Assembly (NCBI RefSeq): GCF_012932915.1
Contig: NZ_VCQU01000003.1
Location: forward strand, 558,001-622,000
From: Antrihabitans stalactiti
Lineage (GTDB): Bacteria > Actinomycetota > Actinomycetes > Mycobacteriales > Mycobacteriaceae
DNA length: 64,000 bases
Direction of reading: 5' to 3'
Shown here: positions 1 through 64,000 of the stretch, piece after piece
Position numbering within the stretch: position 1 is the first letter of the stretch
How the letters are laid out: every line of letters begins with the position of its first letter
Translations under genes and position numbers: made by a program
The notes under the pieces: generated by a model
What the model saw: the letters and a program-made list of their open reading frames with translations, nothing else
Told to the model about the DNA's origin: nothing
The model's database searches: none

Positions 1-479
1 GCCGAGGCGACCATGATCCCGGCCAGACCGTTGTTACGGGCGCGAAGGTCGATGTGGGCCAGCATGTCGGCGTCGACATCACTGTCCTCGTCGATCTTCG
101 GCTTGGCGAACACGGCGAAGCCGACGTTGCGCAGGGCCTCCACCCACGGGCGCACGACATCGGCGCTACCTGCCGCAATGTTGGTGAAGACCGTGGCCTC
201 GGGCTCGAGCAGATGCCCGCTTCCCACGGACAATTCCGATGTGCGTGCGAGCAGCCAGCGGCCCAGCGCGTCGAAACGGGGGCGGTAGGCAGCCGTCGGA
301 CGACCACCGAGGATCGCGCCGAGGCCCATGTCGAGGTTGGGGGCATCCCAGACGAGCAGTACTCGCCGGCTGCCGTTCGGCTTGCCGTTCACGTGTGCGG
401 GATCGACGGATTCGTCGGCAACGCCGAGCACGTCGGCGACGGAGAGCACAGTGTCAGGTACTTCGTCGTGTGTGCTCAT
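1..479 (-). CDS. NYN-domain protein, Rv0207c-like (C-terminus outside window)
   Basis: About the first 159 residues are present; the rest lies beyond base 1. After a roughly 40-residue acidic leader comes VLLVWDAPNLDMGLG, the first strand of a NYN/PIN-like fold with the D-x-x-N pair, followed much later by an acidic DEDSDVDADM stretch that would supply further metal-binding residues. NYN proteins are predicted RNA-binding proteins or RNases; the substrate here is unknown. The ATG at 479 overlaps the trmB stop as ATGA, so the two are probably translationally coupled. Position next to trmB matches Rv0207c/Rv0208c in M. tuberculosis, where mmpL3 follows; that gene would lie just outside this window. 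Confidence 0.8.
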   Translation of the reverse strand, partial: MSTHDEVPDTVLSVADVLGVADESVDPAHVNGKPNGSRRVLLVWDAPNLDMGLGAILGGRPTAAYRPRFDALGRWLLARTSELSVGSGHLLEPEATVFTNIAAGSADVVRPWVEALRNVGFAVFAKPKIDEDSDVDADMLAHIDLRARNNGLAGIMVAS

Positions 480-1216
480 GTCCTGATCTTCCCCCAAATC
501 AGCTCGGTCACGGTGGCTCCCGCCCGATGGGCTTTGCTCTCGAACTTGGTCACAGGTCGCTCGTGGGTCATCGGTGAATCCCAGTCGAGGGCAGTGAGCA
601 GCGGCTCTGCATTGCCCACAGTAGCGATGTACTCGGCGTATGAGGCGTGATCGGTAGCGACATGCAACACACCGCCGGGTTGAAGCCGATTCGCAATCAA
701 TTCGACGGCGGGGGGCTGCAATAGACGGCGTTTGTGGTGCCGGGCCTTCGGCCACGGGTCTGGGAAGAAGACTCGGACGCCGGTGAGAGTTTCGGGGGCG
801 ATCATGTGCTCGAGCACGTCGTACGCGTCGCCGCGCAACAGCCGAATATTGGTGATCGACTCGCGTTCGATCTGTTGGACTAACTGCGCCAAACCGGGTC
901 GATAGACCTCGATCGCGATGAGGTTGTTCTCCGGCTCGGCTTTGGCCATCGCTGCCGTCGCAGTGCCTGTGCCCGAACCGATTTCGACGATCAGCGGCGC
1001 ATCGCGGCCGAACCATGCAGACGCGTCCAACAGTTCGTCACCGACATCGCGGCCGACGATGGGCCAGGTGTTGTCCCAGCTCGTTTGCTGCGACTCCGTC
1101 AACGCGCCGCGGCGGGATCGAAAACTGGTCACGCGAGGGTGCAACCGCGATCCGCGCTGCTCGTCCCTCGCTTCAGTCATCGGACCATTGTCACGCATAA
1201 ACTGAGGCTGAGACAC
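476..1216 (-). CDS. trmB: tRNA (guanine-N7-)-methyltransferase
   Basis: TrmB methylates N7 of G46 in the tRNA variable loop using S-adenosylmethionine. The SAM-binding motif EIGSGTG is at residues 78-84, and the TrmB signature FPDPWPKARHHKRR is at about 151-164, followed by the C-terminal TDH...YAEY and THERPVTKFESKA substrate-binding region. The 246-residue reading is normal for actinobacteria. It begins at a GTG at 1216; in-frame ATGs about 6 and 12 codons later (MRDNGPM, MTEARDE) are alternatives and no ribosome-binding site decides between them. It overlaps the downstream NYN gene by four bases, the same arrangement as Rv0208c-Rv0207c. Confidence 0.93.
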   Translation of the reverse strand: MSQPQFMRDNGPMTEARDEQRGSRLHPRVTSFRSRRGALTESQQTSWDNTWPIVGRDVGDELLDASAWFGRDAPLIVEIGSGTGTATAAMAKAEPENNLIAIEVYRPGLAQLVQQIERESITNIRLLRGDAYDVLEHMIAPETLTGVRVFFPDPWPKARHHKRRLLQPPAVELIANRLQPGGVLHVATDHASYAEYIATVGNAEPLLTALDWDSPMTHERPVTKFESKAHRAGATVTELIWGKIRT

Positions 1217-1253
1217 CTGGGTCGCATGTTATTGCTGTGAATCAGACCGCGAA

Positions 1254-2225
1254 TCAGGTCAAGACAACCTTGCCCACGGTCGCTCGCTGAGCGAGCGCAA
1301 TGTGCGCCTTTGCGGCCTCAGCCAGCGGAAATGTCGTCACCTGGGCGACAAGTTCCCCAGCAGCCGCCTTTGCGATCGCAGTCGCTGCCCACCGTCGAAT
1401 ATTTGCGGGCGTGAACCCCGCAGTGGGGCCGAGTGCCAGCCGAACGGCGATGCCGCGGGCCGTCAGCGCGTCGAATTCAGGACCCTCCACCGCACCCGAC
1501 GACTGGCCGAAAAAGAGCACCCGGCCGCCTGCATCAATCAGTTCTGTCGCGATGCGCGCGATTGTGCCGCCGACGCCGTCCAACAGGACCGTTGGCGGTC
1601 GTTGCAGGTCAGCGACCTGCTGCGACCACTCGGCGTCGGTGTAGTCGACCGCGAAGTGCGCGCCGAAGCGTTCTGCGATGGCGACCTTCTGTGGTCCACC
1701 TGCCAACGCGATCACCGTCGCCCCTGACCGAACAGCCTCCTGAACGAACAGGGTCCCGAGGCCTCCCGCCGCGGCAGTGATCAACACGACATCATCAGCA
1801 GTGATCGCGGCGAGCTCCAGGATGCCGAGTGCGGTCCGACCCGAACCGACCATTGCGACCGCGTCGACCGCACTCAACTCAGGACCGATGTCGTGAACGT
1901 CGTCGGCGTTGGCTACCGCGGTCCGGGCATAGCCGCCGTTGGCGTTGCCGAGGGAGACAGCAACGCGCTTGCCGACCCACGCCTGATCGACGCCCGGACC
2001 GACCCCGCTTACCGTCCCTGCGACTTCCCGACCGGGAATGTAGGGCAGCGGCGGAAGGGGGAACGGTCCAAGTTGTCGACCCTCGCGGACTGCCGTGTCG
2101 ACGAGGTGGACCCCACTCGCCTCGACCGCAATCGCGAGTTGGCCCTCGGCGGGCACGGGGTCGGCGACCTGGTTGAGGTGCATGTTCTCGGCGGGACCGA
2201 ATTCGTCGACTGTGATCGCTTCCAT
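1254..2225 (-). CDS. Zinc-independent quinone oxidoreductase-like MDR protein
   Basis: Medium-chain dehydrogenase/reductase of the NADPH:quinone reductase type. The N-terminal GroES-like half carries PYIPGREVAGTV (about residues 62-73). The Rossmann half carries AAAGGLGTLFVQEA as the dinucleotide-binding turn, then GATVIALAGGPQKVAIAERFGA. No structural-zinc cysteines are visible, so it is unlikely to be a zinc alcohol dehydrogenase. At 323 residues it is full length. The start is taken as ATG 2225; a GTG two codons upstream is possible. It lies divergently from the Rv0209-like gene and has no counterpart at this position that I recall in M. tuberculosis. Substrate unknown. Confidence 0.85.
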   Translation of the reverse strand: MEAITVDEFGPAENMHLNQVADPVPAEGQLAIAVEASGVHLVDTAVREGRQLGPFPLPPLPYIPGREVAGTVSGVGPGVDQAWVGKRVAVSLGNANGGYARTAVANADDVHDIGPELSAVDAVAMVGSGRTALGILELAAITADDVVLITAAAGGLGTLFVQEAVRSGATVIALAGGPQKVAIAERFGAHFAVDYTDAEWSQQVADLQRPPTVLLDGVGGTIARIATELIDAGGRVLFFGQSSGAVEGPEFDALTARGIAVRLALGPTAGFTPANIRRWAATAIAKAAAGELVAQVTTFPLAEAAKAHIALAQRATVGKVVLT

Positions 2226-2325
2226 GCCCACGAGCGTGCAACCCGAAGCAAGGTTCAGGTCAAGCGTGCCATGCGGCGGTGTCGCTCGATCTGCGACAAT
2301 CCCAGGTCGAAGGGGGTGGACATCA

Positions 2326-3390
2326 GTGGACGATCAAGAACTCGACCGGCTCATCGAGCGCGTTCACCGCTGCGACCCCGAGATCGGAATGGCGCTTATC
2401 GCCGCCGTCGCCGAGTTCCGTCGACCGATGCGGGTCCAGATCACCGGCCGCGAGGGGACTGGACGCACGACCGTCGCAACGGCGCTGGGCTTGCCTGAGA
2501 TAGTCGAAACCGACCCGGTCGACAGTCCAGATTTCGCCGAGCCGGAACTCGACGGCGACGTGGTGGTCTACGTCCTCGCAGCAGGCGTGACCGACGCCGA
2601 CCGCGAAGCCCTGCGGTCCGTGCCCGCAGGCCATGCGATGGCTGTGTTGAACAAGGCGGATGCCGTCCGCGGGGATTGTCCCTCGGTATTGACCGCGGCG
2701 AACGAGGCGACGAAGGTGCTCGGTGTCCGGACCCTTCCGCTTGTCGCGACTCTGGCGGTCCAGGCGACGGCGTCGGGCGTGACGACCACCGAGTTGGGCG
2801 TGTTGCGTGCCCTCGCGAGTGCCGATCGACCCACGCTCACGCTCTCGCCGGACCTCTTCGTAGCTGCCGATGCGCCCTCCGACGCCGGGTCGCGCCGCGC
2901 GCTCCTGGAACGCTGGGAACTCTTCGGCGTCACCGCTGCGCTTGCCGCGTTGCAGCGGAATCCGCAGCTCAGTGGTCGAGCCGTCACCCAGATCCTCAAC
3001 GCCGCGAGCGGGATCGACGCCGTGCGGACCGCGATGAGCACGAGGTTGCGCCGCGCCGCGTCGTTGCGGGGCGGGCGGTTTCTCGACACCGTCGAACGGC
3101 TCGCCGCACGCGCACTGGGTTCGGGTGCACGCGATGAACTCGAAGGATTTCTCCGCAGCGCGGCGGCCGCCCAAATCGGTCTGGAAGCGGCCTGGGCCAG
3201 TCCGAGTATCGAGGGCGTCGTCGCCGACCACGCGCTCGCGGTTCCGGCGGACGCCGCGCAAGCACTGCAGCTCGCCAGGTGGTGGCGCAACTACGCCGGG
3301 GGCGACGTCGGCGCTCCCGGTCGGCGCGCGGCTTTGGCGATCCACCATGGTTACGTCCGCGCGTGGTCGTCGCTGGGCCAGCATGGTTGA
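2326..3390 (+). CDS. Rv0209-like P-loop GTPase-related protein
   Basis: Conserved hypothetical protein of about 354 residues. Near residue 35 it has a degenerate P-loop, ITGREGTGRTT, with Arg in place of the usual Lys, and further on MAVLNKAD, which fits the NKxD guanine-specificity motif of GTPases. These suggest a dynamin/Era-related fold that may have lost efficient hydrolysis. A GTG start at 2326 is chosen because AGGGGG lies 9 bases upstream; the open frame extends further but without a good start. Its stop overlaps the start of the next gene, so the two form an operon. Order trmB / this gene / next gene / pckG reproduces Rv0208c-Rv0211. Function not established. Confidence 0.8.
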   Translation: MDDQELDRLIERVHRCDPEIGMALIAAVAEFRRPMRVQITGREGTGRTTVATALGLPEIVETDPVDSPDFAEPELDGDVVVYVLAAGVTDADREALRSVPAGHAMAVLNKADAVRGDCPSVLTAANEATKVLGVRTLPLVATLAVQATASGVTTTELGVLRALASADRPTLTLSPDLFVAADAPSDAGSRRALLERWELFGVTAALAALQRNPQLSGRAVTQILNAASGIDAVRTAMSTRLRRAASLRGGRFLDTVERLAARALGSGARDELEGFLRSAAAAQIGLEAAWASPSIEGVVADHALAVPADAAQALQLARWWRNYAGGDVGAPGRRAALAIHHGYVRAWSSLGQHG

Positions 3391-4852
3391 GCAAGCGGTG
3401 CGGCTGCCTTCCGACGTCGAGGCAGTCATCGCACGATGGAATCCGGCTGGAATCGAACGGCTCCGCAAGCTCGAGAATCTGCCCGACGACGGACGGACTG
3501 TTGCAGTGCTGGGTCATGAGGCGGCCGCAGTGCAGGACGAACTCGCGGCGATCGCTGCTGACATCGAATTCGCGAACTCACCCGACGACGCCGCACTCGT
3601 CGTCTTTGTGCTGGATGCGACCGCGCCGATCGGTCGTTCGACCCTTCGGCACGTCGAATCGGTGATCCTCCTGGGCACTCGAGTGGTGTTCGGGATCGAA
3701 GGTATCGACGCCAACCGGGACTGGCGGTCGGTCCGCAATCGCAACAGCGAGCTGCTGGCGCCGCATGGTAAGCGGATACTGCCGGTGTCGGTTCGGTTGG
3801 CGCAGTGGGCGCGAACCCGCTCGGACGGGCGCGGCCTGGTCCGGGTGAACTCCGGAATGCTCGAGTTGCGTGACGTGATCGCGGCCGAGCTGGCCACGGA
3901 TCCCGACCGGGTGCGGACCGAGCAACTGCTGCGCGCTACCGAGGGGACAGCCGAAGAAACCCGTCGTCGTATCGCTGCGAAGGCTGAGTCGCTTCGGCCC
4001 GCGACCGAGGTGGCGGCCCTACGCAATGAGCGGTCCGCACTGGTGTCCCGGCGCGACGGCGGTCGCGCGGAGGCGATGGCGGCGCTGCGCAGCCAGGTTC
4101 AGCTTGCCCGGGTCGAGTTGCTGCACGAAGTGGCGAACCGCGTGCGTGCGGTCAACATCACGGCGCGGCAGGCGATCGATCGCGCAGACCGGACGCAGTT
4201 GCGTGCGTTCCCGCGCACGGTCGAGGACGCGGTCGCAGCGTTGACCGGCGATATCGACGAACAGACGCACCGGCGCATTGCCGAGATCCGAGCCAAGGTT
4301 CTCGGTAACGACGGCGCCGCGGTGGGTGCCGCGATCGGTGGACCGCAGCCGCAGTTGGGCGAAGGCCCGACGTCGCGGGTCCGCGGTGTCGAGGATCGAC
4401 TGATGATCGTGCTCGGAGCATCTGCCGGCGTCGGCATCAGCAGGCTGGCAGTGACGCCGTTGTCGTTGGTCCCGGCGCTGGATTACGCGACCATCCCAGT
4501 GACACTGGTGCTCGGCGGACTTGGGGCGTGGTGGATCACTCGGTCGCGTGGGCAGGTCGCCGACCGCGCGCATCTGCGGCAATGGACTGCCGACGCGCTG
4601 GTGAGCGTCCGGTCGCAACTCGAACAACGGGTGATCGGGGCGCTCGTCGCCGCAGAAGGAGCACTGGCGGACCATGTCGTTCGCATCAGTGCGGAACGCA
4701 TGGTCGCAGTCGATGCCGAGATCTCCGCGATCGATGCAAGGATGCGGCAATTCAGTGCCCGAAACGCTGGACAGTTGGCCGCATGCGAGCGAGACCTCGA
4801 TACGATCGCCCGGGGTCTGGCACAGCTGCCGAACAGCGATCGTCCGAAATAA
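3383..4852 (+). CDS. Rv0210-like membrane-associated GTPase-family partner
   Basis: 489-residue conserved hypothetical protein, close to the length I recall for Rv0210. The N-terminal third has strands such as ALVVFVLDAT and VVFGIEGID, resembling a GTPase core without a clear P-loop. The middle is charged and helical, probably coiled coil. A hydrophobic hairpin around residues 345-385 (LMIVLGASAGVG to TLVLGGLGAWWI) should anchor it in the membrane, followed by another helical tail. Start ATG 3383 overlaps the stop of the preceding gene. Paired dynamin-like proteins with one membrane-hairpin member are a known bacterial arrangement, so a membrane-remodelling role is possible but only inferred. 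Confidence 0.8.
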   Translation: MVEQAVRLPSDVEAVIARWNPAGIERLRKLENLPDDGRTVAVLGHEAAAVQDELAAIAADIEFANSPDDAALVVFVLDATAPIGRSTLRHVESVILLGTRVVFGIEGIDANRDWRSVRNRNSELLAPHGKRILPVSVRLAQWARTRSDGRGLVRVNSGMLELRDVIAAELATDPDRVRTEQLLRATEGTAEETRRRIAAKAESLRPATEVAALRNERSALVSRRDGGRAEAMAALRSQVQLARVELLHEVANRVRAVNITARQAIDRADRTQLRAFPRTVEDAVAALTGDIDEQTHRRIAEIRAKVLGNDGAAVGAAIGGPQPQLGEGPTSRVRGVEDRLMIVLGASAGVGISRLAVTPLSLVPALDYATIPVTLVLGGLGAWWITRSRGQVADRAHLRQWTADALVSVRSQLEQRVIGALVAAEGALADHVVRISAERMVAVDAEISAIDARMRQFSARNAGQLAACERDLDTIARGLAQLPNSDRPK

Positions 4853-4951
4853 TTCATTGGAAACCCACCGACGATGGAACCGACGGGTGCTGCCGCGCGT
4901 CCAACCCATCGAGCCGAGAAGTTGTAGCGATCTGTATCAGGAGCAGTAGTC

Positions 4952-5257
4952 ATGGTCACGTCCAACGAGTTCTCGGTGCCGGACATCACGCATGCCGATG
5001 GTTCGACGTCTCTGGAAAACCTCGGGCCCGTCGAATTGAATCATCCGACGCAAGACATCGACGGTGACGGAACCATGGACACCGCGACGGTCGAATCCGA
5101 CGAGGCGCTCATCGTCATGACCGACACCGATCTCGATGGCTACGCCGATCACGTCACGGTCGTCGACGACTCCGGCGAGTTCGCTGCCTGGGAGTTTCGT
5201 CACGATGAGAACGGTGGAGTTCGCTGGGAACGCACTGATCACGGTAACCTTGGTTAA
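4952..5257 (+). CDS. Small acidic protein with two EF-hand-like Asp loops
   Basis: 101 residues, strongly acidic. Two motifs, DIDGDGTMDT and DTDLDGYADH, have the spacing of DxDxDG calcium-binding loops found in dockerin or thrombospondin type 3-like repeats, each followed by a short beta segment (TATVESD, HVTVVDD). No signal peptide is visible, so it is either cytoplasmic or exported by another route. A ribosome-binding site CAGGAG lies about 9 bases before ATG 4952. It stands alone between the Rv0210-like gene and pckG. I recognise the motif but not a characterised family member; calcium binding is an inference. Confidence 0.75.
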   Translation: MVTSNEFSVPDITHADGSTSLENLGPVELNHPTQDIDGDGTMDTATVESDEALIVMTDTDLDGYADHVTVVDDSGEFAAWEFRHDENGGVRWERTDHGNLG

Positions 5258-5424
5258 CAGAGCAGCCCCGGTGGGTACCTGTCGCCAAGAAGGTCGAAAT
5301 GTATGCCGAGAAATCGGACACCACCCGATTCCTTACTTCATGTAGCGCGGCGTTAACCTCTAGGGCTAGGAACCCCGGCTCCGCGCAAGACCGCGCCGTT
5401 CCGGCCCCACCTCAGGAGAGTTAG

Positions 5425-7254
5425 ATGACCTCAGCGACCATTCCCGGTCTCGGAACCGACGCAACGCCTCCTACGCAGCACAGTGTGTTGCTCGCCTGGG
5501 TGCAGGAGGTTGCCGAGCTCACGCAACCGGATCGGGTCGTGTTCGCCGACGGCTCGGATGAAGAATGGGATCGGCTGACAACTCGGCTCGTCGAGGCGGG
5601 CACTTTCCGCCAGCTCGACAAGAACAAGAAGCCGAACTCGTTCCTCGCACTGTCGGACCCGTCCGACGTCGCTCGCGTCGAGTCGCGCACCTACATCTGT
5701 TCGCGGTCGGAAGCCGATGCCGGCCCGACCAACAACTGGGTCGACCCGACCGAGATGCGCCAGACGCTGACACCGCTCTTCCGCGGCAGCATGCGCGGCC
5801 GCACGATGTACGTCGTCCCGTTCTGCATGGGCCCGCTGGGTGCTGAGGATCCGAAGCTGGGTGTCGAGCTCACCGACAGCGAGTACGTCGTTGTGTCGAT
5901 GCGCGTGATGACCCGCATGGGCCAGGCTGCTCTCGACAAGCTGGGCACCGACCGACCCTTCGTGAAGTGCCTGCATTCGGTCGGCGCGCCCTTGGTGGAC
6001 GGCGCGGCGGACGTGCCGTGGCCGTGCAACGACACGAAGTACATCACCCACTTTCCCGAAGACCGCGAGATCTGGAGCTTCGGCTCCGGGTACGGCGGCA
6101 ACGCGCTGCTGGGCAAGAAGTGCTACTCCCTGCGCATCGCATCGGCGATGGCCCACGACGAGGGCTGGCTCGCCGAGCACATGCTGATCCTGAAGCTGAT
6201 CAGCCCTGAGAACAAGAACTACTACATCGCTGCCGCATTCCCGTCTGCCTGCGGCAAGACAAACCTCGCGATGATCCAGCCGACCGTTCCGGGATGGCGC
6301 GCCGAGACCCTCGGTGACGACATTGCCTGGATGCGTTTCGGCAAGGACGGCCGCCTGTACGCGGTGAACCCTGAGTTCGGCTTCTTCGGTGTTGCACCGG
6401 GTACGAACCATCACTCGAATCCCAACGCGATGCGGACCATCGAGGCGGGCAACACCGTCTTCACCAACGTCGCGCTCACCGACGACAACGATGTGTGGTG
6501 GGAGGGCCTGGAAGGCGAGCCCGACCACTTGATCGACTGGAAGGGCAACGACTGGATCCTCCGGGAGACGGACACGAAGGCCGCGCACCCGAACTCGCGC
6601 TACTGCACCCCGATGTCGCAGTGCCCAACGCTGGCGCCGGAATGGGACGACCCGCAGGGTGTGCCGATCTCGGCGATCCTGTTCGGTGGCCGCCGCAAGA
6701 CGACGGTGCCGCTCGTGACCGAATCGCTCGACTGGCAGCACGGTGTCTTCATGGGCGCGACGATGAGCTCGGAGCAGACGGCCGCGGCCGAGGGCAAGGT
6801 CGGCACGGTGCGCCGCGACCCGATGGCGATGCTGCCGTTCATGGGCTACCACGTGGGCGATTACATCGGTCACTGGATCAACCTGGGCAAGAACGCCGAT
6901 GCCCAGAAGCTGCCGAAGATCTTCTACGTCAACTGGTTCCGTCGCGGCGACGACGGCCGCTTCCTGTGGCCAGGATTCGGCGAGAACTCGCGCGTGCTCG
7001 AGTGGATAGTGGGCCGGATCGAGGGCACCGCTGAGGGTGCGGTCACGCCGATCGGCACCGTCCCGTCCGCTGCGCAGATGGATCTCGCGGGCCTGGACGT
7101 CGACGCTGCTGACGTGGACGACGCGTTGAAGGTCGATGTCGAGGAGTGGAAGAAGGAAATTCCGCTCATCGAGGAGTGGTTCGAGTTCATCGGCGACAAG
7201 CTGCCCTCCGGCGTGGTCGACGAGTTCGAGGCACTCAAGCAGCGTTTGGGCTGA
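5425..7254 (+). CDS. pckG: Phosphoenolpyruvate carboxykinase (GTP)
   Basis: Converts oxaloacetate and GTP to phosphoenolpyruvate, CO2 and GDP, the first committed step of gluconeogenesis and the enzyme needed for growth on fatty acids and sterols. The kinase-1a P-loop with the hyper-reactive Cys, FPSACGKTN, is near residues 272-280 (Cys about 276). Kinase-2 [10 protein letters not shown] follows, with the metal-ligand region around LHSVGAPL and the C-terminal [16 protein letters not shown]. Length 609 matches GTP-dependent PEPCK of mycobacteria. ATG 5425 has AGGAG 7 bases upstream. Position after the Rv0209/Rv0210-like pair matches pckA (Rv0211). Confidence 0.97.
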
Positions 7255-7294
7255 TAGCTCGGCCTTTTTGGGCGTTTTGTGCGATCCTGTCCGA

Positions 7295-7705
7295 ATGAAA
7301 TCGGCGAGGGCGCAGTACACGCGTACAACCAGGGTGCTGTCTGCCCTGATCGCAACGGTAGCACTGATACTCGGCCTCTCGAGCTGTGGAAATCAGAAGA
7401 AGGATTTCCAGAAGCAGCTCGAGCAGGCCGGTTTCAGCGTGAGCCAGGTTCGCGAGGAGAAGTCGAAGTCGACCACGTCGAAGTCGAAGAAGCGGCCCAA
7501 GCGGACGACGAACAAGACCACCTACGAAGCCGACGTCAAAATCGGCAAGTGCCTGGTCGAGTTCGAGCAAGGTAAAGGCGAGAAGCGCTACTACCTCGAC
7601 GAGGTCAACGACAACGAGCCGGTCATCAGCCTCATGATCGACAATCCGAAGAAGTCCGACGTCGAGGCGTATCTGAAGGGCCCAGATAGTCCCTGCACGC
7701 CCTGA
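7295..7705 (+). CDS. Putative lipoprotein, unknown function
   Basis: 136 residues. The N-terminus is a lipoprotein signal: RTTRVLSALIATVALILGL followed by the lipobox LSSC, giving a lipidated Cys near residue 30. The mature part begins with a highly basic, Ser/Thr/Lys-rich spacer (residues about 55-75) that may interact with the anionic cell envelope, then a compact domain with KIGKCLVEFE and a terminal Cys (DSPCTP), which could form a disulfide. No family was recognised. It begins 40 bases after pckG and its stop is only 4 bases from that of the convergent protease gene. Confidence 0.72.
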   Translation: MKSARAQYTRTTRVLSALIATVALILGLSSCGNQKKDFQKQLEQAGFSVSQVREEKSKSTTSKSKKRPKRTTNKTTYEADVKIGKCLVEFEQGKGEKRYYLDEVNDNEPVISLMIDNPKKSDVEAYLKGPDSPCTP

Positions 7706-7709
7706 CCGC

Positions 7710-8459
7710 TCAGCAGCCGTCGCCCAGCGCGATCGGCGCGCTGTCGCCGGTGGTTGCGGTTTCGGCGCGGTCCAGCAGCGCGAACACGTCGGCGCCGAAG
7801 GGCGCTGAGAATGTCTCGTCTCCGGTGCAACCGCCCTGGTGTCGTCCGCCGATGACGCCGGTGGCCGTGGTGCCGACCACCCACGGCGATCCGCTCGTTC
7901 CATCGCCGAAGCCGGCGCAACTGAATGCTGGATCCTGTTCGACGACGCGCGCTGTGGTGTTGCAGGTCAGCGGACGGTCGTTCAGGCCGATGGGGTAGCC
8001 GGAGATGCTGAGCGCGGTGCCCGGCGTCGGTGCCGCGGCGAGCGTGAGTCCGCCGCCGACTACGGATTCGATGGCGGCGCCATCGTCACGCTTGACCCGA
8101 AGGATCGCGTAGTCGTGAGCGGGATCTTGCACAGTCACCCACTGCGCATCGACGAAGACCTGCTCGACGGTCCATACACCGAACGGTGAGACGCCGTTGT
8201 CGTAACCGGGCGCGAACGAGATTCCGAGTCCCGGACCTGCCAGGCAGTGTGCGGCCGTCAAGACGAGATCGCCTGCGGCGCTGTCGAGCACGCCAGCAGT
8301 GCAGGTGTGGATCGGAGTGTTGCCTGCGAACAGAACGCCGATCGTCGGGATCGGTTCGCCAGGGTGCGCGGTGGGATGTGGCTCGGCTTGGGCAGGGCCG
8401 CACGCGGTCACGACCGCCACGGCGACCAGGCTCGATGCGACTCGCCAGACGATGGTCAT
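7710..8459 (-). CDS. Secreted or lipid-anchored trypsin-like serine protease
   Basis: 249 residues. The S1 family catalytic triad is visible: VLTAAHC (His), HDYAILR (Asp) and FGDGTSGSPW (Ser). The N-terminus MTIVWRVASSLVAVAVVTAC is a signal sequence ending in a plausible lipobox (VTAC), so it may be anchored to the outer face of the membrane; cleavage after AQA by signal peptidase I is the alternative. The several Cys residues fit disulfides in an exported enzyme. The start is ATG 8459; no strong ribosome-binding site is visible. Substrate unknown. Confidence 0.88.
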   Translation of the reverse strand: MTIVWRVASSLVAVAVVTACGPAQAEPHPTAHPGEPIPTIGVLFAGNTPIHTCTAGVLDSAAGDLVLTAAHCLAGPGLGISFAPGYDNGVSPFGVWTVEQVFVDAQWVTVQDPAHDYAILRVKRDDGAAIESVVGGGLTLAAAPTPGTALSISGYPIGLNDRPLTCNTTARVVEQDPAFSCAGFGDGTSGSPWVVGTTATGVIGGRHQGGCTGDETFSAPFGADVFALLDRAETATTGDSAPIALGDGC

Positions 8460-8527
8460 CCGTTGATCATTGCCGCCTCTAGTCGAGTAGTCGACTACGC
8501 GGGTCGAACTGGGGTGGCCGCCGAAGA

Positions 8528-9166
8528 ATGAACTGGATGGGGACCGATTCGATCGTATCGAGGTTCGTCGACGGCTGGGATGTGGTGGGTGCAGCGGCGA
8601 TCTATCTTGCGGACAAGTCCGGCAGTGGCGAGGTGAGCTTGTCGATCGAGCGCCGCGCAGCCGACCTCGAGTGCGGACTTCCCGACAGCCACGATCGACG
8701 GGTGATCGCGCGGATCGCAACTGTCGCAGCGGGCTACCCGTTGGGCGAGGCCCTGCGAAGGGTGTACGCGTATGCGCAAGCGTGCTCGGATGCGGTGGTC
8801 ATTCGAGCGGCAGAACAGGCGGACCTTCCCGTGCTGGAGTTTCGGGAAGTGTGGGTGATCGACGCTCCCGTTGCGCCAGGCTGTTTCGACCCCGTACGCG
8901 TGCTTGTGACGGTCTTGGCCGATCAAGAACTGTCGACAAGTTGCCCGTTGTTGGCGGCGACGTTCGCCGAGGTCCTCGGTAGCGATGTGCCGTCGAATCC
9001 CGGCGTACAGGTCGAGATCGACCGATCCGGGGTCGCTGCAATGACGGTCGATGATTCAGCGCCGGATCAGCCGCTCCAGCCTGGCGGCATCAGCACGGAC
9101 TTCTGTTCACAGAACGCGTCGAGTCCTTCTGGGCCGCTTTCCCTTCCGATCCCGGAATTCTTGTAG
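8528..9166 (+). CDS. Conserved-looking hypothetical protein
   Basis: 212 residues with the strong G/C bias at third codon positions expected of a real gene in this genome. The sequence looks globular, with alternating strands (VWVIDAPV, VRVLVTVLAD) and helices (RVIARIATVAAGYPLGEALRRVYAYAQAC). No domain is recognised. An ATG three codons downstream is an equally possible start. The last 100 bases overlap the 3' end of the convergent aldehyde dehydrogenase; the tail there is low in hydrophobic content and may be extra. Function cannot be assigned. Confidence 0.55.
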   Translation: MNWMGTDSIVSRFVDGWDVVGAAAIYLADKSGSGEVSLSIERRAADLECGLPDSHDRRVIARIATVAAGYPLGEALRRVYAYAQACSDAVVIRAAEQADLPVLEFREVWVIDAPVAPGCFDPVRVLVTVLADQELSTSCPLLAATFAEVLGSDVPSNPGVQVEIDRSGVAAMTVDDSAPDQPLQPGGISTDFCSQNASSPSGPLSLPIPEFL

Positions 9167-10515
9167 CCACCGAACGGCGAACCTGGATCGAAGGCGTACC
9201 AGTTGATCGCGTAGGTTCCGGTCCGGACCTGTGCTGCGACGCGAAGCCCGCGGTCGATATCGGTTGTCCATACCGAGCCGGCAAGTCCGTAGTCGGAATC
9301 GTTCGCGATCTTGATCGCCTCGTCGGTGGAGTCGTACGGGATCACCGACAGGACTGGCCCGAAGATTTCCTCCCGAGCAATGGTCATCGAATTGTCCACG
9401 TCCGCAAAGATTGTCGGCTCGACGAACCAGCCTTTGTCGAGTCCGGCTGGGCGGCCGCCGCCGAGCACGAGGCGAGCACCCTCGGCTTTGCCTTTGGCGA
9501 TGTAGCCCTCGACGCGGTCGCGTTGTTTGGCGGAGATGAGCGGTCCGAGTGCGGTTGCGGGGTCGGTCGGGTCGCCGACCGCCATGTACGACGCGCCCGC
9601 GACCATCGCATCGAGCACCTCGGTGTACCGGCTGCGGGGGGCCAGGATTCGAGTCTGCGCGACGCACGCCTGGCCACTGTTCATGAGTCCGGAAAGCAGC
9701 AGCATCGGCATGGTTGCGGCAATGTCGATGTCTTCCAGAATGATTGCGGCCGACTTGCCGCCGAGTTCCAGTGAACAGCGCTTCAGCTGTTGACCTGCGA
9801 CAGCACCGATCCGACGTCCGACCGCTGTGCTTCCGGTGAACGTGACCTTGTCGACGCCCGGGTGCGAGGTCAGGTATTCGCCGGTATCCGCTCCGCCCGG
9901 CAGCACCGACAGCACGCCGTCCGGCAACCCGGCCTCGGTGAAGATGTCGGCAATCAAGTTGGCGCACAACGGTGTCTCGGGTGCTGGTTTGAGCACGACC
10001 GAACATCCGGCGAGCAAGGCGGGAGCGAGTTTGTTGATCGAGAGGAACAGTGGGACGTTCCACGCGATCACGGCGGCGACGACGCCGACCGGCTCGCGTA
10101 GCACCTGACTCTGTCCGAAAATGCCGTGTCTGGTTTCCTGCCAGGGGAATTCGTCGGCGAGGGCCGAGTAGTAATTCAGCACAGCGACCGCCGGAGTCTG
10201 TTGCATCATCCCGACCATCGTTGGTGGGCCGCCCATTTCGGCAGTGAGCGTCGCGGTCAGGTCCGCGCTGCGCTGCTCGATCAGCGTCACGACCTTGCGC
10301 AGTACCGCGGCTCTTTCGATCGGCGCGGTCCGTGGCCAGGGACCGTTCTCGAACGCATCGCGCGCTGCGGCGACAGCTCGATCGATGTCGGCTGGTCCTG
10401 CGACGGGCGTACTACCCACCTTCTCTTCGGTGGCGGGGGAGAAGACATCGAGCCGCTCGTCTGTTGCTGGAGCGGTCCAGTGGCCGCCGATGAACAGCTT
10501 GTCGTAGTTCGTCAT
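9067..10515 (-). CDS. NAD-dependent aldehyde dehydrogenase, Rv0223c-like
   Basis: 482-residue ALDH superfamily enzyme. Cofactor and catalytic motifs are complete: VIAWNVPLFL (catalytic Asn region), FTGSTAVGRRIG, the general base in CSLELGGKS and the nucleophilic Cys in MNSGQACVAQTR, then EEIFGPVLSVI. ATG 10515 is preceded by GAAGG at a suitable distance. It is the last gene of a three-gene minus-strand operon, 14 bases after the hypothetical protein gene. It sits just before the Rv0224c-type methyltransferase block, so it is the positional counterpart of Rv0223c. The KstR-type operator at the head of the operon points to a sterol or lipid-derived aldehyde; that is inference. Confidence 0.93.
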   Translation of the reverse strand: MTNYDKLFIGGHWTAPATDERLDVFSPATEEKVGSTPVAGPADIDRAVAAARDAFENGPWPRTAPIERAAVLRKVVTLIEQRSADLTATLTAEMGGPPTMVGMMQQTPAVAVLNYYSALADEFPWQETRHGIFGQSQVLREPVGVVAAVIAWNVPLFLSINKLAPALLAGCSVVLKPAPETPLCANLIADIFTEAGLPDGVLSVLPGGADTGEYLTSHPGVDKVTFTGSTAVGRRIGAVAGQQLKRCSLELGGKSAAIILEDIDIAATMPMLLLSGLMNSGQACVAQTRILAPRSRYTEVLDAMVAGASYMAVGDPTDPATALGPLISAKQRDRVEGYIAKGKAEGARLVLGGGRPAGLDKGWFVEPTIFADVDNSMTIAREEIFGPVLSVIPYDSTDEAIKIANDSDYGLAGSVWTTDIDRGLRVAAQVRTGTYAINWYAFDPGSPFGGYKNSGIGRESGPEGLDAFCEQKSVLMPPGWSG

Positions 10516-10529
10516 ATATCCGTGCCCTT

Positions 10530-11636
10530 CTATGGCGCTGGATCGGTGTAGCTGGTGAAGCCGGACGGCGCGTGCGGACCGATCACGCCGACTTCGAAAA
10601 GTCCTGTACCCGAATAGGTGCCGGCTCCATCGGTCAATTCGAAGCGGGCGAGATGGTCGACCGGTGCGAACATGCGCAGTCCGGCATCGATCTCGGCGAC
10701 CTTCTTCCGAAGGTTGTCGACGACGAGTTCGCCCTGCCACATACCATGGCGCCAGTCGGGGTCGAGGCCGTAGCCGGTCCCGATCGCCATGAAGTTCGCG
10801 AGCAGCAGTTCGCACCGCACAGTGATGGGATCACTGTTCGGCAGAGTGAATGTCAGCGTTGCCGCCACGACATCGCGGGTGCCGGAGGCGAATTCGAGAT
10901 TGTGCTCTGGCCGTCCCAGCCACTCGGGTTCCGCGTTCGGCCGAATGCGGACCGCCTCTTCGACGATGCGCCGACCGACTTCGTCTTCCTGGATGAACGT
11001 GAACACCGAGAAGTCGTCGAATGCCATCACGCTGTAGATCCAGAAGAAGTTCTGCGGCTCGGTGGCCCGTCGTCCAGCGGGCTCGGGCTCGCCGACCGGT
11101 CGCACGCCCCAGGATCGGTCGCGGTTGCCTCGCCACGTCTCGGGTGTGACGTCGTGCCGCTGGCCGTCGACGGTCAACTCGCCTGTCCACCTGCCGGTTT
11201 GCACGAATCTGCAGGTGTCGAAAATGACTCGCTCCAGCTGACGGCGATAATGCCGTGCTTCCTGGTACGCGGGCACAGTCGCGTCGAAAGTGAGGTCGAA
11301 GGACACCGCTGCCGCCGACGGTTCCAGCACGACGCGCAACCGTTGCAGGCCTTCGAGCACTTCGATTCGGAGCGGTCCGACCGTGGTGTCAGCTCGGTCT
11401 TCGAGGGCTTTCGACGCGCGAAACACGATGTGGTCGTCGCCGGAACGCACGACCGCAAACCCGTCCGTCACACCGAGATTGGGGTACTGACCGAGCCCGA
11501 TGATCAAGAACAGCTCGCCGGTGAGGGGATAGCAGTTGAAGTAGTAGCGGTCGTAGAAGTTGCGGTCCGACGTTGCGACCTGCCGAACCGGTTGCGCTAC
11601 TTGATGAATGGGATAATCGTCCATCGGCGAAAGCAT
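10530..11636 (-). CDS. Hypothetical protein, middle gene of the putative KstR operon
   Basis: 368 residues, rich in beta strands and aromatic residues, with repeated blocks such as NFYDRYYFNCYPLTGE, ETWRGNRDRSWGVRPVGEPE and NFFWIYSVMAFDDFSVFTFIQED. The pattern of two beta-rich halves resembles lipocalin/AttH-like or tocopherol-cyclase-like lipid-binding folds, but I cannot name the family with certainty. No signal peptide. ATG 11636 overlaps the upstream phosphotransferase stop (TGATG), and the aldehyde dehydrogenase follows 14 bases downstream. The operon context suggests it binds or modifies a hydrophobic metabolite. Confidence 0.8.
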   Translation of the reverse strand: MLSPMDDYPIHQVAQPVRQVATSDRNFYDRYYFNCYPLTGELFLIIGLGQYPNLGVTDGFAVVRSGDDHIVFRASKALEDRADTTVGPLRIEVLEGLQRLRVVLEPSAAAVSFDLTFDATVPAYQEARHYRRQLERVIFDTCRFVQTGRWTGELTVDGQRHDVTPETWRGNRDRSWGVRPVGEPEPAGRRATEPQNFFWIYSVMAFDDFSVFTFIQEDEVGRRIVEEAVRIRPNAEPEWLGRPEHNLEFASGTRDVVAATLTFTLPNSDPITVRCELLLANFMAIGTGYGLDPDWRHGMWQGELVVDNLRKKVAEIDAGLRMFAPVDHLARFELTDGAGTYSGTGLFEVGVIGPHAPSGFTSYTDPAP

Positions 11637-12760
11637 CAAGCGATCCTGTCCCAGTAGGTTCCGTCGAGCATCTCGGCCAACGTGGTGTGGTGGAGAATCA
11701 TGTCGTCCGGATTGGCGGGTGCCGTCGCCTGGCCGAAATGAATTGCCCTGCTTTGCACGCGAAACATCACGATGGCGTGGCGGACTGCCGCGTAGAAGAT
11801 GAAGTAGTTCAGGTTGGTCGGGTCGTGACCTGATTTGTCTCGGTAGGTCGTGGCGACGTCGTCGCGCCGGAGGAAGTCGGGCAGACCGGGCAACCCTGCC
11901 ATTCTCGTCAGGTCCTCGAAGAACCTGTGTAAGAAAATCATCCAGCCGATGTCGAGTTCACGCGGTCCGATCGTGGCCATTTCCCAGTCCAGTACTGCCA
12001 CCGGCTCGAAATCGCGATACATGATGTTGCCGATTCGGGCATCGCCCCAACAGAACACTGCGGGCGAGGCATCCGTCGGAACAGTCGCTTCCAGTTCGTC
12101 CAGGCATCGGTCCAGCAGGGGCGATCGAGGGCTGTCGCCGACAACCCATTCGTAGTACGTCCGCTGACTCGCGATGTGAGCGCGCAGGGCCGCCCCGGCA
12201 TCGCTCGCTGTTCCGAGAAACGCAAAGTCGTCCAGTGGGATCGCGTGCAGCGCTGCCAGCACGCCGACGGATGCGACCTGCATGCGCTCACGCTGGGCCT
12301 GCGTCGCTTCGGTCACCCACGAGCCGAAGTTGTACGGCATCACGTCGGGCGGCACGTCGCCGTCGACTCGCTCCATCACGAAAAACGGCGCACCCAGCGC
12401 GTTGGAACCTTGCTCCGACCACAACACCGGCGGCACCGGAACATGCCCCCGGACCGCGCGCATGATCAGGTACTGCGAATGAAGGTCGTAGCTGGGGAAC
12501 ACCGGCATCGTCGTCGCTCCGGGCGCGACGCGCGCAACGAGCTGGTGGCTGGCGCGGTCGGCGCCTTCGGTCCACATCGCGTCGAAGAGGATCGTCTCGC
12601 TCGACATTCCATTGGCCGACGGCAGGACGACGTGGTCGACGACGGGGTCGGACCCCTCGGGCAACACTGTGACGAGCCAGCTCCCGAGTTCCTCTCGAAG
12701 CAGCCCGGTATCGCGCACTGAGCTGGTCGGTCGGGCGACTTCTGCATGGCCGGCGTCCAT
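11636..12760 (-). CDS. Phosphotransferase family protein (APH/ACAD10-like kinase fold)
   Basis: About 374 residues of the aminoglycoside-phosphotransferase-like kinase family. The catalytic loop is FCWGDARIGNIMY (Asp and Asn of the HxDxxxxN type, with Trp-Gly in place of His) and the metal-binding segment is VLDWEMATIG. In actinobacteria such proteins often accompany acyl-CoA dehydrogenases and sterol degradation genes. ATG 12760 is used; an in-frame GTG three codons upstream (12769) is an alternative. It is the first gene of the minus-strand operon and lies 20 bases downstream of a perfect KstR-type motif. The phosphorylated substrate is unknown; antibiotic resistance is not implied. Confidence 0.87.
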   Translation of the reverse strand: MDAGHAEVARPTSSVRDTGLLREELGSWLVTVLPEGSDPVVDHVVLPSANGMSSETILFDAMWTEGADRASHQLVARVAPGATTMPVFPSYDLHSQYLIMRAVRGHVPVPPVLWSEQGSNALGAPFFVMERVDGDVPPDVMPYNFGSWVTEATQAQRERMQVASVGVLAALHAIPLDDFAFLGTASDAGAALRAHIASQRTYYEWVVGDSPRSPLLDRCLDELEATVPTDASPAVFCWGDARIGNIMYRDFEPVAVLDWEMATIGPRELDIGWMIFLHRFFEDLTRMAGLPGLPDFLRRDDVATTYRDKSGHDPTNLNYFIFYAAVRHAIVMFRVQSRAIHFGQATAPANPDDMILHHTTLAEMLDGTYWDRIA

Positions 12761-12779
12761 AGTGGACACGCTACATAAC

Positions 12780-12793
12780 TAGAACACGTTTCA
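12780..12793. promoter_or_regulatory. KstR-type operator
   Basis: TAGAACACGTTTCA matches the 14-bp consensus TNNAACNNGTTNNA for KstR, the TetR repressor of cholesterol catabolism genes in mycobacteria and rhodococci, at every fixed position. It lies 10-20 bases upstream of the phosphotransferase gene, where it would cover the promoter of the three-gene operon. The match is direct; binding is inferred. Confidence 0.6.
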
Positions 12794-12817
12794 CTATGGG
12801 TCCGCGTGGAGTAGTAC

Positions 12818-13696
12818 TCACTCGAGGGTCAGGGCGCCTGCGCCCGTCAAAGTCCCGAGGCCGCCGAGTTCGGCCGGGACAACCCGCAGATTCGTGAGGA
12901 ACGACAGTTTGGCGTGCCGGGAAATGGACTCCTGCAAGGGATCCCAGAGCAACGGGCCGGAGAGGGCGAATCCGCCGCCCACCACGACGAGGTCGACGTC
13001 GAGCAATGCCGCAGCCGAGGCGATCGCCTGCCCGACAGCTGTCCCGGACCGGTGCAGGGCCGCGACCGCGATCGTATCGCCTGCGGCTGCCGCCTTCGAC
13101 AGTTCGACGCCGGTTGTTCCCGGCCACCCTTGGGAACGTGCCCACCGCACGGACGACGGTCCGCTCGCGACGGCCTCGACACAGCCGATCGCACCGCACG
13201 CGCACACGATCTCGGAGTCGACGACGACATGCCCGATGTGTCCGGCGTTTCCTGTCCGTCCGACGGCCATTTTGCCGTCGAGAACCACACCGCCCCCGAT
13301 GCCGGTCGAGACGACCATGCCGAGCAGGTTCGGCACCCCACGACCGGCGCCATACAGGTGCTCACCCCATGCAGCGGCGGCGCCGTCCATCGCGAAACGT
13401 ATTCGGGCGGAGGGGAACAGGGCCTGCACTGCGTCGACGATCCCGAACCCGGCGCACAACTCCGGGATGTTGAGGGGCGACGCGGTGCCTGCGACGATGT
13501 CGACCGGACCTGCGGACGCAATGCCGACCCGTGTGACGGTTTCGCCCGCCGCGACCTTCGTCAGCAGCGCCGAGCAAGTGTCCCAGAATCGGGTGGGCGG
13601 AGTGGGCGTCTGCTCGACGCCTTCGAGCGTTCCGTTGTCACCGACTCGCGCGGCTGCGAGCTTGGTTCCGCCGATGTCCAGAGCGAGATTGACCAT
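12818..13696 (-). CDS. ROK family sugar kinase
   Basis: 292 residues. The N-terminal phosphate-binding motif LALDIGGTKLAAA and the later VSTGIGGGVVLDGK segment are typical of ROK kinases. The zinc-binding ROK signature is present: GHIGHVVVDSEIVCACGAIGCVEAVASG, with a CxCGxxGCxE core. The catalytic Asp is in FAMDGAAAAWGE. It probably phosphorylates glucose or a related hexose, ATP- or polyphosphate-dependent; the exact sugar cannot be read. There is no fused DNA-binding domain, so it is an enzyme and not a NagC-type repressor. It stands between the KstR-type operator region and the first 40-nt palindrome. Confidence 0.9.
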   Translation of the reverse strand: MVNLALDIGGTKLAAARVGDNGTLEGVEQTPTPPTRFWDTCSALLTKVAAGETVTRVGIASAGPVDIVAGTASPLNIPELCAGFGIVDAVQALFPSARIRFAMDGAAAAWGEHLYGAGRGVPNLLGMVVSTGIGGGVVLDGKMAVGRTGNAGHIGHVVVDSEIVCACGAIGCVEAVASGPSSVRWARSQGWPGTTGVELSKAAAAGDTIAVAALHRSGTAVGQAIASAAALLDVDLVVVGGGFALSGPLLWDPLQESISRHAKLSFLTNLRVVPAELGGLGTLTGAGALTLE

Positions 13697-13741
13697 CTGT
13701 CTACTATGCGCGGGTTTGCCTGTCAGTGGACGACCTGACTG

Positions 13742-13781
13742 TGCGCGAGTTTTACCTCTCTAGGGGCCGAACTCGCGCACG
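13742..13781. repeat. 40-nt palindromic repeat, copy A
   Basis: Perfect 11-nt arms GTGCGCGAGTT and AACTCGCGCAC enclose an 18-nt loop. The loop sequence ends GGGGCCG, and the repeat is followed by CGGGG. A second copy of the same length and layout lies at 17509-17548. It overlaps the 3' end of the methyltransferase gene and could act as a terminator hairpin. Confidence 0.8.
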
Positions 13782-14533
13782 GGGGGCGAGGCCACAATGA
13801 CGAGATTGCTCGTGAGGAGCTCGCGCAACCACGGCACGCGCACCACCCACCACGCCCAGCGAGGGTGGTAGCGCGGGAAAGTCGCCAACAGCTCGCCATC
13901 GGAAAGGCCTTTGGCCCAGCGCAATCCGTCGGACGCGCGAACGGCGAACAACGATTCGCCGAAGCGATTCTTGGGCTCTTTACCGTGCTTGCGCACATAT
14001 CGCCGGGCCGCGCGCTCGCCGCCGAGGTAATGCCACGGACCGGTTTCGTGACCGCCGAACGGCCCGAGCCAGACCGTGTACGACAGCACCATCAGTCCGC
14101 CTGGTTTGGTGACCCGGAGCATCTCGTCGGCCATCACCCATGGCTCGCGGACGTGCTCGGCGACGTTCGACGAGAAGCAGATGTCGACCGAGCCGTCGCG
14201 GAACGGCAACGACATCCCCGACCCACGGACCGCGCCGTGCACGGACAGTCCGGCCGCGTGCATCTCCGAGGGGTCCGGCTCGACCGGGATGTAGCGGGCG
14301 CCTGCACGCGCGAAGCGCTCTGCGAAATAGCCGGGACCGCCGCCGACATCGAGGACCGCTGCTCCGTCGAGGGTCTTGCCGGTGGTGCCGAGGTAAAGGT
14401 CGCCGATCAGGTCGACCGAGTCGCCTGCGAGTGCGCCGTAGAAGTGCTGGGGGTCGGTTTGCTCGTGTTTGAAGTCGCTCAGCAGGCGAGTAGAACGTTT
14501 CAACGTGGCGCGTCGGGCGAACCCAGCTGTCAC
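13760..14533 (-). CDS. Class I SAM methyltransferase, Rv0224c-like
   Basis: 257 residues from GTG 14533, close to the length I recall for Rv0224c; the frame stays open further upstream but the extra residues look non-coding. The SAM motif is VLDVGGGPGYFAERFA, followed by the acidic PVEPDPSEM and the motif DICFSSNVAEHV before the conserved MLRVTKPGGLMVLSYT. The segment FARRATLKRSTRLLSDF and EQTDPQHFYGALA resembles the mycobacterial protein closely. It is divergent from the glycosyltransferase gene; both belong to an envelope-related block. The acceptor is unknown, possibly a glycan or glycolipid. Confidence 0.88.
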   Translation of the reverse strand: MTAGFARRATLKRSTRLLSDFKHEQTDPQHFYGALAGDSVDLIGDLYLGTTGKTLDGAAVLDVGGGPGYFAERFARAGARYIPVEPDPSEMHAAGLSVHGAVRGSGMSLPFRDGSVDICFSSNVAEHVREPWVMADEMLRVTKPGGLMVLSYTVWLGPFGGHETGPWHYLGGERAARRYVRKHGKEPKNRFGESLFAVRASDGLRWAKGLSDGELLATFPRYHPRWAWWVVRVPWLRELLTSNLVIVASPPVREFGP

Positions 14534-14663
14534 CGAGCGGCGGCGGGGGTCGGCGAACAACACGGAACGCAACAATAGCGTTCTCGCCGTGTGGCGCGAT
14601 CGGTGCAGGGTGCAACCGTTAGTCTGGTGCACCAACACGCCGAAACCTAGGGAGAGTCGTCAC

Positions 14664-15866
14664 GTGCGCGAGGTTCTGCTGCTCTGCTGGCGCGACACGC
14701 GCCATCCTCAGGGGGGCGGCAGCGAGCGTTACCTCGAGCAGGTCGGCGCCGAACTCGCAGCCAGCGGAATCAAGGTGACACTGCGGACCGCGCATTACCC
14801 AGGTGCTGCCAAGGACGAACTCAGCGCCGGCATCCGGATCAGCCGCGGCGGCGGACGTTTCAGTGTGTATCCACGAGCCTTGGCCGCGATCGCACTCGGA
14901 CGCGTTGGCGTCGGACCGCTCAAGGGCATCCGACCGGACGCCGTCATCGATACGCAGAACGGCATTCCGTTCTTCGCGAGGTCCGTGGTGGGGGCGCCGG
15001 TGACGGTCCTGGTGCATCACTGTCATCGCGAGCAATGGCCGGTCGCAGGAAAACTGACCGGACGGATCGGCTGGTGGGTCGAATCGCGACTCTCACCGCG
15101 GGCGCACCGGCGCAATCAGTACTTGACGGTCTCATTGCCGTCCGCTGAAGAGTTGTCCGGGCTCGGCGTGGCGCGCGAGCGCATCGCCGTCGTGCGAAAC
15201 GGTGCAGAACCGATTCCGCACGGCGTGTCAGCCGGCTCGCCCAGCACACGGACCAGCCACCCCAGCATCGTCGTCCTTTCGCGGCTTGTGCCGCACAAGC
15301 AGATCGAAGATGCGCTCGCGGTCGTGGCGGAACTGCGTGACCAGATTCCTGGCCTGCACCTCGACGTTGTCGGCGGTGGCTGGTGGGACGAGAAACTCCG
15401 CGAGCGCGTCGCCGACCTCGGCATCGATTCCGCGGTGACGTTCCACGGTCACGTACCGGAGCAGCGCAAGCATGAATTGCTTGCCCGCGCATGGGTTCAC
15501 GTCCTCCCGTCGCGCAAGGAAGGCTGGGGGCTGGCGGTCATCGAAGCGGCGCAGCACGGCGTTCCGACGGTCGGCTACCGCAGCTCACGCGGCCTGACCG
15601 ACTCGATCATCGATGGCGTAACCGGTCTGCTGGTCGACGGTCCCGGCGAGTTGACCGCGGCAGTCGAAAGCTTGCTCCGTGACGACGATGCGCGCCTGGA
15701 ACTGGGCGAAAAGGCGCGCGTGCGGGCACGGGAGTTCTCCTGGGAGCAATGTGCGAGCGGCGTCTTCGATGTGTTGGCCGCTTCGGTGCGCGGCGAGCGA
15801 GTATCAGGCCTGATCGGCAGTAGCTCGTCGGCGGCGGACTACGAGCCCGAGCAAGCCACCGGCTAG
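14664..15866 (+). CDS. GT4-type glycosyltransferase, Rv0225-like
   Basis: 400 residues with a two-Rossmann GT-B architecture. The N-terminal half has the glycine-rich acceptor loop HPQGGGSERYLEQVG. The C-terminal half has IVVLSRLVPHKQIEDAL and the GT4 donor-binding E-x7-E motif EGWGLAVIEAAQHGVPTV. GT4 enzymes are retaining transferases using nucleotide sugars, often GDP-mannose in this order; donor and acceptor are not known here. GTG 14664 has GGAGAG 7 bases upstream. The last 63 bases overlap the convergent membrane-protein gene. Confidence 0.92.
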   Translation: MREVLLLCWRDTRHPQGGGSERYLEQVGAELAASGIKVTLRTAHYPGAAKDELSAGIRISRGGGRFSVYPRALAAIALGRVGVGPLKGIRPDAVIDTQNGIPFFARSVVGAPVTVLVHHCHREQWPVAGKLTGRIGWWVESRLSPRAHRRNQYLTVSLPSAEELSGLGVARERIAVVRNGAEPIPHGVSAGSPSTRTSHPSIVVLSRLVPHKQIEDALAVVAELRDQIPGLHLDVVGGGWWDEKLRERVADLGIDSAVTFHGHVPEQRKHELLARAWVHVLPSRKEGWGLAVIEAAQHGVPTVGYRSSRGLTDSIIDGVTGLLVDGPGELTAAVESLLRDDDARLELGEKARVRAREFSWEQCASGVFDVLAASVRGERVSGLIGSSSSAADYEPEQATG

Positions 15867-17471
15867 CAGCATCGCCCAGAGCACGTGCGCGGCGATGGCC
15901 AGTGCACGGGGTTTTGCAGATGCGGCGACGTCACCAGGAACCTTGTACAGAGTCAGTTCGGCGTCGTCGTAGGTGAGCTCGAGCTGAGCGAGTGTCTTTC
16001 CTGCCGAGCCGAGCGGTCCGGGAGTGGTGTGTTCGACGAGAACCCAGGCGACCCCGAGCTCGGCGAGGTCGCTGGGCGGTCCGCCGTCGAGGAGCGTCTT
16101 TTCGACGCGAGCCGCCCGATCCCCTTCTCCCTTGACCACTCCGCCCGCGACGATGAGTTCGCCGGTCTGTAGGACGTCGCTGCGCAGCATCCGGGGCGCA
16201 GGGTCGAGCACCAGCGCTTTGCCGGTGTAGGGAAACGAGCGGAACATCCCGCCGGGCAGGACCGCGACGTCACCCTCGCCGACTTCGGCGGCGACTCGCT
16301 CCCACGATGGTGGGTAATGCACGGGCTTCAAGGCGCCTGCGACGCCCCACACCAGGTCTGGGGTGGCGATCAGTACCAGCCCAGCCGCCACGACACTCGT
16401 GAGTCTTTTAGGAGTCCATAGGCTCCTAAAAGACTCACGAGCAGCTGAGGCGCCTGCGAGGGCATAGAGCGGCATCGCGAGCGCGACCCACTTCTGAGTG
16501 TCACGGAACAGTCCCGAGCCGGGGACGTGGACGACGACCCACTCGCCGGCGTCGATGCCCCACGACGTCGCGGCGACGGCGCCGAAGGCGATCGCGACCA
16601 CGGCAAGCAGTGCGAGTGCGTAGATCACGCGGTCCCTGCGCTTCAGTAGACCTGGCAGCCCGGCTGCGACCACGACCAGCAACAGCACGGTGCCGACGAG
16701 GGCGTACACGCTCGTCCGCGACGTGGGAACGGCGTTCGCGTTCCAGATCCCGCCCAGACCGGCGAGGCTGCCCGTCGTACCCAACCAAGGCTCCGCGCGG
16801 GCAGCGAAGGCTGCGACACCGGCCGGATCCGACGAACTTCCGCCTTCCGACATTGCCGCCGCGATGAGCCACGGCGCGGACGCAGCGACGGCAAGTAGGC
16901 CGACGCCGATCAGGTGCCGACCCCGCACGACCGCTACCGCTGTCAGCACAGCCAGGACCGCGCCGGTCGGCGTCAACCCCGCGACCGCGAAGCAGACAGC
17001 AAGCCCAGGCCACGAGCCCTTCAGCGCGGCGTGCACGACCCAGGGCAGGGCGGCGTACCCGGCGAGCAAACTCCAGTGGCCTTGCAGGAGCCGTTCGGCG
17101 ACAAAAGGATTCCAGATCGCGATCGTCGCGGCCACGACTTGCGGACCGGTCGACGCGTCGAGCAACGACTTCGCGAGGACCGCTGCTCCCCAACCGGCCA
17201 GCCACAGCGATGCGAAAAGGATCGCCTTCACTACCAGTCCGCCGTCGAGAACGGTCGAGGCGACGGCGACGATCGCATCCTGCGGGACAGCACGCGGCGC
17301 CGCGTCGCCGAGGCCGAGCGCGGAATCCGTCAGGAACGAACGAGGCGTGCTCACCGCATCGTGGTAGAGCAGGTACCCGGGCCGGAAGAGCGGCCCGAAA
17401 ACGATGGCGGCCAGACCGAAGCTGTAGAAAGCGGGGATCGCTCGAATCGCGATCGCACGCAGGTCCGGCAT
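15804..17471 (-). CDS. Polytopic membrane protein, Rv0226c-like
   Basis: 555 residues with about ten predicted membrane segments, beginning AIPAFYSFGLAAIVFGPLF and including WLAGWGAAVLA, LAVCFAVAGLTP, SVYALVGTVLLLVVVAAGL and ALALLAVVAIAFGAVAAT. A long extracytoplasmic segment (about residues 385-515) precedes a final membrane helix (AAHVLWAMLLAGGLLGLVV) and a basic tail. The layout resembles GT-C-like or O-antigen-type membrane proteins and it follows Rv0224c/0225-type genes, so a role in envelope glycan assembly is likely. A 46-nt palindrome lies inside the gene at 16396-16441. Confidence 0.86.
   Translation of the reverse strand: MPDLRAIAIRAIPAFYSFGLAAIVFGPLFRPGYLLYHDAVSTPRSFLTDSALGLGDAAPRAVPQDAIVAVASTVLDGGLVVKAILFASLWLAGWGAAVLAKSLLDASTGPQVVAATIAIWNPFVAERLLQGHWSLLAGYAALPWVVHAALKGSWPGLAVCFAVAGLTPTGAVLAVLTAVAVVRGRHLIGVGLLAVAASAPWLIAAAMSEGGSSSDPAGVAAFAARAEPWLGTTGSLAGLGGIWNANAVPTSRTSVYALVGTVLLLVVVAAGLPGLLKRRDRVIYALALLAVVAIAFGAVAATSWGIDAGEWVVVHVPGSGLFRDTQKWVALAMPLYALAGASAARESFRSLWTPKRLTSVVAAGLVLIATPDLVWGVAGALKPVHYPPSWERVAAEVGEGDVAVLPGGMFRSFPYTGKALVLDPAPRMLRSDVLQTGELIVAGGVVKGEGDRAARVEKTLLDGGPPSDLAELGVAWVLVEHTTPGPLGSAGKTLAQLELTYDDAELTLYKVPGDVAASAKPRALAIAAHVLWAMLLAGGLLGLVVRRRRATADQA
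16396..16441. repeat. 46-nt perfect inverted repeat inside the Rv0226c-like gene
   Basis: Two perfect 19-nt arms (CTCGTGAGTCTTTTAGGAG and its complement) flank an 8-nt loop. It encodes the ESFRSLWTPKRLTSV part of the protein without breaking the frame. Its outer 11 bases, CTCGTGAGTCT, are shared with the repeat at 32925-32982. Confidence 0.9.
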
Positions 17472-17508
17472 GGGCCAACAGTACTTGGCCGCTTGACCAG
17501 CAATAACT

Positions 17509-17548
17509 GTGCGTGAGTTTAGCCCCTCAGGGGGCCGAACTCACGCAC
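17509..17548. repeat. 40-nt palindromic repeat, copy B
   Basis: Arms GTGCGTGAGTT and AACTCACGCAC are 11 nt and perfect, and the loop contains a nested hairpin GCCCC-TCAG-GGGGC. It has the same length as copy A (13742-13781), the same GGGGCCG at the end of the loop and the same CGGGG after the right arm. It lies between the starts of the divergent Rv0226c-like and HD/LuxR genes. Confidence 0.85.
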
Positions 17549-17567
17549 GGGGAATATCGTTCGATAG

Positions 17568-19109
17568 GTGGCGATCAGCACCATCCGCGTCTCCGAAGTA
17601 CTCGCGGCGCTGTCGTTGACGACCGATCTCGCGACGGGAATGCCGTTCGAGAAGGGTCTCGCGACGTGCCTGGTTGCGACTGCGCTCGCCGACGAAATCG
17701 GGCTCGATTCCGCCGATTGTCGAGTGGTGTTCCACGCGGCGTTACTCGGTGCGGTCGGGTGCACCAGCCACGCGACCGAGAATGCGGCGATCTTCGGTGA
17801 CGACATCGCATTCGAAACCGCATTCAAGGCGCTCGATTTCGGGGACGCGGAGGTATTCGGCGCACAGATGGCGCAGTTCGGCTCCTGGGCGGGACCCGAG
17901 AAGCAGCCGAAGATGGTCGCGGACTTCCTACGCTTGGCGCCGACCACCGGGGCCGTCGCGGCTCGGTCCGTGTGCGAGGTGAGCAAGGCGCTCGGACCGC
18001 GCCTCGGTTTGCCCGAAGGCTCGGTCACTGCGCTTTCGGAGGTCTACGAACGGTGGGACGGGCTCGGGATTCCGGACCACGAGCACGGCGACGAGATTTC
18101 GCTGCCCGCGCGGATCCTGCACGTTGCCGAGCAGGCGGTCCAGGCACACGGCGCGCGCGGGCGCGGAGCCGCTGTGAGCGAGCTACAACGGCGCTCGGGC
18201 GGACACCTCGACCCCGACCTCGTATCCGCATTCGTCAAAGGCGCCGACACGGTCTTCGGCAGGCTCGATTCGCCGGACCTGCTGGCCGCAGTGGTTGCCG
18301 CCGAACCAGGACTTCCGGCAGTCGTCGTCCCCAGCGAACGCGACCGGCTATGCCTGGCGCTGGCGATCGTCGTCGACCTCAAAGGCCGTTTTCTGCTTGG
18401 GCATTCGGCGCATGTCGCGGGACTGTCGGATCGGGCAGGCGAACTGTCCGGAATGTCGGCGGACGATCGTGCACGGCTGCGCGCAGCCGCGTTGCTGCAC
18501 GACATCGGTCGCGCGGCGGTCTCGAGCAGCGTCTGGGATCGCCCCGGACCGCTCGGTGCGGGCGACTGGGAACGGGTCCGGCTGCACGCGTACTGGACCG
18601 ACCGCATTCTGCGGCGCTGTCCTGGCTTGGCTGACCTCGCCGATATCGCCTCTGGTCATCATGAGCGGCTCGACGGGTCCGGCTATCACCGTGGCTGCCG
18701 CGGTCGTGACTTGTCTGCTGCAGCCAAATTGCTCGCTGCCGCAGACGTTTTCGCCGCACTCACCGAGGACCGGCCCTATCGGCCCGCACATTCACCGGGT
18801 GCGGCCGCGAGCATCATTGCCGAGGAAGTCGCCGGTGGTCGACTCGACCGAGACGCCTGCGCTGCCGTCGTCGAGGCCGCGGGACTGCGCCCGCCTCGTC
18901 GGCAATGGCCCAACGACCTCACAGATCGCGAGGTCGACGTTCTGCGCCTGGCCGCACGCGGGATGTCCAATAGGAAGATCGCCGGGGAGCTAGTCGTCTC
19001 GGAACGAACGGTCGGCCACCATCTGGCACACATCTACGACAAGATCGGCCGCCGTACGAGGGCAGGCGCCGCCGTATTCGCGATGGAGCACGGACTACTA
19101 CCGGGATAG
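17568..19109 (+). CDS. HD-domain phosphohydrolase with C-terminal LuxR-type HTH
   Basis: 513 residues starting at GTG 17568. The region from about residue 265 holds an HD-GYP-like domain: a helix with GHSAHVAGLSDRAGEL, then LLHDIGRAAVSS (the HD pair), and HHERLDGSGYHRG, where canonical HD-GYP proteins have GYP and this has GYH. The last 65 residues are a LuxR-family helix-turn-helix, DLTDREVDVLRLAARGMSNRKIAGELVVSERTVGHH. The N-terminal part also looks like a degenerate HD repeat (VYERWDGLGIPDHEHGDEI). It may couple nucleotide or cyclic-di-GMP hydrolysis to transcription; which activity survives cannot be told. It is followed by an SnoaL-like gene. Confidence 0.85.
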   Translation: MAISTIRVSEVLAALSLTTDLATGMPFEKGLATCLVATALADEIGLDSADCRVVFHAALLGAVGCTSHATENAAIFGDDIAFETAFKALDFGDAEVFGAQMAQFGSWAGPEKQPKMVADFLRLAPTTGAVAARSVCEVSKALGPRLGLPEGSVTALSEVYERWDGLGIPDHEHGDEISLPARILHVAEQAVQAHGARGRGAAVSELQRRSGGHLDPDLVSAFVKGADTVFGRLDSPDLLAAVVAAEPGLPAVVVPSERDRLCLALAIVVDLKGRFLLGHSAHVAGLSDRAGELSGMSADDRARLRAAALLHDIGRAAVSSSVWDRPGPLGAGDWERVRLHAYWTDRILRRCPGLADLADIASGHHERLDGSGYHRGCRGRDLSAAAKLLAAADVFAALTEDRPYRPAHSPGAAASIIAEEVAGGRLDRDACAAVVEAAGLRPPRRQWPNDLTDREVDVLRLAARGMSNRKIAGELVVSERTVGHHLAHIYDKIGRRTRAGAAVFAMEHGLLPG

Positions 19110-19190
19110 GTCGAACGACCGATGTGACGGAGGCCGCCCCCGCGCGAATATTGGTTCAGTCAAACCGGACCGATTCAGCGGAGGCCCCAA

Positions 19191-19631
19191 ATGTCTTCTC
19201 CCAGTATCACTTCCAACTCCGCAACTGTGGCCGAACTCTACGAGGCGTTCGGTCGTGGCGATATCGCCACCATCCTGGACCGGATCGCCGACGATGCCCG
19301 CCTGGAGGAGTGGGCGGACAACACGGCTCAGCGCGCCGGTGTCGGTCACCTGCAGAGCCGCCGCGGACCGCAGGGCATGGCCGAGTTCCTCGCCTCGATT
19401 GCCGATTGGACGGTCGGCGAGTTCTCGGTCCTCGATGTGATCGGGGACGGTCGTCAGATAGCCGTCGAGGCGCGGGTCGCCTGGACCTTGCCGAACGGTC
19501 GGGAGATCGCCGACGAGGAAATGCACCTCTGGACCTTCGACGACGCTGGCAAGGTCACGCGGCTGCGCCATTACGTTGATACGGCAAAGCACATCGCCGC
19601 CGCGACCGGCATCGATGGAGCGACGCGATGA
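19191..19631 (+). CDS. SnoaL-like / NTF2-fold protein
   Basis: 146 residues with the NTF2-like cone fold pattern: an N-terminal helix VAELYEAFGRGDIATILDRIADDARLEEW, a central helix MAEFLASIADWTV and a beta sheet ending HLWTFDDAGKVTRLRHYVDTAKHIAA, the usual SnoaL C-terminus. Such proteins are small cyclases, isomerases or ligand-binding proteins. A GGAGG ribosome-binding site lies 7 bases before ATG 19191. It overlaps a possible small downstream gene as ATGA. Ligand unknown. Confidence 0.85.
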   Translation: MSSPSITSNSATVAELYEAFGRGDIATILDRIADDARLEEWADNTAQRAGVGHLQSRRGPQGMAEFLASIADWTVGEFSVLDVIGDGRQIAVEARVAWTLPNGREIADEEMHLWTFDDAGKVTRLRHYVDTAKHIAAATGIDGATR

Positions 19632-19792
19632 CCCACCAGACCGCCCCGAAGTATCTCTTCGGACTACTGGTCGGCGCAGCAGCCTTCGTCGTCGCTGCTG
19701 CATCGAACCCCTGCGCCGCTGGTCACAGCCCCGCGAAGAACTCCCTGATGTCGGGGACGACCACCTCAGGTTTCTCGAGCGCAGCGAAATGA
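19628..19792 (+). CDS. Possible 54-residue single-pass membrane or exported protein
   Basis: ATG 19628 overlaps the SnoaL-like stop (ATGA), which favours coupled translation. The product has one hydrophobic stretch, YLFGLLVGAAAFVVAAAS, then a short Ser/Thr/Ala tail. The last 70 bases overlap the 3' end of the convergent epoxide hydrolase gene. No family is recognised and it may be spurious. Confidence 0.35.
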   Translation: MTHQTAPKYLFGLLVGAAAFVVAAASNPCAAGHSPAKNSLMSGTTTSGFSSAAK

Positions 19793-20883
19793 CCGCCTGA
19801 TTCGTGTTCCGTCCAGCGCACGATGTTGTCGAACTGCTCGGCGACCCGACGGACCGGAATCATGATCTCCTTCGGAAACACCATCATCCCCAGGGGAACC
19901 GTGGACGGCTCGAGTCTCCCGCCGAAGCCCCCGGACCAAGCCGTTTCGTAGTAGAGACGTGCCGACGAACCGGCCGTGTCGGTGAACCAGTAGAGGCAGA
20001 CGTTGGTGAGGAGGGCGTCGCGCTCGACGGCGCTCTCCGGCAATCCGGTGTTGTCGGTCCATGCTTTGAACTTCTCCACGATCCAGGCCATCTGGCCGAC
20101 CGGTGAATCGGCAAGTCCGTAGGCGAGGGTCTGCGGTTTCGTCGACTGGATCATGAAGTAACCCATCTCGGTGGCGCGGATGAATGCCGAGTTGTCGCGC
20201 GATGCTTTGATCCGGGCACGGTCGGCATCGGTGACGCCGGGTAGGGCGTCGACGTCGAGTTTGCGGCCGGGCACGCCCGACGACAGCATCGTCAGGTGGG
20301 CGCCGATGACGTTGTCCGGAGCGACGCGCATCAGAGCATGGGTGACCACACTGCCCCAGTCGCCGCCGTGTGCGCCATAGCGCTCGTAGCCCAACCGTGC
20401 CATCAGTTCTGCCCAGGCTTGGGCGATGCGACGCGGGGTCCACCCCTTGTCGGTGGTGTGGCCGGAGAAACCGTAGCCGGGCAGCGACGGGACGACGACG
20501 TGAAATGCCGGTTGATCGGCCGGAGGCTCGGTCAACGGTGCGATGACGTCGACGAACTCGGCAAACGATCCCGGCCAGCCGTGCGTGAGCAGTAGAGGCG
20601 TCGCGTCGTCGCGAGAGGACCGGACGTGCAGGAAGTGGACGTTGGCCCCGTCGATGGTGGTGGTGAATTGCGGGAACGCATTGAGTCGCGATTCTGCAGC
20701 ACGCCAATCGTATTCGTCTCGCCAGTAGGCGGCCAGCTCGCGGGCGTAGGCCAGTGGCAGACCGTAGGACCAGTCCTCGGCGGGCTGCGCGTCGGGCCAT
20801 CTTGTGTTGTCGAGACGGCGGCGCAGGTCGTCGAGCGCGGCGTCGTCGATAGCGATGGTGAATGGCTCGATGCTGGCGCTCAT
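19723..20883 (-). CDS. Epoxide hydrolase (alpha/beta fold with EHN domain)
   Basis: 386 residues. The N-terminal 110 residues match the epoxide hydrolase N-terminal domain (IDDAALDDLRRRLDNTRWPD...DWSYGLPLAY...LNAFPQFTTTIDG). The alpha/beta hydrolase core has the oxyanion HGWPGSFAEF, the nucleophile elbow HGGDWGSVV (Asp) and the terminal catalytic His in GGHFAALEKPE. It opens epoxides to diols by a covalent ester intermediate. Length is normal. It is convergent with the SnoaL-like gene and divergent from the flippase gene. Substrate unknown. Confidence 0.93.
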   Translation of the reverse strand: MSASIEPFTIAIDDAALDDLRRRLDNTRWPDAQPAEDWSYGLPLAYARELAAYWRDEYDWRAAESRLNAFPQFTTTIDGANVHFLHVRSSRDDATPLLLTHGWPGSFAEFVDVIAPLTEPPADQPAFHVVVPSLPGYGFSGHTTDKGWTPRRIAQAWAELMARLGYERYGAHGGDWGSVVTHALMRVAPDNVIGAHLTMLSSGVPGRKLDVDALPGVTDADRARIKASRDNSAFIRATEMGYFMIQSTKPQTLAYGLADSPVGQMAWIVEKFKAWTDNTGLPESAVERDALLTNVCLYWFTDTAGSSARLYYETAWSGGFGGRLEPSTVPLGMMVFPKEIMIPVRRVAEQFDNIVRWTEHESGGHFAALEKPEVVVPDIREFFAGL

Positions 20884-20920
20884 GAAAACGAAGGTAGTAC
20901 GGGGCTGACATCATGGGCCG

Positions 20921-22132
20921 ATGACCTCTCGTTCCGGCACGCGTGCAGCTGTCGCCGGAATGACGATGGTGACCGCAGGTTCGATGACCGCGAACGTGGC
21001 GGCCTACCTGCTGCACGTTCCGGCAAGTCGCTGGCTGGGCCTCGCCGGTTACAGCGAGTTCGCCACCTTGCTTGCCGCGCAGCTCGTCTTGGCCGTGCCT
21101 GCCCTTGCATTGCAAACTGTCGTCGCCCGCGAGGCGGTCCACGGCGCATCGGTCGAGGCGTTGCGCGCGTTGACGCGGCGATGCGCAGCGATGGTCGCCG
21201 TCGTCGCTGCGGCATTGGTTCCTGCCATTTCTGCTGTTCTGAACGTCGGCGTCGTAGCAACGATCTCGGCATTGCTGGTCGCGCCGATTCTGGTGCTGCT
21301 CGCCGGAGAGCAGGGCATATTGCAGGGCGGCAACCGATTCAGGGATCTCGCAGTGCTGCTCGGCAGTGCGGGAATCGCGCGAGTCGTGCCTGCGGTCATC
21401 GTGCTGGCCGGCGGCGGCGGTTCGTCGGCGGCTTTGGCAGCGAGTGCCGTGGGGACCGCCGCGGTCGCGATCGCGGCTCGAGTCTGGACTGGCACGACAG
21501 TCGGCGTCGCCACAACCGAAAGTCCCGCTGCGACGGTTGCCTCGGTGTTGATGGCGGCGCAGGTGCAGGCGGCCTTGATCGCACTGTCATCGGCCGATCT
21601 ACTGGTCGCGCGGATCGTCCTCGACGGCGACGATGCAAGCCTCTATGCGTTGGGCGCGGTGGCGACCAAGGCTGCCTTCTGGCTTCCCCAGGCGGTCGCC
21701 GTCGTGATGTATCCGAGGATGGCGCATCCAGAACATTCTGTCCGGGCGGTCCGAACCGCGTTGGCGGTCTTGGTCGGGTTGGGTGCGCTTGCGGTTGCCG
21801 GAGTGGCGCTCGGCTCGCCTATGCTGCCGACCCTCGTCGGCGACGCATACTCGCCTATTCAGGGCACGTTGTGGGCCTTTGCGCTCGACGGTGCCTGTCT
21901 CGCCGTCCTGCAAGGCGCGCTGCTGTCGGCGATAGCCGGTCGGCGAACGAGATTCGCGCTGGTCGCGTGGGCGGGATTGGCTGCCGAGGTGGTCCTCGCA
22001 TTGACCGTGGCGCACTCGATCGTTCAGCTGATCACCATCGCGGTCGCCTGTGCGGCAGTCACCACGATTGTTGCGTCCGTCGTCGCTTTACGGGTTGTCG
22101 AGAAGTCGACGGGTGCTCCGACCGCTTCGTGA
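20921..22132 (+). CDS. Polysaccharide biosynthesis flippase-like membrane protein
   Basis: 403 residues with about 12 predicted membrane helices, arranged as in MOP/Wzx-type lipid-linked oligosaccharide flippases. The first helix includes TANVAAYLLHVPASRWLGLAGYSEFATLLAAQLVLAVPALALQT, a pattern common in this superfamily (GxxxYGxFA-like). Helix 7-8 has ALGAVATKAAFWLPQAVAVVMYPRMAH, again typical. It starts 37 bases from the divergent epoxide hydrolase gene. No neighbouring glycan cluster is obvious, so the substrate is not inferred. Confidence 0.82.
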   Translation: MTSRSGTRAAVAGMTMVTAGSMTANVAAYLLHVPASRWLGLAGYSEFATLLAAQLVLAVPALALQTVVAREAVHGASVEALRALTRRCAAMVAVVAAALVPAISAVLNVGVVATISALLVAPILVLLAGEQGILQGGNRFRDLAVLLGSAGIARVVPAVIVLAGGGGSSAALAASAVGTAAVAIAARVWTGTTVGVATTESPAATVASVLMAAQVQAALIALSSADLLVARIVLDGDDASLYALGAVATKAAFWLPQAVAVVMYPRMAHPEHSVRAVRTALAVLVGLGALAVAGVALGSPMLPTLVGDAYSPIQGTLWAFALDGACLAVLQGALLSAIAGRRTRFALVAWAGLAAEVVLALTVAHSIVQLITIAVACAAVTTIVASVVALRVVEKSTGAPTAS

Positions 22133-22161
22133 CGGTGGTGGTGACGCCTACTGTTGTGCGC

Positions 22162-22506
22162 ATGATTACCGCTGTTCACACGCTGATCTATGCCGAGGAC
22201 GAGGACGCCGCTCGCGCGTTCTTCCGCGACGTTCTGGAGTGGCCGAACGTCGACGCGGGCGGCGGTTGGCTGATCTTTCGAAGCGGTCCGAGCGAGTTGG
22301 CTCTGCACCCGACCGAAGGCCGACCGCACCACGAGCTCTCGTTGATGTGCGACGACCTCGATGCGACGATCGCCGAGCTGACCGCGAAGGGTGCGGAATT
22401 CAGCGGCGAGATTAACGAACAGCGCTGGGGTCGAACGATCAATCTGAAGGTGCCAGGGGCTGGCGAGATGTTGCTCTACCAGCCCCTGCACCCGACGGCG
22501 TACTAG
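22162..22506 (+). CDS. VOC family (glyoxalase/extradiol-type) protein
   Basis: 114 residues forming two beta-alpha-beta-beta-beta modules of the vicinal oxygen chelate fold: ITAVHTLIYAEDEDAARAFFRDVLEWP then HHELSLMCDDLDATIAELTAKGAEFSGEI. Potential metal ligands include the His near the start (VHTLI) and in HELSLM, and a C-terminal Glu (GEMLLYQP). ATG 22162 lies 30 bases after the flippase stop. The enzyme or binding activity is not predictable. Confidence 0.87.
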   Translation: MITAVHTLIYAEDEDAARAFFRDVLEWPNVDAGGGWLIFRSGPSELALHPTEGRPHHELSLMCDDLDATIAELTAKGAEFSGEINEQRWGRTINLKVPGAGEMLLYQPLHPTAY

Positions 22507-22509
22507 GAG

Positions 22510-23697
22510 CTACTTCTCCAAGTTCGGACGCTTGATGACGTCCGTCTGGTCGCTTGTCATGTTGGTACGTGGAATCTCTTCGGTGCGGTCCGAGGAGAAG
22601 TCGCGACGGCTGCTGCCAGGCTGCGCTTGCGGATCGTTGCTCGCTGCCGGCGCCGGTGGCGGATTTCCGGTGGCGCGACGCCGTCCCGGGGTACCGCCAC
22701 TGCGGAAGCCGAGGAACAGGCCGACGATGAGCAGGATCACGCCGAGAATTCCGATGATGATCGGGATGGTCCGGCCGAACAACGACAGCTTGTCCGCGCC
22801 GTCCTTGGCCTTCTCGATCTGGCTTTCGATGGTGTTCTCGTCGTAGACCAGTGCTGCCTTGAGGACCGTGACCTCGGGCTTGTCCGCGCTACGTGCGTAG
22901 TACTGGAAAGGCTTCTCGCCGCCCTTGATGACGGTGCCGGTGACGGGATCGACCCAGATGTCACGGGTGTTGGTGTACCAGCGAGTCATCGTGACCGGCG
23001 CGGTACCGCCCTCGACACCCCACTTCTCCGCGGGCAGCGTCAGCTTGTTGGTCGGGGAATTCACAACCTTCGACAAATCCGTCGGCCCGACGTTCTGGCT
23101 GAAGTGGTAGACCTTCATCCCGTTGATCTCGGTCTCTTCGACGAAATCGATCGGGTGCGTCTCACGCGAGTTGGTGTCGTAGTACGGGTAGGACTCTTTC
23201 TGGGTGTCGAACGGGAACCGGTAGATCAAGCCGCCGATTTCGACCTCTTCGGCTGGTTTGCCTGCGTCGACCTGGATGGAACCCTTCGGGTCCTGGATCG
23301 GCTCACCGGTCTTGCGATCGAACGTTCCGCGAACGATGCTCGCGGTGAGCAGCCCGGTATCACCTTGCTTGTCGGTCCGGCGCAGCGTCGAACCGCCCTG
23401 CAACGTCACCTTTTCCGCGTCCGATGGCTCTTCGATGGTGATGAAGCGTTGCGAGACGAACTGAACGTTCTTGTCGACCTTCGCGGACCCGGTCGGCGAG
23501 GTCAGGGACTTCGCGTCGAGGACCTCGGCACCCTCGGGTCCCGTCGTCGCCACAGTCGTGACTTCGAGGTCGAGCGGTGTCTTCGCCAGTTTGCCCAGCG
23601 TGTAGGTCGGAATGAGGATGGCGGCAACCAAGAGGAAGGCGCCGAGCCCGACCAGAATGCAGGCCAGTGTCCTCCCTGATCCCGAACGCTCCGCCAT
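22510..23697 (-). CDS. DUF3068 (PorA-like family) membrane-anchored protein, Rv0227c-like
   Basis: 395 residues. ATG 23697 is preferred over ATG 23703 because AAGGAG then sits 7 bases upstream. An N-terminal membrane helix (ACILVGLGAFLLVAAILIPTYTLG) leads into a large extracytoplasmic beta-rich domain, then a second helix (TIPIIIGILGVILLIVGLFLGF) and a basic, Pro-rich cytoplasmic tail ending in Asp/Thr/Lys-rich sequence. DUF3068 proteins occur only in mycolic-acid bacteria and are often labelled porin PorA family, though the two-helix layout is not that of a porin. Divergent from the Rv0228-type acyltransferase, as in M. tuberculosis. Confidence 0.9.
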   Translation of the reverse strand: MAERSGSGRTLACILVGLGAFLLVAAILIPTYTLGKLAKTPLDLEVTTVATTGPEGAEVLDAKSLTSPTGSAKVDKNVQFVSQRFITIEEPSDAEKVTLQGGSTLRRTDKQGDTGLLTASIVRGTFDRKTGEPIQDPKGSIQVDAGKPAEEVEIGGLIYRFPFDTQKESYPYYDTNSRETHPIDFVEETEINGMKVYHFSQNVGPTDLSKVVNSPTNKLTLPAEKWGVEGGTAPVTMTRWYTNTRDIWVDPVTGTVIKGGEKPFQYYARSADKPEVTVLKAALVYDENTIESQIEKAKDGADKLSLFGRTIPIIIGILGVILLIVGLFLGFRSGGTPGRRRATGNPPPAPAASNDPQAQPGSSRRDFSSDRTEEIPRTNMTSDQTDVIKRPNLEK

Positions 23698-23836
23698 TGT
23701 CATTCTCCTTACTGGTCGACCGCCCGACTTCGGCGACATCGTGTTCACGGCAGACACTAACAGTCTCGCGCGAAGCTTCAATGGTGGAGCGGGCCTATAT
23801 CGCCGAGTTTCTCGTCAGCGGTGCACACTTGTGGCG

Positions 23837-25006
23837 ATGACATCGACTGCCCGGGGCTTCGTACCCGCACTGGACGGCCTTCGCGCGTGCGCAGCATTCG
23901 GAGTGTTGTTGACGCACGCAGCATTCCAAACCGGCGCGACAGGTCCTTCGGTGATCGGCCGGGTTCTCGGCCGTTTCGATATGGCTGTCGCCGTCTTCTT
24001 CGCGTTGTCGGGCTATCTGCTCTGGCGGTCACATGCTGCGGCGGCCCGAGGTTTGGCTGCCCAGCCGTCGACGATCCGCTATCTCTGCAACCGCGCCGCG
24101 CGAATCCTGCCCGCGTATTGGGTCGTCGTAGTCGTCGTGCTGGCATTCCTACCCGAGGCCGGCGGCGGTCTCCGGGTATGGCTGGCCAATTTGGGTTTGG
24201 TCCAGGTCTTCGTCCCGCTCACGTTGACCAACGGGATGACCCAGATGTGGAGTCTGTCTGTCGAGGTCGCCTTCTACCTGGTCTTGCCGGTCGTCGCCTT
24301 CGGGATGGTGTGGTTGCGCGGGCCGCGCGCCAAGTTCCGCGTCCCGGTGCTGCTCACCGTTGCGGTGGTGGCGTTGGGCTGGGGATTTATCCCGATCCCG
24401 ACACCCGACGGAATTCACTCCGACAACTGGCTTCCTGGTTATCTCCCGTGGTTCGCGGCAGGGATGGTGGTGGCCGAGTTGGGGGTCGGCGCCGGACCCC
24501 GAATCGTCCGGTTCGCCCAACACCAGCGTGTGCTGCTGGTGATCGCCGCGGTGGCATTTGCGTTGTCGGCCACCAACCTTGCGGGCCCGGAGGGCCTGAC
24601 GCGTGCGCAGCCGTGGCAGTTCGCCGTCAAGATCGGCCTGGGCGCCGTCCTCGGTTTCGCATTGATCGCGCCGATCGCCTTTTCCGAACGCGAAGGGCAC
24701 CGCTATCTGGGGCACCCGGTGATGCTGGCGCTCGGACGCTGGTCGTACGGCATCTTCATCTGGCATCTCGCGGTGCTGTCGATCGTGTTTCCGGTGTTCG
24801 CGGTGGTGCCGTTTCGCGGCAGCTTCATCTTCGTTCTCGTCGTGACAGTCGTACTGACGATTCCGGTCGCGTCGGCCAGTTATGCGCTGGTCGAGGAACC
24901 GGTTCGGCGCGCGGTCAAACGGTGGGAGATCCGCCGCAACATCGGTGGCAGACCAGCGATCACCGACAACCCGAGCGCGACGACCGCCACCAGCGCGGGT
25001 AGCTGA
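23837..25006 (+). CDS. Acyltransferase 3 family integral membrane protein, Rv0228-like
   Basis: 389 residues with about ten membrane helices. The signature begins FVPALDGLRACAAFGVLLTHA, with the conserved Arg and His of the acyltransferase 3 family, then FFALSGYLLWR, QMWSLSVEVAFYL and the late LGRWSYGIFIWHLAVL. It probably transfers an acyl group from the cytoplasm to a glycan or lipid on the outer face. ATG 23837 is used; the upstream open frame belongs to the opposite-strand gene. Its last 127 bases overlap the 3' end of aftD on the other strand. Confidence 0.9.
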   Translation: MTSTARGFVPALDGLRACAAFGVLLTHAAFQTGATGPSVIGRVLGRFDMAVAVFFALSGYLLWRSHAAAARGLAAQPSTIRYLCNRAARILPAYWVVVVVVLAFLPEAGGGLRVWLANLGLVQVFVPLTLTNGMTQMWSLSVEVAFYLVLPVVAFGMVWLRGPRAKFRVPVLLTVAVVALGWGFIPIPTPDGIHSDNWLPGYLPWFAAGMVVAELGVGAGPRIVRFAQHQRVLLVIAAVAFALSATNLAGPEGLTRAQPWQFAVKIGLGAVLGFALIAPIAFSEREGHRYLGHPVMLALGRWSYGIFIWHLAVLSIVFPVFAVVPFRGSFIFVLVVTVVLTIPVASASYALVEEPVRRAVKRWEIRRNIGGRPAITDNPSATTATSAGS

Positions 25007-28000
25007 ACCCACATCGATCCGCCGACGTATCCGTCGGGCGAACGCCACGGGCCTTTCGACAGGACCGCGACCGACAACGCCGTTCCGACGCCGGCAACGC
25101 CCACGAGGACTCTCGCGGCCAGTGCGATGCCGAAGCGCCGCGCCAGTAGTGCCATGACGATCGTCGACGTCAATACCACTGCCGGACCGGTCAATCCTGC
25201 GATGATCGTCGTCAATGCGAGCAAACCGGCGTAGGCGATTCCTGCACTCCGCCACGTCCGCGGCGCCGCGTCTTTGCGCGGATGGCGGTGGGCCGGAAAG
25301 AAAGCGAGCAAAGTCAGCGGAACCAGCAGGACCAAGCCCCCGAAGATGCCGAAGCGGTACCAGCGGTCGGTCGGGAAATCGAGCGTGACCGTGCCGCCCT
25401 CGCCTGCGGGCACGATCCAGCCTTGTTGCCAGCCGTTGACGACCACCTGACGAAGTCGGCTACCGTCCGGACCGGTCGCTTCCCAGCCGACGTTGGTGCT
25501 TTGCGGAACGACCAGGAGTTGGTCGGTCGCAGCGCTCTCGACCTTGACCTCGCGATGGTTCTCGGTCCAGGTGCCGAGCACTGCCGGACGCACAGCCGCG
25601 TCAGTCTGGGGTGGACCACTGCTCAACCGCATCGAATCGACATAGAAGAGCGGTCCGGGGCTCACCACGATGTCCTGCTCGCCGGCCGTGAGCGGGATCG
25701 GCAGGTCCGCGTCGCACAAGTGCGCCTGGACCGGTGCGCCCGTGCTCAGCTGTTCCGCGGTCGCGGTGACCGACGCTCGAATCAGCTGTCCGGCAAAGGA
25801 CACCACCGGTCCGTCGGCGCAGTCGATGGTGATCTGCCGCTGCGGGTCTGCGTCGGGGAACGTCGCTTGCTCTTCGGTCCGGACGCCGACTTCCGCCAGT
25901 CCGGGCGGCTGTACCAGCGCGAACCCGATGGCCGTCTGATCGAGGATCGGCGTCCACGACACGAGGCTGAGCTCGATCCGGTCGGTCAGATACGGACTCA
26001 GTTCGATGGTGGAGGTGCCACTTTCAAGGTCGCGCACTTGCGGTCCATTGCCCAGGTTGACCGCCACGGTCGTCGGCTTTGCAGGCAAGTCGCCTGAGCT
26101 CGGCGTGATGGTCAGACCGGTCACGACCTGTGGGTTCGGCAGCTCGATCGTCAGCGTCGGCTTCCCTGACTCGGGTTTCCGGACGACGTCTTCCGGAGCG
26201 ATCCAGGACGTTGCGGTGTTGCCGTCGGTCGCTGCATAGGCCGAGCCGCGAACGTCGCCGATGTCTGCAGGACCGCGTGCGACGGGTCTACCCGGCACCG
26301 TGAGCAGCGACTCCAACGCAGGTCCCTGCCGGGAGCGGACGGTCAGCTCGGGCGTGACCGACACATTCGACGGGACCGACAACGTCCGGTCGAAACGTGC
26401 GAGTTCCTCGGGCGCCAAACCCAGGTTTTTGCTGCAGCGGACGCGGTCCGGTCCGTCGACGCACCCTGTTCGGCCTGGCAGCTCCTGTGCGAGATCCCAT
26501 TCGAGCATCTGAGCACCGTTCGGCGTCGACGGCAGGACCGTGCGGTGCCGGATTTGGACCTTGCTCGGGTTCGCACGGTCGGTGAAATCGTCCAGCGACA
26601 ATTCACTGATGCCGAATTGACTTCCGCCCGTGCCGTCTTCGGTCTGCGTCGCCAAAATCCGCAGCCACGACGTCTTGCCGGGCGGCAGCGACACCGTAAT
26701 CGGCTTGCCAGGCTTGTCGACCCGCGCCGCGGTACTGCCGTTCGCAGTCCGCACCTCGATCCACTTCACCGGCGTACCGATCGCAGCCGGGCTCGTCGTC
26801 AGGTGCAGCAGGCCGCTGTCGATCGGGTGGTCGAGATCGAGCTGCAGCCACTGCCCAAGTGCAGTTTCCAGTCCGTTGCTCAGCCAACTCGTCGCCTCGT
26901 CACCGTCGATGGTCGCGGCTGGTCCGTTGCCTGGGGCGGTCCCGCCGAGCTGGGTTGCATCCGAGGCCGCACTGGACACGGTGATGGTCGCGCCCGACCA
27001 CTGTCCCTCGACCAGGTCGGCGTCGTACACCGGGTAGTCGGGAACGAGATTATGGGTCCGTCGCGGTTCGTTCGGGGTGCGGATGGCGGAACTGTGGTTG
27101 TCGACCTGGCCGAAGTCGGTCTCGCGATCGGTCGGGGTATCGGTCACAGTGACGGTATCGATCGGGATACCTGCACGGACCGCGTCGTTGGCGAGGACGA
27201 CGGGTCCGGGGAAAGTGGCTGGAGTCGAACGTCTTTCGTCGAGTCGCTGCAACGATTCCGGTCCGCCCTGGACGATCGGCACGTCTCGCAGATCGACCGT
27301 GTACGGGGCACCGGGCCGCTCGTCCGGCGAGCCGACCCGGTAGATCTCGATCGCGGGGTAGTCGGGTCGTAGGTCGCCGTCAGAGACGAGTCCGTCGGTC
27401 TTGCCCGGACCGATGGGATCCCCGAACTCGGCAACCTTCGTGATTCCCGGCGAGCCTTCGATGCTCTGGTGCACGAGAATCGGGCGCGTCGACCGCGAGC
27501 TGTCCGGGTCGAGGTCGTTGCGCAACACGAGGTAGCCGATCCCTTGTCCGAGCAGCGTCGTCGCGAGACCCGACGACGGCCGACCGTCGGCGATCAGCCG
27601 TTGTACCGCGTCCATCGCGCGGATTGCACCTGGCGGGTTCAGCGGGATCGAATCGCGTACTGCCCAGGGTGTGCTCGCAAGGGCTTGCAACGGTTCGTCT
27701 CTGGTGAGCCCCCAGGTCTGGCTGCCGAAAGGCGCGCCGGGGATGACGAGCGCGCGTTGGCCATTGGCGTTGTGCTCCAACCAGTCCGCGGCGTCGTGCC
27801 AATAGCCGGGGACCTCGTCGTACGCGCCGCGCGGGGCGAGCTTGCCGGTCCACGCCAGGGACGTGGCCAATGCGAGGGCGACGAGAACGAGGCTGGTCAG
27901 AGCCACCATGGGGTCGCGTTCAGGATGCGCGAACGCGGTGCGCCACCGCCGCAGCGGCGCCGATCCGGGAAGCGGAACCTGCGCGAGTAGATGTGCTAGT

Positions 28001-29142
28001 CCGAGCACCAACGGGAGCCGAATCAATGGCTCCAGCTTGTGCACGTTGCGCAAGGGAGCGCCGCCGGAGTCCAGAAACACCCGGACCGAGTCGGCGAAAG
28101 GGGAGCCGAGTTCACCGACATAGCCTGCGGTCAGGCCTGCAAGTCCCACGAACAGGATCAGCGTCAGGCGTCCTCGCGCCGGCATGGACCGCATCGCTAG
28201 GCCCGCGATTCCCGCCGCTGCGATCAGGCCGGTGGCAATCACTGCGGCAGGCTGGGTGACGAGCACTGCCCCGGCGATGCGTTCGGGGGAGACGAACGGG
28301 GCCCAACTGTCGGTGCCGCGCAACACCTCTGCCAGCGACGCCCACTGTGTGGTCACGCCTGCGGACTCGATGTAGTCGAGAAACGGCGGACTCACTCGGC
28401 CGAGCAACAGCAGCGGTACGAGCCACCACAGCGTTGCCAATAGCAGGCACGGAATCCACCATGCGGTGAACCGCCACCAGCGCGGGTTCGGTTTGTGCGA
28501 CACCCACCACAGGAACGCGACAAGACACGCTGCAGCCGTCGCCACGGCGTTGATGGAACCCATCAACGCGACCGCCACTGCACTTTGCGCCGCGGCGACT
28601 CGAGCGCTCTTTTCGCTGCCTTGGGTAAACAGTCGCCCCAGAGGGAGCAGCACCCACGGCGCCAGCATCATGGGCAATGTTTCGGACGAGATCGAACCGA
28701 GGGTGGTGATGACTCGCGGTGAGAGGGCGAACGCGATACCAGCGATGATTCGCGAACTCCGGCTCCCGATACCGAGCGCTTCGGCAAGCCGGACGATGCC
28801 CCAGAACCCCGCCAGAATCAGCAGCGCCCACCAGATGCGTTGGGTGATCCACGGCGGAATCCCGAGGACGTGACCGAGTGAGAAGAATGCGCCGTGCGGA
28901 AAGAAGTATCCGTAGGCCTGGTTCTGGACCTGGCCGAGCGGTGCCTGGCTACTCCACTGATGGGATGCGCGCGCCAGAAAACCCAGCGGATTCTGGGTGA
29001 GATCGTATTTCGTATCGGCGACGATCGAGCCGGGCGATTGCGCAAACGTCAGGACGAACGAAACGACTGCTGCGCCCAGTAGCCAGCGACGGCCTAGCGG
29101 AGCGACAGAGCTCGGGGATTCGACAGAGGTAGGGCTGGCGAT
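24880..29142 (-). CDS. aftD: Alpha-(1->3)-arabinofuranosyltransferase AftD (non-canonical start)
   Basis: About 1420 residues, near the roughly 1400 of mycobacterial AftD (Rv0236c). It adds arabinofuranose in arabinogalactan and lipoarabinomannan assembly, using decaprenyl-phosphoryl-arabinose at the outer membrane face. The GT-C membrane domain begins RRWLLGAAVVSFVLTFAQSPG and includes Asp-rich ADTKYDLTQNPLGFLARA. DUF3367 and discoidin/CBM-like beta domains (PGNGPAATIDGDEATSWLSN and a second TDGNTATSW repeat) follow, then a C-terminal membrane bundle. Between the upstream stop at 29170-29172 and a TTG at 28677 there is no in-frame ATG, GTG or TTG, although this stretch clearly encodes AftD. 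The start is placed at ATC 29142, one base after the DUF2613 stop; this is tentative. Confidence 0.9.
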   Translation of the reverse strand: MASPTSVESPSSVAPLGRRWLLGAAVVSFVLTFAQSPGSIVADTKYDLTQNPLGFLARASHQWSSQAPLGQVQNQAYGYFFPHGAFFSLGHVLGIPPWITQRIWWALLILAGFWGIVRLAEALGIGSRSSRIIAGIAFALSPRVITTLGSISSETLPMMLAPWVLLPLGRLFTQGSEKSARVAAAQSAVAVALMGSINAVATAAACLVAFLWWVSHKPNPRWWRFTAWWIPCLLLATLWWLVPLLLLGRVSPPFLDYIESAGVTTQWASLAEVLRGTDSWAPFVSPERIAGAVLVTQPAAVIATGLIAAAGIAGLAMRSMPARGRLTLILFVGLAGLTAGYVGELGSPFADSVRVFLDSGGAPLRNVHKLEPLIRLPLVLGLAHLLAQVPLPGSAPLRRWRTAFAHPERDPMVALTSLVLVALALATSLAWTGKLAPRGAYDEVPGYWHDAADWLEHNANGQRALVIPGAPFGSQTWGLTRDEPLQALASTPWAVRDSIPLNPPGAIRAMDAVQRLIADGRPSSGLATTLLGQGIGYLVLRNDLDPDSSRSTRPILVHQSIEGSPGITKVAEFGDPIGPGKTDGLVSDGDLRPDYPAIEIYRVGSPDERPGAPYTVDLRDVPIVQGGPESLQRLDERRSTPATFPGPVVLANDAVRAGIPIDTVTVTDTPTDRETDFGQVDNHSSAIRTPNEPRRTHNLVPDYPVYDADLVEGQWSGATITVSSAASDATQLGGTAPGNGPAATIDGDEATSWLSNGLETALGQWLQLDLDHPIDSGLLHLTTSPAAIGTPVKWIEVRTANGSTAARVDKPGKPITVSLPPGKTSWLRILATQTEDGTGGSQFGISELSLDDFTDRANPSKVQIRHRTVLPSTPNGAQMLEWDLAQELPGRTGCVDGPDRVRCSKNLGLAPEELARFDRTLSVPSNVSVTPELTVRSRQGPALESLLTVPGRPVARGPADIGDVRGSAYAATDGNTATSWIAPEDVVRKPESGKPTLTIELPNPQVVTGLTITPSSGDLPAKPTTVAVNLGNGPQVRDLESGTSTIELSPYLTDRIELSLVSWTPILDQTAIGFALVQPPGLAEVGVRTEEQATFPDADPQRQITIDCADGPVVSFAGQLIRASVTATAEQLSTGAPVQAHLCDADLPIPLTAGEQDIVVSPGPLFYVDSMRLSSGPPQTDAAVRPAVLGTWTENHREVKVESAATDQLLVVPQSTNVGWEATGPDGSRLRQVVVNGWQQGWIVPAGEGGTVTLDFPTDRWYRFGIFGGLVLLVPLTLLAFFPAHRHPRKDAAPRTWRSAGIAYAGLLALTTIIAGLTGPAVVLTSTIVMALLARRFGIALAARVLVGVAGVGTALSVAVLSKGPWRSPDGYVGGSMWVQLPALVAVVALGLSVIAGLPPMLRRISHRLTARRTGSSTSA

Positions 29143-29143
29143 C

Positions 29144-29314
29144 TCAGCGGGCGCCGTACTCGACGTGGTTCAGCAGCGACGAATCGGCGTTGCCGGAGCG
29201 ATCGATCTCTGGCCGGGTGTTGTCTTGAACTGCGGCTGTGACGCCGAAGACGACGATGGCTCCGAGGATCGCGCCACCGAGGGCACTGGCTGCACCGGCA
29301 GGTACGAAACTCAT
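29144..29314 (-). CDS. DUF2613 small membrane protein, Rv0236A-like
   Basis: 56 residues from ATG 29314, which has GGAG about 7 bases upstream; an ATG five codons earlier is also in frame. One membrane helix (ALGGAILGAIVVFGVTAAV) is followed by a short extracytoplasmic tail, QDNTRPEIDRSGNADSSLL. DUF2613 proteins are found next to aftD throughout mycolic-acid bacteria, including Rv0236A. The stop TGA at 29144-29146 adjoins the AftD frame, so translational coupling to aftD is likely. Confidence 0.88.
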   Translation of the reverse strand: MSFVPAGAASALGGAILGAIVVFGVTAAVQDNTRPEIDRSGNADSSLLNHVEYGAR

Positions 29315-29377
29315 CTCGGCTCTCCACATCTTCGTCGGTTCGGATTTGCTCCGGTCAAGGTATCACTCCAGACCGAG

Positions 29378-30436
29378 TCAGGTTTGGACCCCAAGCGCAC
29401 CGAGGAGTGTGCGCAGCTTGGTGGAGGTCTCTGCGAGCTCCGCATCCGGGTCAGACGCAGCGACAATGCCGCCGCCCGCGTACGCGATCGCGGTTCGGCC
29501 GTCGGGCGCGATCTCGGCGCATCGGATGGCAACGATCCATTCGCCGTCGCCGCTTCGATCGCACCAGCCGACCGCGCCGCCGTAGAACCCGCGGTCTTCC
29601 TCGCGTTCGAGGATTGTCGCCAGGGCGAGGTCCGTCGGTGTGCCGCAGACCGCCGGCGTCGGATGAAGCAGCGTGGCAACGTCGAGCGCGGTTGTCGACT
29701 GGTCGGCCAGCACGCCTTCGATCGGCGTCGCCAGGTGCCATACCTCGGGCGTATCGGTCAGGACCGGAGCGCTCGGAACGGTCAGCTCCGAGCAGACGGT
29801 CGACAGCTTTGCCCGGATCCATTCGGTGACGTAGGAATGCTCTTCCTGGTCCTTCGTCGACGCGAGCAGGCGTTCGGCTTCTGCGCGGTCGGCATCGGGG
29901 TCGGACCGTCTGGGCGCGGTCCCGGCGAGCGGACGCAGGGTCACTCGGTTGCCGCGTCGGCTCACGAGTAGTTCGGGACTCGCGCCGACCAAGGTTCCGG
30001 AGCCGACGTCGGCAACGAAGCCGTTCGACGTCGGATGGCGGCTGATCAGATGCGCAACCAGCAGCTCGGGGTCGATGGCGGTGTCCGCCGCCAGCGCCAC
30101 CGACCGCGCGGCGACCACCTTGTGCAACGCGCCCTCGCCGATCAACTTCACGAGCGTGGTCACTCGCTCGACGTGCTCAGCTTGGGTCGGGATTTCGCGA
30201 ACCAACCGAGTGCTGGGGAGTGGACCGAGTTCGGGGCGCCACGGTCCGTCGGTGAACGCGAAATCGACGGGCGAGAGTAAGGCGGCGGACCGCTGCGGAT
30301 CGAATGGCAATGCGCCGACGACGATCTCCGTTGCTCCGGTCTCGAGAGCGCGCGCTGCGGCGGCGACACTGTCGAAACGCGCGCGCTCACCGGTTGCGAG
30401 CAGGACGCGGTCGGCGCGGGCAAGGAGAAATCCCAT
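29378..30436 (-). CDS. Isochorismate synthase
   Basis: 352-residue chorismate-binding enzyme of the EntC/MenF/DhbC type, converting chorismate to isochorismate. Signature segments are GEGALHKVVAARSV, GSGTLVGASPELLVSRRG, LRPLAGTAPRR, STKDQEEHSYVTEWI, HLATPIEGVLADQ, LHPTPAVCGTP and the final GFYGGAVGWCDRSGDGEW...RCAEI...AGGGIVAASDPDAELAET. The KVVAAR lysine, as in EntC, distinguishes it from salicylate synthases of the MbtI type. No siderophore or menaquinone genes adjoin it, so it may serve menaquinone synthesis. The start is ATG 30436. Confidence 0.9.
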   Translation of the reverse strand: MGFLLARADRVLLATGERARFDSVAAAARALETGATEIVVGALPFDPQRSAALLSPVDFAFTDGPWRPELGPLPSTRLVREIPTQAEHVERVTTLVKLIGEGALHKVVAARSVALAADTAIDPELLVAHLISRHPTSNGFVADVGSGTLVGASPELLVSRRGNRVTLRPLAGTAPRRSDPDADRAEAERLLASTKDQEEHSYVTEWIRAKLSTVCSELTVPSAPVLTDTPEVWHLATPIEGVLADQSTTALDVATLLHPTPAVCGTPTDLALATILEREEDRGFYGGAVGWCDRSGDGEWIVAIRCAEIAPDGRTAIAYAGGGIVAASDPDAELAETSTKLRTLLGALGVQT

Positions 30437-30501
30437 GCCCCGACGATAGCCAACGGTTGGTCGCGCGAACCGGCTCTGTGCGCGAAGGCACTCGGACGGG
30501 C

Positions 30502-30969
30502 CTAGCGCACAGGCGGCACCAGAAACACCGGCCGATGGCAATGCTTGAGCACGTTGTCTGCAACGCTGCTGTGCAGCAGCGCTTTAATGCCGGTGGCGCC
30601 GCGGGTGCCCGCGACGATGAGGTCGACGTTCAGCTCGTCGGCGGTCGCGACGATCGTGTTCCAGATGGTGCTGGTGCACTCTTCGCACCGCGGCTCTGCA
30701 TTGAGGCCCGCCGATTTCGCGAGCTCGAGGCCTTCGGCATTCGTCGCCTTGGCATCGGTGAACGCAATGTCCTCGACGTCCTCGTCGGGCACCCAGTCCG
30801 GCTGCATCACGCCGGACAACCCGGACATACGCGCCGCTTGGCGAACCATCGGTTCCCACGCGGTCAGCACGATGGCGCGGTCAGCTGTGAGGAACCGACC
30901 GGCATATTGAATAGCGCGCTTGGCGTGTTCGGAACCGTCGTACGCAATGAGCATGACGTCGCAGGCCAT
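30502..30969 (-). CDS. Universal stress protein
   Basis: 155 residues, single UspA domain. N-terminal VMLIAYDGSEHAKRAIQYAG and C-terminal LIVAGTRGATGIKALLHSSVADNVLKHCHRPVFLV contain the ATP-binding G-2x-G-9x-G-(S/T) pattern (GTRGATGIKALLHSSVADNV). Two close Cys residues (RCEECTS) are an unusual addition that could be redox-active. ATG 30969 has a perfect AGGAGG upstream. Divergent from lpqI. Confidence 0.9.
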   Translation of the reverse strand: MACDVMLIAYDGSEHAKRAIQYAGRFLTADRAIVLTAWEPMVRQAARMSGLSGVMQPDWVPDEDVEDIAFTDAKATNAEGLELAKSAGLNAEPRCEECTSTIWNTIVATADELNVDLIVAGTRGATGIKALLHSSVADNVLKHCHRPVFLVPPVR

Positions 30970-31081
30970 GTCGAACCTCCTGGTCCAGGCCGTTTTTCCT
31001 ATCCCGAGCCTACCGTTGCCACGGCCTGTGCGTGGAGTGGTTGGCCGGTGTGGCGTCGATCGTCGGATAACGTCGACACCC

Positions 31082-32254
31082 ATGCGGCGAACTTGGGGAT
31101 CGGTGGTAGTGCTGTGCGCGGCGATGGTTGCGGGGTGTTCCAGCAATACCCCGTCGTCGCCGACAACTAACCCGCCGAGCCTGATGAGCGACAACAAGAC
31201 CGCAGTCGCACCCCCTTCGCCTTCGCCTGCCGCCGACGATTGCGTCGGCCAATTCCTCGCGAAATTCAGCTTGCGGGACAAGCTCGCTCAGCTGCTGACC
31301 GTCGGTGTGACGGGCCCGTCGGACGCGATCGACGTCGTCAGCACCGAACATGTCGGCGGGATCTTCATCGGCAGCCCGACCGACAAGTCGATCTTGAACA
31401 AAGCTCAGATGGACAAGGTCAAGGCGGCCTCGACCAACCTGCCGTTGATGGTCACCATCGACGAAGAAGGCGGGCGGGTCTCGCGCATCCCCGAGCTACT
31501 CGGCGGTTCTGAGCTGTCGGCCCGCGAAGCCGCGAAGACGTACACGGCGGACCAGGTATACGAGCGCACGAAGGCGCGTGCGGCCAAGTTGAAGGACCTC
31601 GGTATCACCGTGGACTTCGCGCCGGACGTCGATGTCAGCAATCAGCCCGATGATTCCGTGATCGGTGACCGCTCTTACTCCAACGATCCTGCCGTCGTCA
31701 CGGAATACGCAGGCAAATACATCCAGGGCATGTTGGACGCGGGCGTCAAGCCGGTGATCAAGCACTTCCCCGGGCACGGTCATGGCACTGGTGATTCGCA
31801 CACGGGTGCGGTGTCGACGCCGCCGCTCGACCAGCTGAAGAAGGTCGACTTGCTGCCGTTCCGAGATCTCGTCTCCAGCGGTGCGGCCGTGATGGTCGGT
31901 CACCTCGATGTGCCCGGCTTGACCGACGCGAACATACCCGCCAGCATCAGTCCGCAGGTCATGGCGTTGCTACGCGAAGGTACCGGCTACGGAGCCGCGC
32001 CGTTCGACGGACCGATCTTCACCGACGATCTCAGCGGCATGGCAGCCATCACCGCGAAGTACGACATCGAGACTGCGGTCGAGACCGCGTTGGTCGCGGG
32101 CGCGGACGTTGCGCTGTGGATCAGCACCGACGCCGTGTCGAGCGTATTGGATAAATTGGAGAAATCGGTCGCCGCCGGCCGGCTGACCCAGCAGCATGTC
32201 GACCAATCCCTGGTCCGGGTGGCGAAGTTCAAAGGCGCCTTGTCCTGCTCGTAG
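31082..32254 (+). CDS. lpqI: Lipoprotein beta-N-acetylglucosaminidase (GH3, NagZ-type)
   Basis: 390 residues, about the length of Rv0237 LpqI. The lipobox MVAGC follows a short signal sequence, so the enzyme is tethered outside the membrane. GH3 features are present: TIDEEGGRVSRI, the substrate-binding KHFPGHGHGTGDSH with the His that acts as general acid/base in NagZ enzymes, GHLDVPGL, and the nucleophile Asp in FTDDLSGMAAI. It removes GlcNAc from muropeptides in cell-wall recycling. The downstream tetR starts 80 bases after its stop, as in M. tuberculosis Rv0237-Rv0238. Confidence 0.94.
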   Translation: MRRTWGSVVVLCAAMVAGCSSNTPSSPTTNPPSLMSDNKTAVAPPSPSPAADDCVGQFLAKFSLRDKLAQLLTVGVTGPSDAIDVVSTEHVGGIFIGSPTDKSILNKAQMDKVKAASTNLPLMVTIDEEGGRVSRIPELLGGSELSAREAAKTYTADQVYERTKARAAKLKDLGITVDFAPDVDVSNQPDDSVIGDRSYSNDPAVVTEYAGKYIQGMLDAGVKPVIKHFPGHGHGTGDSHTGAVSTPPLDQLKKVDLLPFRDLVSSGAAVMVGHLDVPGLTDANIPASISPQVMALLREGTGYGAAPFDGPIFTDDLSGMAAITAKYDIETAVETALVAGADVALWISTDAVSSVLDKLEKSVAAGRLTQQHVDQSLVRVAKFKGALSCS

Positions 32255-32284
32255 CCGCGCCGTGAAAGCTGCTCCGATCAGCGC

Positions 32285-32306
32285 TAACTTACTGTAAAGT
32301 AAGATA
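32285..32306. promoter_or_regulatory. Inverted-repeat operator upstream of tetR
   Basis: CTTACT-gtaa-AGTAAG (32288-32303), flanked by TA/TA, lies 32 bases before the TetR start codon. The same arms and 4-nt spacing occur at 35289-35304. Probable autoregulatory site. Confidence 0.72.
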
Positions 32307-32334
32307 GGAGGTTCGGTCGGCGAGAGGACGCGAA

Positions 32335-32931
32335 ATGGCGGGCGGAACAAAGCGACTTCCGCGCGCTGTGCGTGAGCAACAGATGCTAGACGCCGCGGTG
32401 AATGTGTTTGCCCGCAACGGCTTCCATGAGACGTCGATGGATTCTATCGCGGCAGAAGCACAGATCTCCAAGCCGATGCTCTACCTGTATTACGGTTCGA
32501 AAGAGGAACTGTTCGCAGCCTGTATCCACCGCGAGGGCGTGCGTTTCGTCGAGGCGATGGCGCCCGCCGGTGATCCGAATTTGTCGCCACGCGACCAGCT
32601 ACGGACCGCGTTGTTCTCGTTCCTCAATTTCGTCGACAAGAACAGAGATTCCTGGCTCGTGTTGTATCGCCAGGCGATCGGGCAGCAGGCGTTCGCAGGC
32701 CAGGTGCGCTCCAGCCGCGAACGGCTGATCCAGTTGGTCGAGAAGTTGCTCGAGTCGAGCACGAAGAATCCGGACCCGGGTACCGATTTTTCCATCATGT
32801 CGGTCGCACTCATCGGGGCGGGGGAAGCTGTCGCCGACCGAATTGCTGGTGGCGACGTTGCGGTCGAGGCTGCGGCCGATCTACTCGAAAGTCTTGCCTG
32901 GCGCGGTCTGCGCGGCCCCCGGCCCTCGTGA
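32335..32931 (+). CDS. TetR family regulator, Rv0238-like
   Basis: 198 residues. The N-terminal HTH is AVREQQMLDAAVNVFARNGFHETSMDSIAAEAQISKPMLYLYYGSKEELFAACI, a standard TetR DNA-binding domain; the C-terminal ligand domain is typical of acyl-CoA- or lipid-responsive regulators but not diagnostic. An inverted repeat sits just upstream and again in the fabG4/fadA2 promoter, with looser forms upstream of fadE5, so this protein is the natural candidate repressor. Its stop codon lies within the palindrome at 32925-32982, a likely terminator shared with the convergent htdX. Confidence 0.93.
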   Translation: MAGGTKRLPRAVREQQMLDAAVNVFARNGFHETSMDSIAAEAQISKPMLYLYYGSKEELFAACIHREGVRFVEAMAPAGDPNLSPRDQLRTALFSFLNFVDKNRDSWLVLYRQAIGQQAFAGQVRSSRERLIQLVEKLLESSTKNPDPGTDFSIMSVALIGAGEAVADRIAGGDVAVEAAADLLESLAWRGLRGPRPS

Positions 32932-32982
32932 GTCTGCTTGGAGGGCCCCAGTGGAGGCCGGGGACTCCAGCAGACTCACGAG
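32925..32982. terminator. Long inverted repeat between tetR and htdX
   Basis: CTCGTGAGTCTGCT and AGCAGACTCACGAG are perfect 14-nt outer arms, continued by GGAG/CTCC after one bulged base, around a GC-rich loop. It overlaps the tetR stop and lies downstream of both convergent genes, so it could terminate both. The outer 11 bases match those of the repeat at 16396-16441. Confidence 0.75.
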
Positions 32983-32988
32983 CCGTGG

Positions 32989-33861
32989 TCAGCGCAGTGT
33001 TGCTGTGAGGTGCGGGTAGCCCTTCTTGGGGTGCTTGAGGGAAAGATCCCAGCCGCCCTGGACCTCGTCGGCATAAAGGTTGACCGTCGACGGAATCAGC
33101 ACAGGCTTACCGAACTTCACCGAGTACGTGACAGCGTCGGGAATGCGTCCCTCGACAACCTGCAAAGTGGTTGCCGCGGTGAACATTCCGTGCGCGATCG
33201 TCGACGGAAAGCCGAACGCCTTGGCGCCGATACCGGAGATGTGGATCGGGTTCCGGTCACCGGATACCGCTGCGTACTTGCTGATCGTCTTCTGATCGAT
33301 ACGCAGCGTGCGGGTCGGCGGCGGTGGGACCTCGTCGGGCTTGGGCTCCGGCTTCGGTCCACCCGACAGCGACGTCTTCTGCTGGTGCAGGAACGTGGTC
33401 GTCTGCTTCCAGACTTCCTCGCGCCCGACGCTGACATCGGTCACCATGTCGACGAGCAGTCCCTTCGGGTGCTCTCGCAAGTTCGCCGCGCGTACCCGAA
33501 CGTCGAGCGGCTCGCTGACCGAAATGGGCCGTAGCTGCTGAATCACGTTCTCAGCGTGTACGGAACCGATCGCGGCAAACGGGAACTCCTTGTCGATGAC
33601 GAGCTGCATGACCGTGGGGAACGTGAGCACGAACGGGTACGTCAACGGCAACGTGTCGCCGAAACGCAGGCCCGTGACGCGGGCGTATTCAGCCAAGTGG
33701 TCCGGATCGACCTTGAGGCCCTTGAGCTCCAAGGTGTGCTCCGGCAACGTATCGCTACGTCCGCCGCGACCCGGCAACGGCACCGCGCCGAGCGCGGCTT
33801 TGAAGTAGAGGTCGCGAATCTTCGGCTGTACGCCGAGCCGGATGGTCTTCGCTGGAGACAT
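32989..33861 (-). CDS. htdX: 3-hydroxyacyl-thioester dehydratase, double hotdog
   Basis: 290 residues with two hotdog domains. The C-terminal one has the R-specific hydratase motif ISKYAAVSGDRNPIHISGIGAKAFGFPSTIAHGM, with the catalytic Asp and His. The N-terminal hotdog (residues about 15-165) lacks it, and a Pro-rich linker (PKPEPKPDEVPPPP) joins them. It hydrates or dehydrates (R)-3-hydroxyacyl-CoA or -ACP. ATG 33861 overlaps the fabG4 stop (TGATG), so the two form an operon, as with Rv0241c-Rv0242c. Confidence 0.93.
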   Translation of the reverse strand: MSPAKTIRLGVQPKIRDLYFKAALGAVPLPGRGGRSDTLPEHTLELKGLKVDPDHLAEYARVTGLRFGDTLPLTYPFVLTFPTVMQLVIDKEFPFAAIGSVHAENVIQQLRPISVSEPLDVRVRAANLREHPKGLLVDMVTDVSVGREEVWKQTTTFLHQQKTSLSGGPKPEPKPDEVPPPPTRTLRIDQKTISKYAAVSGDRNPIHISGIGAKAFGFPSTIAHGMFTAATTLQVVEGRIPDAVTYSVKFGKPVLIPSTVNLYADEVQGGWDLSLKHPKKGYPHLTATLR

Positions 33862-35219
33862 CAGGCCCCCAGCAGGCTCTGCCCGCAAACGCGAACAACG
33901 TTGCCGGTCACGGCGTTCGATGCCGGACTGGCGAAGTAGGCGATTGCTTCGGCAACGTCGACGGTTTCGCCGCCCTGCAGCAACGAGCTCATCCGTCGGC
34001 CGGCCTCGCGGGTGGCGAACGGAATTGCGGCTGTCATCGCGGTCTCGATGAAACCGGGGGCGACGGCGTTGATCGTGATGTTCTTCTTAGCCAGGACGGG
34101 CGCAGTCGCCTGCACCAGACCGATGACGCCGGCCTTCGACGTGCCGTAGTTGGTCTGGCCGCGGTTGCCTGCGATACCTGCGATGGAGGACACGTCGACC
34201 ACGCGGCCGCCGTCCTTCAGCGCGCCCTTGGCGATCAGGACATCGGTGATCTTCTGCGGTGCAAGCAGGTTGACGTTGATGACGGCGTTCCAGCGCGCGT
34301 CGTCCATGTTCGCCAGCGTTTTGTCGCGAGTGATGCCTGCGTTGTGGACGATGATGTCCGCCCCGCCGTGACGCGAAAGGACGTGCTCGGCAAGCACGTC
34401 TCCGGCGTTGTCTGCCGTGACGTCGAGGGCGAGCGAGGTGCCGCCGACTCGGTTCGCGGTCTCCGAGAGCGCCTCGCCGGCCTGCGGGATGTCTGCGCAG
34501 ATCACGTGGGCGCCGTCGCGCGAAAGGACCTCGGCGATGGTGGCGCCGATGCCGCGGGCGGCGCCGGTGACGATCGCTACCTTGCCTTCGAGTGGGCGGT
34601 CCCAGCTTGCCGGTGCGGTCGAGTCCTCGGCGCCCACGCGGATGACCTGAGCGTCGACGAACGCCGACTTGGCCGACAGCAGGAAGCGAAGGGTCGACGC
34701 GAGGCCGGAGAGGCCGGTCGAGGCGTTCGGGGAGACGTACACCAACTGTGCCGTCGAGCCGCGCTTGATTTCCTTGGCGACGCTGCGGGTGAAGCCTTCG
34801 AGTGCGCGCTGCGCGATGTGCTCGTCGACCGACGACGTCTCCTCCGGCGTGGTGCCGATGACGACGACGCGGGCGCTCGGAGCGAGGTCACGGATTACCG
34901 GCTGGAAGAATTTGTAGAGCCCGTCGAGCTCGCTGATGCTGCCGATGCCTGTGGCATCGAACACAAGCGCGCCGTACTTGGAGTCACCTTCGGTCGCAAA
35001 GGTGTAGTCCGACAGCAGTTCCCGGATCGGCTCGACGAGCCGTCCGCTGCCGCCGAGGAGAACCGGACCGGCCAACGGCGGTTCGCCGGCCTTGTACCTG
35101 CGAAGTTTCTCCGGCTGCGGCAGACCTGCCTGCTTGGCGATGAACGCGCCCGCTCCCGTGGACAGGAACGACGAGTACAGGTCCGGGGCTCCCTTGGACT
35201 TGGTCTTTGTGGCTGCCAC
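33861..35219 (-). CDS. fabG4: High-molecular-weight 3-oxoacyl-reductase FabG4
   Basis: 452 residues, close to Rv0242c. The N-terminal half is a flavodoxin-like/Rossmann domain without a complete cofactor motif ([20 protein letters not shown] to about residue 200). The C-terminal half is a full [47 protein letters not shown] (Ser, Tyr, Lys), then [10 protein letters not shown]. It reduces 3-ketoacyl-CoA or -ACP with NADH. GTG 35219 is chosen because GAAGG lies just upstream; an ATG nine codons earlier is in frame. Co-transcribed with htdX from the operator-containing promoter. Confidence 0.94.
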
Positions 35220-35286
35220 TTTCCTACCTTCTCTGCTGATTGACATGGCTCAGGTCGCACAATTACCAGGTGCGATATCGACATTG

Positions 35287-35306
35287 AACTTACTCCGGAG
35301 TAAGTT
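35287..35306. promoter_or_regulatory. 20-bp perfect palindrome in the fabG4/fadA2 promoter
   Basis: AACTTACTCCGGAGTAAGTT is a perfect palindrome, 41 bases before fadA2 and 68 before fabG4. Its CTTACT-n4-AGTAAG core equals the site upstream of the Rv0238-type tetR. Confidence 0.78.
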
Positions 35307-35346
35307 AGTTGTCGAGCAGACCCCAACACATCTTGGAGACGTCAAC

Positions 35347-36633
35347 GTGACAAGCAAGCAGCTGCGCCCGGTCGCAATCCTGGGCGGCAACCGGATTCCA
35401 TTCGCAAGGTCGGACAAGGCTTACGCCCGCGCATCCAATCAGGACATGTTCACCGCAACGCTGGACGGGCTCGTCAGCCGCTTCAACCTGCAGGGCGAGC
35501 AGCTCGGCCTCGTCGTCGGTGGCGCAGTCCTCAAGCACAGCCGTGATTTCAACTTGATGCGCGAGTCGGTCCTCGGCAGCGCGCTCAGCCCGTACACCCC
35601 GGCCTACGACCTCGGTCAGGCCTGCGGCACCGGCCTGCAGTCGATCATCGCCGTCGGTGACGCGATTGCTGCCGGTCGCATCGAGTCCGGCGTCGGTGGC
35701 GGTGTCGACACCACGTCCGACGCCCCGATCGGTGTCAGCGACGATCTGCGTGAGTTCCTGCTCTCGGTGAACCGCGCGAAGACCACTGCCGACCGCCTCA
35801 AGCTGCTCGGTCACGTGCGCCCGAGCATGCTCGGCCTGGAGATCCCCAAGAACGGCGAGCCGCGCACCGGCAAGTCGATGGGAGAGCACGCCGCGATCAC
35901 GTCGAAGGAATTCGGTATTCGCCGCGAAGACCAGGACAAACTGGCCGCAGCGAGCCACAAGAACATGGCAGCCGCCTACGACCGCGGATTCTTCGACGAC
36001 CTGGTCACGCCCTTCCTCGGCCTGACCCGTGACGACAACCTGCGTCCGAACTCGTCCGTCGAGAAGCTCGCAACGCTGAACCCGGTCTTCGGTGTGAAGC
36101 TAGGCGACGCCACCATGACGGCTGGTAACTCCACTCCGCTCACCGACGGTGCGTCGGCTGCGCTGCTCTCTTCGGACGAATGGGCCGCAGAACGCAACCT
36201 TCCGGTGCTCGCCCACTTGGTCGACTCGGAGACGGCGGCTGTCGATTACGTCCATGGCAAGGACGGCCTCCTGATGGCGCCGACCTACGCCGTGCCGCGT
36301 CTGCTCGCTCGCAATGGATTGACGTTGCAGGATTTCGATTACTACGAAATCCACGAAGCCTTCGCCTCGGTTGTGCTCGCCACGTTGCAGGCTTGGGAGA
36401 GCGACGCTTACTGCAAGGAACGGCTCGGACTCGACGGAGCGCTCGGTTCGATCGACCGCAGCAAACTCAACGTCAACGGTTCGTCGCTCGCCGCAGGCCA
36501 CCCGTTCGCAGCCACCGGTGGGCGCATCGTCGCGTCGCTCGCAAAGATGCTGGCAGAGAAGGGATCGGGCCGCGGCTTGATCTCGATCTGCGCCGCTGGC
36601 GGCCAGGGCGTCACGGCGATCATCGAACGCTAG
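35347..36633 (+). CDS. fadA2: Acetyl-CoA acyltransferase (thiolase)
   Basis: 428 residues. Thiolase catalytic residues are intact: the acylated Cys in DLGQACGTGLQSI, the His in YEIHEAFASVV and the second Cys in ISICAAGGQGV; GHPFAATGGRIV is the CoA-site loop. The N-terminus VTSKQLRPVAILGGNRIPF resembles FadA2/FadI-like enzymes. GTG 35347 has GGAG 8 bases upstream. It cleaves or forms 3-ketoacyl-CoA with CoA. Divergent from fabG4 over a shared operator, same order as Rv0243. Confidence 0.94.
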   Translation: MTSKQLRPVAILGGNRIPFARSDKAYARASNQDMFTATLDGLVSRFNLQGEQLGLVVGGAVLKHSRDFNLMRESVLGSALSPYTPAYDLGQACGTGLQSIIAVGDAIAAGRIESGVGGGVDTTSDAPIGVSDDLREFLLSVNRAKTTADRLKLLGHVRPSMLGLEIPKNGEPRTGKSMGEHAAITSKEFGIRREDQDKLAAASHKNMAAAYDRGFFDDLVTPFLGLTRDDNLRPNSSVEKLATLNPVFGVKLGDATMTAGNSTPLTDGASAALLSSDEWAAERNLPVLAHLVDSETAAVDYVHGKDGLLMAPTYAVPRLLARNGLTLQDFDYYEIHEAFASVVLATLQAWESDAYCKERLGLDGALGSIDRSKLNVNGSSLAAGHPFAATGGRIVASLAKMLAEKGSGRGLISICAAGGQGVTAIIER

Positions 36634-36671
36634 AAAGATAGCCCGAAAATAACTGAGAAATTTCTCGCGTG

Positions 36672-36684
36672 AGGTGTAACACCT
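36672..36684. promoter_or_regulatory. Short perfect dyad after fadA2
   Basis: AGGTGTAACACCT has 6-nt perfect arms around one base. It lies between the fadA2 stop and a strong hairpin, so it may be a regulator site or part of the 3' end. No specific regulator is assigned. Confidence 0.35.
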
Positions 36685-36710
36685 ACCGAGTGCGAGCGAT
36701 TTCATAGACG

Positions 36711-36764
36711 GCTCCGCGCTGCTGCCCGACCCCCGACCCGGCAGCCGCGCGGGGCCTTCTATTT
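36711..36764 (+). terminator. Rho-independent-like terminator after fadA2
   Basis: GGCTCCGCGC-t-GCTGCC pairs with GGCAGC-c-GCGCGGGGCC across a 13-nt loop, giving a stem of about 16 pairs, followed by TTCTATTTT. It lies 80 bases after the fadA2 stop. Confidence 0.7.
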
Positions 36765-36821
36765 TGCCGATAGGCTGAACTCATCACTGGATCCGGGCGA
36801 CACGCAGTCGCGACCACATCG

Positions 36822-38486
36822 GTGCGTCGTCGTGTGGCAATCATCTTGGGCGCTGTGTTCGCCGTTTTCGCGTTGGCCTATCTAGTCGACTGGATTGCGT
36901 CGGCGGGCGACGTACCCCGCGGAACCAGGGTCGCAGGTATCGACGTCGGTGGAATGAACGCCGACGAAGCCGAGCGAGTGTTGCGCGACCGGATCGGTCC
37001 GCGCACGGACAGCCCCGCTGCCGTGCAAGCCGGCGATGTGCGCGCAGGTGTCACGCCTACTTCCGCAGGCTTGTCCGTTGACTGGGACGCAACGCTGAAA
37101 CGTGTCCGCGACCAGCCGATCAATCCGCTGACCAGGTTGTTCTCACCGTTCACGACCCGAACTGTCGATGTTGTGTCGGTCGTCGACGATGCTGCCCTGG
37201 CGCGGTCCGTCGACAAATTGAGTGCCGTGATCGATCGCAAACCTCTCGAAGGCTCGGTGCGTTTCGAAGGAGCGAAACCAGTCGGCGTCACGGCGGTGCC
37301 TGGTCAGGTGCTCGATGTGGCGGGTGCGAAAGCCGCGTTGATCGACGAATGGGCGAATGGCACAACGATCGAGCTTCCGGTCGACGTCGTCGATGTCACG
37401 GTCCATGATTCGGCGGTCGACAAGGCTGTCGCCGAGGTAGCAGGTCCAGCGGTCGCCGCCGATGTCGTCTTCACCGGCCGCGACGGCAAGTCGGCAACCC
37501 TGAAGCCCGACCAGGTCGGTGCGGTCCTGAGTTTCGCACCCGATGGATCCGGCGGCCTCGCCCCGCAGTACAACCGCGACGCTGCCGCAGCATTGCTCGC
37601 ACCGCAGCTCGCGAGCACCGAGGTCATGCCGCGTGATGCCGAGTTCGCCGTCGACACCGGGTTCGTGAGGGTGATCCCGGCGGTCGTCGGCGACATGGTC
37701 GTGTGGCCCAAGACGCTCGACCAACTGCCTGCGCTGCTGAGCAACAGCGGTCCGCGGACGGTCGCTGCCACCTACGAGGCGGTCCAGCCGGCATTCACCA
37801 CGGCCGCGGCCGACGCCTTCGGGATCAGGGAAGTGATCGCCGAATACACAACCGGTGGGTTCGAATACGCGTCGGGAGTCAACATTCGGAAGGTCGCTGA
37901 AGTCGTCAACCGCGCAATCGTCAAGCCTGGCGACACGTTTTCGTTGAACGGGTTCACCGGTCCGCGCGGGACCGACCAGGGCTACATCGAATCTGGCATC
38001 ATCGACCACGGTCGTCCTGCGCGAGCGGTCGGCGGTGGCATCAGCCAATTCGCGACGACGTTGTACAACGCGGCCTACTTCGCCGGTCTCGAAGACGTCG
38101 ACCACACCGAGCACAGCTATTACATTTCGCGCTACCCGGAGGCTCGTGAAGCAACCGTCTACGAAGGCGCGATCGATCTGCAGTTTCGCAACAACACCCC
38201 GACCGGAATCCTGATCGAAACCGTCGCGACCGGCTCCGACGTCACGGTCCGCATCTGGGGAACCAAAGCGGTCGAGGTCGAGTCGGTCACGGGTGATCGA
38301 TATGCCCAAACCGCTCCTCGAACCATCACGCTTCCCAAGGGCGACGATTGCGTGGCATCCAAAGGTGCACCCGGCTTCACCACCAGCAACACCCGAATCA
38401 TCACCGACCGCATCACTCGCCAAGAGGTCTACCGCCACACCCGGACCGTCAAATACGACCCCGTCCCCATCGTCAAATGCGAGTGA
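36822..38486 (+). CDS. VanW/YoaR family membrane-anchored protein
   Basis: 554 residues from GTG 36822. An N-terminal membrane helix (VAIILGAVFAVFALAYLVDWI) is followed by two peptidoglycan-binding-type four-helix repeats (GTRVAGIDVGGMNADEAERVLRDRI and a second around residue 150), then the VanW domain at the C-terminus with NRAIVKPGDTFSLNGFTGPRGTDQGY, GGGISQFATTLYNAAYFAGLE and HSYYISRYPEAREATV. This is the common YoaR layout with a predicted L,D-transpeptidase-linker or G5-like role in the wall. Vancomycin resistance is not implied. It lies after the fadA2 terminator and is probably a separate unit. Confidence 0.9.
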   Translation: MRRRVAIILGAVFAVFALAYLVDWIASAGDVPRGTRVAGIDVGGMNADEAERVLRDRIGPRTDSPAAVQAGDVRAGVTPTSAGLSVDWDATLKRVRDQPINPLTRLFSPFTTRTVDVVSVVDDAALARSVDKLSAVIDRKPLEGSVRFEGAKPVGVTAVPGQVLDVAGAKAALIDEWANGTTIELPVDVVDVTVHDSAVDKAVAEVAGPAVAADVVFTGRDGKSATLKPDQVGAVLSFAPDGSGGLAPQYNRDAAAALLAPQLASTEVMPRDAEFAVDTGFVRVIPAVVGDMVVWPKTLDQLPALLSNSGPRTVAATYEAVQPAFTTAAADAFGIREVIAEYTTGGFEYASGVNIRKVAEVVNRAIVKPGDTFSLNGFTGPRGTDQGYIESGIIDHGRPARAVGGGISQFATTLYNAAYFAGLEDVDHTEHSYYISRYPEAREATVYEGAIDLQFRNNTPTGILIETVATGSDVTVRIWGTKAVEVESVTGDRYAQTAPRTITLPKGDDCVASKGAPGFTTSNTRIITDRITRQEVYRHTRTVKYDPVPIVKCE

Positions 38487-38523
38487 CCACCTAGCCGCGC
38501 GGCAGTTCGCCAAACGCACACCG

Positions 38524-38569
38524 AATTGCTAGCAAATCCGCCTGCGGCTAGCGAATTGGTTTGCGGCTG
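38524..38569. repeat. 46-nt repeat, left copy flanking the AbiEi-like gene
   Basis: Begins AATTGCTAGCAAA and contains GCGAATTG; aligned without gaps, about 37 of 46 positions match the copy at 39688-39733. Each copy is itself part of an imperfect palindrome (CACACCGAATTGCTAGC against GCTAGCGAATTGG). Confidence 0.72.
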
Positions 38570-38583
38570 TGCTGGTTTCGAAT

Positions 38584-38611
38584 CTATCCACAGGGCCGAA
38601 GTTATCCACAG
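38584..38611 (+). promoter_or_regulatory. Two DnaA-box-like TATCCACAG repeats
   Basis: TATCCACAG occurs at 38585-38593 and 38603-38611, 18 bases apart. The second, extended to TTATCCACA (38602-38610), matches the DnaA-box consensus. They precede the AbiEi-like gene by about 50 bases. No other origin features are present. Confidence 0.45.
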
Positions 38612-38662
38612 ACCGCGAGCTTTCGCCGCTTTGGGTCGACGGCCTAGTGCAGCATTGCAGTC

Positions 38663-39655
38663 ATGGAACTCGACGGGGGCGAGGTGCTGCGCCGCCAGCA
38701 TGCGCTACGGAGTGGAATCGCGGATCACGAGATTCGAGGGCTTTACACCCGCGCCGGCTGGCGCAGACTCGGTCACGGAGCCTACGTCGCCGAGTCGGCG
38801 TTTACCGGACTCGATCAGCACGCCAAGCACCGGCTGTTGCTCGACGCGACGCTGCCCGCTCTGTCGTCCGATTCTGTTCTCAGTCACCAATCCGTCGCAG
38901 TCGCCTACGGGCTGCCGATCCGTGGGTTACCGCTCGACGCTGTTCACGTGACTCGGGACCGTGAGACCGGGAATCGCGTCCGGCCGACGTTGAATGTTCA
39001 TTGTTCGCCGCTCGGCGGCGAAGTTGTGGAGTTGGACGGTCGGCTGCTGACAACTCCCGCCCGCATGATCGTCGATCTGGGTCGAACTGCGCCGCTCGAA
39101 GCGGTATTGGTCACCGCAGACGCAGCTGTTCGCGAATTCGGTGTAACCGCGTCCGACCTAGCGATCGAGCTCGAGCGAGCGAAGAATCGCAGCGGCATTG
39201 CAGCGGCCCGACGCCTGGTCGATCTTGTCGACGGGCACAGCGAAAGCGTCGGCGAATCGCTGAGCAGGCTGATGCTTCGCTCCTTCGGCTTCACTGGGTT
39301 CAAGACTCAGGGGAATGTGTACCTCGAACATGGTCGGCTCCTCGGCCGCGTGGACTTCTACGACGAAGAGCTGGGCGTGCTAGGAGAGTTCGACGGCGAG
39401 GTGAAGTACGGCCGACTACTGAAGCCAGGTCAGGACCCTGGCGAGGTGGTCTTCCGGGAGAAACAACGCGAGGACGCAATGCGCGACCCGGGATTCCAGA
39501 TGGCGCGGTGGATCTGGCGTGAGCTCGACAAGCCGGCGACAGCAGCCCGCATCGAGCGAGCGTTGGAACGAGGCCGAGCGTCCTCGAAGCCGATTGGTTA
39601 CATCGTGCAAGCGCCGCTACCGACGCCACGCCGGTTGGTGCGGCGGTCTCTTTGA
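38663..39655 (+). CDS. AbiEi-antitoxin-like protein with restriction-endonuclease-like C-terminus
   Basis: 330 residues. The N-terminal 90 residues have the winged-helix pattern of AbiEi-type proteins: VLRRQHALRSGIADHEIRGLYTRAGWRRLGHGAYV followed by SVLSHQSVAVAYGLPI. The C-terminal segment GRVDFYDEELGVLGEFDGEVKYGR with later EKQREDAMR looks like a DUF559/VSR-type PD-(D/E)xK core (Asp, Glu and Lys). This two-part architecture is widespread in actinobacteria without a known function. No partner AbiEii nucleotidyltransferase lies beside it, so it is not a complete toxin-antitoxin pair. It is enclosed by two 46-nt repeats. Confidence 0.8.
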   Translation: MELDGGEVLRRQHALRSGIADHEIRGLYTRAGWRRLGHGAYVAESAFTGLDQHAKHRLLLDATLPALSSDSVLSHQSVAVAYGLPIRGLPLDAVHVTRDRETGNRVRPTLNVHCSPLGGEVVELDGRLLTTPARMIVDLGRTAPLEAVLVTADAAVREFGVTASDLAIELERAKNRSGIAAARRLVDLVDGHSESVGESLSRLMLRSFGFTGFKTQGNVYLEHGRLLGRVDFYDEELGVLGEFDGEVKYGRLLKPGQDPGEVVFREKQREDAMRDPGFQMARWIWRELDKPATAARIERALERGRASSKPIGYIVQAPLPTPRRLVRRSL

Positions 39656-39687
39656 CAGCCACAAACCGAATTGTCAGCCACAGCTGG

Positions 39688-39733
39688 AATTGCTAGCAAA
39701 ACGGTCTGTGGTTGGCGAATTGCTTTGTAGCTG
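39688..39733. repeat. 46-nt repeat, right copy flanking the AbiEi-like gene
   Basis: AATTGCTAGCAAA-acggtctgtggttg-GCGAATTG-cTTTGtaGCTG. With the upstream CAGCCACAAACCGAATTG it forms an imperfect dyad of about 28-nt arms. Lies between the AbiEi-like gene and the terminator of fadE5. Confidence 0.72.
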
Positions 39734-39742
39734 AGACGCCAA

Positions 39743-39770
39743 CACCCCCGGACCGTGGGGTCCGGGGGTG
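39743..39770. terminator. Bidirectional hairpin terminator
   Basis: Perfect 12-nt arms CACCCCCGGACC and GGTCCGGGGGTG with a GTGG loop. It sits between the convergent AbiEi-like gene and fadE5 and could end both transcripts. Confidence 0.8.
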
Positions 39771-39799
39771 CTGTGCGGAACTAGCTGTGCGGAACTAAC

Positions 39800-41638
39800 T
39801 CAGAATGCCGCTTCGTCGAGCTCCATGATGTCGTTCTCGAGGTTGCTGAGGACGGCCTTGATGGCGGTGAGCTCGGGGAGCACGTTCTTGGCGAAGAAGC
39901 TCGCAACTGCGACCTTGCCTTCGTAGAACGCCTTGTCCTTGCCAGCGTCTGCACCGTTGTCGAGGGCCTTGATCGCGACCTCGGCGTTGCGGAGCAGCTG
40001 CCAGCCGATGACCAGGTCGCCGACCGCGAGGAGGAAGCGGACCGAACCGAGGCCGACCTTGTACAGCTCGGTCGGGTTCTCCTGGGCACCCATGAGGTGA
40101 CCGGTCAGCGTTGCCGCCATGCCCTGCACGTCTTCCAGCGCGGTGGCGAGGAGGGCGCGCTCGTTCTTCAGGCGACCGTTGCCGGCCTCGCTGTCGATGA
40201 ACTTCTGGATCTGGCCTGCGACGTGCGCCAGGGCGACACCGCGGTCACGTGCGATCTTGCGGAAGAAGAAGTCCTGCGCCTGGATCGCGGTGGTGCCTTC
40301 GTACAGCGAGTCGATCTTCGCGTCGCGGATGTACTGCTCGATCGGGTAGTCCTGGAGGAAGCCGGAGCCACCGAGGGTCTGCAGCGACTCGGTCAGGTAC
40401 TGGTAGGCACGCTCGGAGCCGACACCCTTGACGATCGGGAGCAGCAGGTCGTTGACGCGGAACGCCGTTTCCTTGTCTGCGCCCGACACCGCGAGCGCGG
40501 TGTCTTCGTTCTGGTGCGCTGCGGTGTAGAGGTACACCGAACGCAGGCCCTCGGCGTACGCCTTCTGCGTCATCAGGCTGCGACGGACGTCGGGGTGATG
40601 CGTGATGGTGACGCGCGGGGCTGCCTTGTTCGTGGACTGCGTCAGGTCTGCACCCTGGACGCGCTCCTTGGCGTACTCGAGCGCGTTGAGGTAGCCGGTC
40701 GAGAGCGTGGCGATGGCCTTGGTGCCGACCATCATGCGAGCGTGCTCGATGACGTCGAACATCTGCGCAATGCCCTTGTGCTCTTCGCCGACGAGCCAGC
40801 CCTTTGCGGGGATGCCGTGGCCACCGAAGGTGAGTTCACAGGTGGTGGAGGCCTTGAGGCCCATCTTGTGCTCGACACCGGTCACGAATGCGCCGTTGCG
40901 CTCGCCCAGTTCGCCCGTCTCGAAGTCGAAGTGGAACTTCGGAACGAAGAACAGCGACAGGCCCTTGGTGCCCGGACCTGCACCCTCGGGGCGCGCAAGC
41001 ACCAGGTGGAAGGTGTTTTCGAACATGTCGTCGGCGTCGGCCGAGGTGATGAAGCGCTTGACGCCCTCGATGTGCCAGGAGCCGTCTTCCTGCTTGATCG
41101 CCTTGCTGCGACCTGCACCGACGTCGGAACCCGCGTCAGGCTCGGTGAGCACCATCGTCGCGCCCCAGTTGCGCTCGGCGGCGATGACGGCCCACTTCTT
41201 CTGCTCTTCGGTAGCGTTGTTGTAGAAGATCTGCGAGAAGCCAGCGCCCGCGGCGTACATGAAGGCGGCAGGCTGTGCTCCGAGGAGCAGCTCTGCGATG
41301 GCCCAGTACACGGTGCGCGGAACGGCGAGACCGCCCAGTTCCTCATCGACACCCAGCTTGTCCCAGCCGCCGTCCTGCAGCGACTTGAAAGACTTCTTGA
41401 ACGACTCCGGAATCGCCACGGTGTGCGTCTCGGGGTCGAAGACCGGCGGATTGCGGTCCGCATCGGCGAAGGATTCGCCAAGCGGGCCCTCTGCGAGGCG
41501 GCGAACTTCGCTCAGCATCTCGCGAACGGTGTCGGAATCAAGGTCGCCGTATGCGCCCGTTGCCAGGGTCGCATCGAGTCCCAGTACCTCGAAAAGGTTG
41601 AATTCGAGGTCCCGAACGTTGCTCTTGTAATGTCCCAT
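39800..41638 (-). CDS. fadE5: Acyl-CoA dehydrogenase
   Basis: 612 residues, matching Rv0244c FadE5 in length. ATG 41638 ([19 protein letters not shown]) is the conserved start; the frame remains open for another 220 codons but that sequence is opposite the neighbouring hydrolase. FAD and substrate features: [34 protein letters not shown], and the catalytic Glu in [15 protein letters not shown]. The first 40 residues form the extra N-terminal domain of long ACAD forms. It oxidises acyl-CoA to enoyl-CoA in beta-oxidation. Two TACT-n4-(A/G)GTA elements lie about 77 bases upstream. Confidence 0.95.
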
Positions 41639-41714
41639 CGCTGTGTCGCTCTCCATTGAGTCGGGGGTGGTGCGGTCTGGGTTCTCCAGTTCCGCCCTGA
41701 TGCTGGCGGGAAAA

Positions 41715-41752
41715 TACTCACCAGTAACTTGTGCCGATGTTACTCCCGGGTA
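41715..41752. promoter_or_regulatory. Pair of TACT-n4-AGTA elements upstream of fadE5
   Basis: TACTcaccAGTA (41715-41726) and TACTcccgGGTA (41741-41752), 26 bases apart. They also pair with each other as AGTAAC...GTTACT. The core matches that of the operators at 32288 and 35289, though with shorter arms. Confidence 0.5.
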
Positions 41753-41899
41753 CAGACACTGAACAAGGTGAATCCGGCGCATTGTGATAGGAACCACAGG
41801 GCCGTTCGGATTGTGAAATCGCAAGTCGAACAACACATCCCGGTCGAAAAATCTGAGGATCTCCTCACGTTTCGGTGTCCGGTGCCTTACGGTCGTTGG

Positions 41900-42526
41900 A
41901 TGGAACCGGGACGACCGAGGTTGCGCCAGTTGACTATTGCGACGGCGGCGGGCGAGGCGAAGGTCGCTGTCGACGGCCGGACGAACCCACGGTTTCTCCT
42001 CGTTCTGACGCACGGAGCGGCCGGCGGTGTCGAAGCTGCGGACCTGCTCGCCGTCAGGCGCACTGCGGTCGAACTCGGTGGCGCGGTCGCGCGAGTGCTG
42101 CAGCCCTACCGGGTTGCGGGCGGGCGAGCGCCCGGTTCGGCGGTGAAACAGGACGAGGCGTGGTTGGCGATCATTGCCGACCTGCGTAAACGCTTCAGGA
42201 AAGTGCCGCTGATCCAGGGTGGGCGCAGTAACGGCGCACGTGTGGCCTGTCGCACTGCGCAGGCGACGGGAGCCGTAGGCGTCGTTGCGCTGGCCTTTCC
42301 GCTGCATCCGCCGGGAAAGCCGGAACTATCGCGTGCCGGTGAGTTGCGGTCAGCCGGGGTCGAGGTTGTCGTCATCAACGGCGACCGCGACCCTTTCGGC
42401 GTGCCCGACCCCGCCGACGCCACTCTGGTGCACGTCATCGCAGGTGAGGGGCATTCGTTCAAGAAAGGCGTCGGGGAAATCGCCTCAGTCGTCGAGCCCT
42501 GGCTGGTCCGCTGGAGTGCCGAGTAG
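41900..42526 (+). CDS. Alpha/beta hydrolase of the TEX30/KANSL3-like family
   Basis: 208 residues from ATG 41900. The oxyanion segment is [16 protein letters not shown], the nucleophile elbow [10 protein letters not shown] (Ser), the Asp region INGDRDPFG and the His in [11 protein letters not shown], a complete catalytic triad. Family members are often annotated dienelactone-hydrolase-like, with unknown substrates. It converges on the methyltransferase gene, overlapping it by 42 bases. Confidence 0.85.
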
Positions 42527-43120
42527 CGGTTTCGCCGCGACGACGAGCGCGTCGATCGCAGTTCCCGCCGCGGTCTGTCGCAGCCGCTTCTCGGCGACCA
42601 ATACCTGCAGATCGTCGCGGATCTCCTCGACGATGTCGTCGGGGGTGAAGAGAATCGTCGGATCTTGCGGACCGCCGACGCCATCGGCGATGTTCGCGGA
42701 ATCGTGACCCAGCACGATCAGCACACCTGCCTCGTTCAATGCGTCGACTGCAAGGTTGAGCACGGCCCGGCGTTCTTCGGCGGGCAGGTGCAGGTAGACG
42801 TAGAGAATCAGGTCGAATCCCGGCTCCGGTGGAGCGGTCCGAACGTCGCCATGGACCCAGTGGATCCGGTCGCGGACCGACCGCGGCGACCGAGAGGCCA
42901 CGGTCCGGGCCTTGTCTATCGCTACTTGCGAGAAATCGACCGCCGCGACGGACCAGCCTCGGGTTGCGAGCCAGATGGCATTGCGACCCTCGCCGCATGC
43001 GAGATCGAGGGCGCGACCGGGATGTAGAGCGGTGGCTTGTTCGACGACGACCGCATTCGGTGGCGCACCCCAAACGAGATCGGCCTGTGCATATTTTTCG
43101 TCCCACTCGCGCGCGTCCAC
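42485..43120 (-). CDS. Class I SAM-dependent methyltransferase (TehB/TPMT-like)
   Basis: 211 residues from GTG 43120. SAM motif I is ALDLACGEGRNAIWLA, with motif VAAVDFSQVAIDKA and IHWVHGDVRTAPPEPGFDLILYVYLHLP. The N-terminus WDEKYAQADLVWGAPPNAVVVEQ is typical of the small thiopurine/tellurite-type methyltransferases. The acceptor is unknown. Confidence 0.88.
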   Translation of the reverse strand: MDAREWDEKYAQADLVWGAPPNAVVVEQATALHPGRALDLACGEGRNAIWLATRGWSVAAVDFSQVAIDKARTVASRSPRSVRDRIHWVHGDVRTAPPEPGFDLILYVYLHLPAEERRAVLNLAVDALNEAGVLIVLGHDSANIADGVGGPQDPTILFTPDDIVEEIRDDLQVLVAEKRLRQTAAGTAIDALVVAAKPLLGTPADQPGLDD

Positions 43121-43155
43121 TTCATGCAGAGTAGCGTCCGCGCGACTCGATCTCG

Positions 43156-43305
43156 TCAGTGGTGAACGGATGCGCCGCGTGCGCCTTCGGGATCGACATA
43201 GGGTCGCGGGTCGTTGCGATGGCCGTTGGCGATGATCCGGCCGACAAGCAAAGCGGCGGGAACGGAAACGACCGTCCAGCCTGCGATGAGTGCGGCGAGA
43301 AGCAT
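43156..43305 (-). CDS. Small single-pass membrane protein
   Basis: 49 residues: MLLAALIAGWTVVSVPAALL forms one membrane helix, continued by a basic cytoplasmic stretch (VGRIIANGHRNDPRPY) and a short tail. It lies 36 bases upstream of the methyltransferase gene, on the same strand. It shows the layout of many small actinobacterial membrane proteins. No ribosome-binding site is clear. Confidence 0.5.
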   Translation of the reverse strand: MLLAALIAGWTVVSVPAALLVGRIIANGHRNDPRPYVDPEGARGASVHH

Positions 43306-43402
43306 GTGCTTAGTGTGCCAGGTGGGGCGATCAATCCGCTAGATCTTGATTACAAAAAAATAACAATGAGGACAACGCGTCGATATCGACTAGGCGATCC
43401 GA

Positions 43403-44041
43403 TCATTCAACTGATATCGGCGCTACCCGCACCAGGGCTCCAATATGAGCCCGGGCAAAGTCGCGCGCCGCGGCGTCGTCGTCGATGGGGATCAGTCCAT
43501 CCGGGGTCAAAGCCAGCGAGAGCGCTAATCGGGCGAGGATCTCGGCGACGTAGTCGGCGTCGTATTCGGGCAGCCCGCCGGACTGCTGCATCACCCGGAG
43601 ATCGGCGGCCAGGTACGCCCGACCGACCGCGAGCAGCGGTCCGGCGTTGGTGGTGAGGAACGGCAGCACGACGTCTGGTTCGGTCGTGAGCAGTCGGCGC
43701 AGCAGTCGATTGTTCGCCAGGGTGGTCGCGAATGCGACGAAGCCCTCGGTCACCTGCTCCTCGACGGGTGCCGATCGGTCGATTCGTGCGTCGACGGCCT
43801 CGACGAACCGCACCGCCTCCCGCAGCCCGACGGCTTGAACGACGGCGTTCTTGCTGCTGTATCGGCGATACAACGTGGCTGGACTGACTCCGGATCGCTT
43901 GGCGACCTCGTTCATGCTGGTCCGCTTGATGCCGAAATCGAGAAACGCTGCGAGGGCGCCGTCGAGGATCGCGGGGTCGCCTTCGTCGTCGGAAGGGTCG
44001 CCGCCGAGCATCTGTTGCAGAATTCCGACGATCGCCATCAC
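43403..44041 (-). CDS. TetR family regulator
   Basis: 212 residues. HTH segment AILDGALAAFLDFGIKRTSMNEVAKRSGVSPATLYRRYSSKNAVVQAV. The C-terminal domain is a standard TetR ligand domain with no recognisable class. The start could be GTG 44041 or the following ATG. It lies in the same direction as the upstream SRPBCC gene, 20 bases after its stop, so it may be part of that operon. Confidence 0.87.
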   Translation of the reverse strand: MMAIVGILQQMLGGDPSDDEGDPAILDGALAAFLDFGIKRTSMNEVAKRSGVSPATLYRRYSSKNAVVQAVGLREAVRFVEAVDARIDRSAPVEEQVTEGFVAFATTLANNRLLRRLLTTEPDVVLPFLTTNAGPLLAVGRAYLAADLRVMQQSGGLPEYDADYVAEILARLALSLALTPDGLIPIDDDAAARDFARAHIGALVRVAPISVE

Positions 44042-44061
44042 GTCACTTTACGTGCGCTGTT

Positions 44062-44613
44062 CTATACCGGTGGCTCGGCCACGGCTACGCCGAGCTGCTC
44101 GGAGTACGCGACGTTGAGCTCGCGCCAGCCGTAGTCGAGAGCGTCGGTGCCGACGATTCTGCCTATCGGGGTGCCGTCGAGCGCCAAGGCTGCAACGTCG
44201 AGACCGATGTGCCAGCCCGCAGCCAGCATCGCCGAGGAGTCCTTGTCGTCTGTCGTGTGGGTCAAGGTCAGTCGGGTGCCGCCGCTGTCGGTCGGGTCTA
44301 GTTGCCAGCGCAGCACGTCCGTCGCCCATGCGTGTTCCAGCAGCTTCGGCGCGTCGGCGATCGTCACTGTGCCATCGAGTTCGACGTGATTGCCGCCGTC
44401 GTTCATGATCAACAGCGCCGGCCCGGTGGACGCAAGATTGCGGTCGGCGATGTAGGGCGACCAGCGTGCATGTTCGTCCGGCGCGGTCAGTGCGGACCAG
44501 ACCGATTCCGGCGATTGGGGAAATTCGCGTTGGAAGGTCAAGGCCCAGCGCGTGCCGTCTGCGGTGAGTTCGACGCGTTGCAGCGGCCCTGGGCGGTAGT
44601 TGCGAGTGGTCAT
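44062..44613 (-). CDS. SRPBCC (AHSA1/START-like) protein
   Basis: 183 residues. The AHSA1-type pattern is clear: ALTFQREFPQSPESVWSALTAPDEHARWSPYIADR, then VTIADAPKLLEHAWATDVLRWQLDPTDSGGTRLTLTHTTDD and a C-terminal helix (AAGWHIGLDVAALAL). ATG 44613 overlaps the ArsR stop (TAATG). ArsR-SRPBCC pairs are common in actinobacteria; the SRPBCC protein probably binds a small hydrophobic ligand. Confidence 0.9.
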   Translation of the reverse strand: MTTRNYRPGPLQRVELTADGTRWALTFQREFPQSPESVWSALTAPDEHARWSPYIADRNLASTGPALLIMNDGGNHVELDGTVTIADAPKLLEHAWATDVLRWQLDPTDSGGTRLTLTHTTDDKDSSAMLAAGWHIGLDVAALALDGTPIGRIVGTDALDYGWRELNVAYSEQLGVAVAEPPV

Positions 44614-44924
44614 TACTGGTCTCCCTTGGAATCCAAGTGTTCGGCGAGAGCGTTGAAGCTGTCGGTCCACAGCGTTCGAAACTGCTCGAGCCAGGCGTCG
44701 AATTCGGTGAACGGCCTGCGGTCGAGGCTGTAGATCCGCTGCTGTGCCGCGGTTCGGCAGTTGACGAATCCGCTGTCACGCAACACTTTCAGGTGCTTCG
44801 AGATGGTCGGCTGCGGCAGTTCGAGATCGTCGACCAGCTGGCCGACGCTGGCATCGCCGACCCGAAGGTGCTCGAGAATCCGACGGCGCTGGGGCTGTGC
44901 CATCACGGTGAAGAGGTCCGTCAC
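44613..44924 (-). CDS. ArsR family regulator
   Basis: 103 residues from GTG 44924. Winged HTH: LFTVMAQPQRRRILEHLRVGDASVGQLVDDLELPQPTISKHLKVLRDSGFVNCRTAAQQRIYSL. No metal-binding CxC motif is visible in the recognition helix, so it is not obviously a metal sensor. Immediately upstream lies a dyad that probably serves as its operator. Co-transcribed with the SRPBCC gene. Confidence 0.9.
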   Translation of the reverse strand: MTDLFTVMAQPQRRRILEHLRVGDASVGQLVDDLELPQPTISKHLKVLRDSGFVNCRTAAQQRIYSLDRRPFTEFDAWLEQFRTLWTDSFNALAEHLDSKGDQ

Positions 44925-44926
44925 GT

Positions 44927-44956
44927 CGCGAGTATACCAACTCACGTATATACGCG
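44927..44956. promoter_or_regulatory. Dyad upstream of arsR
   Basis: CGCG-a-GTATAC...GTATA-ta-CGCG, an AT-rich imperfect inverted repeat directly before the ArsR start. Likely autoregulatory operator. Confidence 0.5.
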
Positions 44957-45015
44957 ACAAGGCATATAAAAGGTAAACGAAAATCCGGGGTGTGTCATGA
45001 CACCTGGAAACTGAG

Positions 45016-45231
45016 TTACGCCACACCCTCTGCGAGCAAGTGGTTGCGGATGAAACGCGCGAGATCGTTGACAGCGTCGCGTTCGTAAAGGTCGATCGTC
45101 CGGCCGGCGTTTTCGCGCTCGGTGATCCAACGCTCGATGGCGTCGTGCGTTACCGAGCTCACGACCATTTCCTTGGCACGCAAGTGTTCGTTTGCACCGG
45201 CTTCCGACACATCGCTCATGTCTCTGATCAT
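45016..45231 (-). CDS. Small hypothetical protein
   Basis: 71 residues: MIRDMSDVSEAGANEHLRAK followed by a helical region with ERWITERENAGRTIDLYERDAVNDLARFIRNHLLAEGVA. A clear GGAGG lies about 7 bases before ATG 45231. It looks like a small soluble all-helical protein. No family recognised. Confidence 0.65.
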   Translation of the reverse strand: MIRDMSDVSEAGANEHLRAKEMVVSSVTHDAIERWITERENAGRTIDLYERDAVNDLARFIRNHLLAEGVA

Positions 45232-45282
45232 CGCATCTCCTCCCGCCCTGCGTCACACTCCCGCGCCGGAATCACTTCCAGA

Positions 45283-45903
45283 CTAGCCGAGGGCACCGCG
45301 AACGGAGCCTGCTGTCGTGGTCGGATCTCCACCGAGTCCGATGTACATCGTCGTCAGCATGGTGGCCGCGACGTCGTCTGCCGGCGCGAGTCCGTCCGGT
45401 CCCCAGAACCCCGCTAGCTCGAGCAGGGTGAAGCCATGCAGTGCGCTCCACAGCTGACCGGCGACGATGAGCGGATCCCCGGGTCGTAAAAGGCCGGCCT
45501 CGATCGCTCTCGTAACGGTGTCGACCAGAATCTGGAACGTTGCCAGGGCGCCTGCCACCTCGCCGGTGTTCTCGGCGTGTCCGCCCGCGAACATCACCGC
45601 GTAGAGGTGCGGATTCGTTCGGGCGTTGGTGCGGTACGCGACGGCAAGGCGGGCGAGGTCGGCTATCGGATCGTCGCTTCGCTCGACCGCGTTCAGGTGC
45701 GCGCCGAATCGATCGAATGCCTCCTGTACTACGGCGCGAATGAGATCGGGCATCCCGCCGAAGTGCGTGTAGACAGCCATCGTCGACATGCCGACCTCAG
45801 TCGCGAGTCGCCGGGTGCTCAGCGCCGACGGTCCTTCTTCATCCAGTAAACGGGCCGCCGCCTGGATCAATCGAAGCCGCACGGGAATTTCGGCTCCGGA
45901 CAC
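45283..45903 (-). CDS. TetR family regulator (WHG-domain type)
   Basis: 206 residues. HTH: RLIQAAARLLDEEGPSALSTRRLATEVGMSTMAVYTHFGGMPDLIRAV. The C-terminal domain contains QLWSALHGFTLLELAGFW, the tetracyclin-repressor-like WHG signature. It is divergent from the carotenoid oxygenase, with two copies of a 13-nt dyad between them, so it very probably regulates that gene. Confidence 0.9.
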   Translation of the reverse strand: MSGAEIPVRLRLIQAAARLLDEEGPSALSTRRLATEVGMSTMAVYTHFGGMPDLIRAVVQEAFDRFGAHLNAVERSDDPIADLARLAVAYRTNARTNPHLYAVMFAGGHAENTGEVAGALATFQILVDTVTRAIEAGLLRPGDPLIVAGQLWSALHGFTLLELAGFWGPDGLAPADDVAATMLTTMYIGLGGDPTTTAGSVRGALG

Positions 45904-45917
45904 CTTTTCATGGTCGC

Positions 45918-45953
45918 ATAACAGTGCTATTTGTTAGAATATAACAGCGTTAT
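45918..45953. promoter_or_regulatory. Two 13-nt operator copies between tetR and the carotenoid oxygenase
   Basis: ATAACAGTGCTAT (45918-45930) and ATAACAGCGTTAT (45941-45953), 11 of 13 identical and 23 bases apart; the second has perfect ATAAC/GTTAT arms. A third dyad, TGTTA-gaata-TAACA, bridges them. Confidence 0.65.
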
Positions 45954-45977
45954 AGTCCACGACGATCGGGGCGACCG

Positions 45978-47405
45978 ATGACCGCGACAATCAACCGCTA
46001 CCTCGCTGGCAACTTCGGGCCGGTACACGACGAACTCACCGTCACCGAACTCGAAGTCACCGGAAATCTGCCCGCCCATCTCGACGGGCGATACGTCCGC
46101 AACGGACCGAACCCGCTGGCGGAGGCGGACCCCAATCGCTATCACTGGTTCACCGGCGACGGGATGTTGCACGGCGTGCGAATCCGTGACGGTCGCGCCG
46201 AGTGGTACCGCAACAGGTGGGTTCGCTCGATGAAGGTCGCCGAAGGGCTGGGGGAGTCGCCGCGGCGCGGCGTTCCGCACGCGGGCATGGACTTTGCCTC
46301 GAACACCAACGTCATCGAGCACGCTGGGGCAACGTTGGCGCTGGTCGAGGGCGGTGCGCGACCGTACGAACTGACCGACGAACTCGACACTGTCGGCATC
46401 TGCGATTTCGACGGCACCCTCGACGGCGGGTTCGCGGCGCACCCGCATCTGGATCCGGCAACTGGCGAACTCCACGCAGTGACGTACTACTGGGGCTGGG
46501 GAAACAAGGTCCGGTATGTGGTGGTCGGTACGGACGGCCGGGTGCGGCGGTCGGTCGACGTCCCTGTCACCGGTAGCCCGATGCTGCACGACTTCTCGCT
46601 GACCGAGGACTATGTCGTGCTGTACGACCTGCCGGTCACGCTCGATCTCGACATCGTTTCGGGACGTTCGAAACCCGTCCCGAAGCTCATCGGCAAGCTC
46701 CCCGATCCGGTGTTGTCGCGAGTCACCCGCAGCGGGGGAGGGGGGACCGGCGTATTTCCGTACAGCTGGAATGACGACTACCCGGCGCGGATCGGATTGC
46801 TCCCGCGGGAGGGAGCTGCCCGCGATGTCCGCTGGTTCGACATCGAGCCCTGCTTTGTCTTCCATCCGATGAACGCCTATCAAGAAAACGGCGGCGTGGT
46901 GCTCGACGTCGTTCGGCACCCCCGGATGTTCGTCTCGGACCGAACCGGGCCGAACCCGAACATCGACGGTTCGCCGTCGTTGCACCGTTGGACCGTCGAC
47001 ATCGCCGCAGGCAAGGTCCGCGAAGAGCAGGTGCACGACCGCGCTGTGGAATTCCCGCGAGTGGACGAGAGGCTGACCGGCCGACGCCATCGGTACGGCT
47101 ATGCGGTCGGGCTCGACGATTCCGGCGCTTCCGCGCACTCGGTCGTCCGGCACGATTTGGCGACTCGTAACACGACCGCTCGGTCGTTGGGCGAGGGCAG
47201 ACAAGCAGGCGAATTCGTCTTCGTGCCCACTTCCGACACTGCTGCTGAGGACGACGGCGTGCTGATGGGGTTCGTCTACGACGCCGTTCGCGACCGCAGT
47301 GATCTCGAACTGCTCGATGCGGCAACCTTGGAAACCGTGGCGACCGTGCAACTTCCGGTGCGGGTGCCGCACGGTTTCCATGGCAACTGGATGCCCACCG
47401 CGTAG
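45978..47405 (+). CDS. Carotenoid cleavage oxygenase family protein
   Basis: 475 residues of the RPE65/lignostilbene dioxygenase family. The Fe(II)-coordinating His residues can be seen in FAAHPHLDP, MLHDFSLTEDY, CFVFHPMNAYQE and VPHGFHGNW. The N-terminus LAGNFGPVHDELTVTELEVTGNLPAHLDGRYVRNGPNP is characteristic. It splits a conjugated double bond with O2 to give two aldehydes or ketones; the substrate may be a carotenoid or a stilbene-like aromatic. Divergent from its probable TetR regulator. Confidence 0.93.
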   Translation: MTATINRYLAGNFGPVHDELTVTELEVTGNLPAHLDGRYVRNGPNPLAEADPNRYHWFTGDGMLHGVRIRDGRAEWYRNRWVRSMKVAEGLGESPRRGVPHAGMDFASNTNVIEHAGATLALVEGGARPYELTDELDTVGICDFDGTLDGGFAAHPHLDPATGELHAVTYYWGWGNKVRYVVVGTDGRVRRSVDVPVTGSPMLHDFSLTEDYVVLYDLPVTLDLDIVSGRSKPVPKLIGKLPDPVLSRVTRSGGGGTGVFPYSWNDDYPARIGLLPREGAARDVRWFDIEPCFVFHPMNAYQENGGVVLDVVRHPRMFVSDRTGPNPNIDGSPSLHRWTVDIAAGKVREEQVHDRAVEFPRVDERLTGRRHRYGYAVGLDDSGASAHSVVRHDLATRNTTARSLGEGRQAGEFVFVPTSDTAAEDDGVLMGFVYDAVRDRSDLELLDAATLETVATVQLPVRVPHGFHGNWMPTA

Positions 47406-47406
47406 T

Positions 47407-48048
47407 TCACTTCCGTGTGAAGCGGTAATGCGTTGCAGCGTCAGAGCTTTGCAGCTCGCAGTCGTAGGCCTTCAGGGCGTCGCCGACGTTGTCGAGGAGT
47501 CGCTCGCCGCTGCCGAGTAACACCGGTACGACGACGAAGTGCAGCTCGTCGATCAGGCCTGCGCGTAGGTATTCCTGAATTGTCGCAACACCGCCGCCGA
47601 GTCGGATGTCGGCGCCGTCTGCCGCCTTGGTCGCCTGCTCGAGCGCCGACTCGATTCCGTCTGTGACGAAATGGAACGTCGTGCCGCCTTCCATCTCGAT
47701 CGACGGGCGCGCGAAGTGTGTGAGGACGAAGACTGGGTGGTGGTACGGCGGATTCGGTCCCCACCAGCCCTTCCATTCCTCGTCGGTCCACTCGCCGCGG
47801 AGGGGGCCGAACATGTTGCGGCCCATGATGGTGGCGCCGACGCCGACGTCACCCGCTGCGGCATAGGACTCGTCGACGCCGGTCGACCCGCCTTCCTCGC
47901 CGAACATGGTGCGGTACGTCTTCGTTGCGAACGCCCACTCGTGCAACCGGCCACCGCCTTCGCCCAGCGGGGCGTCGGCTCCTTGATTCGGTCCAGCGGC
48001 GAATCCGTCGAGCGAGACCGAGATGTTGTGAACGCGTACCCGTGTCAT
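47407..48048 (-). CDS. Dihydrofolate reductase-like protein (RibD C-terminal family)
   Basis: 213 residues. N-terminal MTRVRVHNISVSLDGFAAGPNQG, then GATIMGRNMFGP, PVFVLTHFARP, DIRLGGGVATIQEYLRAGLIDELHFVVVPVLLGSGERL, all typical of the RibD C-terminal reductase family. GGAGG precedes ATG 48048. Such proteins are NADPH-dependent reductases of unknown physiological substrate, not true FolA. Its stop is adjacent to the carotenoid oxygenase stop. Confidence 0.9.
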   Translation of the reverse strand: MTRVRVHNISVSLDGFAAGPNQGADAPLGEGGGRLHEWAFATKTYRTMFGEEGGSTGVDESYAAAGDVGVGATIMGRNMFGPLRGEWTDEEWKGWWGPNPPYHHPVFVLTHFARPSIEMEGGTTFHFVTDGIESALEQATKAADGADIRLGGGVATIQEYLRAGLIDELHFVVVPVLLGSGERLLDNVGDALKAYDCELQSSDAATHYRFTRK

Positions 48049-48068
48049 GGTGTCCTCCGATAGATACT

Positions 48069-48083
48069 TAAGTGATTCATTTA
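48069..48083. promoter_or_regulatory. AT-rich dyad before the DHFR-like gene
   Basis: TAAGTGA-t-TCATTTA, one mismatch in 7-nt arms, in the AT-rich stretch between the divergent DHFR-like and DM13 genes. Possible operator. Confidence 0.35.
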
Positions 48084-48179
48084 CTGTAGGTATCCCCGGA
48101 CCAATGGTCAAGTAGATGCTGAAGTATTTATTCGGATGATTCGTGTAACGGAACCGCCCGAATCGGACACGATTCGAGC

Positions 48180-48698
48180 ATGAAGAAGTCATTGCTCCGA
48201 CCGGCGGTTGTCTTGCCCGTGCTCGCGGTTCTCATCGTGGTGATCGCGGCCGCGACGTACTGGTTCGAACCGTGGAAGCTGGTCGTGAACAAGACCGTCG
48301 ACGAGGCCGCGCCGACTGTGTCTGCACAGGTCTCGGGGCAAAAGGTCGAGCCGGTCGTCGTCGCCCAGGGCGACTTCATCAGCCACGAACACGAGACGAC
48401 GGGAAAGGTCCAGTTGCTGCGACTGCCCGACGGTGAGCAGGTGCTCCGCATCATCGATCTCGACACGAGCAACGGCCCCTTGTTGAAGGTCTGGCTGACC
48501 GACGCTCCGGTCATCGAAGGGTCCGACGGGTGGCGGGTTTTCGACGACGGCAGGCATGAGGACCTCGGCGAACTGAAAGGCAACAAAGGAAGCTCGAACT
48601 ATCCGATCCCTGCCGATGCCGACATTTCGGGCCTGAATAGTGTGACTATTTGGTGCGACAGGTTCCACGTGTCCTTCGGAGCTGCGACGTTGACGTAA
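48180..48698 (+). CDS. DM13-domain membrane-anchored protein
   Basis: 172 residues. One N-terminal membrane helix (AVVLPVLAVLIVVIAAATYWF) and an extracytoplasmic DM13 domain: GDFISHEHETTGKVQLLRLPDGEQVLRI, NGPLLKVWLTD, LGELKGNKGSSNYPIP and VTIWCDRFHVSFGAATL, including the single conserved Cys. DM13 domains are proposed to take part in redox or hydroxylation chemistry. The K+ channel gene follows after 11 bases. Confidence 0.9.
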   Translation: MKKSLLRPAVVLPVLAVLIVVIAAATYWFEPWKLVVNKTVDEAAPTVSAQVSGQKVEPVVVAQGDFISHEHETTGKVQLLRLPDGEQVLRIIDLDTSNGPLLKVWLTDAPVIEGSDGWRVFDDGRHEDLGELKGNKGSSNYPIPADADISGLNSVTIWCDRFHVSFGAATLT

Positions 48699-48709
48699 GG
48701 AGTTCGCGA

Positions 48710-49768
48710 ATGCCGGTGTTCATTGCAGCACTCGGTCGCATACTCCGGCCGCTCGTCACGGGGTGGATGCTGCCGCTGTCGCTAGCCGTCTTCGTGTTCC
48801 TGTCGAGTTGGTTGGCGATGTGGCTCGTCGAACCGGCGCCTGCCGAAATCGTCAAACCGCAGAACTACCCCTGGTATTTCGTGGTGACCGCGGCGACCGT
48901 CGGCTACGGCGATTTCTTTCCGACGTCAGCAGCGGGTCACGTTGTCGGCGCGTACGTGATCATCAGCGGCATCGTCGCCCTGACCATGATCTTCACCCGC
49001 ATGGCAGAACGACTGTCAACTGCGAAGGGAAATCGCATGCGAGGCCTCGCCGACCTTGACCTCCACGACCATATCGTGCTGCTCGGCTATGCCGAAGGGC
49101 GAACCGAGCGCCTGGTGACCGAGTTGATCGCGGAACCGCACGTCCAACTTGTGCTTTGCGCATGGGACAACGTGCACGAGCATCCGATGCCGGACGCCGA
49201 CCGCGTCATGTTCGTTCGCGGCGATCTCACCGATTCGACTGTGCTCGCGCGGGCCTGCGTTGCCTCGGCTGCCACGGTCCTCATCGACGGTCGGGACGAC
49301 AACGAATCGCTGGCCATTGCAGTCGCTGTCGCGCACGCGAGTCGGCCGAGTGGCGAGCGCGGGTCGACCGAGAACCGGACGCATCTGATCGTCGCTTTGC
49401 GCGACATGGGCCGGACCGGTCAGTTCCGGTACGTCAGCTCCCGCATCCAGTGCGTGCAATGGCATGTGCCGAACCTGCTGGTCGAGGAAGCGCACGATCC
49501 CGGTATCACGCAGGTTTATACGGAGTTGATGACCTCTGGCGGCAGCGGGGACACGTTCTCGTTGCGGTTGCCGCGCGACTTCGCGAGCTTCGGTGAGATT
49601 CAGACCGCGTTAGGGCAGCGCTTCTCGGCGACCGCGCTCGCAGTCCGGCGCGACGGGCGGCTCGCCGTCAGCCCGTCGTGGAACGAGCCGGTCGCAGCGG
49701 GGACGACCGTGTATTACGTTGCCGCGAACCGGCTCGATCCGAGTGCGTTCGCGGTCGACGCGACGTAG
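48710..49768 (+). CDS. Potassium channel with RCK (TrkA-N) domain
   Basis: 352 residues from ATG 48710, with AAGGAG upstream. The membrane part has two helices ([20 protein letters not shown] and [20 protein letters not shown]) around the selectivity filter [13 protein letters not shown]. The cytoplasmic RCK domain starts [22 protein letters not shown] and includes the acidic ligand strand [19 protein letters not shown]. It is the KvAP/MthK-like two-helix type. Operon with the DM13 gene; the 3' end overlaps the PucR-type gene by 55 bases. Confidence 0.93.
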
Positions 49769-50886
49769 AGCTCGGCGGAACTGCGCGGATCGGTGACCGA
49801 TCGGCCGGTCAGCTCCGCGATCTGATTCAGTCGATAAAGCACCGTATTGCGGTGGCAATGAAGGATTTTCGCTGCATCGGCGGTCGAGCCCTTGGCGTCG
49901 AACCACGCTTGCAGCGTGTCCAGCAGGACCGTGCGTGCGGCGGCGGGCAGTTCGGCGAGCCCGCCGAGGACGCCGGTGCAGATTTGGTCGGTGACGTCCG
50001 ACGCGGCGGTGACGAGCAGAGCGATCGGCGACGAACCGAACACGTGCACTCCGGCTGAACCGGGCGCGAGGCAGCGTTTCGCGGCGAGTGCTTCCCGCTT
50101 GCCGTGGACGGGTAGCGTGCCGACCGAGTGCGGCTGGCTGGTGCCGATTCGGCCCTGGACCGACTCGCTGAGCATCGCCGTGACGGTGGCGGGGTCCGTC
50201 CGAGGCCCCAAGGCCACGACGCCGAACACTCGACCTCGTTGCTCGGTCCATGCGGACGGGATTCCCGCGCGGGCAAGTCGAGCGGCAAGATCGTGCAGCG
50301 GATCGTCTTCGGCGGTGACGACGAGGTATGACGCCCTGGGTGGCAGGTCGAGCTCGCGGATCAGCTCGGCGGTCCGTGTTTCGTTCTCGATCGGTCCGTC
50401 CAGCAGTGACGTCAACAGCAGGTCGTGGGAGGTCTTGTCCCGTCGTAGCCGTTCATCGGCGAAGCGCCGATACGCCTCGGCCGCCGCGCCGGAGAAGGTG
50501 TCGATCGTGGCCCATAGGCGGGATGCCAGCTGCACGAGCGCGGCGGTGTTGCCGTCTTCTACCGCACCGGCCAACAGGTGGTCCCAGATGACCATCCCGC
50601 CGAGGCGATACGCGTGCAGAAGGCTGTCGAGCGGGATTCCTTGCTCGGCCTTGAGCCGCCCCGCGTCGACTGCCGCATGTGTGTCGACGAGCGTGTCGTC
50701 GGCGACGACCCCGAGTATGCCGAGCAGGTTCTCGCGGATTGTCGAAATCAGCTGCTCGGGCGTCAGCAGCTGATTGTCGAGGTACGCCGATTCGTCGGCC
50801 CGGATGCGAGCCGCGAGGTCCTCGGTAAGCACATCGATCGCCCCGACCAGCCGAGCGATCGGCGAAATGGTGGTGTCAGCCGTCAC
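49714..50886 (-). CDS. PucR/CdaR-type transcriptional regulator
   Basis: 390 residues from GTG 50886. The C-terminal HTH_30 is complete: [40 protein letters not shown]. The central region (about 160-290) is the GGDEF-like domain of this family. The N-terminal part is the effector-binding region ([27 protein letters not shown]). It is divergent from the aldehyde dehydrogenase-GMC oxidoreductase operon, with a perfect dyad between, so it probably controls those genes as an activator. Confidence 0.9.
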
Positions 50887-50907
50887 ATTCCGGAGTCTAG
50901 CTCGCTG

Positions 50908-50925
50908 TTTGTGCAGCGGCACAAA
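50908..50925. promoter_or_regulatory. Perfect dyad between pucR-like gene and ALDH operon
   Basis: TTTGTGC-agcg-GCACAAA, 7-nt perfect arms, 22 bases from the regulator start and 67 bases from the ALDH start. Likely the PucR-type binding site. Confidence 0.65.
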
Positions 50926-50991
50926 ACGAGAACTAGAAGCCGCGACTCAGGCCCATGGTGCTGCTCGCGTCGAGGTCTCACCATTGCAGGT

Positions 50992-52692
50992 GTGACCGAC
51001 ACCACTGAAATCGACAGCGCGCTCGCGGACCTTGGTCGCGGCGAAAAACTTTGGGCAGACACACCGTTGTCGGCCCGACGGGAAGTGCTCGAGCGGGTGC
51101 ACACCTTGATCGGCGAGCACGCCGAAGAATGGGTAGCCGCCGCGGCGAGCTTCAAGAAGCTGAGTCCGGATTCGCCGTTGATCGGTGAAGAGTGGATGTC
51201 CGGGCCGTACCCCGCCCTGGCAGGCGCCGCTGCCCTCATCGGGACCATGCGAAAGTTGGAGGCCGGGACGAGCCCGATCGACGGTGTTCGGATCACCGAT
51301 GCACCGGGCGGGCGCCTGGCGATTCAGGCGCTGCCGCACGGCATCTTCGACACCTTGCTGTTGAACGGATTCAGCGCACAGGTGTGGCTGCAACCCGGCG
51401 TCGACGCCGCATCCGCACGGCGTAGCGCCGGTCTCGGTCAGCGCACTCCCGCTGCGACACAAGGCATCGGCGTCGTCCTCGGCGCAGGCAACATCACGTC
51501 GATCGCGCCGCTGGACACGTTGTACGACATCTACGCCAACAATCGCGTCGTAGCACTGAAGCTGAACCCGATCACCGATGCGATGTTCCCGGTGTTCAAC
51601 AAGGTCTTCGCGCCGCTGATCGATCTCGACGTCGTCCGAATCCTGACCGGCGGTGCCGACGTCGGAACGTACCTCGTCAACCACGATGCCGTCTCGCACG
51701 TGCACATCACCGGCAGCGCGATCACACACGACGCGATCGTGTTCGGCACGGGGGAACTGGGTGAACAGCGCAAGGCGGACCGGAAACCGCTGCTGGGCAA
51801 ACCGATCAGCAGTGAGTTGGGTGGCGTATCACCGACGATCGTGCTCCCGGGAAAGTGGTCGAAGGCCGACCTGAAATTCCAGGCCAAGCACGTCGCGACC
51901 CAGCGTCTGCACAACGGCGGCTACAACTGCGTGGCGTCGCAGGCGGTCGTCGTGAGTTCTTCGTGGCCGCAGAAGGAGGCGTTCCTGGAAGCGCTGCGCG
52001 ACGCGATCGACCAGGCGCCTGAGCGTCCTGCCTACTACCCGGGCAGCGATGGACGGGTCAAGGCCGCCTATGACGTCCACCCCGAAGCCGAGCGCCTCGG
52101 TCCGAGCGGTGGCCGCGTGCTCATCGAGGGTCTGATTGCGGGTCGGGACGAGCCGCTGCTACGGACCGAATACTTCGCTCCGGTGCTCGGTGTCGTCGAA
52201 TTGCCCTACGAAGGTCAAGAGTTCGCAGACAAGGCGGTCGACTTCGCCAACGACGAATTGGCGGGAACGCTGGGCGCCAACATCGTCGCTCACCCGGCGA
52301 CGATCAAGTCGCTCGGCGACTCGTTCGACACGCTGATCGAGCGTCTGCGTTACGGCACTATCGCGGTGAACGCGTGGACCGGCGTCGGCTTCCTTACTGC
52401 ACACGCGAGCTGGGGCGCCTTCCCGGGCCACACCGTAGATGATGTGCAGAGCGGAATCGGATTGGTGCACAACGGCTTCCTGCTCGACGGCGTCGAACGG
52501 ACCGTCGTCCGCGGACCGTTCCGCCCGGCACCCCGCTCGATCTTGACCGGGCAGTTCGCCCTCACGCCCAAGCCGCCGTGGTTCGTAGACAATCGCACCG
52601 CCGCCACAACAGGACGCCGCCTGACCAATTTCACGGCATCGCCGGGTTGGTCGAAGTTGCCTGCCATTTTCGCGTCCGCGCTGCGCGGTTGA
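50992..52692 (+). CDS. Aldehyde dehydrogenase superfamily protein
   Basis: 566 residues from GTG 50992. It is a divergent ALDH: GVVLGAGNITSIAPLDTLYDIYANNRVVALKLNP is the cofactor-binding core, HVHITGSAITHDAIVFG corresponds to the FTGS turn, SSELGGVSPTIVLPG carries the catalytic Glu and NGGYNCVASQAVVV the catalytic Cys. It is about 80 residues longer than ordinary ALDHs, mainly at the N-terminus. The GMC oxidoreductase follows after 14 bases, so the pair could take an alcohol to an acid. Confidence 0.87.
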   Translation: MTDTTEIDSALADLGRGEKLWADTPLSARREVLERVHTLIGEHAEEWVAAAASFKKLSPDSPLIGEEWMSGPYPALAGAAALIGTMRKLEAGTSPIDGVRITDAPGGRLAIQALPHGIFDTLLLNGFSAQVWLQPGVDAASARRSAGLGQRTPAATQGIGVVLGAGNITSIAPLDTLYDIYANNRVVALKLNPITDAMFPVFNKVFAPLIDLDVVRILTGGADVGTYLVNHDAVSHVHITGSAITHDAIVFGTGELGEQRKADRKPLLGKPISSELGGVSPTIVLPGKWSKADLKFQAKHVATQRLHNGGYNCVASQAVVVSSSWPQKEAFLEALRDAIDQAPERPAYYPGSDGRVKAAYDVHPEAERLGPSGGRVLIEGLIAGRDEPLLRTEYFAPVLGVVELPYEGQEFADKAVDFANDELAGTLGANIVAHPATIKSLGDSFDTLIERLRYGTIAVNAWTGVGFLTAHASWGAFPGHTVDDVQSGIGLVHNGFLLDGVERTVVRGPFRPAPRSILTGQFALTPKPPWFVDNRTAATTGRRLTNFTASPGWSKLPAIFASALRG

Positions 52693-52706
52693 GGAGAGAC
52701 TGAGCT

Positions 52707-54299
52707 ATGAGCAAAACAGCAAGCACTGCCGATTACGTCGTCGTTGGATCGGGATCGGCAGGAGCGGTGGTTGCCGCTCGCCTCAGCGAGGATCCGAAGG
52801 TATCCGTCGTCGTTCTCGAAGCCGGGCCGAAGGACAAAGACAAGTTCATTCACATTCCTGCCGGGTTCGGGAAGCTGTTCGAGGGACCCGTCGACTGGAA
52901 CTACCGGACGACTCCACAGCCCGCACTCGCAGGCCGCGAAGTTTTCTGGCCCCGTGGCAAGACCCTCGGCGGGTGTTCGTCGATGAACGCGATGATGTGG
53001 GTCCGTGGCTACGCCGCCGACTACGACGAGTGGGCGGAGCACGCCGGTGCGGGGTGGTCGTTCGCTGAGGTCGTGAAGTACTTCCGCCGTATCGAGAGTG
53101 TGGAAGGTGCCTCCGGAGCGGGCGAAGGCACCGACGGGCCGTTGCAGATTTCGAAGCAGCGCAGTCCACGCTCGTTGACGAAGTCCTATCTGGACGCCGT
53201 GAAGGAGACGGGCTACACGGTGGAGCGGGCCAATCTCGATCGACCCGAGGGCTTTTCGCAGACGATGGTCACGCAGAAGGGTGGCGCGCGATGGAGCACA
53301 GCCGATGCGTACCTCAAGCCGGCGTCGAAACGCTCGAACGTCACGGTAGTGACCGAGGCACAAGCGACGCGCGTGGTGTTCGACGGCAAGCGGGCCATCG
53401 GTGTCGAATACTCCAAGGGTGGAGAGCTTTTCACTGTTCAGGCGCGCAGCGAGGTGGTGCTGTCCGGCGGTGCGATCAACAGCCCTACGCTGCTGATGTA
53501 TTCGGGCATCGGGGACGCGAAGGAACTGAAAGCAAACGGAATCGACGTGCGGCACAACCTTCCCGCCGTCGGCAAAAATCTTCTCGATCACCTGGTCTCG
53601 CTGGTCGTGTATCGCGCGAACGCGGGCACTCTGTTCGACGCCGAGAAGATTCCAGAGCTCGTCAATTACCTTGCGCGCCATCGCGGCATGCTGACGTCGA
53701 ACGTCGGTGAAGCGTACGGCTTCATCCGGAGCAACGAAGACCTCGAGTTGCCGGACCTCGAACTGATCTTCGCGCCTGCGCCGTACATCGGCGAGGGTTT
53801 GGTCGATCCCGATGGCCACGGCGTGGCGCTCGGCACGATTCTGCTCAAGCCGAAGAGTTCAGGCGAAATCACGTTGGCGTCGAGCGATCCGCTGGCCAAG
53901 CCGATCATCGATCCGCGGTACTGCTCCGACAGTGAAGGTGCCGACCGTGCGGCGCTACTCGCAGGGCTGCGCGTGTGCGCGCAGATCGCATCCGCACCGT
54001 CCCTGAAAGGCGAGCTGAGCGATTACATGCAGCCGAACCTGCCTGCGAGCACGCCTCTCGAAGAGGTGCTGACCGCGGCTCTGGAAAAGCATTCGCACAC
54101 CCTCTATCACCCGGTCGGGACATGCCGCATGGGCTCGGACGATTCCAGCGTGGTCGATCCCGAGCTCCGGGTGCGGGGCGTCGAGGGTCTTCGCGTTGCG
54201 GACGCCTCGATCATGCCGACCATCATTCGTGGGCACACGCACGCGCCATCGGTCGTGATCGGCGAGAAGGCGGCTGACCTGATCAAGGCATCGCGCTGA
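52707..54299 (+). CDS. GMC family FAD-dependent oxidoreductase
   Basis: 530 residues of the choline dehydrogenase-like GMC family. FAD-binding DYVVVGSGSAGAVVAARLSE, then WPRGKTLGGCSSMNAMMWVRGYAADYDEW, VVLSGGAINSPTLLMYSGIG (GMC signature 2), and the catalytic His pair in SHTLYHPVGTCRMG and RGHTHAPSVVIGEKAADLI. A GAGGAG ribosome-binding site precedes ATG 52707. It oxidises a primary alcohol to an aldehyde; the preceding ALDH would complete oxidation. Confidence 0.94.
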   Translation: MSKTASTADYVVVGSGSAGAVVAARLSEDPKVSVVVLEAGPKDKDKFIHIPAGFGKLFEGPVDWNYRTTPQPALAGREVFWPRGKTLGGCSSMNAMMWVRGYAADYDEWAEHAGAGWSFAEVVKYFRRIESVEGASGAGEGTDGPLQISKQRSPRSLTKSYLDAVKETGYTVERANLDRPEGFSQTMVTQKGGARWSTADAYLKPASKRSNVTVVTEAQATRVVFDGKRAIGVEYSKGGELFTVQARSEVVLSGGAINSPTLLMYSGIGDAKELKANGIDVRHNLPAVGKNLLDHLVSLVVYRANAGTLFDAEKIPELVNYLARHRGMLTSNVGEAYGFIRSNEDLELPDLELIFAPAPYIGEGLVDPDGHGVALGTILLKPKSSGEITLASSDPLAKPIIDPRYCSDSEGADRAALLAGLRVCAQIASAPSLKGELSDYMQPNLPASTPLEEVLTAALEKHSHTLYHPVGTCRMGSDDSSVVDPELRVRGVEGLRVADASIMPTIIRGHTHAPSVVIGEKAADLIKASR

Positions 54300-54300
54300 C

Positions 54301-54873
54301 CTAGCCAGGCTCGAGGAGCCTGCGTACCAGAGTGCTGACCACCTCGTCGATGTCGAAACCGGCATCGATCGAGGTGGTCAGCAAGTCGAACAGCAAGCCG
54401 TCGATCGCGTAGTGCAGCATCGCGATCTCGAATGCACCGCCCGGCAGGCCGGCCTGCGCATTGAACTCGCCATCCAACCGGAAACCGCTGGTCAGAGTGG
54501 CACGGAGCAGTTTCCCCAACTCTGGGCGTCGTGATCCTTCGAGTCGCAATTCGAAGAGCGCGCGGGTGAGGTCCGGCTGCGCGGTCAGGCGTTCGACGAT
54601 GTAGCGGATGTAATCGGTGGCAAGCTCGACGCCGGGCTCCCGCTCGGCCAATTGCTCGACCCGTGCTGGGTCGGGGGCCAATCGCTCGAAGATTCGTTCC
54701 CCAAGTGCGCCAAGTAACTCGTCGCGATTCCGGAAGTAGTTTCCCGCAGTTCCCTCCGGCAGCCCGGCTTCCCGGTCGACGGCCCGGTGCGTCAGACCGC
54801 GTGCGCCCGTTGACGACAGCACTCGAAGACCTGCGTCCGCGAGTAGTGCGCGACGTTCAGGATTGGCGACCAC
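54301..54873 (-). CDS. TetR family regulator
   Basis: 190 residues from GTG 54873 (VVANPERRALLADAG); an ATG eight codons upstream is in frame. HTH: LLADAGLRVLSSTGARGLTHRAVDREAGLPEGTAGNYFRNRDELLGAL. Divergent from the DHFR-like gene, with nested dyads between them. Tail-to-tail with the GMC oxidoreductase gene. Confidence 0.9.
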   Translation of the reverse strand: MVANPERRALLADAGLRVLSSTGARGLTHRAVDREAGLPEGTAGNYFRNRDELLGALGERIFERLAPDPARVEQLAEREPGVELATDYIRYIVERLTAQPDLTRALFELRLEGSRRPELGKLLRATLTSGFRLDGEFNAQAGLPGGAFEIAMLHYAIDGLLFDLLTTSIDAGFDIDEVVSTLVRRLLEPG

Positions 54874-54895
54874 GAAAAGAATGCTAGCACCAACC

Positions 54896-54932
54896 ACAAC
54901 AGGCGTGGTACTTTAACCACTACTGCTGTTGT
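54896..54932. promoter_or_regulatory. Nested dyads between tetR and DHFR-like gene
   Basis: Outer pair ACAACAG (54896) and CTGTTGT (ends 54932) enclose GTGGT-acttta-ACCAC (54905-54920). The region spans the likely promoters of both divergent genes and is a probable TetR operator. Confidence 0.55.
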
Positions 54933-54955
54933 TGTTGGCGAGGCAAGGAGTACCG

Positions 54956-55528
54956 ATGCGAAAACTCACCTATTACGTGGCTAGTTCCATCGACGGTTTC
55001 ATCGGTGCGCCGGACGGTTCTGCCGATGCATTCATTACGACCGGCGACCATATGACGACGATCGCGACGGAATACCCCGACACCCTTCCCGTCCATATCC
55101 GCAGCCATTTCGGCGTCGCTGCCGACGCGCCGAATCGGCATTTCGACACGGTCCTCATGGGGCGCAAAACTTATGAGCCGACCATCGATGCGGGGTTGAC
55201 GAACGCCTTTCCGCACCTGCGCAATTACGTCTTCTCGACGACCTTGGTGGTCGACGACCCGACTGTCACCGTTGTTGCGTCGGATCCACTCGCGACCGTG
55301 CGCGAGCTGAAACGGGAGGACGGGCAGGGTATTTGGCTGTGCGGCGGTGGAGCGCTCGCCGGGCGACTACTGCCCGAGATCGACGAGTTGATCGTGAAGT
55401 TCTATCCGGTGCTGCTCGGTAGCGGTGTGCCCATGCTCGCTACCGGCTACGACCCGTCGTCGTTTCGATTGACTGCGACGAAGGTCCACGACAATGGAGT
55501 GGCGTTCATGAAGTACCAGCGCGTGTGA
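54956..55528 (+). CDS. Dihydrofolate reductase-like protein (RibD C-terminal family)
   Basis: 190 residues from ATG 54956, with AAGGAG 6 bases upstream. MRKLTYYVASSIDGFIGAPDG, DTVLMGRKTYEP, YVFSTTL and GIWLCGGGALAGRLLPEIDELIVKFYPVLLGSGVPML define the family. It is related in family but not close in sequence to the one at 47407-48048. Probably controlled by the divergent TetR. Confidence 0.9.
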   Translation: MRKLTYYVASSIDGFIGAPDGSADAFITTGDHMTTIATEYPDTLPVHIRSHFGVAADAPNRHFDTVLMGRKTYEPTIDAGLTNAFPHLRNYVFSTTLVVDDPTVTVVASDPLATVRELKREDGQGIWLCGGGALAGRLLPEIDELIVKFYPVLLGSGVPMLATGYDPSSFRLTATKVHDNGVAFMKYQRV

Positions 55529-55591
55529 GTTACTGAGACGACTAGTGTCTGATGGTCGCAGACTCAATGGTGAGCAGATAGCGGAGGCGTC

Positions 55592-58504
55592 GTGGGCAAA
55601 ATCGGCAAGGCAGCGAAGCGGGCACGCGCGTACGCGCGGATCGGGCGCGAGCTGGTCTCGGGGCTGCGTGCGGGATCGAGTGCCAGCCCAGTCGATTTGG
55701 GTGACTACACGCCGCCGGCTGGGGTTGCCGAGTTCTCGCGCCATGCCCATGCCAGCGTCGAAGTGCCGTTGGCCGCGGATGTGGTGTCGGCGTATCTCGC
55801 GGATCTGTCCCAGATCCCGAAGTGGCTGACGATGCATGCCGGGTGGCGAGGTGAAGCGCCGGTAGAGGCGAGTCCGGGCGTGACGTTCACGCAGCAGGCG
55901 AGGTTGATGGGAATTCCCGCGGACGTCGCCTGGACCGTCGTAGCGGCCGACGACTCGTCGATCGAGATGCGTGGCGACGGTCCGATGGGCCTGAAGATGG
56001 GCTTCTGGCTCACGACCGAATCGTCGGCCGGGTCGACCACTGTGCACTTCGATGCGGGTTTGGGAGGGCAGCCGATCGAGGGGCCGATGGGCTCGTCCGT
56101 CGTGCGCAGTCTCGTCGGGGCGATGGACGAATCGCTCGAGAAGTTGGCCGCTGCCATCGCCGAATCGGGTCCGGCGGCGGGTCCGCGAGTTGCGCGTAAA
56201 CCTGTGCTCCACAATGCATCCGGTATCACCATCGCGGCCTCGACGCCGGTCTTGGTCGGTGTCGGGCAGGTGGTGCAACGGCAGCCAGGCGCGGAGTTGG
56301 CAGACCCTTCGACGCTTGCTGTCGCGGCACTGCGCAAAGCGGCGGCCGATGCCGGCGTGGAATCGATCCTGCGCAGCGCCGACGCGGTCTATGCCGTGGC
56401 CAGCGCGTCATGGCAGTACCGGGACTTGGGTGCACTCGTCGCCGACGCGGTCGGGGCGAAGCCGTCCGAGACCGTGCAGTCGAGCACGTTCGGTGGCGAC
56501 GGCGGCCAATTGACGATCAACGATGCTGCTCAGACGATCGCCGATGGAAGCCACGACGTGATTCTGCTGACCGGCGCCGAAGCCGGAGCGACGCTCGCCG
56601 CTGCACAACGTGCCGGGACGCCGACGCCGTGGCCAGAGCAGGGCGACGATATTTCGCCCACCCGCGTCGTCGGCATCGACAAGACCGCCAACAACGACGC
56701 AGAAGCCGCAGTCGGCCTTGGCGCGCCGATCTATATGTATTCGCTGTTCGAATCTGCCAATCGGCACCGACTCGGACGTGGGCCGAAGGAGCATGCGGTT
56801 GCCATCGGCGAACTGTGGTCGCGCCTGTCTGCTGTCGCCGCTGACAATCCGAATGCGTGGCAGCCCAACGCGTTCGACGCCGAGGAGATCATTACTGTCT
56901 CCGAAGACAATCGCATGGTCTCGTCGCCGTACACGAAGCTGCTGTGCGCGAACCTGCAGGTCGATATGGCGACTGGGCTGATCCTGTGCAGCGCGGCAGC
57001 CGCGACGGCGGCCGGTGTGCCCCAAGACAAATGGGTGTTCGTGCACGCCGGCGCGTCGGCACACGACGAATGGTTTGCATCCGAGCGCGCAGACCTCGCG
57101 GCGTCACCGGCGATCAGAACCATCGGCAGTGCAGCGCTCGAGCACGCCGGGATTTCGATCGACGACGTCAAGCACATAGACCTCTATGCCTGCTTCCCGT
57201 CGGCCGTGCAGATCGGCGCGCGCGAACTGGGGTTGCCCAGTGACGATCCCGACCGCCCGCTGTCGATGACCGGTGGGCTGACGTTCGGCGGTGGTCCGGG
57301 CAACAACTACGGCAGCCACGCAGTCGCGACGATCGTTGAGCGACTTCGCAAAGATCCCAAGGCATTCGGGCTGTCGACATCGCTCGGCTGGTACGTCACC
57401 AAACACGCCATCGGGATCTACTCGGCAACGCCGCCCAAGCAGGCTTACCAACATCTGCAGCCGGTGGTCGACAGCGGTCCGTCGCGGCCGGTGCGGTCCG
57501 GCTACAGCGGTCCGGCTGTGATCGAGGCGTACACCGTTCCGTACGACCGCGAAGGCGCCCCGCAGGCGGGCATCGTCAGCCTGATCACGCCAAAGGGGGA
57601 ACGAGTACTCCTCCGAACAACGCAGCCAGAGATATTGCGCGAGTTGATCGATGGCGACGCGCTCGGTCTCGCCGCAACCGTGACCAGCGCTACCGAGCTG
57701 ACCATCGACAGTGCCGAGACGCACGAACTGCCTGCGCCACCGCCCGCTCCGGTCTTGGTCGAGCGGCGCGGTCCGATCACGATCATCACGCTGAATCGCC
57801 CCGAAGTCCGCAACGCAGTGAACCTCGCGATGGCCAAGGCGATCGAGCGGGCGATCGATGCGTTCGAAGCCGATAAGATCGCGACGGTCGCGATTCTCAC
57901 GGGCGCCGGTGGAGCGTTCAGCGCGGGGATGGACCTCAAAGCAGCTGCGCGAGGCGAAGTTCCGATCACCGAAGGCCGCGGAATACTTGGCCTCGTGTCG
58001 AAGCCGCCGCTCAAGCCGCTGATCGCCGCGGTCGAAGGTCCGGCGCTCGCCGGTGGATGTGAGCTCGCGCTCGCCGCGGATCTCATTGTTGCTGCCAATG
58101 ATTCGCGTTTCGGCATTCCAGAACCCAAGCGCGGCCTCGTCGCCGCCGGGGGTGGGGTCATGCGGTTACGCGCACGGCTGCCACGCAACATCGCGATGGA
58201 GTTGGCGCTCACCGGCGATCCGATGCAAGCGACCCGTCTTGCTGAGTTGGGGCTGATCAATCGCATCGCCAAGCCAGGCGAAGCGCTCACGGTCGCAATC
58301 GAACTGGCCGAGCAGATCGCGGTCAATGCACCACTCAGTGTCGTCGCGAGCAAACAGATCATCGAAGAGTCGTCGGACTGGCAGTCCGCCGACGCATTCG
58401 AGCGGCAGACGCAAGTCGCTTCTGTTGCACTGTTTTCCGAGGATGCCGGCGAGGGCGTACGCGCGTTTGCAGAGAAGCGGGCCCCGGTGTGGCGGGGTCG
58501 GTGA
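55592..58504 (+). CDS. SRPBCC - thiolase-like - enoyl-CoA hydratase triple fusion
   Basis: 970 residues in one uninterrupted frame from GTG 55592 (GGAGG upstream). Residues about 45-195 are an SRPBCC domain (ASVEVPLAADVVSAYLADLSQIPKWL). Residues about 215-715 are a thiolase-like domain, TPVLVGVGQVVQRQPG onward, with a C-terminal OB-type extension; the usual nucleophilic Cys position reads STFGGDGGQ, and the HEAF/HNAF position reads YACFPSAVQ. Residues about 720-970 are a crotonase: AFSAGMDLKA and GPALAGGCELALAAD oxyanion loops, with Glu residues at about 824 and 844 placed as in active enoyl-CoA hydratases. So the hydratase part looks active and the thiolase part may not be. Acyl-CoA metabolism is likely; substrate unknown. 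Confidence 0.88.
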   Translation: MGKIGKAAKRARAYARIGRELVSGLRAGSSASPVDLGDYTPPAGVAEFSRHAHASVEVPLAADVVSAYLADLSQIPKWLTMHAGWRGEAPVEASPGVTFTQQARLMGIPADVAWTVVAADDSSIEMRGDGPMGLKMGFWLTTESSAGSTTVHFDAGLGGQPIEGPMGSSVVRSLVGAMDESLEKLAAAIAESGPAAGPRVARKPVLHNASGITIAASTPVLVGVGQVVQRQPGAELADPSTLAVAALRKAAADAGVESILRSADAVYAVASASWQYRDLGALVADAVGAKPSETVQSSTFGGDGGQLTINDAAQTIADGSHDVILLTGAEAGATLAAAQRAGTPTPWPEQGDDISPTRVVGIDKTANNDAEAAVGLGAPIYMYSLFESANRHRLGRGPKEHAVAIGELWSRLSAVAADNPNAWQPNAFDAEEIITVSEDNRMVSSPYTKLLCANLQVDMATGLILCSAAAATAAGVPQDKWVFVHAGASAHDEWFASERADLAASPAIRTIGSAALEHAGISIDDVKHIDLYACFPSAVQIGARELGLPSDDPDRPLSMTGGLTFGGGPGNNYGSHAVATIVERLRKDPKAFGLSTSLGWYVTKHAIGIYSATPPKQAYQHLQPVVDSGPSRPVRSGYSGPAVIEAYTVPYDREGAPQAGIVSLITPKGERVLLRTTQPEILRELIDGDALGLAATVTSATELTIDSAETHELPAPPPAPVLVERRGPITIITLNRPEVRNAVNLAMAKAIERAIDAFEADKIATVAILTGAGGAFSAGMDLKAAARGEVPITEGRGILGLVSKPPLKPLIAAVEGPALAGGCELALAADLIVAANDSRFGIPEPKRGLVAAGGGVMRLRARLPRNIAMELALTGDPMQATRLAELGLINRIAKPGEALTVAIELAEQIAVNAPLSVVASKQIIEESSDWQSADAFERQTQVASVALFSEDAGEGVRAFAEKRAPVWRGR

Positions 58505-58512
58505 CTCGACGG

Positions 58513-58929
58513 TTACGGCAGAACGACGCAGCCTGGGCCGACCGATACGCCATTCCCGACCACGACCGTCGTGTTGCGGAAGGTCAGGGCGCCGCCCTCG
58601 CCCGATGAGGCTGTGAGAACGTGCGTTCCGGTTTGGCGGGGCGTCCAGACAGTCGACACCCGGCCGTTGACCGGGGTTACCCAGTTCTGGCTGAACCCTG
58701 CCAGCGCGGTGGACCCGAAGAACACCGGGTGAGCATTGTCGGTCGTCGCTGTCACTGTGTAGGAGCAGCCGCTTCCGTACGCTGCAGATGATGCAGTGCT
58801 GATGCCGGGATCGATGGTGATGCTGTTGACGCCTGCTGCTGCGGTCGGTGCGGTCAGCACCATTGTCATTGCGGCAGTGCCGAGTCCAGCGACGGCGATG
58901 GCCGCGCGACGACGTATGCGGTGGCTCAT
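58513..58929 (-). CDS. Secreted Ig-like protein, paralogue 1
   Basis: 138 residues from ATG 58929, preceded by CAGGAGAACC. The signal peptide ends in TAPTAAAG. The mature part is all-beta: NSITIDPGISTASSAAYGSG, CSYTVTATTDNAHPVFFGST, VNGRVSTVWTPRQTGTHVLTAS, ending in GPGCVVLP, with two Cys probably in a disulfide. It resembles Ig-like or bacterial Ig domain secreted proteins without a known function. A clear paralogue is at 61677-62108. Confidence 0.82.
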   Translation of the reverse strand: MSHRIRRRAAIAVAGLGTAAMTMVLTAPTAAAGVNSITIDPGISTASSAAYGSGCSYTVTATTDNAHPVFFGSTALAGFSQNWVTPVNGRVSTVWTPRQTGTHVLTASSGEGGALTFRNTTVVVGNGVSVGPGCVVLP

Positions 58930-59076
58930 GGTTCTCCTGTTTGTCTCGATCGGCACCGCGATGCTAACCGGCGGACGGCGGCTGACGGCTCGCCTGGCTC
59001 GGCGAGTCGCCGTCCGATTTGTCGCAAATTGGACACGAAATTTCTCGTGACAGTAAGTCGACGGGCTGATATCATA

Positions 59077-59088
59077 GAACACATGTTC
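59077..59088 (+). promoter_or_regulatory. LexA (SOS) box overlapping the HNH gene start
   Basis: GAACACATGTTC, a perfect GAAC-N4-GTTC core followed by GA, with the ATG start codon (59083-59085) inside it. It fits the actinobacterial LexA box. Confidence 0.68.
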
Positions 59089-61080
59089 GAGGTACTTGGC
59101 TCTCTCGTCTTCCCGACACCCAAGGTGGTGCCGGGTCGTTCGACGACTGCCGAAGAGTTCGTCGAGGACCTCGCGCGCGCCAAAGTGGACGAGATCGGGG
59201 CCGACGTAGAGAAGGTCGAAGCCGCGGTCGGCTTGTGGTTGCTGCGGATGGAGCAGGAAGCCGCGCGCAATGGGTCCGCGCTGACGGCGTCACATTCGAC
59301 CTATGCCGAGATCGCGTCGTTGTTGGTGTGTTCACTGACTGCAGCGAAGACGATGGTCGAGGTCGGGCACGATCTCGATACGCGGTTGCTGAAGGTGCGG
59401 TCCGCATTTCGGAGCTGCAAGATCGATTACGCCAAGGTCGTAGTGATCAGTCAAACACTCCGCGAGGCTTGCGCACGCACGATCGACCTCATCGAGGCCG
59501 ACGTCATTTGGGCAGCAAGGCATATGACCGTCGGGTCGTTGCGTCGCGAGATCTGGCGGTTGTGGATAGCCAAGGCGCCGAAAGAAGCTGCAGCAGTGCG
59601 CGACGGGATGAAGAAGACCGATCGCACCGCATACGTTCGCCGTGGCTCGGGAGGACTGTCCTGGTTGAGCGCGTGCATCACCGACATCGAGGGAGCGCAG
59701 GCCGACGCACTGCTCGACGAGATAGCCGACACGGTGTGCGCCAACGATCCACGCAGTCGCAACGCCCGTCGCGCCGACGGTTTGATGGCACTGCTGCACG
59801 GCGAAACTGCGCTGGGATGCAAGTGCGATACCGTCGACTGCTCAATGGCCGCGGTCGAATCCCCCAAACGCCGTGGGTTTTTGGCGCAGATCCTGATCGA
59901 TGCGCAGACGTTGCTCGGTTTGACTGCTAACCCCGCCCGGCTTGCCGACGGCACCCTCGTCGACGCCGAGGTCGCCAAGGTTTTGGCCGAAGACGCGACG
60001 TGGCAAGCGATTCTCACCGAGATGCGCACGCTGGCCGAGGCGAAGGGCCTTACGGAGCCGGTCTCTGACGAATCTGATGTCAGCAGTGCTGATTTCACGG
60101 CTGACGACACTGAGGACAGTGAGGAAGCTTCAGACGCCGCGCAAGACGACATCGATGCGGACCCAGCGGCCTGGGCGCGGCGGCGGTGGCGTGGTCTGGA
60201 GTTGGAGGATGCGCAGGCGAGCGAATCGATGATGCACCCGTATCGGCGGATGTTGCGCTCGGTGAACAATGTCGTCGAGCCTGCGTCCGCCAACGCGCAA
60301 CCTAGTGCGGCAACGACGTACGTCGGGCGCGGTCGTGTGCGCAAGCCTGGCCGCGTACTGCCGAATTCCGTTGAGGCGTTCGGAATTCCGACCCGCGGAA
60401 TCGGAACGTCCATCGAGATCATCGTCGACAGCCTTACCGAAGCGACGCGGCTCGGGATCTACCCAGACGGGCGCGGCGGCTTCCTCGATCCACCGCCTGG
60501 GGCACTGACCTACCGACCGACCGCCGAACTCGCGGCGCTAGTCCGGGCTGCGTACCCAACGTGTGTGTTCCCTGGCTGCACGGTGGCTTCACACAAGTGC
60601 GAGCTCGACCACCGAGTCCCCTTCGACCACGAGCATCCCGAACTTGGCGGCTGGACGGTCCTCGCGAATCTGCAACCGCTGTGCAAGAAGCATCACGACG
60701 TCAAGACCGCGAAGCTGTGGAACTGCGTCGGCCTCGATGGAGGAGCGGTGTTGTGGACGAGTCCCGACGGAGTGGAGCGCGTGACCGTCCCGGTCAGCGG
60801 AATGGTCGCTTTCCCGGCTCCCGATCAGCCGGCCGATGCCGCACCGACCAAGTTGATCAGTCACAGCGACCCACTCACCGACCATGAAGCCATCGAGCTG
60901 CTCTACGAACCGACGTGGTGGGAATCGTTCATGGGCGACGCGAAGCCGCCTACGCTCGGCGATCTCGCCACCATCACGGACCGCGACCATTACGAACAGT
61001 GCAAGTACCTGCGCGACCGGCACCGCGAACACACCAACATCGTCAATAAACGCCTCGACCACGCGGGTGCGCCCTTTTAG
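59083..61080 (+). CDS. HNH endonuclease, DUF222 (13E12-type) protein
   Basis: 665 residues. The N-terminal DUF222 region (about 30-300) has VEKVEAAVGLWLLRMEQEAARNG, ALTASHSTYAEIASLLVCSLTAAKTMVE and MTVGSLRREIWRLWIAKA. An acidic linker (about 330-380) separates it from the C-terminal HNH nuclease: YPTCVFPGCTVASHKCELDHRVPFDHEHPELGGWTVLANLQPLCKKHHDVKT, with paired Cys and the DH...H...H metal and catalytic residues. These proteins are repeated in actinobacterial genomes and several mycobacterial ones are SOS-regulated, which fits the LexA box at its start. Confidence 0.93.
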   Translation: MFEVLGSLVFPTPKVVPGRSTTAEEFVEDLARAKVDEIGADVEKVEAAVGLWLLRMEQEAARNGSALTASHSTYAEIASLLVCSLTAAKTMVEVGHDLDTRLLKVRSAFRSCKIDYAKVVVISQTLREACARTIDLIEADVIWAARHMTVGSLRREIWRLWIAKAPKEAAAVRDGMKKTDRTAYVRRGSGGLSWLSACITDIEGAQADALLDEIADTVCANDPRSRNARRADGLMALLHGETALGCKCDTVDCSMAAVESPKRRGFLAQILIDAQTLLGLTANPARLADGTLVDAEVAKVLAEDATWQAILTEMRTLAEAKGLTEPVSDESDVSSADFTADDTEDSEEASDAAQDDIDADPAAWARRRWRGLELEDAQASESMMHPYRRMLRSVNNVVEPASANAQPSAATTYVGRGRVRKPGRVLPNSVEAFGIPTRGIGTSIEIIVDSLTEATRLGIYPDGRGGFLDPPPGALTYRPTAELAALVRAAYPTCVFPGCTVASHKCELDHRVPFDHEHPELGGWTVLANLQPLCKKHHDVKTAKLWNCVGLDGGAVLWTSPDGVERVTVPVSGMVAFPAPDQPADAAPTKLISHSDPLTDHEAIELLYEPTWWESFMGDAKPPTLGDLATITDRDHYEQCKYLRDRHREHTNIVNKRLDHAGAPF

Positions 61081-61091
61081 GATTTGCGGGC

Positions 61092-61664
61092 ATGAGTGTT
61101 CCGGACACCGCGACCGTGCTGGCGCGCGCATTCCATAACGACGCGATGTTCACCTACATCGAGCCCGACGAGCAGCGTCGCGCCAAAGTGCTTCCGTGGT
61201 TCTTCGGCGCTGCCGCGCGGCTCGGTGCAAAGTACGGTCGAATCGATGTCGACCCAGGACGTGCTGCGGCGATCTGGCTACCACCAGGGAAAACGGATCT
61301 CGGTCCGCGGGCCCTGGTCGGATCAGGCTTCGCGGCGGCCCCGCTCCGTCTCGGGATCGGTGGTTTTCGCCGATTCGGCTCAATTACAAGCGCGTTCGAC
61401 GCTGCCAAAGTCACGGTCATCGCGCCGCCGTTCTGGCACCTGTTCATCCTCGGGGTCGAGCCGAGCGAGCAGGGCTGTGGCCACGGCGGTAGGGTCATCG
61501 CCCCGGTGCTGGCGCAAGCCGACCGGGACGGCCACCGGTGCTACCTGGAGACGACTGAAGAATCCAACCTTGCCTTCTATCGCCGGCGCGGGTTCGAGGT
61601 GTCCTCGGACCACGCGCCAGCTGGTCTGCCGGCCTTCTGGACGATGACGCGGCAGCCAGGCTGA
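61092..61664 (+). CDS. GNAT family N-acetyltransferase
   Basis: 190 residues. The acetyl-CoA site is in LFILGVEPSEQGCGHGGRVIAPVLAQADRDGHRCYLETTEESNLAFYRRRGFEV, with the Q/R-x-x-G-x-G/A type loop. It begins ATG 61092, 11 bases after the HNH gene stop, so it is probably co-transcribed with it. Substrate unknown. Confidence 0.9.
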   Translation: MSVPDTATVLARAFHNDAMFTYIEPDEQRRAKVLPWFFGAAARLGAKYGRIDVDPGRAAAIWLPPGKTDLGPRALVGSGFAAAPLRLGIGGFRRFGSITSAFDAAKVTVIAPPFWHLFILGVEPSEQGCGHGGRVIAPVLAQADRDGHRCYLETTEESNLAFYRRRGFEVSSDHAPAGLPAFWTMTRQPG

Positions 61665-61676
61665 CTGCTTATCTGG

Positions 61677-62108
61677 TTAGACGACCACGCACGCTGGTCC
61701 GGCGGGGATCCCGGTGCCGACCGTGACGTGGGCATTCTGGAGGGAAACGTTGTCGCCCTCGTTGGTCGACGCGGTGACGAGGTAGGTGCCGGTTTGCTTC
61801 GGCGTCCACTGTGTGGTGGCTCTTCCATTGACCGGGACCGCAAGCACAGGGTTGAACACGCCGAGCGCGGTGGAGCCGAAGTAGACGACGGTCCCGTTGG
61901 TCACCGTCGCTGTGACTGTGTACGTGCAGCCGGTGCCGAACTGGCCCGACGACCCGACGCTCATGCCGGGATCGACGCTGATGCCGCTGACGGCGGCAGC
62001 GGCGTTCGGCGCTGAGAGCACCATGGTGAACGCGGCAGTTCCGAGCGCGGCGATGGCGATGGCTGACCGCGACGCACGGCGATTCGAACGAAATGTGCTG
62101 TTGTTCAT
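61677..62108 (-). CDS. Secreted Ig-like protein, paralogue 2
   Basis: 143 residues from ATG 62108, preceded by GGAGAACC as in the first copy. Signal peptide IAIAALGTAAFTMVLSAPNAAAA; mature VSGISVDPGMSVGSSGQFGTG, CTYTVTATVTNGTVVYFGST, VNGRATTQWTPKQTGTYLVTAS and terminal GPACVVV. Almost every segment matches the paralogue at 58513-58929. Same strand, so the two form direct repeats around the HNH-GNAT pair. Confidence 0.82.
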   Translation of the reverse strand: MNNSTFRSNRRASRSAIAIAALGTAAFTMVLSAPNAAAAVSGISVDPGMSVGSSGQFGTGCTYTVTATVTNGTVVYFGSTALGVFNPVLAVPVNGRATTQWTPKQTGTYLVTASTNEGDNVSLQNAHVTVGTGIPAGPACVVV

Positions 62109-62227
62109 GGTTCTCCACTCGGTCGGAAACAGTGCGATGCTACCCGGCGGCATCCCTCTAATCGCGCGCCCCGCAGCTGCGTCGACTGGATTGGTCGGGT
62201 ATGTCCCGGTTGTCCGAGTTCTCGAAC

Positions 62228-63013
62228 TTAGGCACTGAGTTCGAGGATTGACGCGACCCCCGCAGCAGGTCTACCCAGTAGGTCGGCCAAGGCCGTATCT
62301 GTGGTGGCGAACTCGCCGCGCCGTGCGGCGTGGAACATTCCGAGCAACATGGCCGCCTGTGCTGCGGGCACGCCATGATCGATCAGTCCGGCCGTCCACT
62401 CGTCATCGTCGACGACGACGCGACGAATGGTGCGGCCGGTGTGTTGCGTCAAAATTGCTGCGATCTCGTTCAAGTCCAGCGCGTCAGGCGCGGTCAGTGG
62501 TGGCGTTGGGCCATCGAAAAGTCCTTCTTTGGTGAGGACGATGGCGGCGGCTTCGGCGAGGTCGTCGTGGGTGGTCCACGAAACGGGTCCGTCGGCGGGC
62601 GCGAGCAATTCACCGGTCGCACGTGCCTGCCCGAGCAGCATCGGAACCGTGCTGGCGTAGAAGCCATTTCGCAGCGCTGTATACGGAATGCCGGTCTGTG
62701 CAAGGTGATTCTCAGTTGCGGCGTGGTCGGGCATCGGTGCGAAGAGTGAGTTCGGCGCGGCGCCTTGGTGGCTTGTGTAGAGAATTCGCTGCGCCCCGGC
62801 TGTGCGGGCTGCGTCGATCGCGGCTGCGTGGTGGGCGACGGCAGCGCCGCCGGTCTCGTTCGCCGACACGATCAGTACCTGCGTCGCGCCCTCGAACGCC
62901 GACGCAAGCGACGCTGGATCGGTGAAGTCGCCTTTCCGCACCCGGACGCCGCGTTCGGTGAGGTCGGCGGCTCGGCTGGTGTCTCGAATAACATGACCGA
63001 AGCGAAAGCGCAC
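62228..63013 (-). pseudogene. NmrA-like NAD(P)H-binding protein, 5'-truncated
   Basis: The coding similarity begins at VIRDTSRAADLTERGVRVRKGDFTDPASLASAFEGATQVLIVS and runs to the C-terminus, with GAQRILYTSHQGAAPNS, MPDHAATENHLAQTGIPYTALRNGFYAS as in NmrA/quinone oxidoreductase SDRs. The usual first 35-45 residues, with the TGATGxxG Rossmann turn, are missing: upstream of 62992 the frame is antisense to the divergent tetR. GTG 63013 is the nearest start. Without the dinucleotide-binding turn the protein is probably inactive. Confidence 0.65.
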
Positions 63014-63667
63014 ATAGTCGCTGCCGTTGCCCAGCTCATCGACGAACACGGTCCGGCCGCGGTCACGACGCGAGCCGTCGCACAGGCCGCCGGCGTGCAG
63101 GCGCCGACCATCTATCGACTGTTCGGGGACAAAGGCGGGTTGCTCGACGCCGTGGCTGAACATGCTTTGGCCACTTACGTTTCCGGGAAGACCGTCGCGG
63201 AGGAGGGCGATCCGATGGCGGCGCTCAAGGCGGGTTGGGACACGCATATCGGGTTCGGACTAGCCAATGCGGCGGTGTTCGGGCGCCTCACCGATCCTGC
63301 CCGTGGCGCCGATTCGCCGGCTGCTGCTGCAGGTCTGGAGGTGTTGCGCGCTCGGGTGCGCCGAGTGGCGGCGACCGGTCGGCTCTGTGTCAGCGAGCGC
63401 CGTGCCGTCGAACTCATCCATGCCGCAGGTACCGGCGCCGTGCTGACGTTGCTTGCGATGGCGCCCGAGAATCGAGACCTCGGACTTGCGGATGCCATGT
63501 ACGACGCGGTTCTTCAGTCGATCGTCACCGATGCTCCTGTGCGGACCGCGGACGGGCCGGTTGCCGCGGCGGTCGCGTTCCGCACCGTGGTTCCGGACCT
63601 TCCGATGCTGACCGACACCGAAAGAGCGTTGATGGCCGAATGGTTGGACCGGGCGGCTGGCGCCTAG
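62993..63667 (+). CDS. TetR family regulator
   Basis: 224 residues from ATG 62993. HTH: AHIVAAVAQLIDEHGPAAVTTRAVAQAAGVQAPTIYRLFGDKGGLLDAVAEHAL. The N-terminus is full length for the family. Its start codon abuts the 5' limit of the truncated NmrA-like gene, so no normal divergent promoter remains between them. Four-base tail overlap with the DUF5313 gene. Confidence 0.88.
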   Translation: MTEAKAHIVAAVAQLIDEHGPAAVTTRAVAQAAGVQAPTIYRLFGDKGGLLDAVAEHALATYVSGKTVAEEGDPMAALKAGWDTHIGFGLANAAVFGRLTDPARGADSPAAAAGLEVLRARVRRVAATGRLCVSERRAVELIHAAGTGAVLTLLAMAPENRDLGLADAMYDAVLQSIVTDAPVRTADGPVAAAVAFRTVVPDLPMLTDTERALMAEWLDRAAGA

Positions 63668-64000
63668 AACGGACTGCTGTTCGACTGCCATTCGGCGCTT
63701 TCGGGGCGCGGTCCGTAGCGTCGGGCGTAGTCGTCGTGGATCTGGGCGTCCTTCTTGCGCTTGACCTCATCGATGAGATTGGCGCTCAGTCCGTGGACCG
63801 TCAGACGGTGGCGTCGCCAGATTTTGTTCAACGCGAGCGACATCAGGACTGACCAGATGTAGATCGGCGCTGTCATCTCTAGGTGGACGTACAGCGACGC
63901 GGGAATCAGCCAGAACGGTGCGAGGAAGAGCAGCGGCGGTATCGCGAATCGAATGAGGTGCCGTCGAATAGCGCCCTCGCCGGCCAGGTCGTTGGCGACC
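63664..64000 (-). CDS. DUF5313-like membrane protein (N-terminus outside window)
   Basis: About 111 C-terminal residues are present, open to the window edge. The visible part reads VANDLAGEGAIRRHLIRFAI, then two membrane helices (PPLLFLAPFWLIPASLYVHL and APIYIWSVLMSLALNKIW) and a basic cytoplasmic tail (RRHRLTVHGLSANLIDEVKRKKDAQ, ending HDDYARRYGPRPESAEW). This matches the DUF5313 family of mycolic-acid bacteria as I remember it. An internal ATG at 63876 is not the true start. Function unknown. Confidence 0.75.
   Translation of the reverse strand, partial: VANDLAGEGAIRRHLIRFAIPPLLFLAPFWLIPASLYVHLEMTAPIYIWSVLMSLALNKIWRRHRLTVHGLSANLIDEVKRKKDAQIHDDYARRYGPRPESAEWQSNSSPF

Follow-up and report, generated by a model that had tools for sequence, protein, structure and literature searches.

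The window, i.e., the whole 64-kb stretch of DNA that was analyzed, carries a gene for a TetR-type repressor together with htdX-type, fabG4, fadA2, and fadE5 genes and four palindromic sites in their promoter regions (Table 1). The start of fadE5 was taken as 41638 because the alignment with solved FadE5 chains begins at residue 1. We take the order lpqI-tetR-htdX-fabG4-fadA2-fadE5 to be the gene order of Rv0237-Rv0244c, a match that the original prediction had also drawn. The predicted conservation of this order was borne out in same-family regions (20 of 24): GH3-tetR-htdX-fabG4-fadA2 was found in all 20, with fadE5 inside the fetched stretch in 16.

Table 1. Genes and putative operators of the locus (positions within the window).
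Feature	Position	Strand	Basis or remark
tetR, FdmR (Rv0238) type repressor, 198 aa	32335..32931	+	Pfam TetR_N and TetR_C_46; PDB 3f1b match; gene order
htdX-type MaoC hydratase	32989..33861	-	Pfam MaoC_dehydratas; conserved order
fabG4, 3-oxoacyl reductase	33861..35246	-	NF006110 above cut-off; FabG4 structures
fadA2, acetyl-CoA acetyltransferase/thiolase	35347..36633	+	NF006740 above cut-off
fadE5, acyl-CoA dehydrogenase, 612 aa	39800..41638	-	full-length match to mycobacterial FadE5 structures
Operator 1 CTTACTGTAAAGTAAG	32288..32303		31 bp before tetR ATG (32335); putative autoregulatory site
Operator 2 AACTTACTCCGGAGTAAGTT	35287..35306		perfect 20-bp palindrome between fabG4 and fadA2; contains 16-mer 35289-35304
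Operator 3	41714..41727		proximal fadE5 site; core with one mismatch
Operator 4	41740..41753		distal fadE5 site; core with one mismatch; 26 bp from operator 3

Scanning the window with the strict 16-mer CTTACT-n4-AGTAAG, we found two perfect matches, in operators 1 and 2, and no further place at up to two mismatches; 100 shuffled windows gave on average 0.16 matches at that tolerance, and 2 of the 100 reached two. Operator 1 lies before tetR as the original prediction had placed it, although at a gap of 31 rather than 32 bases, and the 16-mer in the fabG4/fadA2 promoter indeed sits inside a perfect 20-bp palindrome; 42 bases separate this 16-mer from the fabG4 start (35246) and likewise from the fadA2 GTG (35347). 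The shorter core TTACY-n4-RGTAA occurs at ≤1 mismatch only at 32289, 35290, 41714, and 41740 over all 64 kb (16 places at ≤2 mismatches). The latter two positions correspond to the pair of looser copies that had been noted upstream of fadE5 with the same 4-nt spacing, of which the nearer one (operator 3) departs from the strict 16-mer at three positions.

These sites are conserved upstream of the orthologues in relatives, as had been anticipated. We compared the window with 80 named Rhodococcus/Nocardia-type loci, which were the best 80 of 571 relatives and are therefore biased to close kin; loci were dropped where the gene was out of reach, the match started after residue 40, or <150 bp lay upstream, which kept fabG4 in 72, fadA2 in 73, and fadE5 in 13 of 81. 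All 73 usable fadA2 promoters carried the 16-mer at ≤1 mismatch (71 of them without mismatch), and the tetR promoter had it at ≤2 mismatches in 79 of 81 loci; relative to the tetR start, the best site was at -43 to -48 for most of the 80. The fadE5 sites fitted the strict 16-mer poorly (three mismatches in 12 of 13 loci, four in 1). Within a separate set of fadE5 promoters, where matches starting after residue 20 were dropped and 29 were kept from 101 sequences, the core stood at ≤1 mismatch in all 29, and a second core site (≤2 mismatches) followed at 25 to 27 bp from the first in 21. In the 20 further same-family regions, the fadA2 site had no mismatch in 18 and one in 2; a search from the fabG4 side missed the site in 6 of these 20 where the fadA2-side search found one, probably because the extrapolated fabG4 start was too early. 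From the 46 TetR-bearing genomes of other families, 20 regions were also chosen; all 15 that had fadA2 (5 did not) showed its site at ≤2 mismatches, often as CCTACT-n4-AGTAGG. The tetR site was found at ≤2 mismatches in only 7 of the 20 further same-family genomes. Judged by promoter sequence, autoregulation of tetR is not universal, being weak or missing in many genomes of the same family. A random-piece control on the named loci was inflated by true sites in the same loci, and we relied instead on the reversed pattern, gene-body pieces, and the base-composition expectation.

The motif is rare by chance, in line with the original prediction: the 6.76-Mb genome holds five perfect 16-mers versus 0.07 expected by base composition, and no perfect match to the reversed control pattern. 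Its occurrence also follows the repressor gene. In a survey of 150 genomes from the order, 69 of the 71 that encode the TetR had a perfect CYTACT-n4-AGTARG, versus 9 of the 79 that do not; the reversed pattern gave 13 of 71 and 12 of 79, and within a single family (f13) the counts were 17 of 17 versus 0 of 6. The whole-genome pattern scan gave no perfect site in two genomes that have fdmR (G023 and G063). One might read the motif as a conserved promoter or RNA element rather than a repressor site, given that conserved sites are confined to the roughly 240 bp upstream of start codons, but its dyad symmetry, tandem spacing, and variable distance to the start, together with its absence where the TetR gene is missing (apart from the 9 of 79 genomes), make such a reading scarcely credible.

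The closest solved protein to the TetR of the window is PDB 3f1b, a TetR-like regulator of Rhodococcus RHA1 to which the title of the entry assigns no function; it matches residues 1-196 at E 1.9e-98, with a TM of 0.89 and 73% identity in the structural alignment. Conservation of the protein averages 0.94 in the DNA-binding region (residues 36-64) versus 0.79 to 0.80 after residue 64. The nearest solved folds after 3f1b are those of FasR with C20-CoA or with DNA, and Bacillus FadR with stearoyl-CoA ranks lower. Bacillus FadR shares the TetR fold and a role in fatty-acid regulation, but its identity to the window TetR is 16 to 18% (B. subtilis chains) and it has a different operator; the KstR motif, too, presumably differs from the operator found here. 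FasR of M. tuberculosis is described as a sensor of long acyl-CoA whose DNA binding is lost in the presence of chains of C16 or longer and as an activator of fatty-acid synthesis through fas-acpS (PMC7382501). As the next nearest characterized solved structure, likewise responsive to long acyl-CoA, it raises the question of whether the operators belong to another TetR of this kind, e.g., a FasR orthologue, with the neighboring tetR a mere bystander: a palindrome alone cannot name its protein, and the papers examined gave no FasR operator sequence. We consider this very improbable, since perfect sites track the window TetR even inside family f13, a site precedes this very tetR gene in 79 of the 81 Rhodococcus/Nocardia-type loci, and the protein scores 86.9 bits on the FasR family model NF053731, far under the cut-off of 330. 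Its identity to FasR is 28 to 29%.

The earlier statement that no regulon was known for this repressor turned out to be wrong: Rv0238 is FdmR (PMC12403877), which is described in PMC9262360 as a repressor of fatty-acid degradation, responsive to long-chain acyl-CoA and with fadE5 among its targets. Like FdmR of Mycobacterium marinum and M. tuberculosis, the window TetR appears to be a regulator of fatty-acid degradation with an operator-bearing fadE5 target; unlike it, it belongs to another genus and has a strong autoregulatory site before its own gene, which many presumed mycobacterial genomes lack. The TetR sequence, the presumed match in gene order, and the fadE5 target indicate that it is most likely the orthologue of mycobacterial FdmR. 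Because Rv0238 already has a described regulon, the locus would therefore represent the FdmR system in another genus and not a new system.

The original prediction had assigned one repressor to a complete acyl-CoA dehydrogenase-hydratase-reductase-thiolase set plus itself. The common conserved operator and its tie to the TetR agree with a single repressor; the set, however, appears incomplete, and control of tetR itself would not hold in the many same-family genomes without its site. Outside the window, the targets probably also include etfBA, etfD, fadE24-fadE23, and a DUF4442 gene: the core was present at ≤1 mismatch in 30 of 30 etfB, 26 of 30 etfD (12 of these 30 being distant matches of 36 to 41% identity), 25 of 26 fadE24, and 13 of 17 DUF4442 promoters, versus 0 of 2060 equal-length gene-body pieces of the same genes. 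At etfD, fadE5, and fadE24, the putative operators are often paired, 21 to 27 bp apart. The base before the core is C in 99 to 100% of sites at tetR, fadA2, and fadE24 and G in 83 to 92% at etfB and etfD; the flanks read C..G at the former three and G..C at etfB, etfD, and most fadE5 sites. This could reflect two regulators that share a core, in which case FdmR would take the sites with a C flank (fadA2, tetR, fadE24) and another TetR those with a G flank (etfBA, etfD, fadE5). We regard such a division as unlikely: fadE5 is reported to be FdmR-regulated (PMC9262360) and in many genomes has a G flank at its main site, and the best site of the tetR promoter is itself G-flanked in 5 of 10 family-f13 regions.

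Two other candidates were rejected as conserved targets. The core reached ≤1 mismatch before nuoA in 3 of 30 promoters, none perfect, and pntAA was preceded by a perfect core in only 2 of the 17 loci accepted as orthologous (twelve distant matches of 42 to 49% identity were set aside as non-orthologues); by this distribution, the nuoA and pntAA sites of the present genome are lineage-specific or due to chance. Further candidate sites occur near a fadD (L018), an SDR gene (L009), a molybdopterin oxidoreductase (L020), and an aconitase region (L017); the first two of these genes were compared with Pfam.

A desaturase module gave an ambiguous picture. Promoters of the Rv3230c-type reductase had the core at ≤1 mismatch in only 2 of 30 loci (27 genomes) and carry a different palindrome. 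Among the panel genomes of one genus (g2), all 17 have a core site at ≤1 mismatch 3′ of the reductase gene (perfect in 14), and this site adjoins that second palindrome; two of these genomes have an extra reductase locus without the core site. The desaturase behind the reductase was checked in one genome of that genus and by Pfam in the present genome. The core site near the reductase may belong to another regulator. Gene-body pieces of the reductase reached ≤1 mismatch in 62 of 600 cases, because of the core site after the gene.

Overall, we favor, at a probability of roughly 86%, the reading that an FdmR orthologue represses fabG4-htdX, fadA2, fadE5, and its own gene via TTACY-n4-RGTAA and is released by acyl-CoA, and that it probably also acts on etfBA, etfD, fadE24-fadE23, and the DUF4442 gene. 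We infer operator binding and the ligand in this organism, as well as the targets beyond the window. By analogy with the mycobacterial literature, from which the acyl-CoA response and the repression are carried over, the TetR dimer would, without long-chain acyl-CoA, sit on the palindromes and block fabG4-htdX, fadA2, fadE5, and tetR. Long-chain acyl-CoA, a ligand suggested here by the fold resemblance to FasR with C20-CoA, would enter the ligand pocket, spread the DNA-binding domains, and free the operators, and fatty-acid breakdown would therefore begin once its substrate is present. With the same repressor on etfBA, etfD, and fadE24-fadE23, the dehydrogenases and the electron outlet would be switched together. 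We give even odds to the broader view that, across most of the family, one acyl-CoA-gated repressor governs fatty-acid breakdown and the whole electron outlet through operators at the acyl-CoA dehydrogenase genes fadE5 and fadE24-fadE23, etfBA (the electron carrier), and etfD (the membrane oxidoreductase), often paired at etfD, fadE5, and fadE24, and in this organism maybe also governs the transhydrogenase pntAB and complex I.

These results would extend the FdmR system to Rhodococcus and Nocardia, correct the false notion of an undescribed regulon, and propose a function for PDB 3f1b, so far titled merely "TetR-like." Rhodococcus and Nocardia are genera that store and degrade oils. If etfBA and etfD are true targets, the switch between burning and storing fatty acids would also set the capacity of the respiratory exit.

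The exact 16-mer CTTACT-n4-AGTAAG occurs twice in the window, upstream of tetR and in the fabG4-fadA2 gap, and two looser copies of this operator lie upstream of fadE5. Searching for the core TTACY-n4-RGTAA with at most one mismatch returned just these four sites in all 64 kb. Across the 6.76-Mb genome of Antrihabitans stalactiti, we found five exact 16-mers against 0.07 expected from base composition, and no exact match to the reversed 16-mer used as a control, so the operator sites are beyond chance. As a background rate, the core at ≤2 mismatches occurs 0.08 times per 310 bp across the window, and seven times in total when the 310 bp upstream of nuoA are taken from 30 loci. Pfam, NCBIfam and solved structures support the gene identities listed below. 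An inverted repeat between tetR and htdX, which converge here, was noted by eye and is possibly a two-way terminator.

Genes, operator sites and an inverted repeat around tetR and fadE5 in the window
Feature	Position	Strand	Remark
GH3 enzyme	30920-32254		first in listed gene order
16-mer	32288-32303		tetR promoter
tetR	32335-32931		after GH3 gene
Inverted repeat	~32926-32944 / 32965-32982		arms
htdX	32989-33861	minus	
fabG4	33861-35246	minus	
20-bp palindrome	35287-35306		contains 16-mer, 35289-35304
fadA2	35347-36633		after fabG4
VanW and peptidoglycan-binding domain gene	36822-38486		between fadA2 and fadE5
ORF without Pfam match			between VanW-domain gene and fadE5
fadE5	39800-41638	minus	
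Core sites	41714-41727; 41740-41753		fadE5 promoter

The sites are also kept upstream of orthologues. A single protein-guided scan provided the best 80 of 571 relatives (34 loci from Rhodococcus, Prescottella, Rhodococcoides and Antrihabitans, 46 from Nocardia), to which the window was added, and the best 16-mer match was taken in a stretch that starts 300 bp before each gene and ends 30 bp inside it. The tetR site showed ≤2 mismatches in 79 of 81 loci, and the fadA2 site was perfect in 71 of 73 and within one mismatch in all 73, while the reversed 16-mer at ≤2 mismatches appeared at 1/81 tetR, 0/72 fabG4, 0/73 fadA2 and 0/13 fadE5 loci. At fadE5, the best 16-mer match had three mismatches in 12 of 13 loci and four in the other. 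Conservation there is visible on the shorter core, which lay within 250 bp at ≤1 mismatch in all 29 loci with a fadE5 start (perfect in 25), and a second site (≤2 mismatches) lies 25-27 bp from it in 21 of the 29, so that the looser copies upstream of fadE5 form a pair that is itself conserved.

Among other genomes of the same family (20 of 24 regions compared), the order GH3-tetR-htdX-fabG4-fadA2 was conserved in 20/20, with fadE5 within the fetched stretch in 16, and the fadA2 site carried no mismatch in 18 and one in 2. The tetR own-promoter site reached ≤2 mismatches in just 7 of these 20 regions; it is weak in many genomes of one genus, probably Mycobacterium, a name we infer because its FadE5 is very near mycobacterial FadE5 structures. 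Twenty regions from other families included fadA2 in 15, all with the site at ≤2 mismatches, frequently as CCTACT-n4-AGTAGG.

Operator and repressor gene occur together. When perfect CYTACT-n4-AGTARG counts in 150 genomes of the order were set against a tetR search of the same genomes, a perfect site was present in 69 of the 71 TetR-bearing genomes (best match at E 1e-35 or better; 164 sites vs 19 in the reversed control) and in 9 of the remaining 79 (12 sites vs 19). This association could be partly due to relatedness, but a single family shows the same contrast internally (17/17 with TetR vs 0/6 without). Across 81 repressor sequences, mean conservation is 0.94 over residues 36-64, the DNA-binding part, and ~0.8 beyond residue 64.

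The observation was confirmed and the operator reading of the original prediction was right, but its remark that no described regulon was known for the repressor was wrong: PMC12403877, citing Dong 2021, identifies Rv0238 as FdmR, a repressor that responds to long-chain acyl-CoA and acts on genes for fatty acid degradation and modification. PMC9262360 reports fadE5 as an FdmR target. PMC4482099 gives Rv0238 as one of five TetRs that every mycobacterium examined has retained, M. leprae included, and names it just once, so it is absent from the motif table of the paper. The predicted repressor fold (mean pLDDT 80) best matches PDB 3f1b from Rhodococcus RHA1, followed by FasR with C20-CoA or DNA and, further down, FadR with stearoyl-CoA, a ranking that fits an acyl-CoA pocket, short of proof. 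Repressor dimers at the palindromes would probably hold the fabG4-htdX, fadA2 and fadE5 promoters closed, and long-chain acyl-CoA would loosen them by analogy with FasR, for which this is shown (PMC7382501), and FdmR, for which such a response is reported (PMC12403877). The own-promoter site would render the repressor self-limiting in Rhodococcus and Nocardia.

Genome-wide, the 20-bp palindrome at ≤3 mismatches matched 12 places (2 in the control) and TTACT-n4-AGTAA matched 7 (0 in the control), with sites near etfBA, etfD, pntAA, fadE24-fadE23, a DUF4442 gene, nuoA, a fadD and a desaturase module, among others. For etfD and fadE24-fadE23 we use the names of the mycobacterial counterparts, which fit the Pfam domains. 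Seven candidates were tested for the core at ≤1 mismatch on a fixed 30-genome panel (25 members of the own family, 5 others), over a stretch that starts 400 bp before the gene and ends 40 bp inside it. The core was present at 30/30 etfB, 26/30 etfD (14/18 close matches and 12/12 distant ones of 36-41% identity), 25/26 fadE24 and 13/17 DUF4442 promoters, and in 0 of 2060 gene-body pieces of equal length from these four genes. Paired sites (second site ≤2 mismatches) occur 25 bp apart in 14 of 30 etfD promoters and 21-25 bp apart in 14 of 26 fadE24 promoters. The flanks of the operator sites fall into two classes, which leaves room for a second regulator acting on one of them; yet fadE5, the reported FdmR target, mostly resembles etfBA and etfD in its flanks, which favours a single regulator.

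As conserved targets, nuoA (3/30; gene-body control 1/600) and pntAA (2/17 loci) were rejected. In A. stalactiti itself, a perfect 20-mer lies upstream of the transhydrogenase gene pntAA (L005:5131, in a stretch outside the window) and one with three mismatches upstream of complex I nuoA (L021:1501, in another); both are unconserved in relatives, and this lineage may have recruited the redox genes recently. A further perfect 20-bp operator (L009:5092, likewise outside the window) immediately precedes a short-chain dehydrogenase gene. Desaturase reductase promoters had the core in 2/30 loci; their gene-body control (62/600 pieces) is compromised by a genuine site that lies just after the reductase gene. 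In a relative from the probable Mycobacterium genus (L346:2574-2650), the TTACY-n4-RGTAA site upstream of the desaturase adjoins a second palindrome of the CTACG..CGTAG kind, an arrangement shared, at the corresponding position, by 16 further genomes of that genus in the panel; such a palindrome also lies upstream of the partner reductase. This second palindrome probably serves as operator for a different regulator and possibly overlaps with that of FdmR.

A literature search, with Dong 2021 and its supplements outside its range, found FdmR beside etfD in a single paper, where FdmR appears just among the references, and two EtfD papers mention neither FdmR nor Rv0238 in their main text; given that range, this only weakly suggests that the FdmR-etfD link is unpublished. 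PMC8593149 describes the etfD transcript as iron-responsive via IdeR and repressed by hydrogen peroxide, and etfBA as without an iron response; etfD may thus be under more than one input. FdmR and the control it exerts over fadE5 have been described before; the A. stalactiti system is a further FdmR member, in another genus, whose footprint makes the operator precise. With the core kept at etfB, etfD and fadE24, a common operator appears, judging from sequence, to serve the dehydrogenases, the electron carrier and the membrane oxidoreductase.
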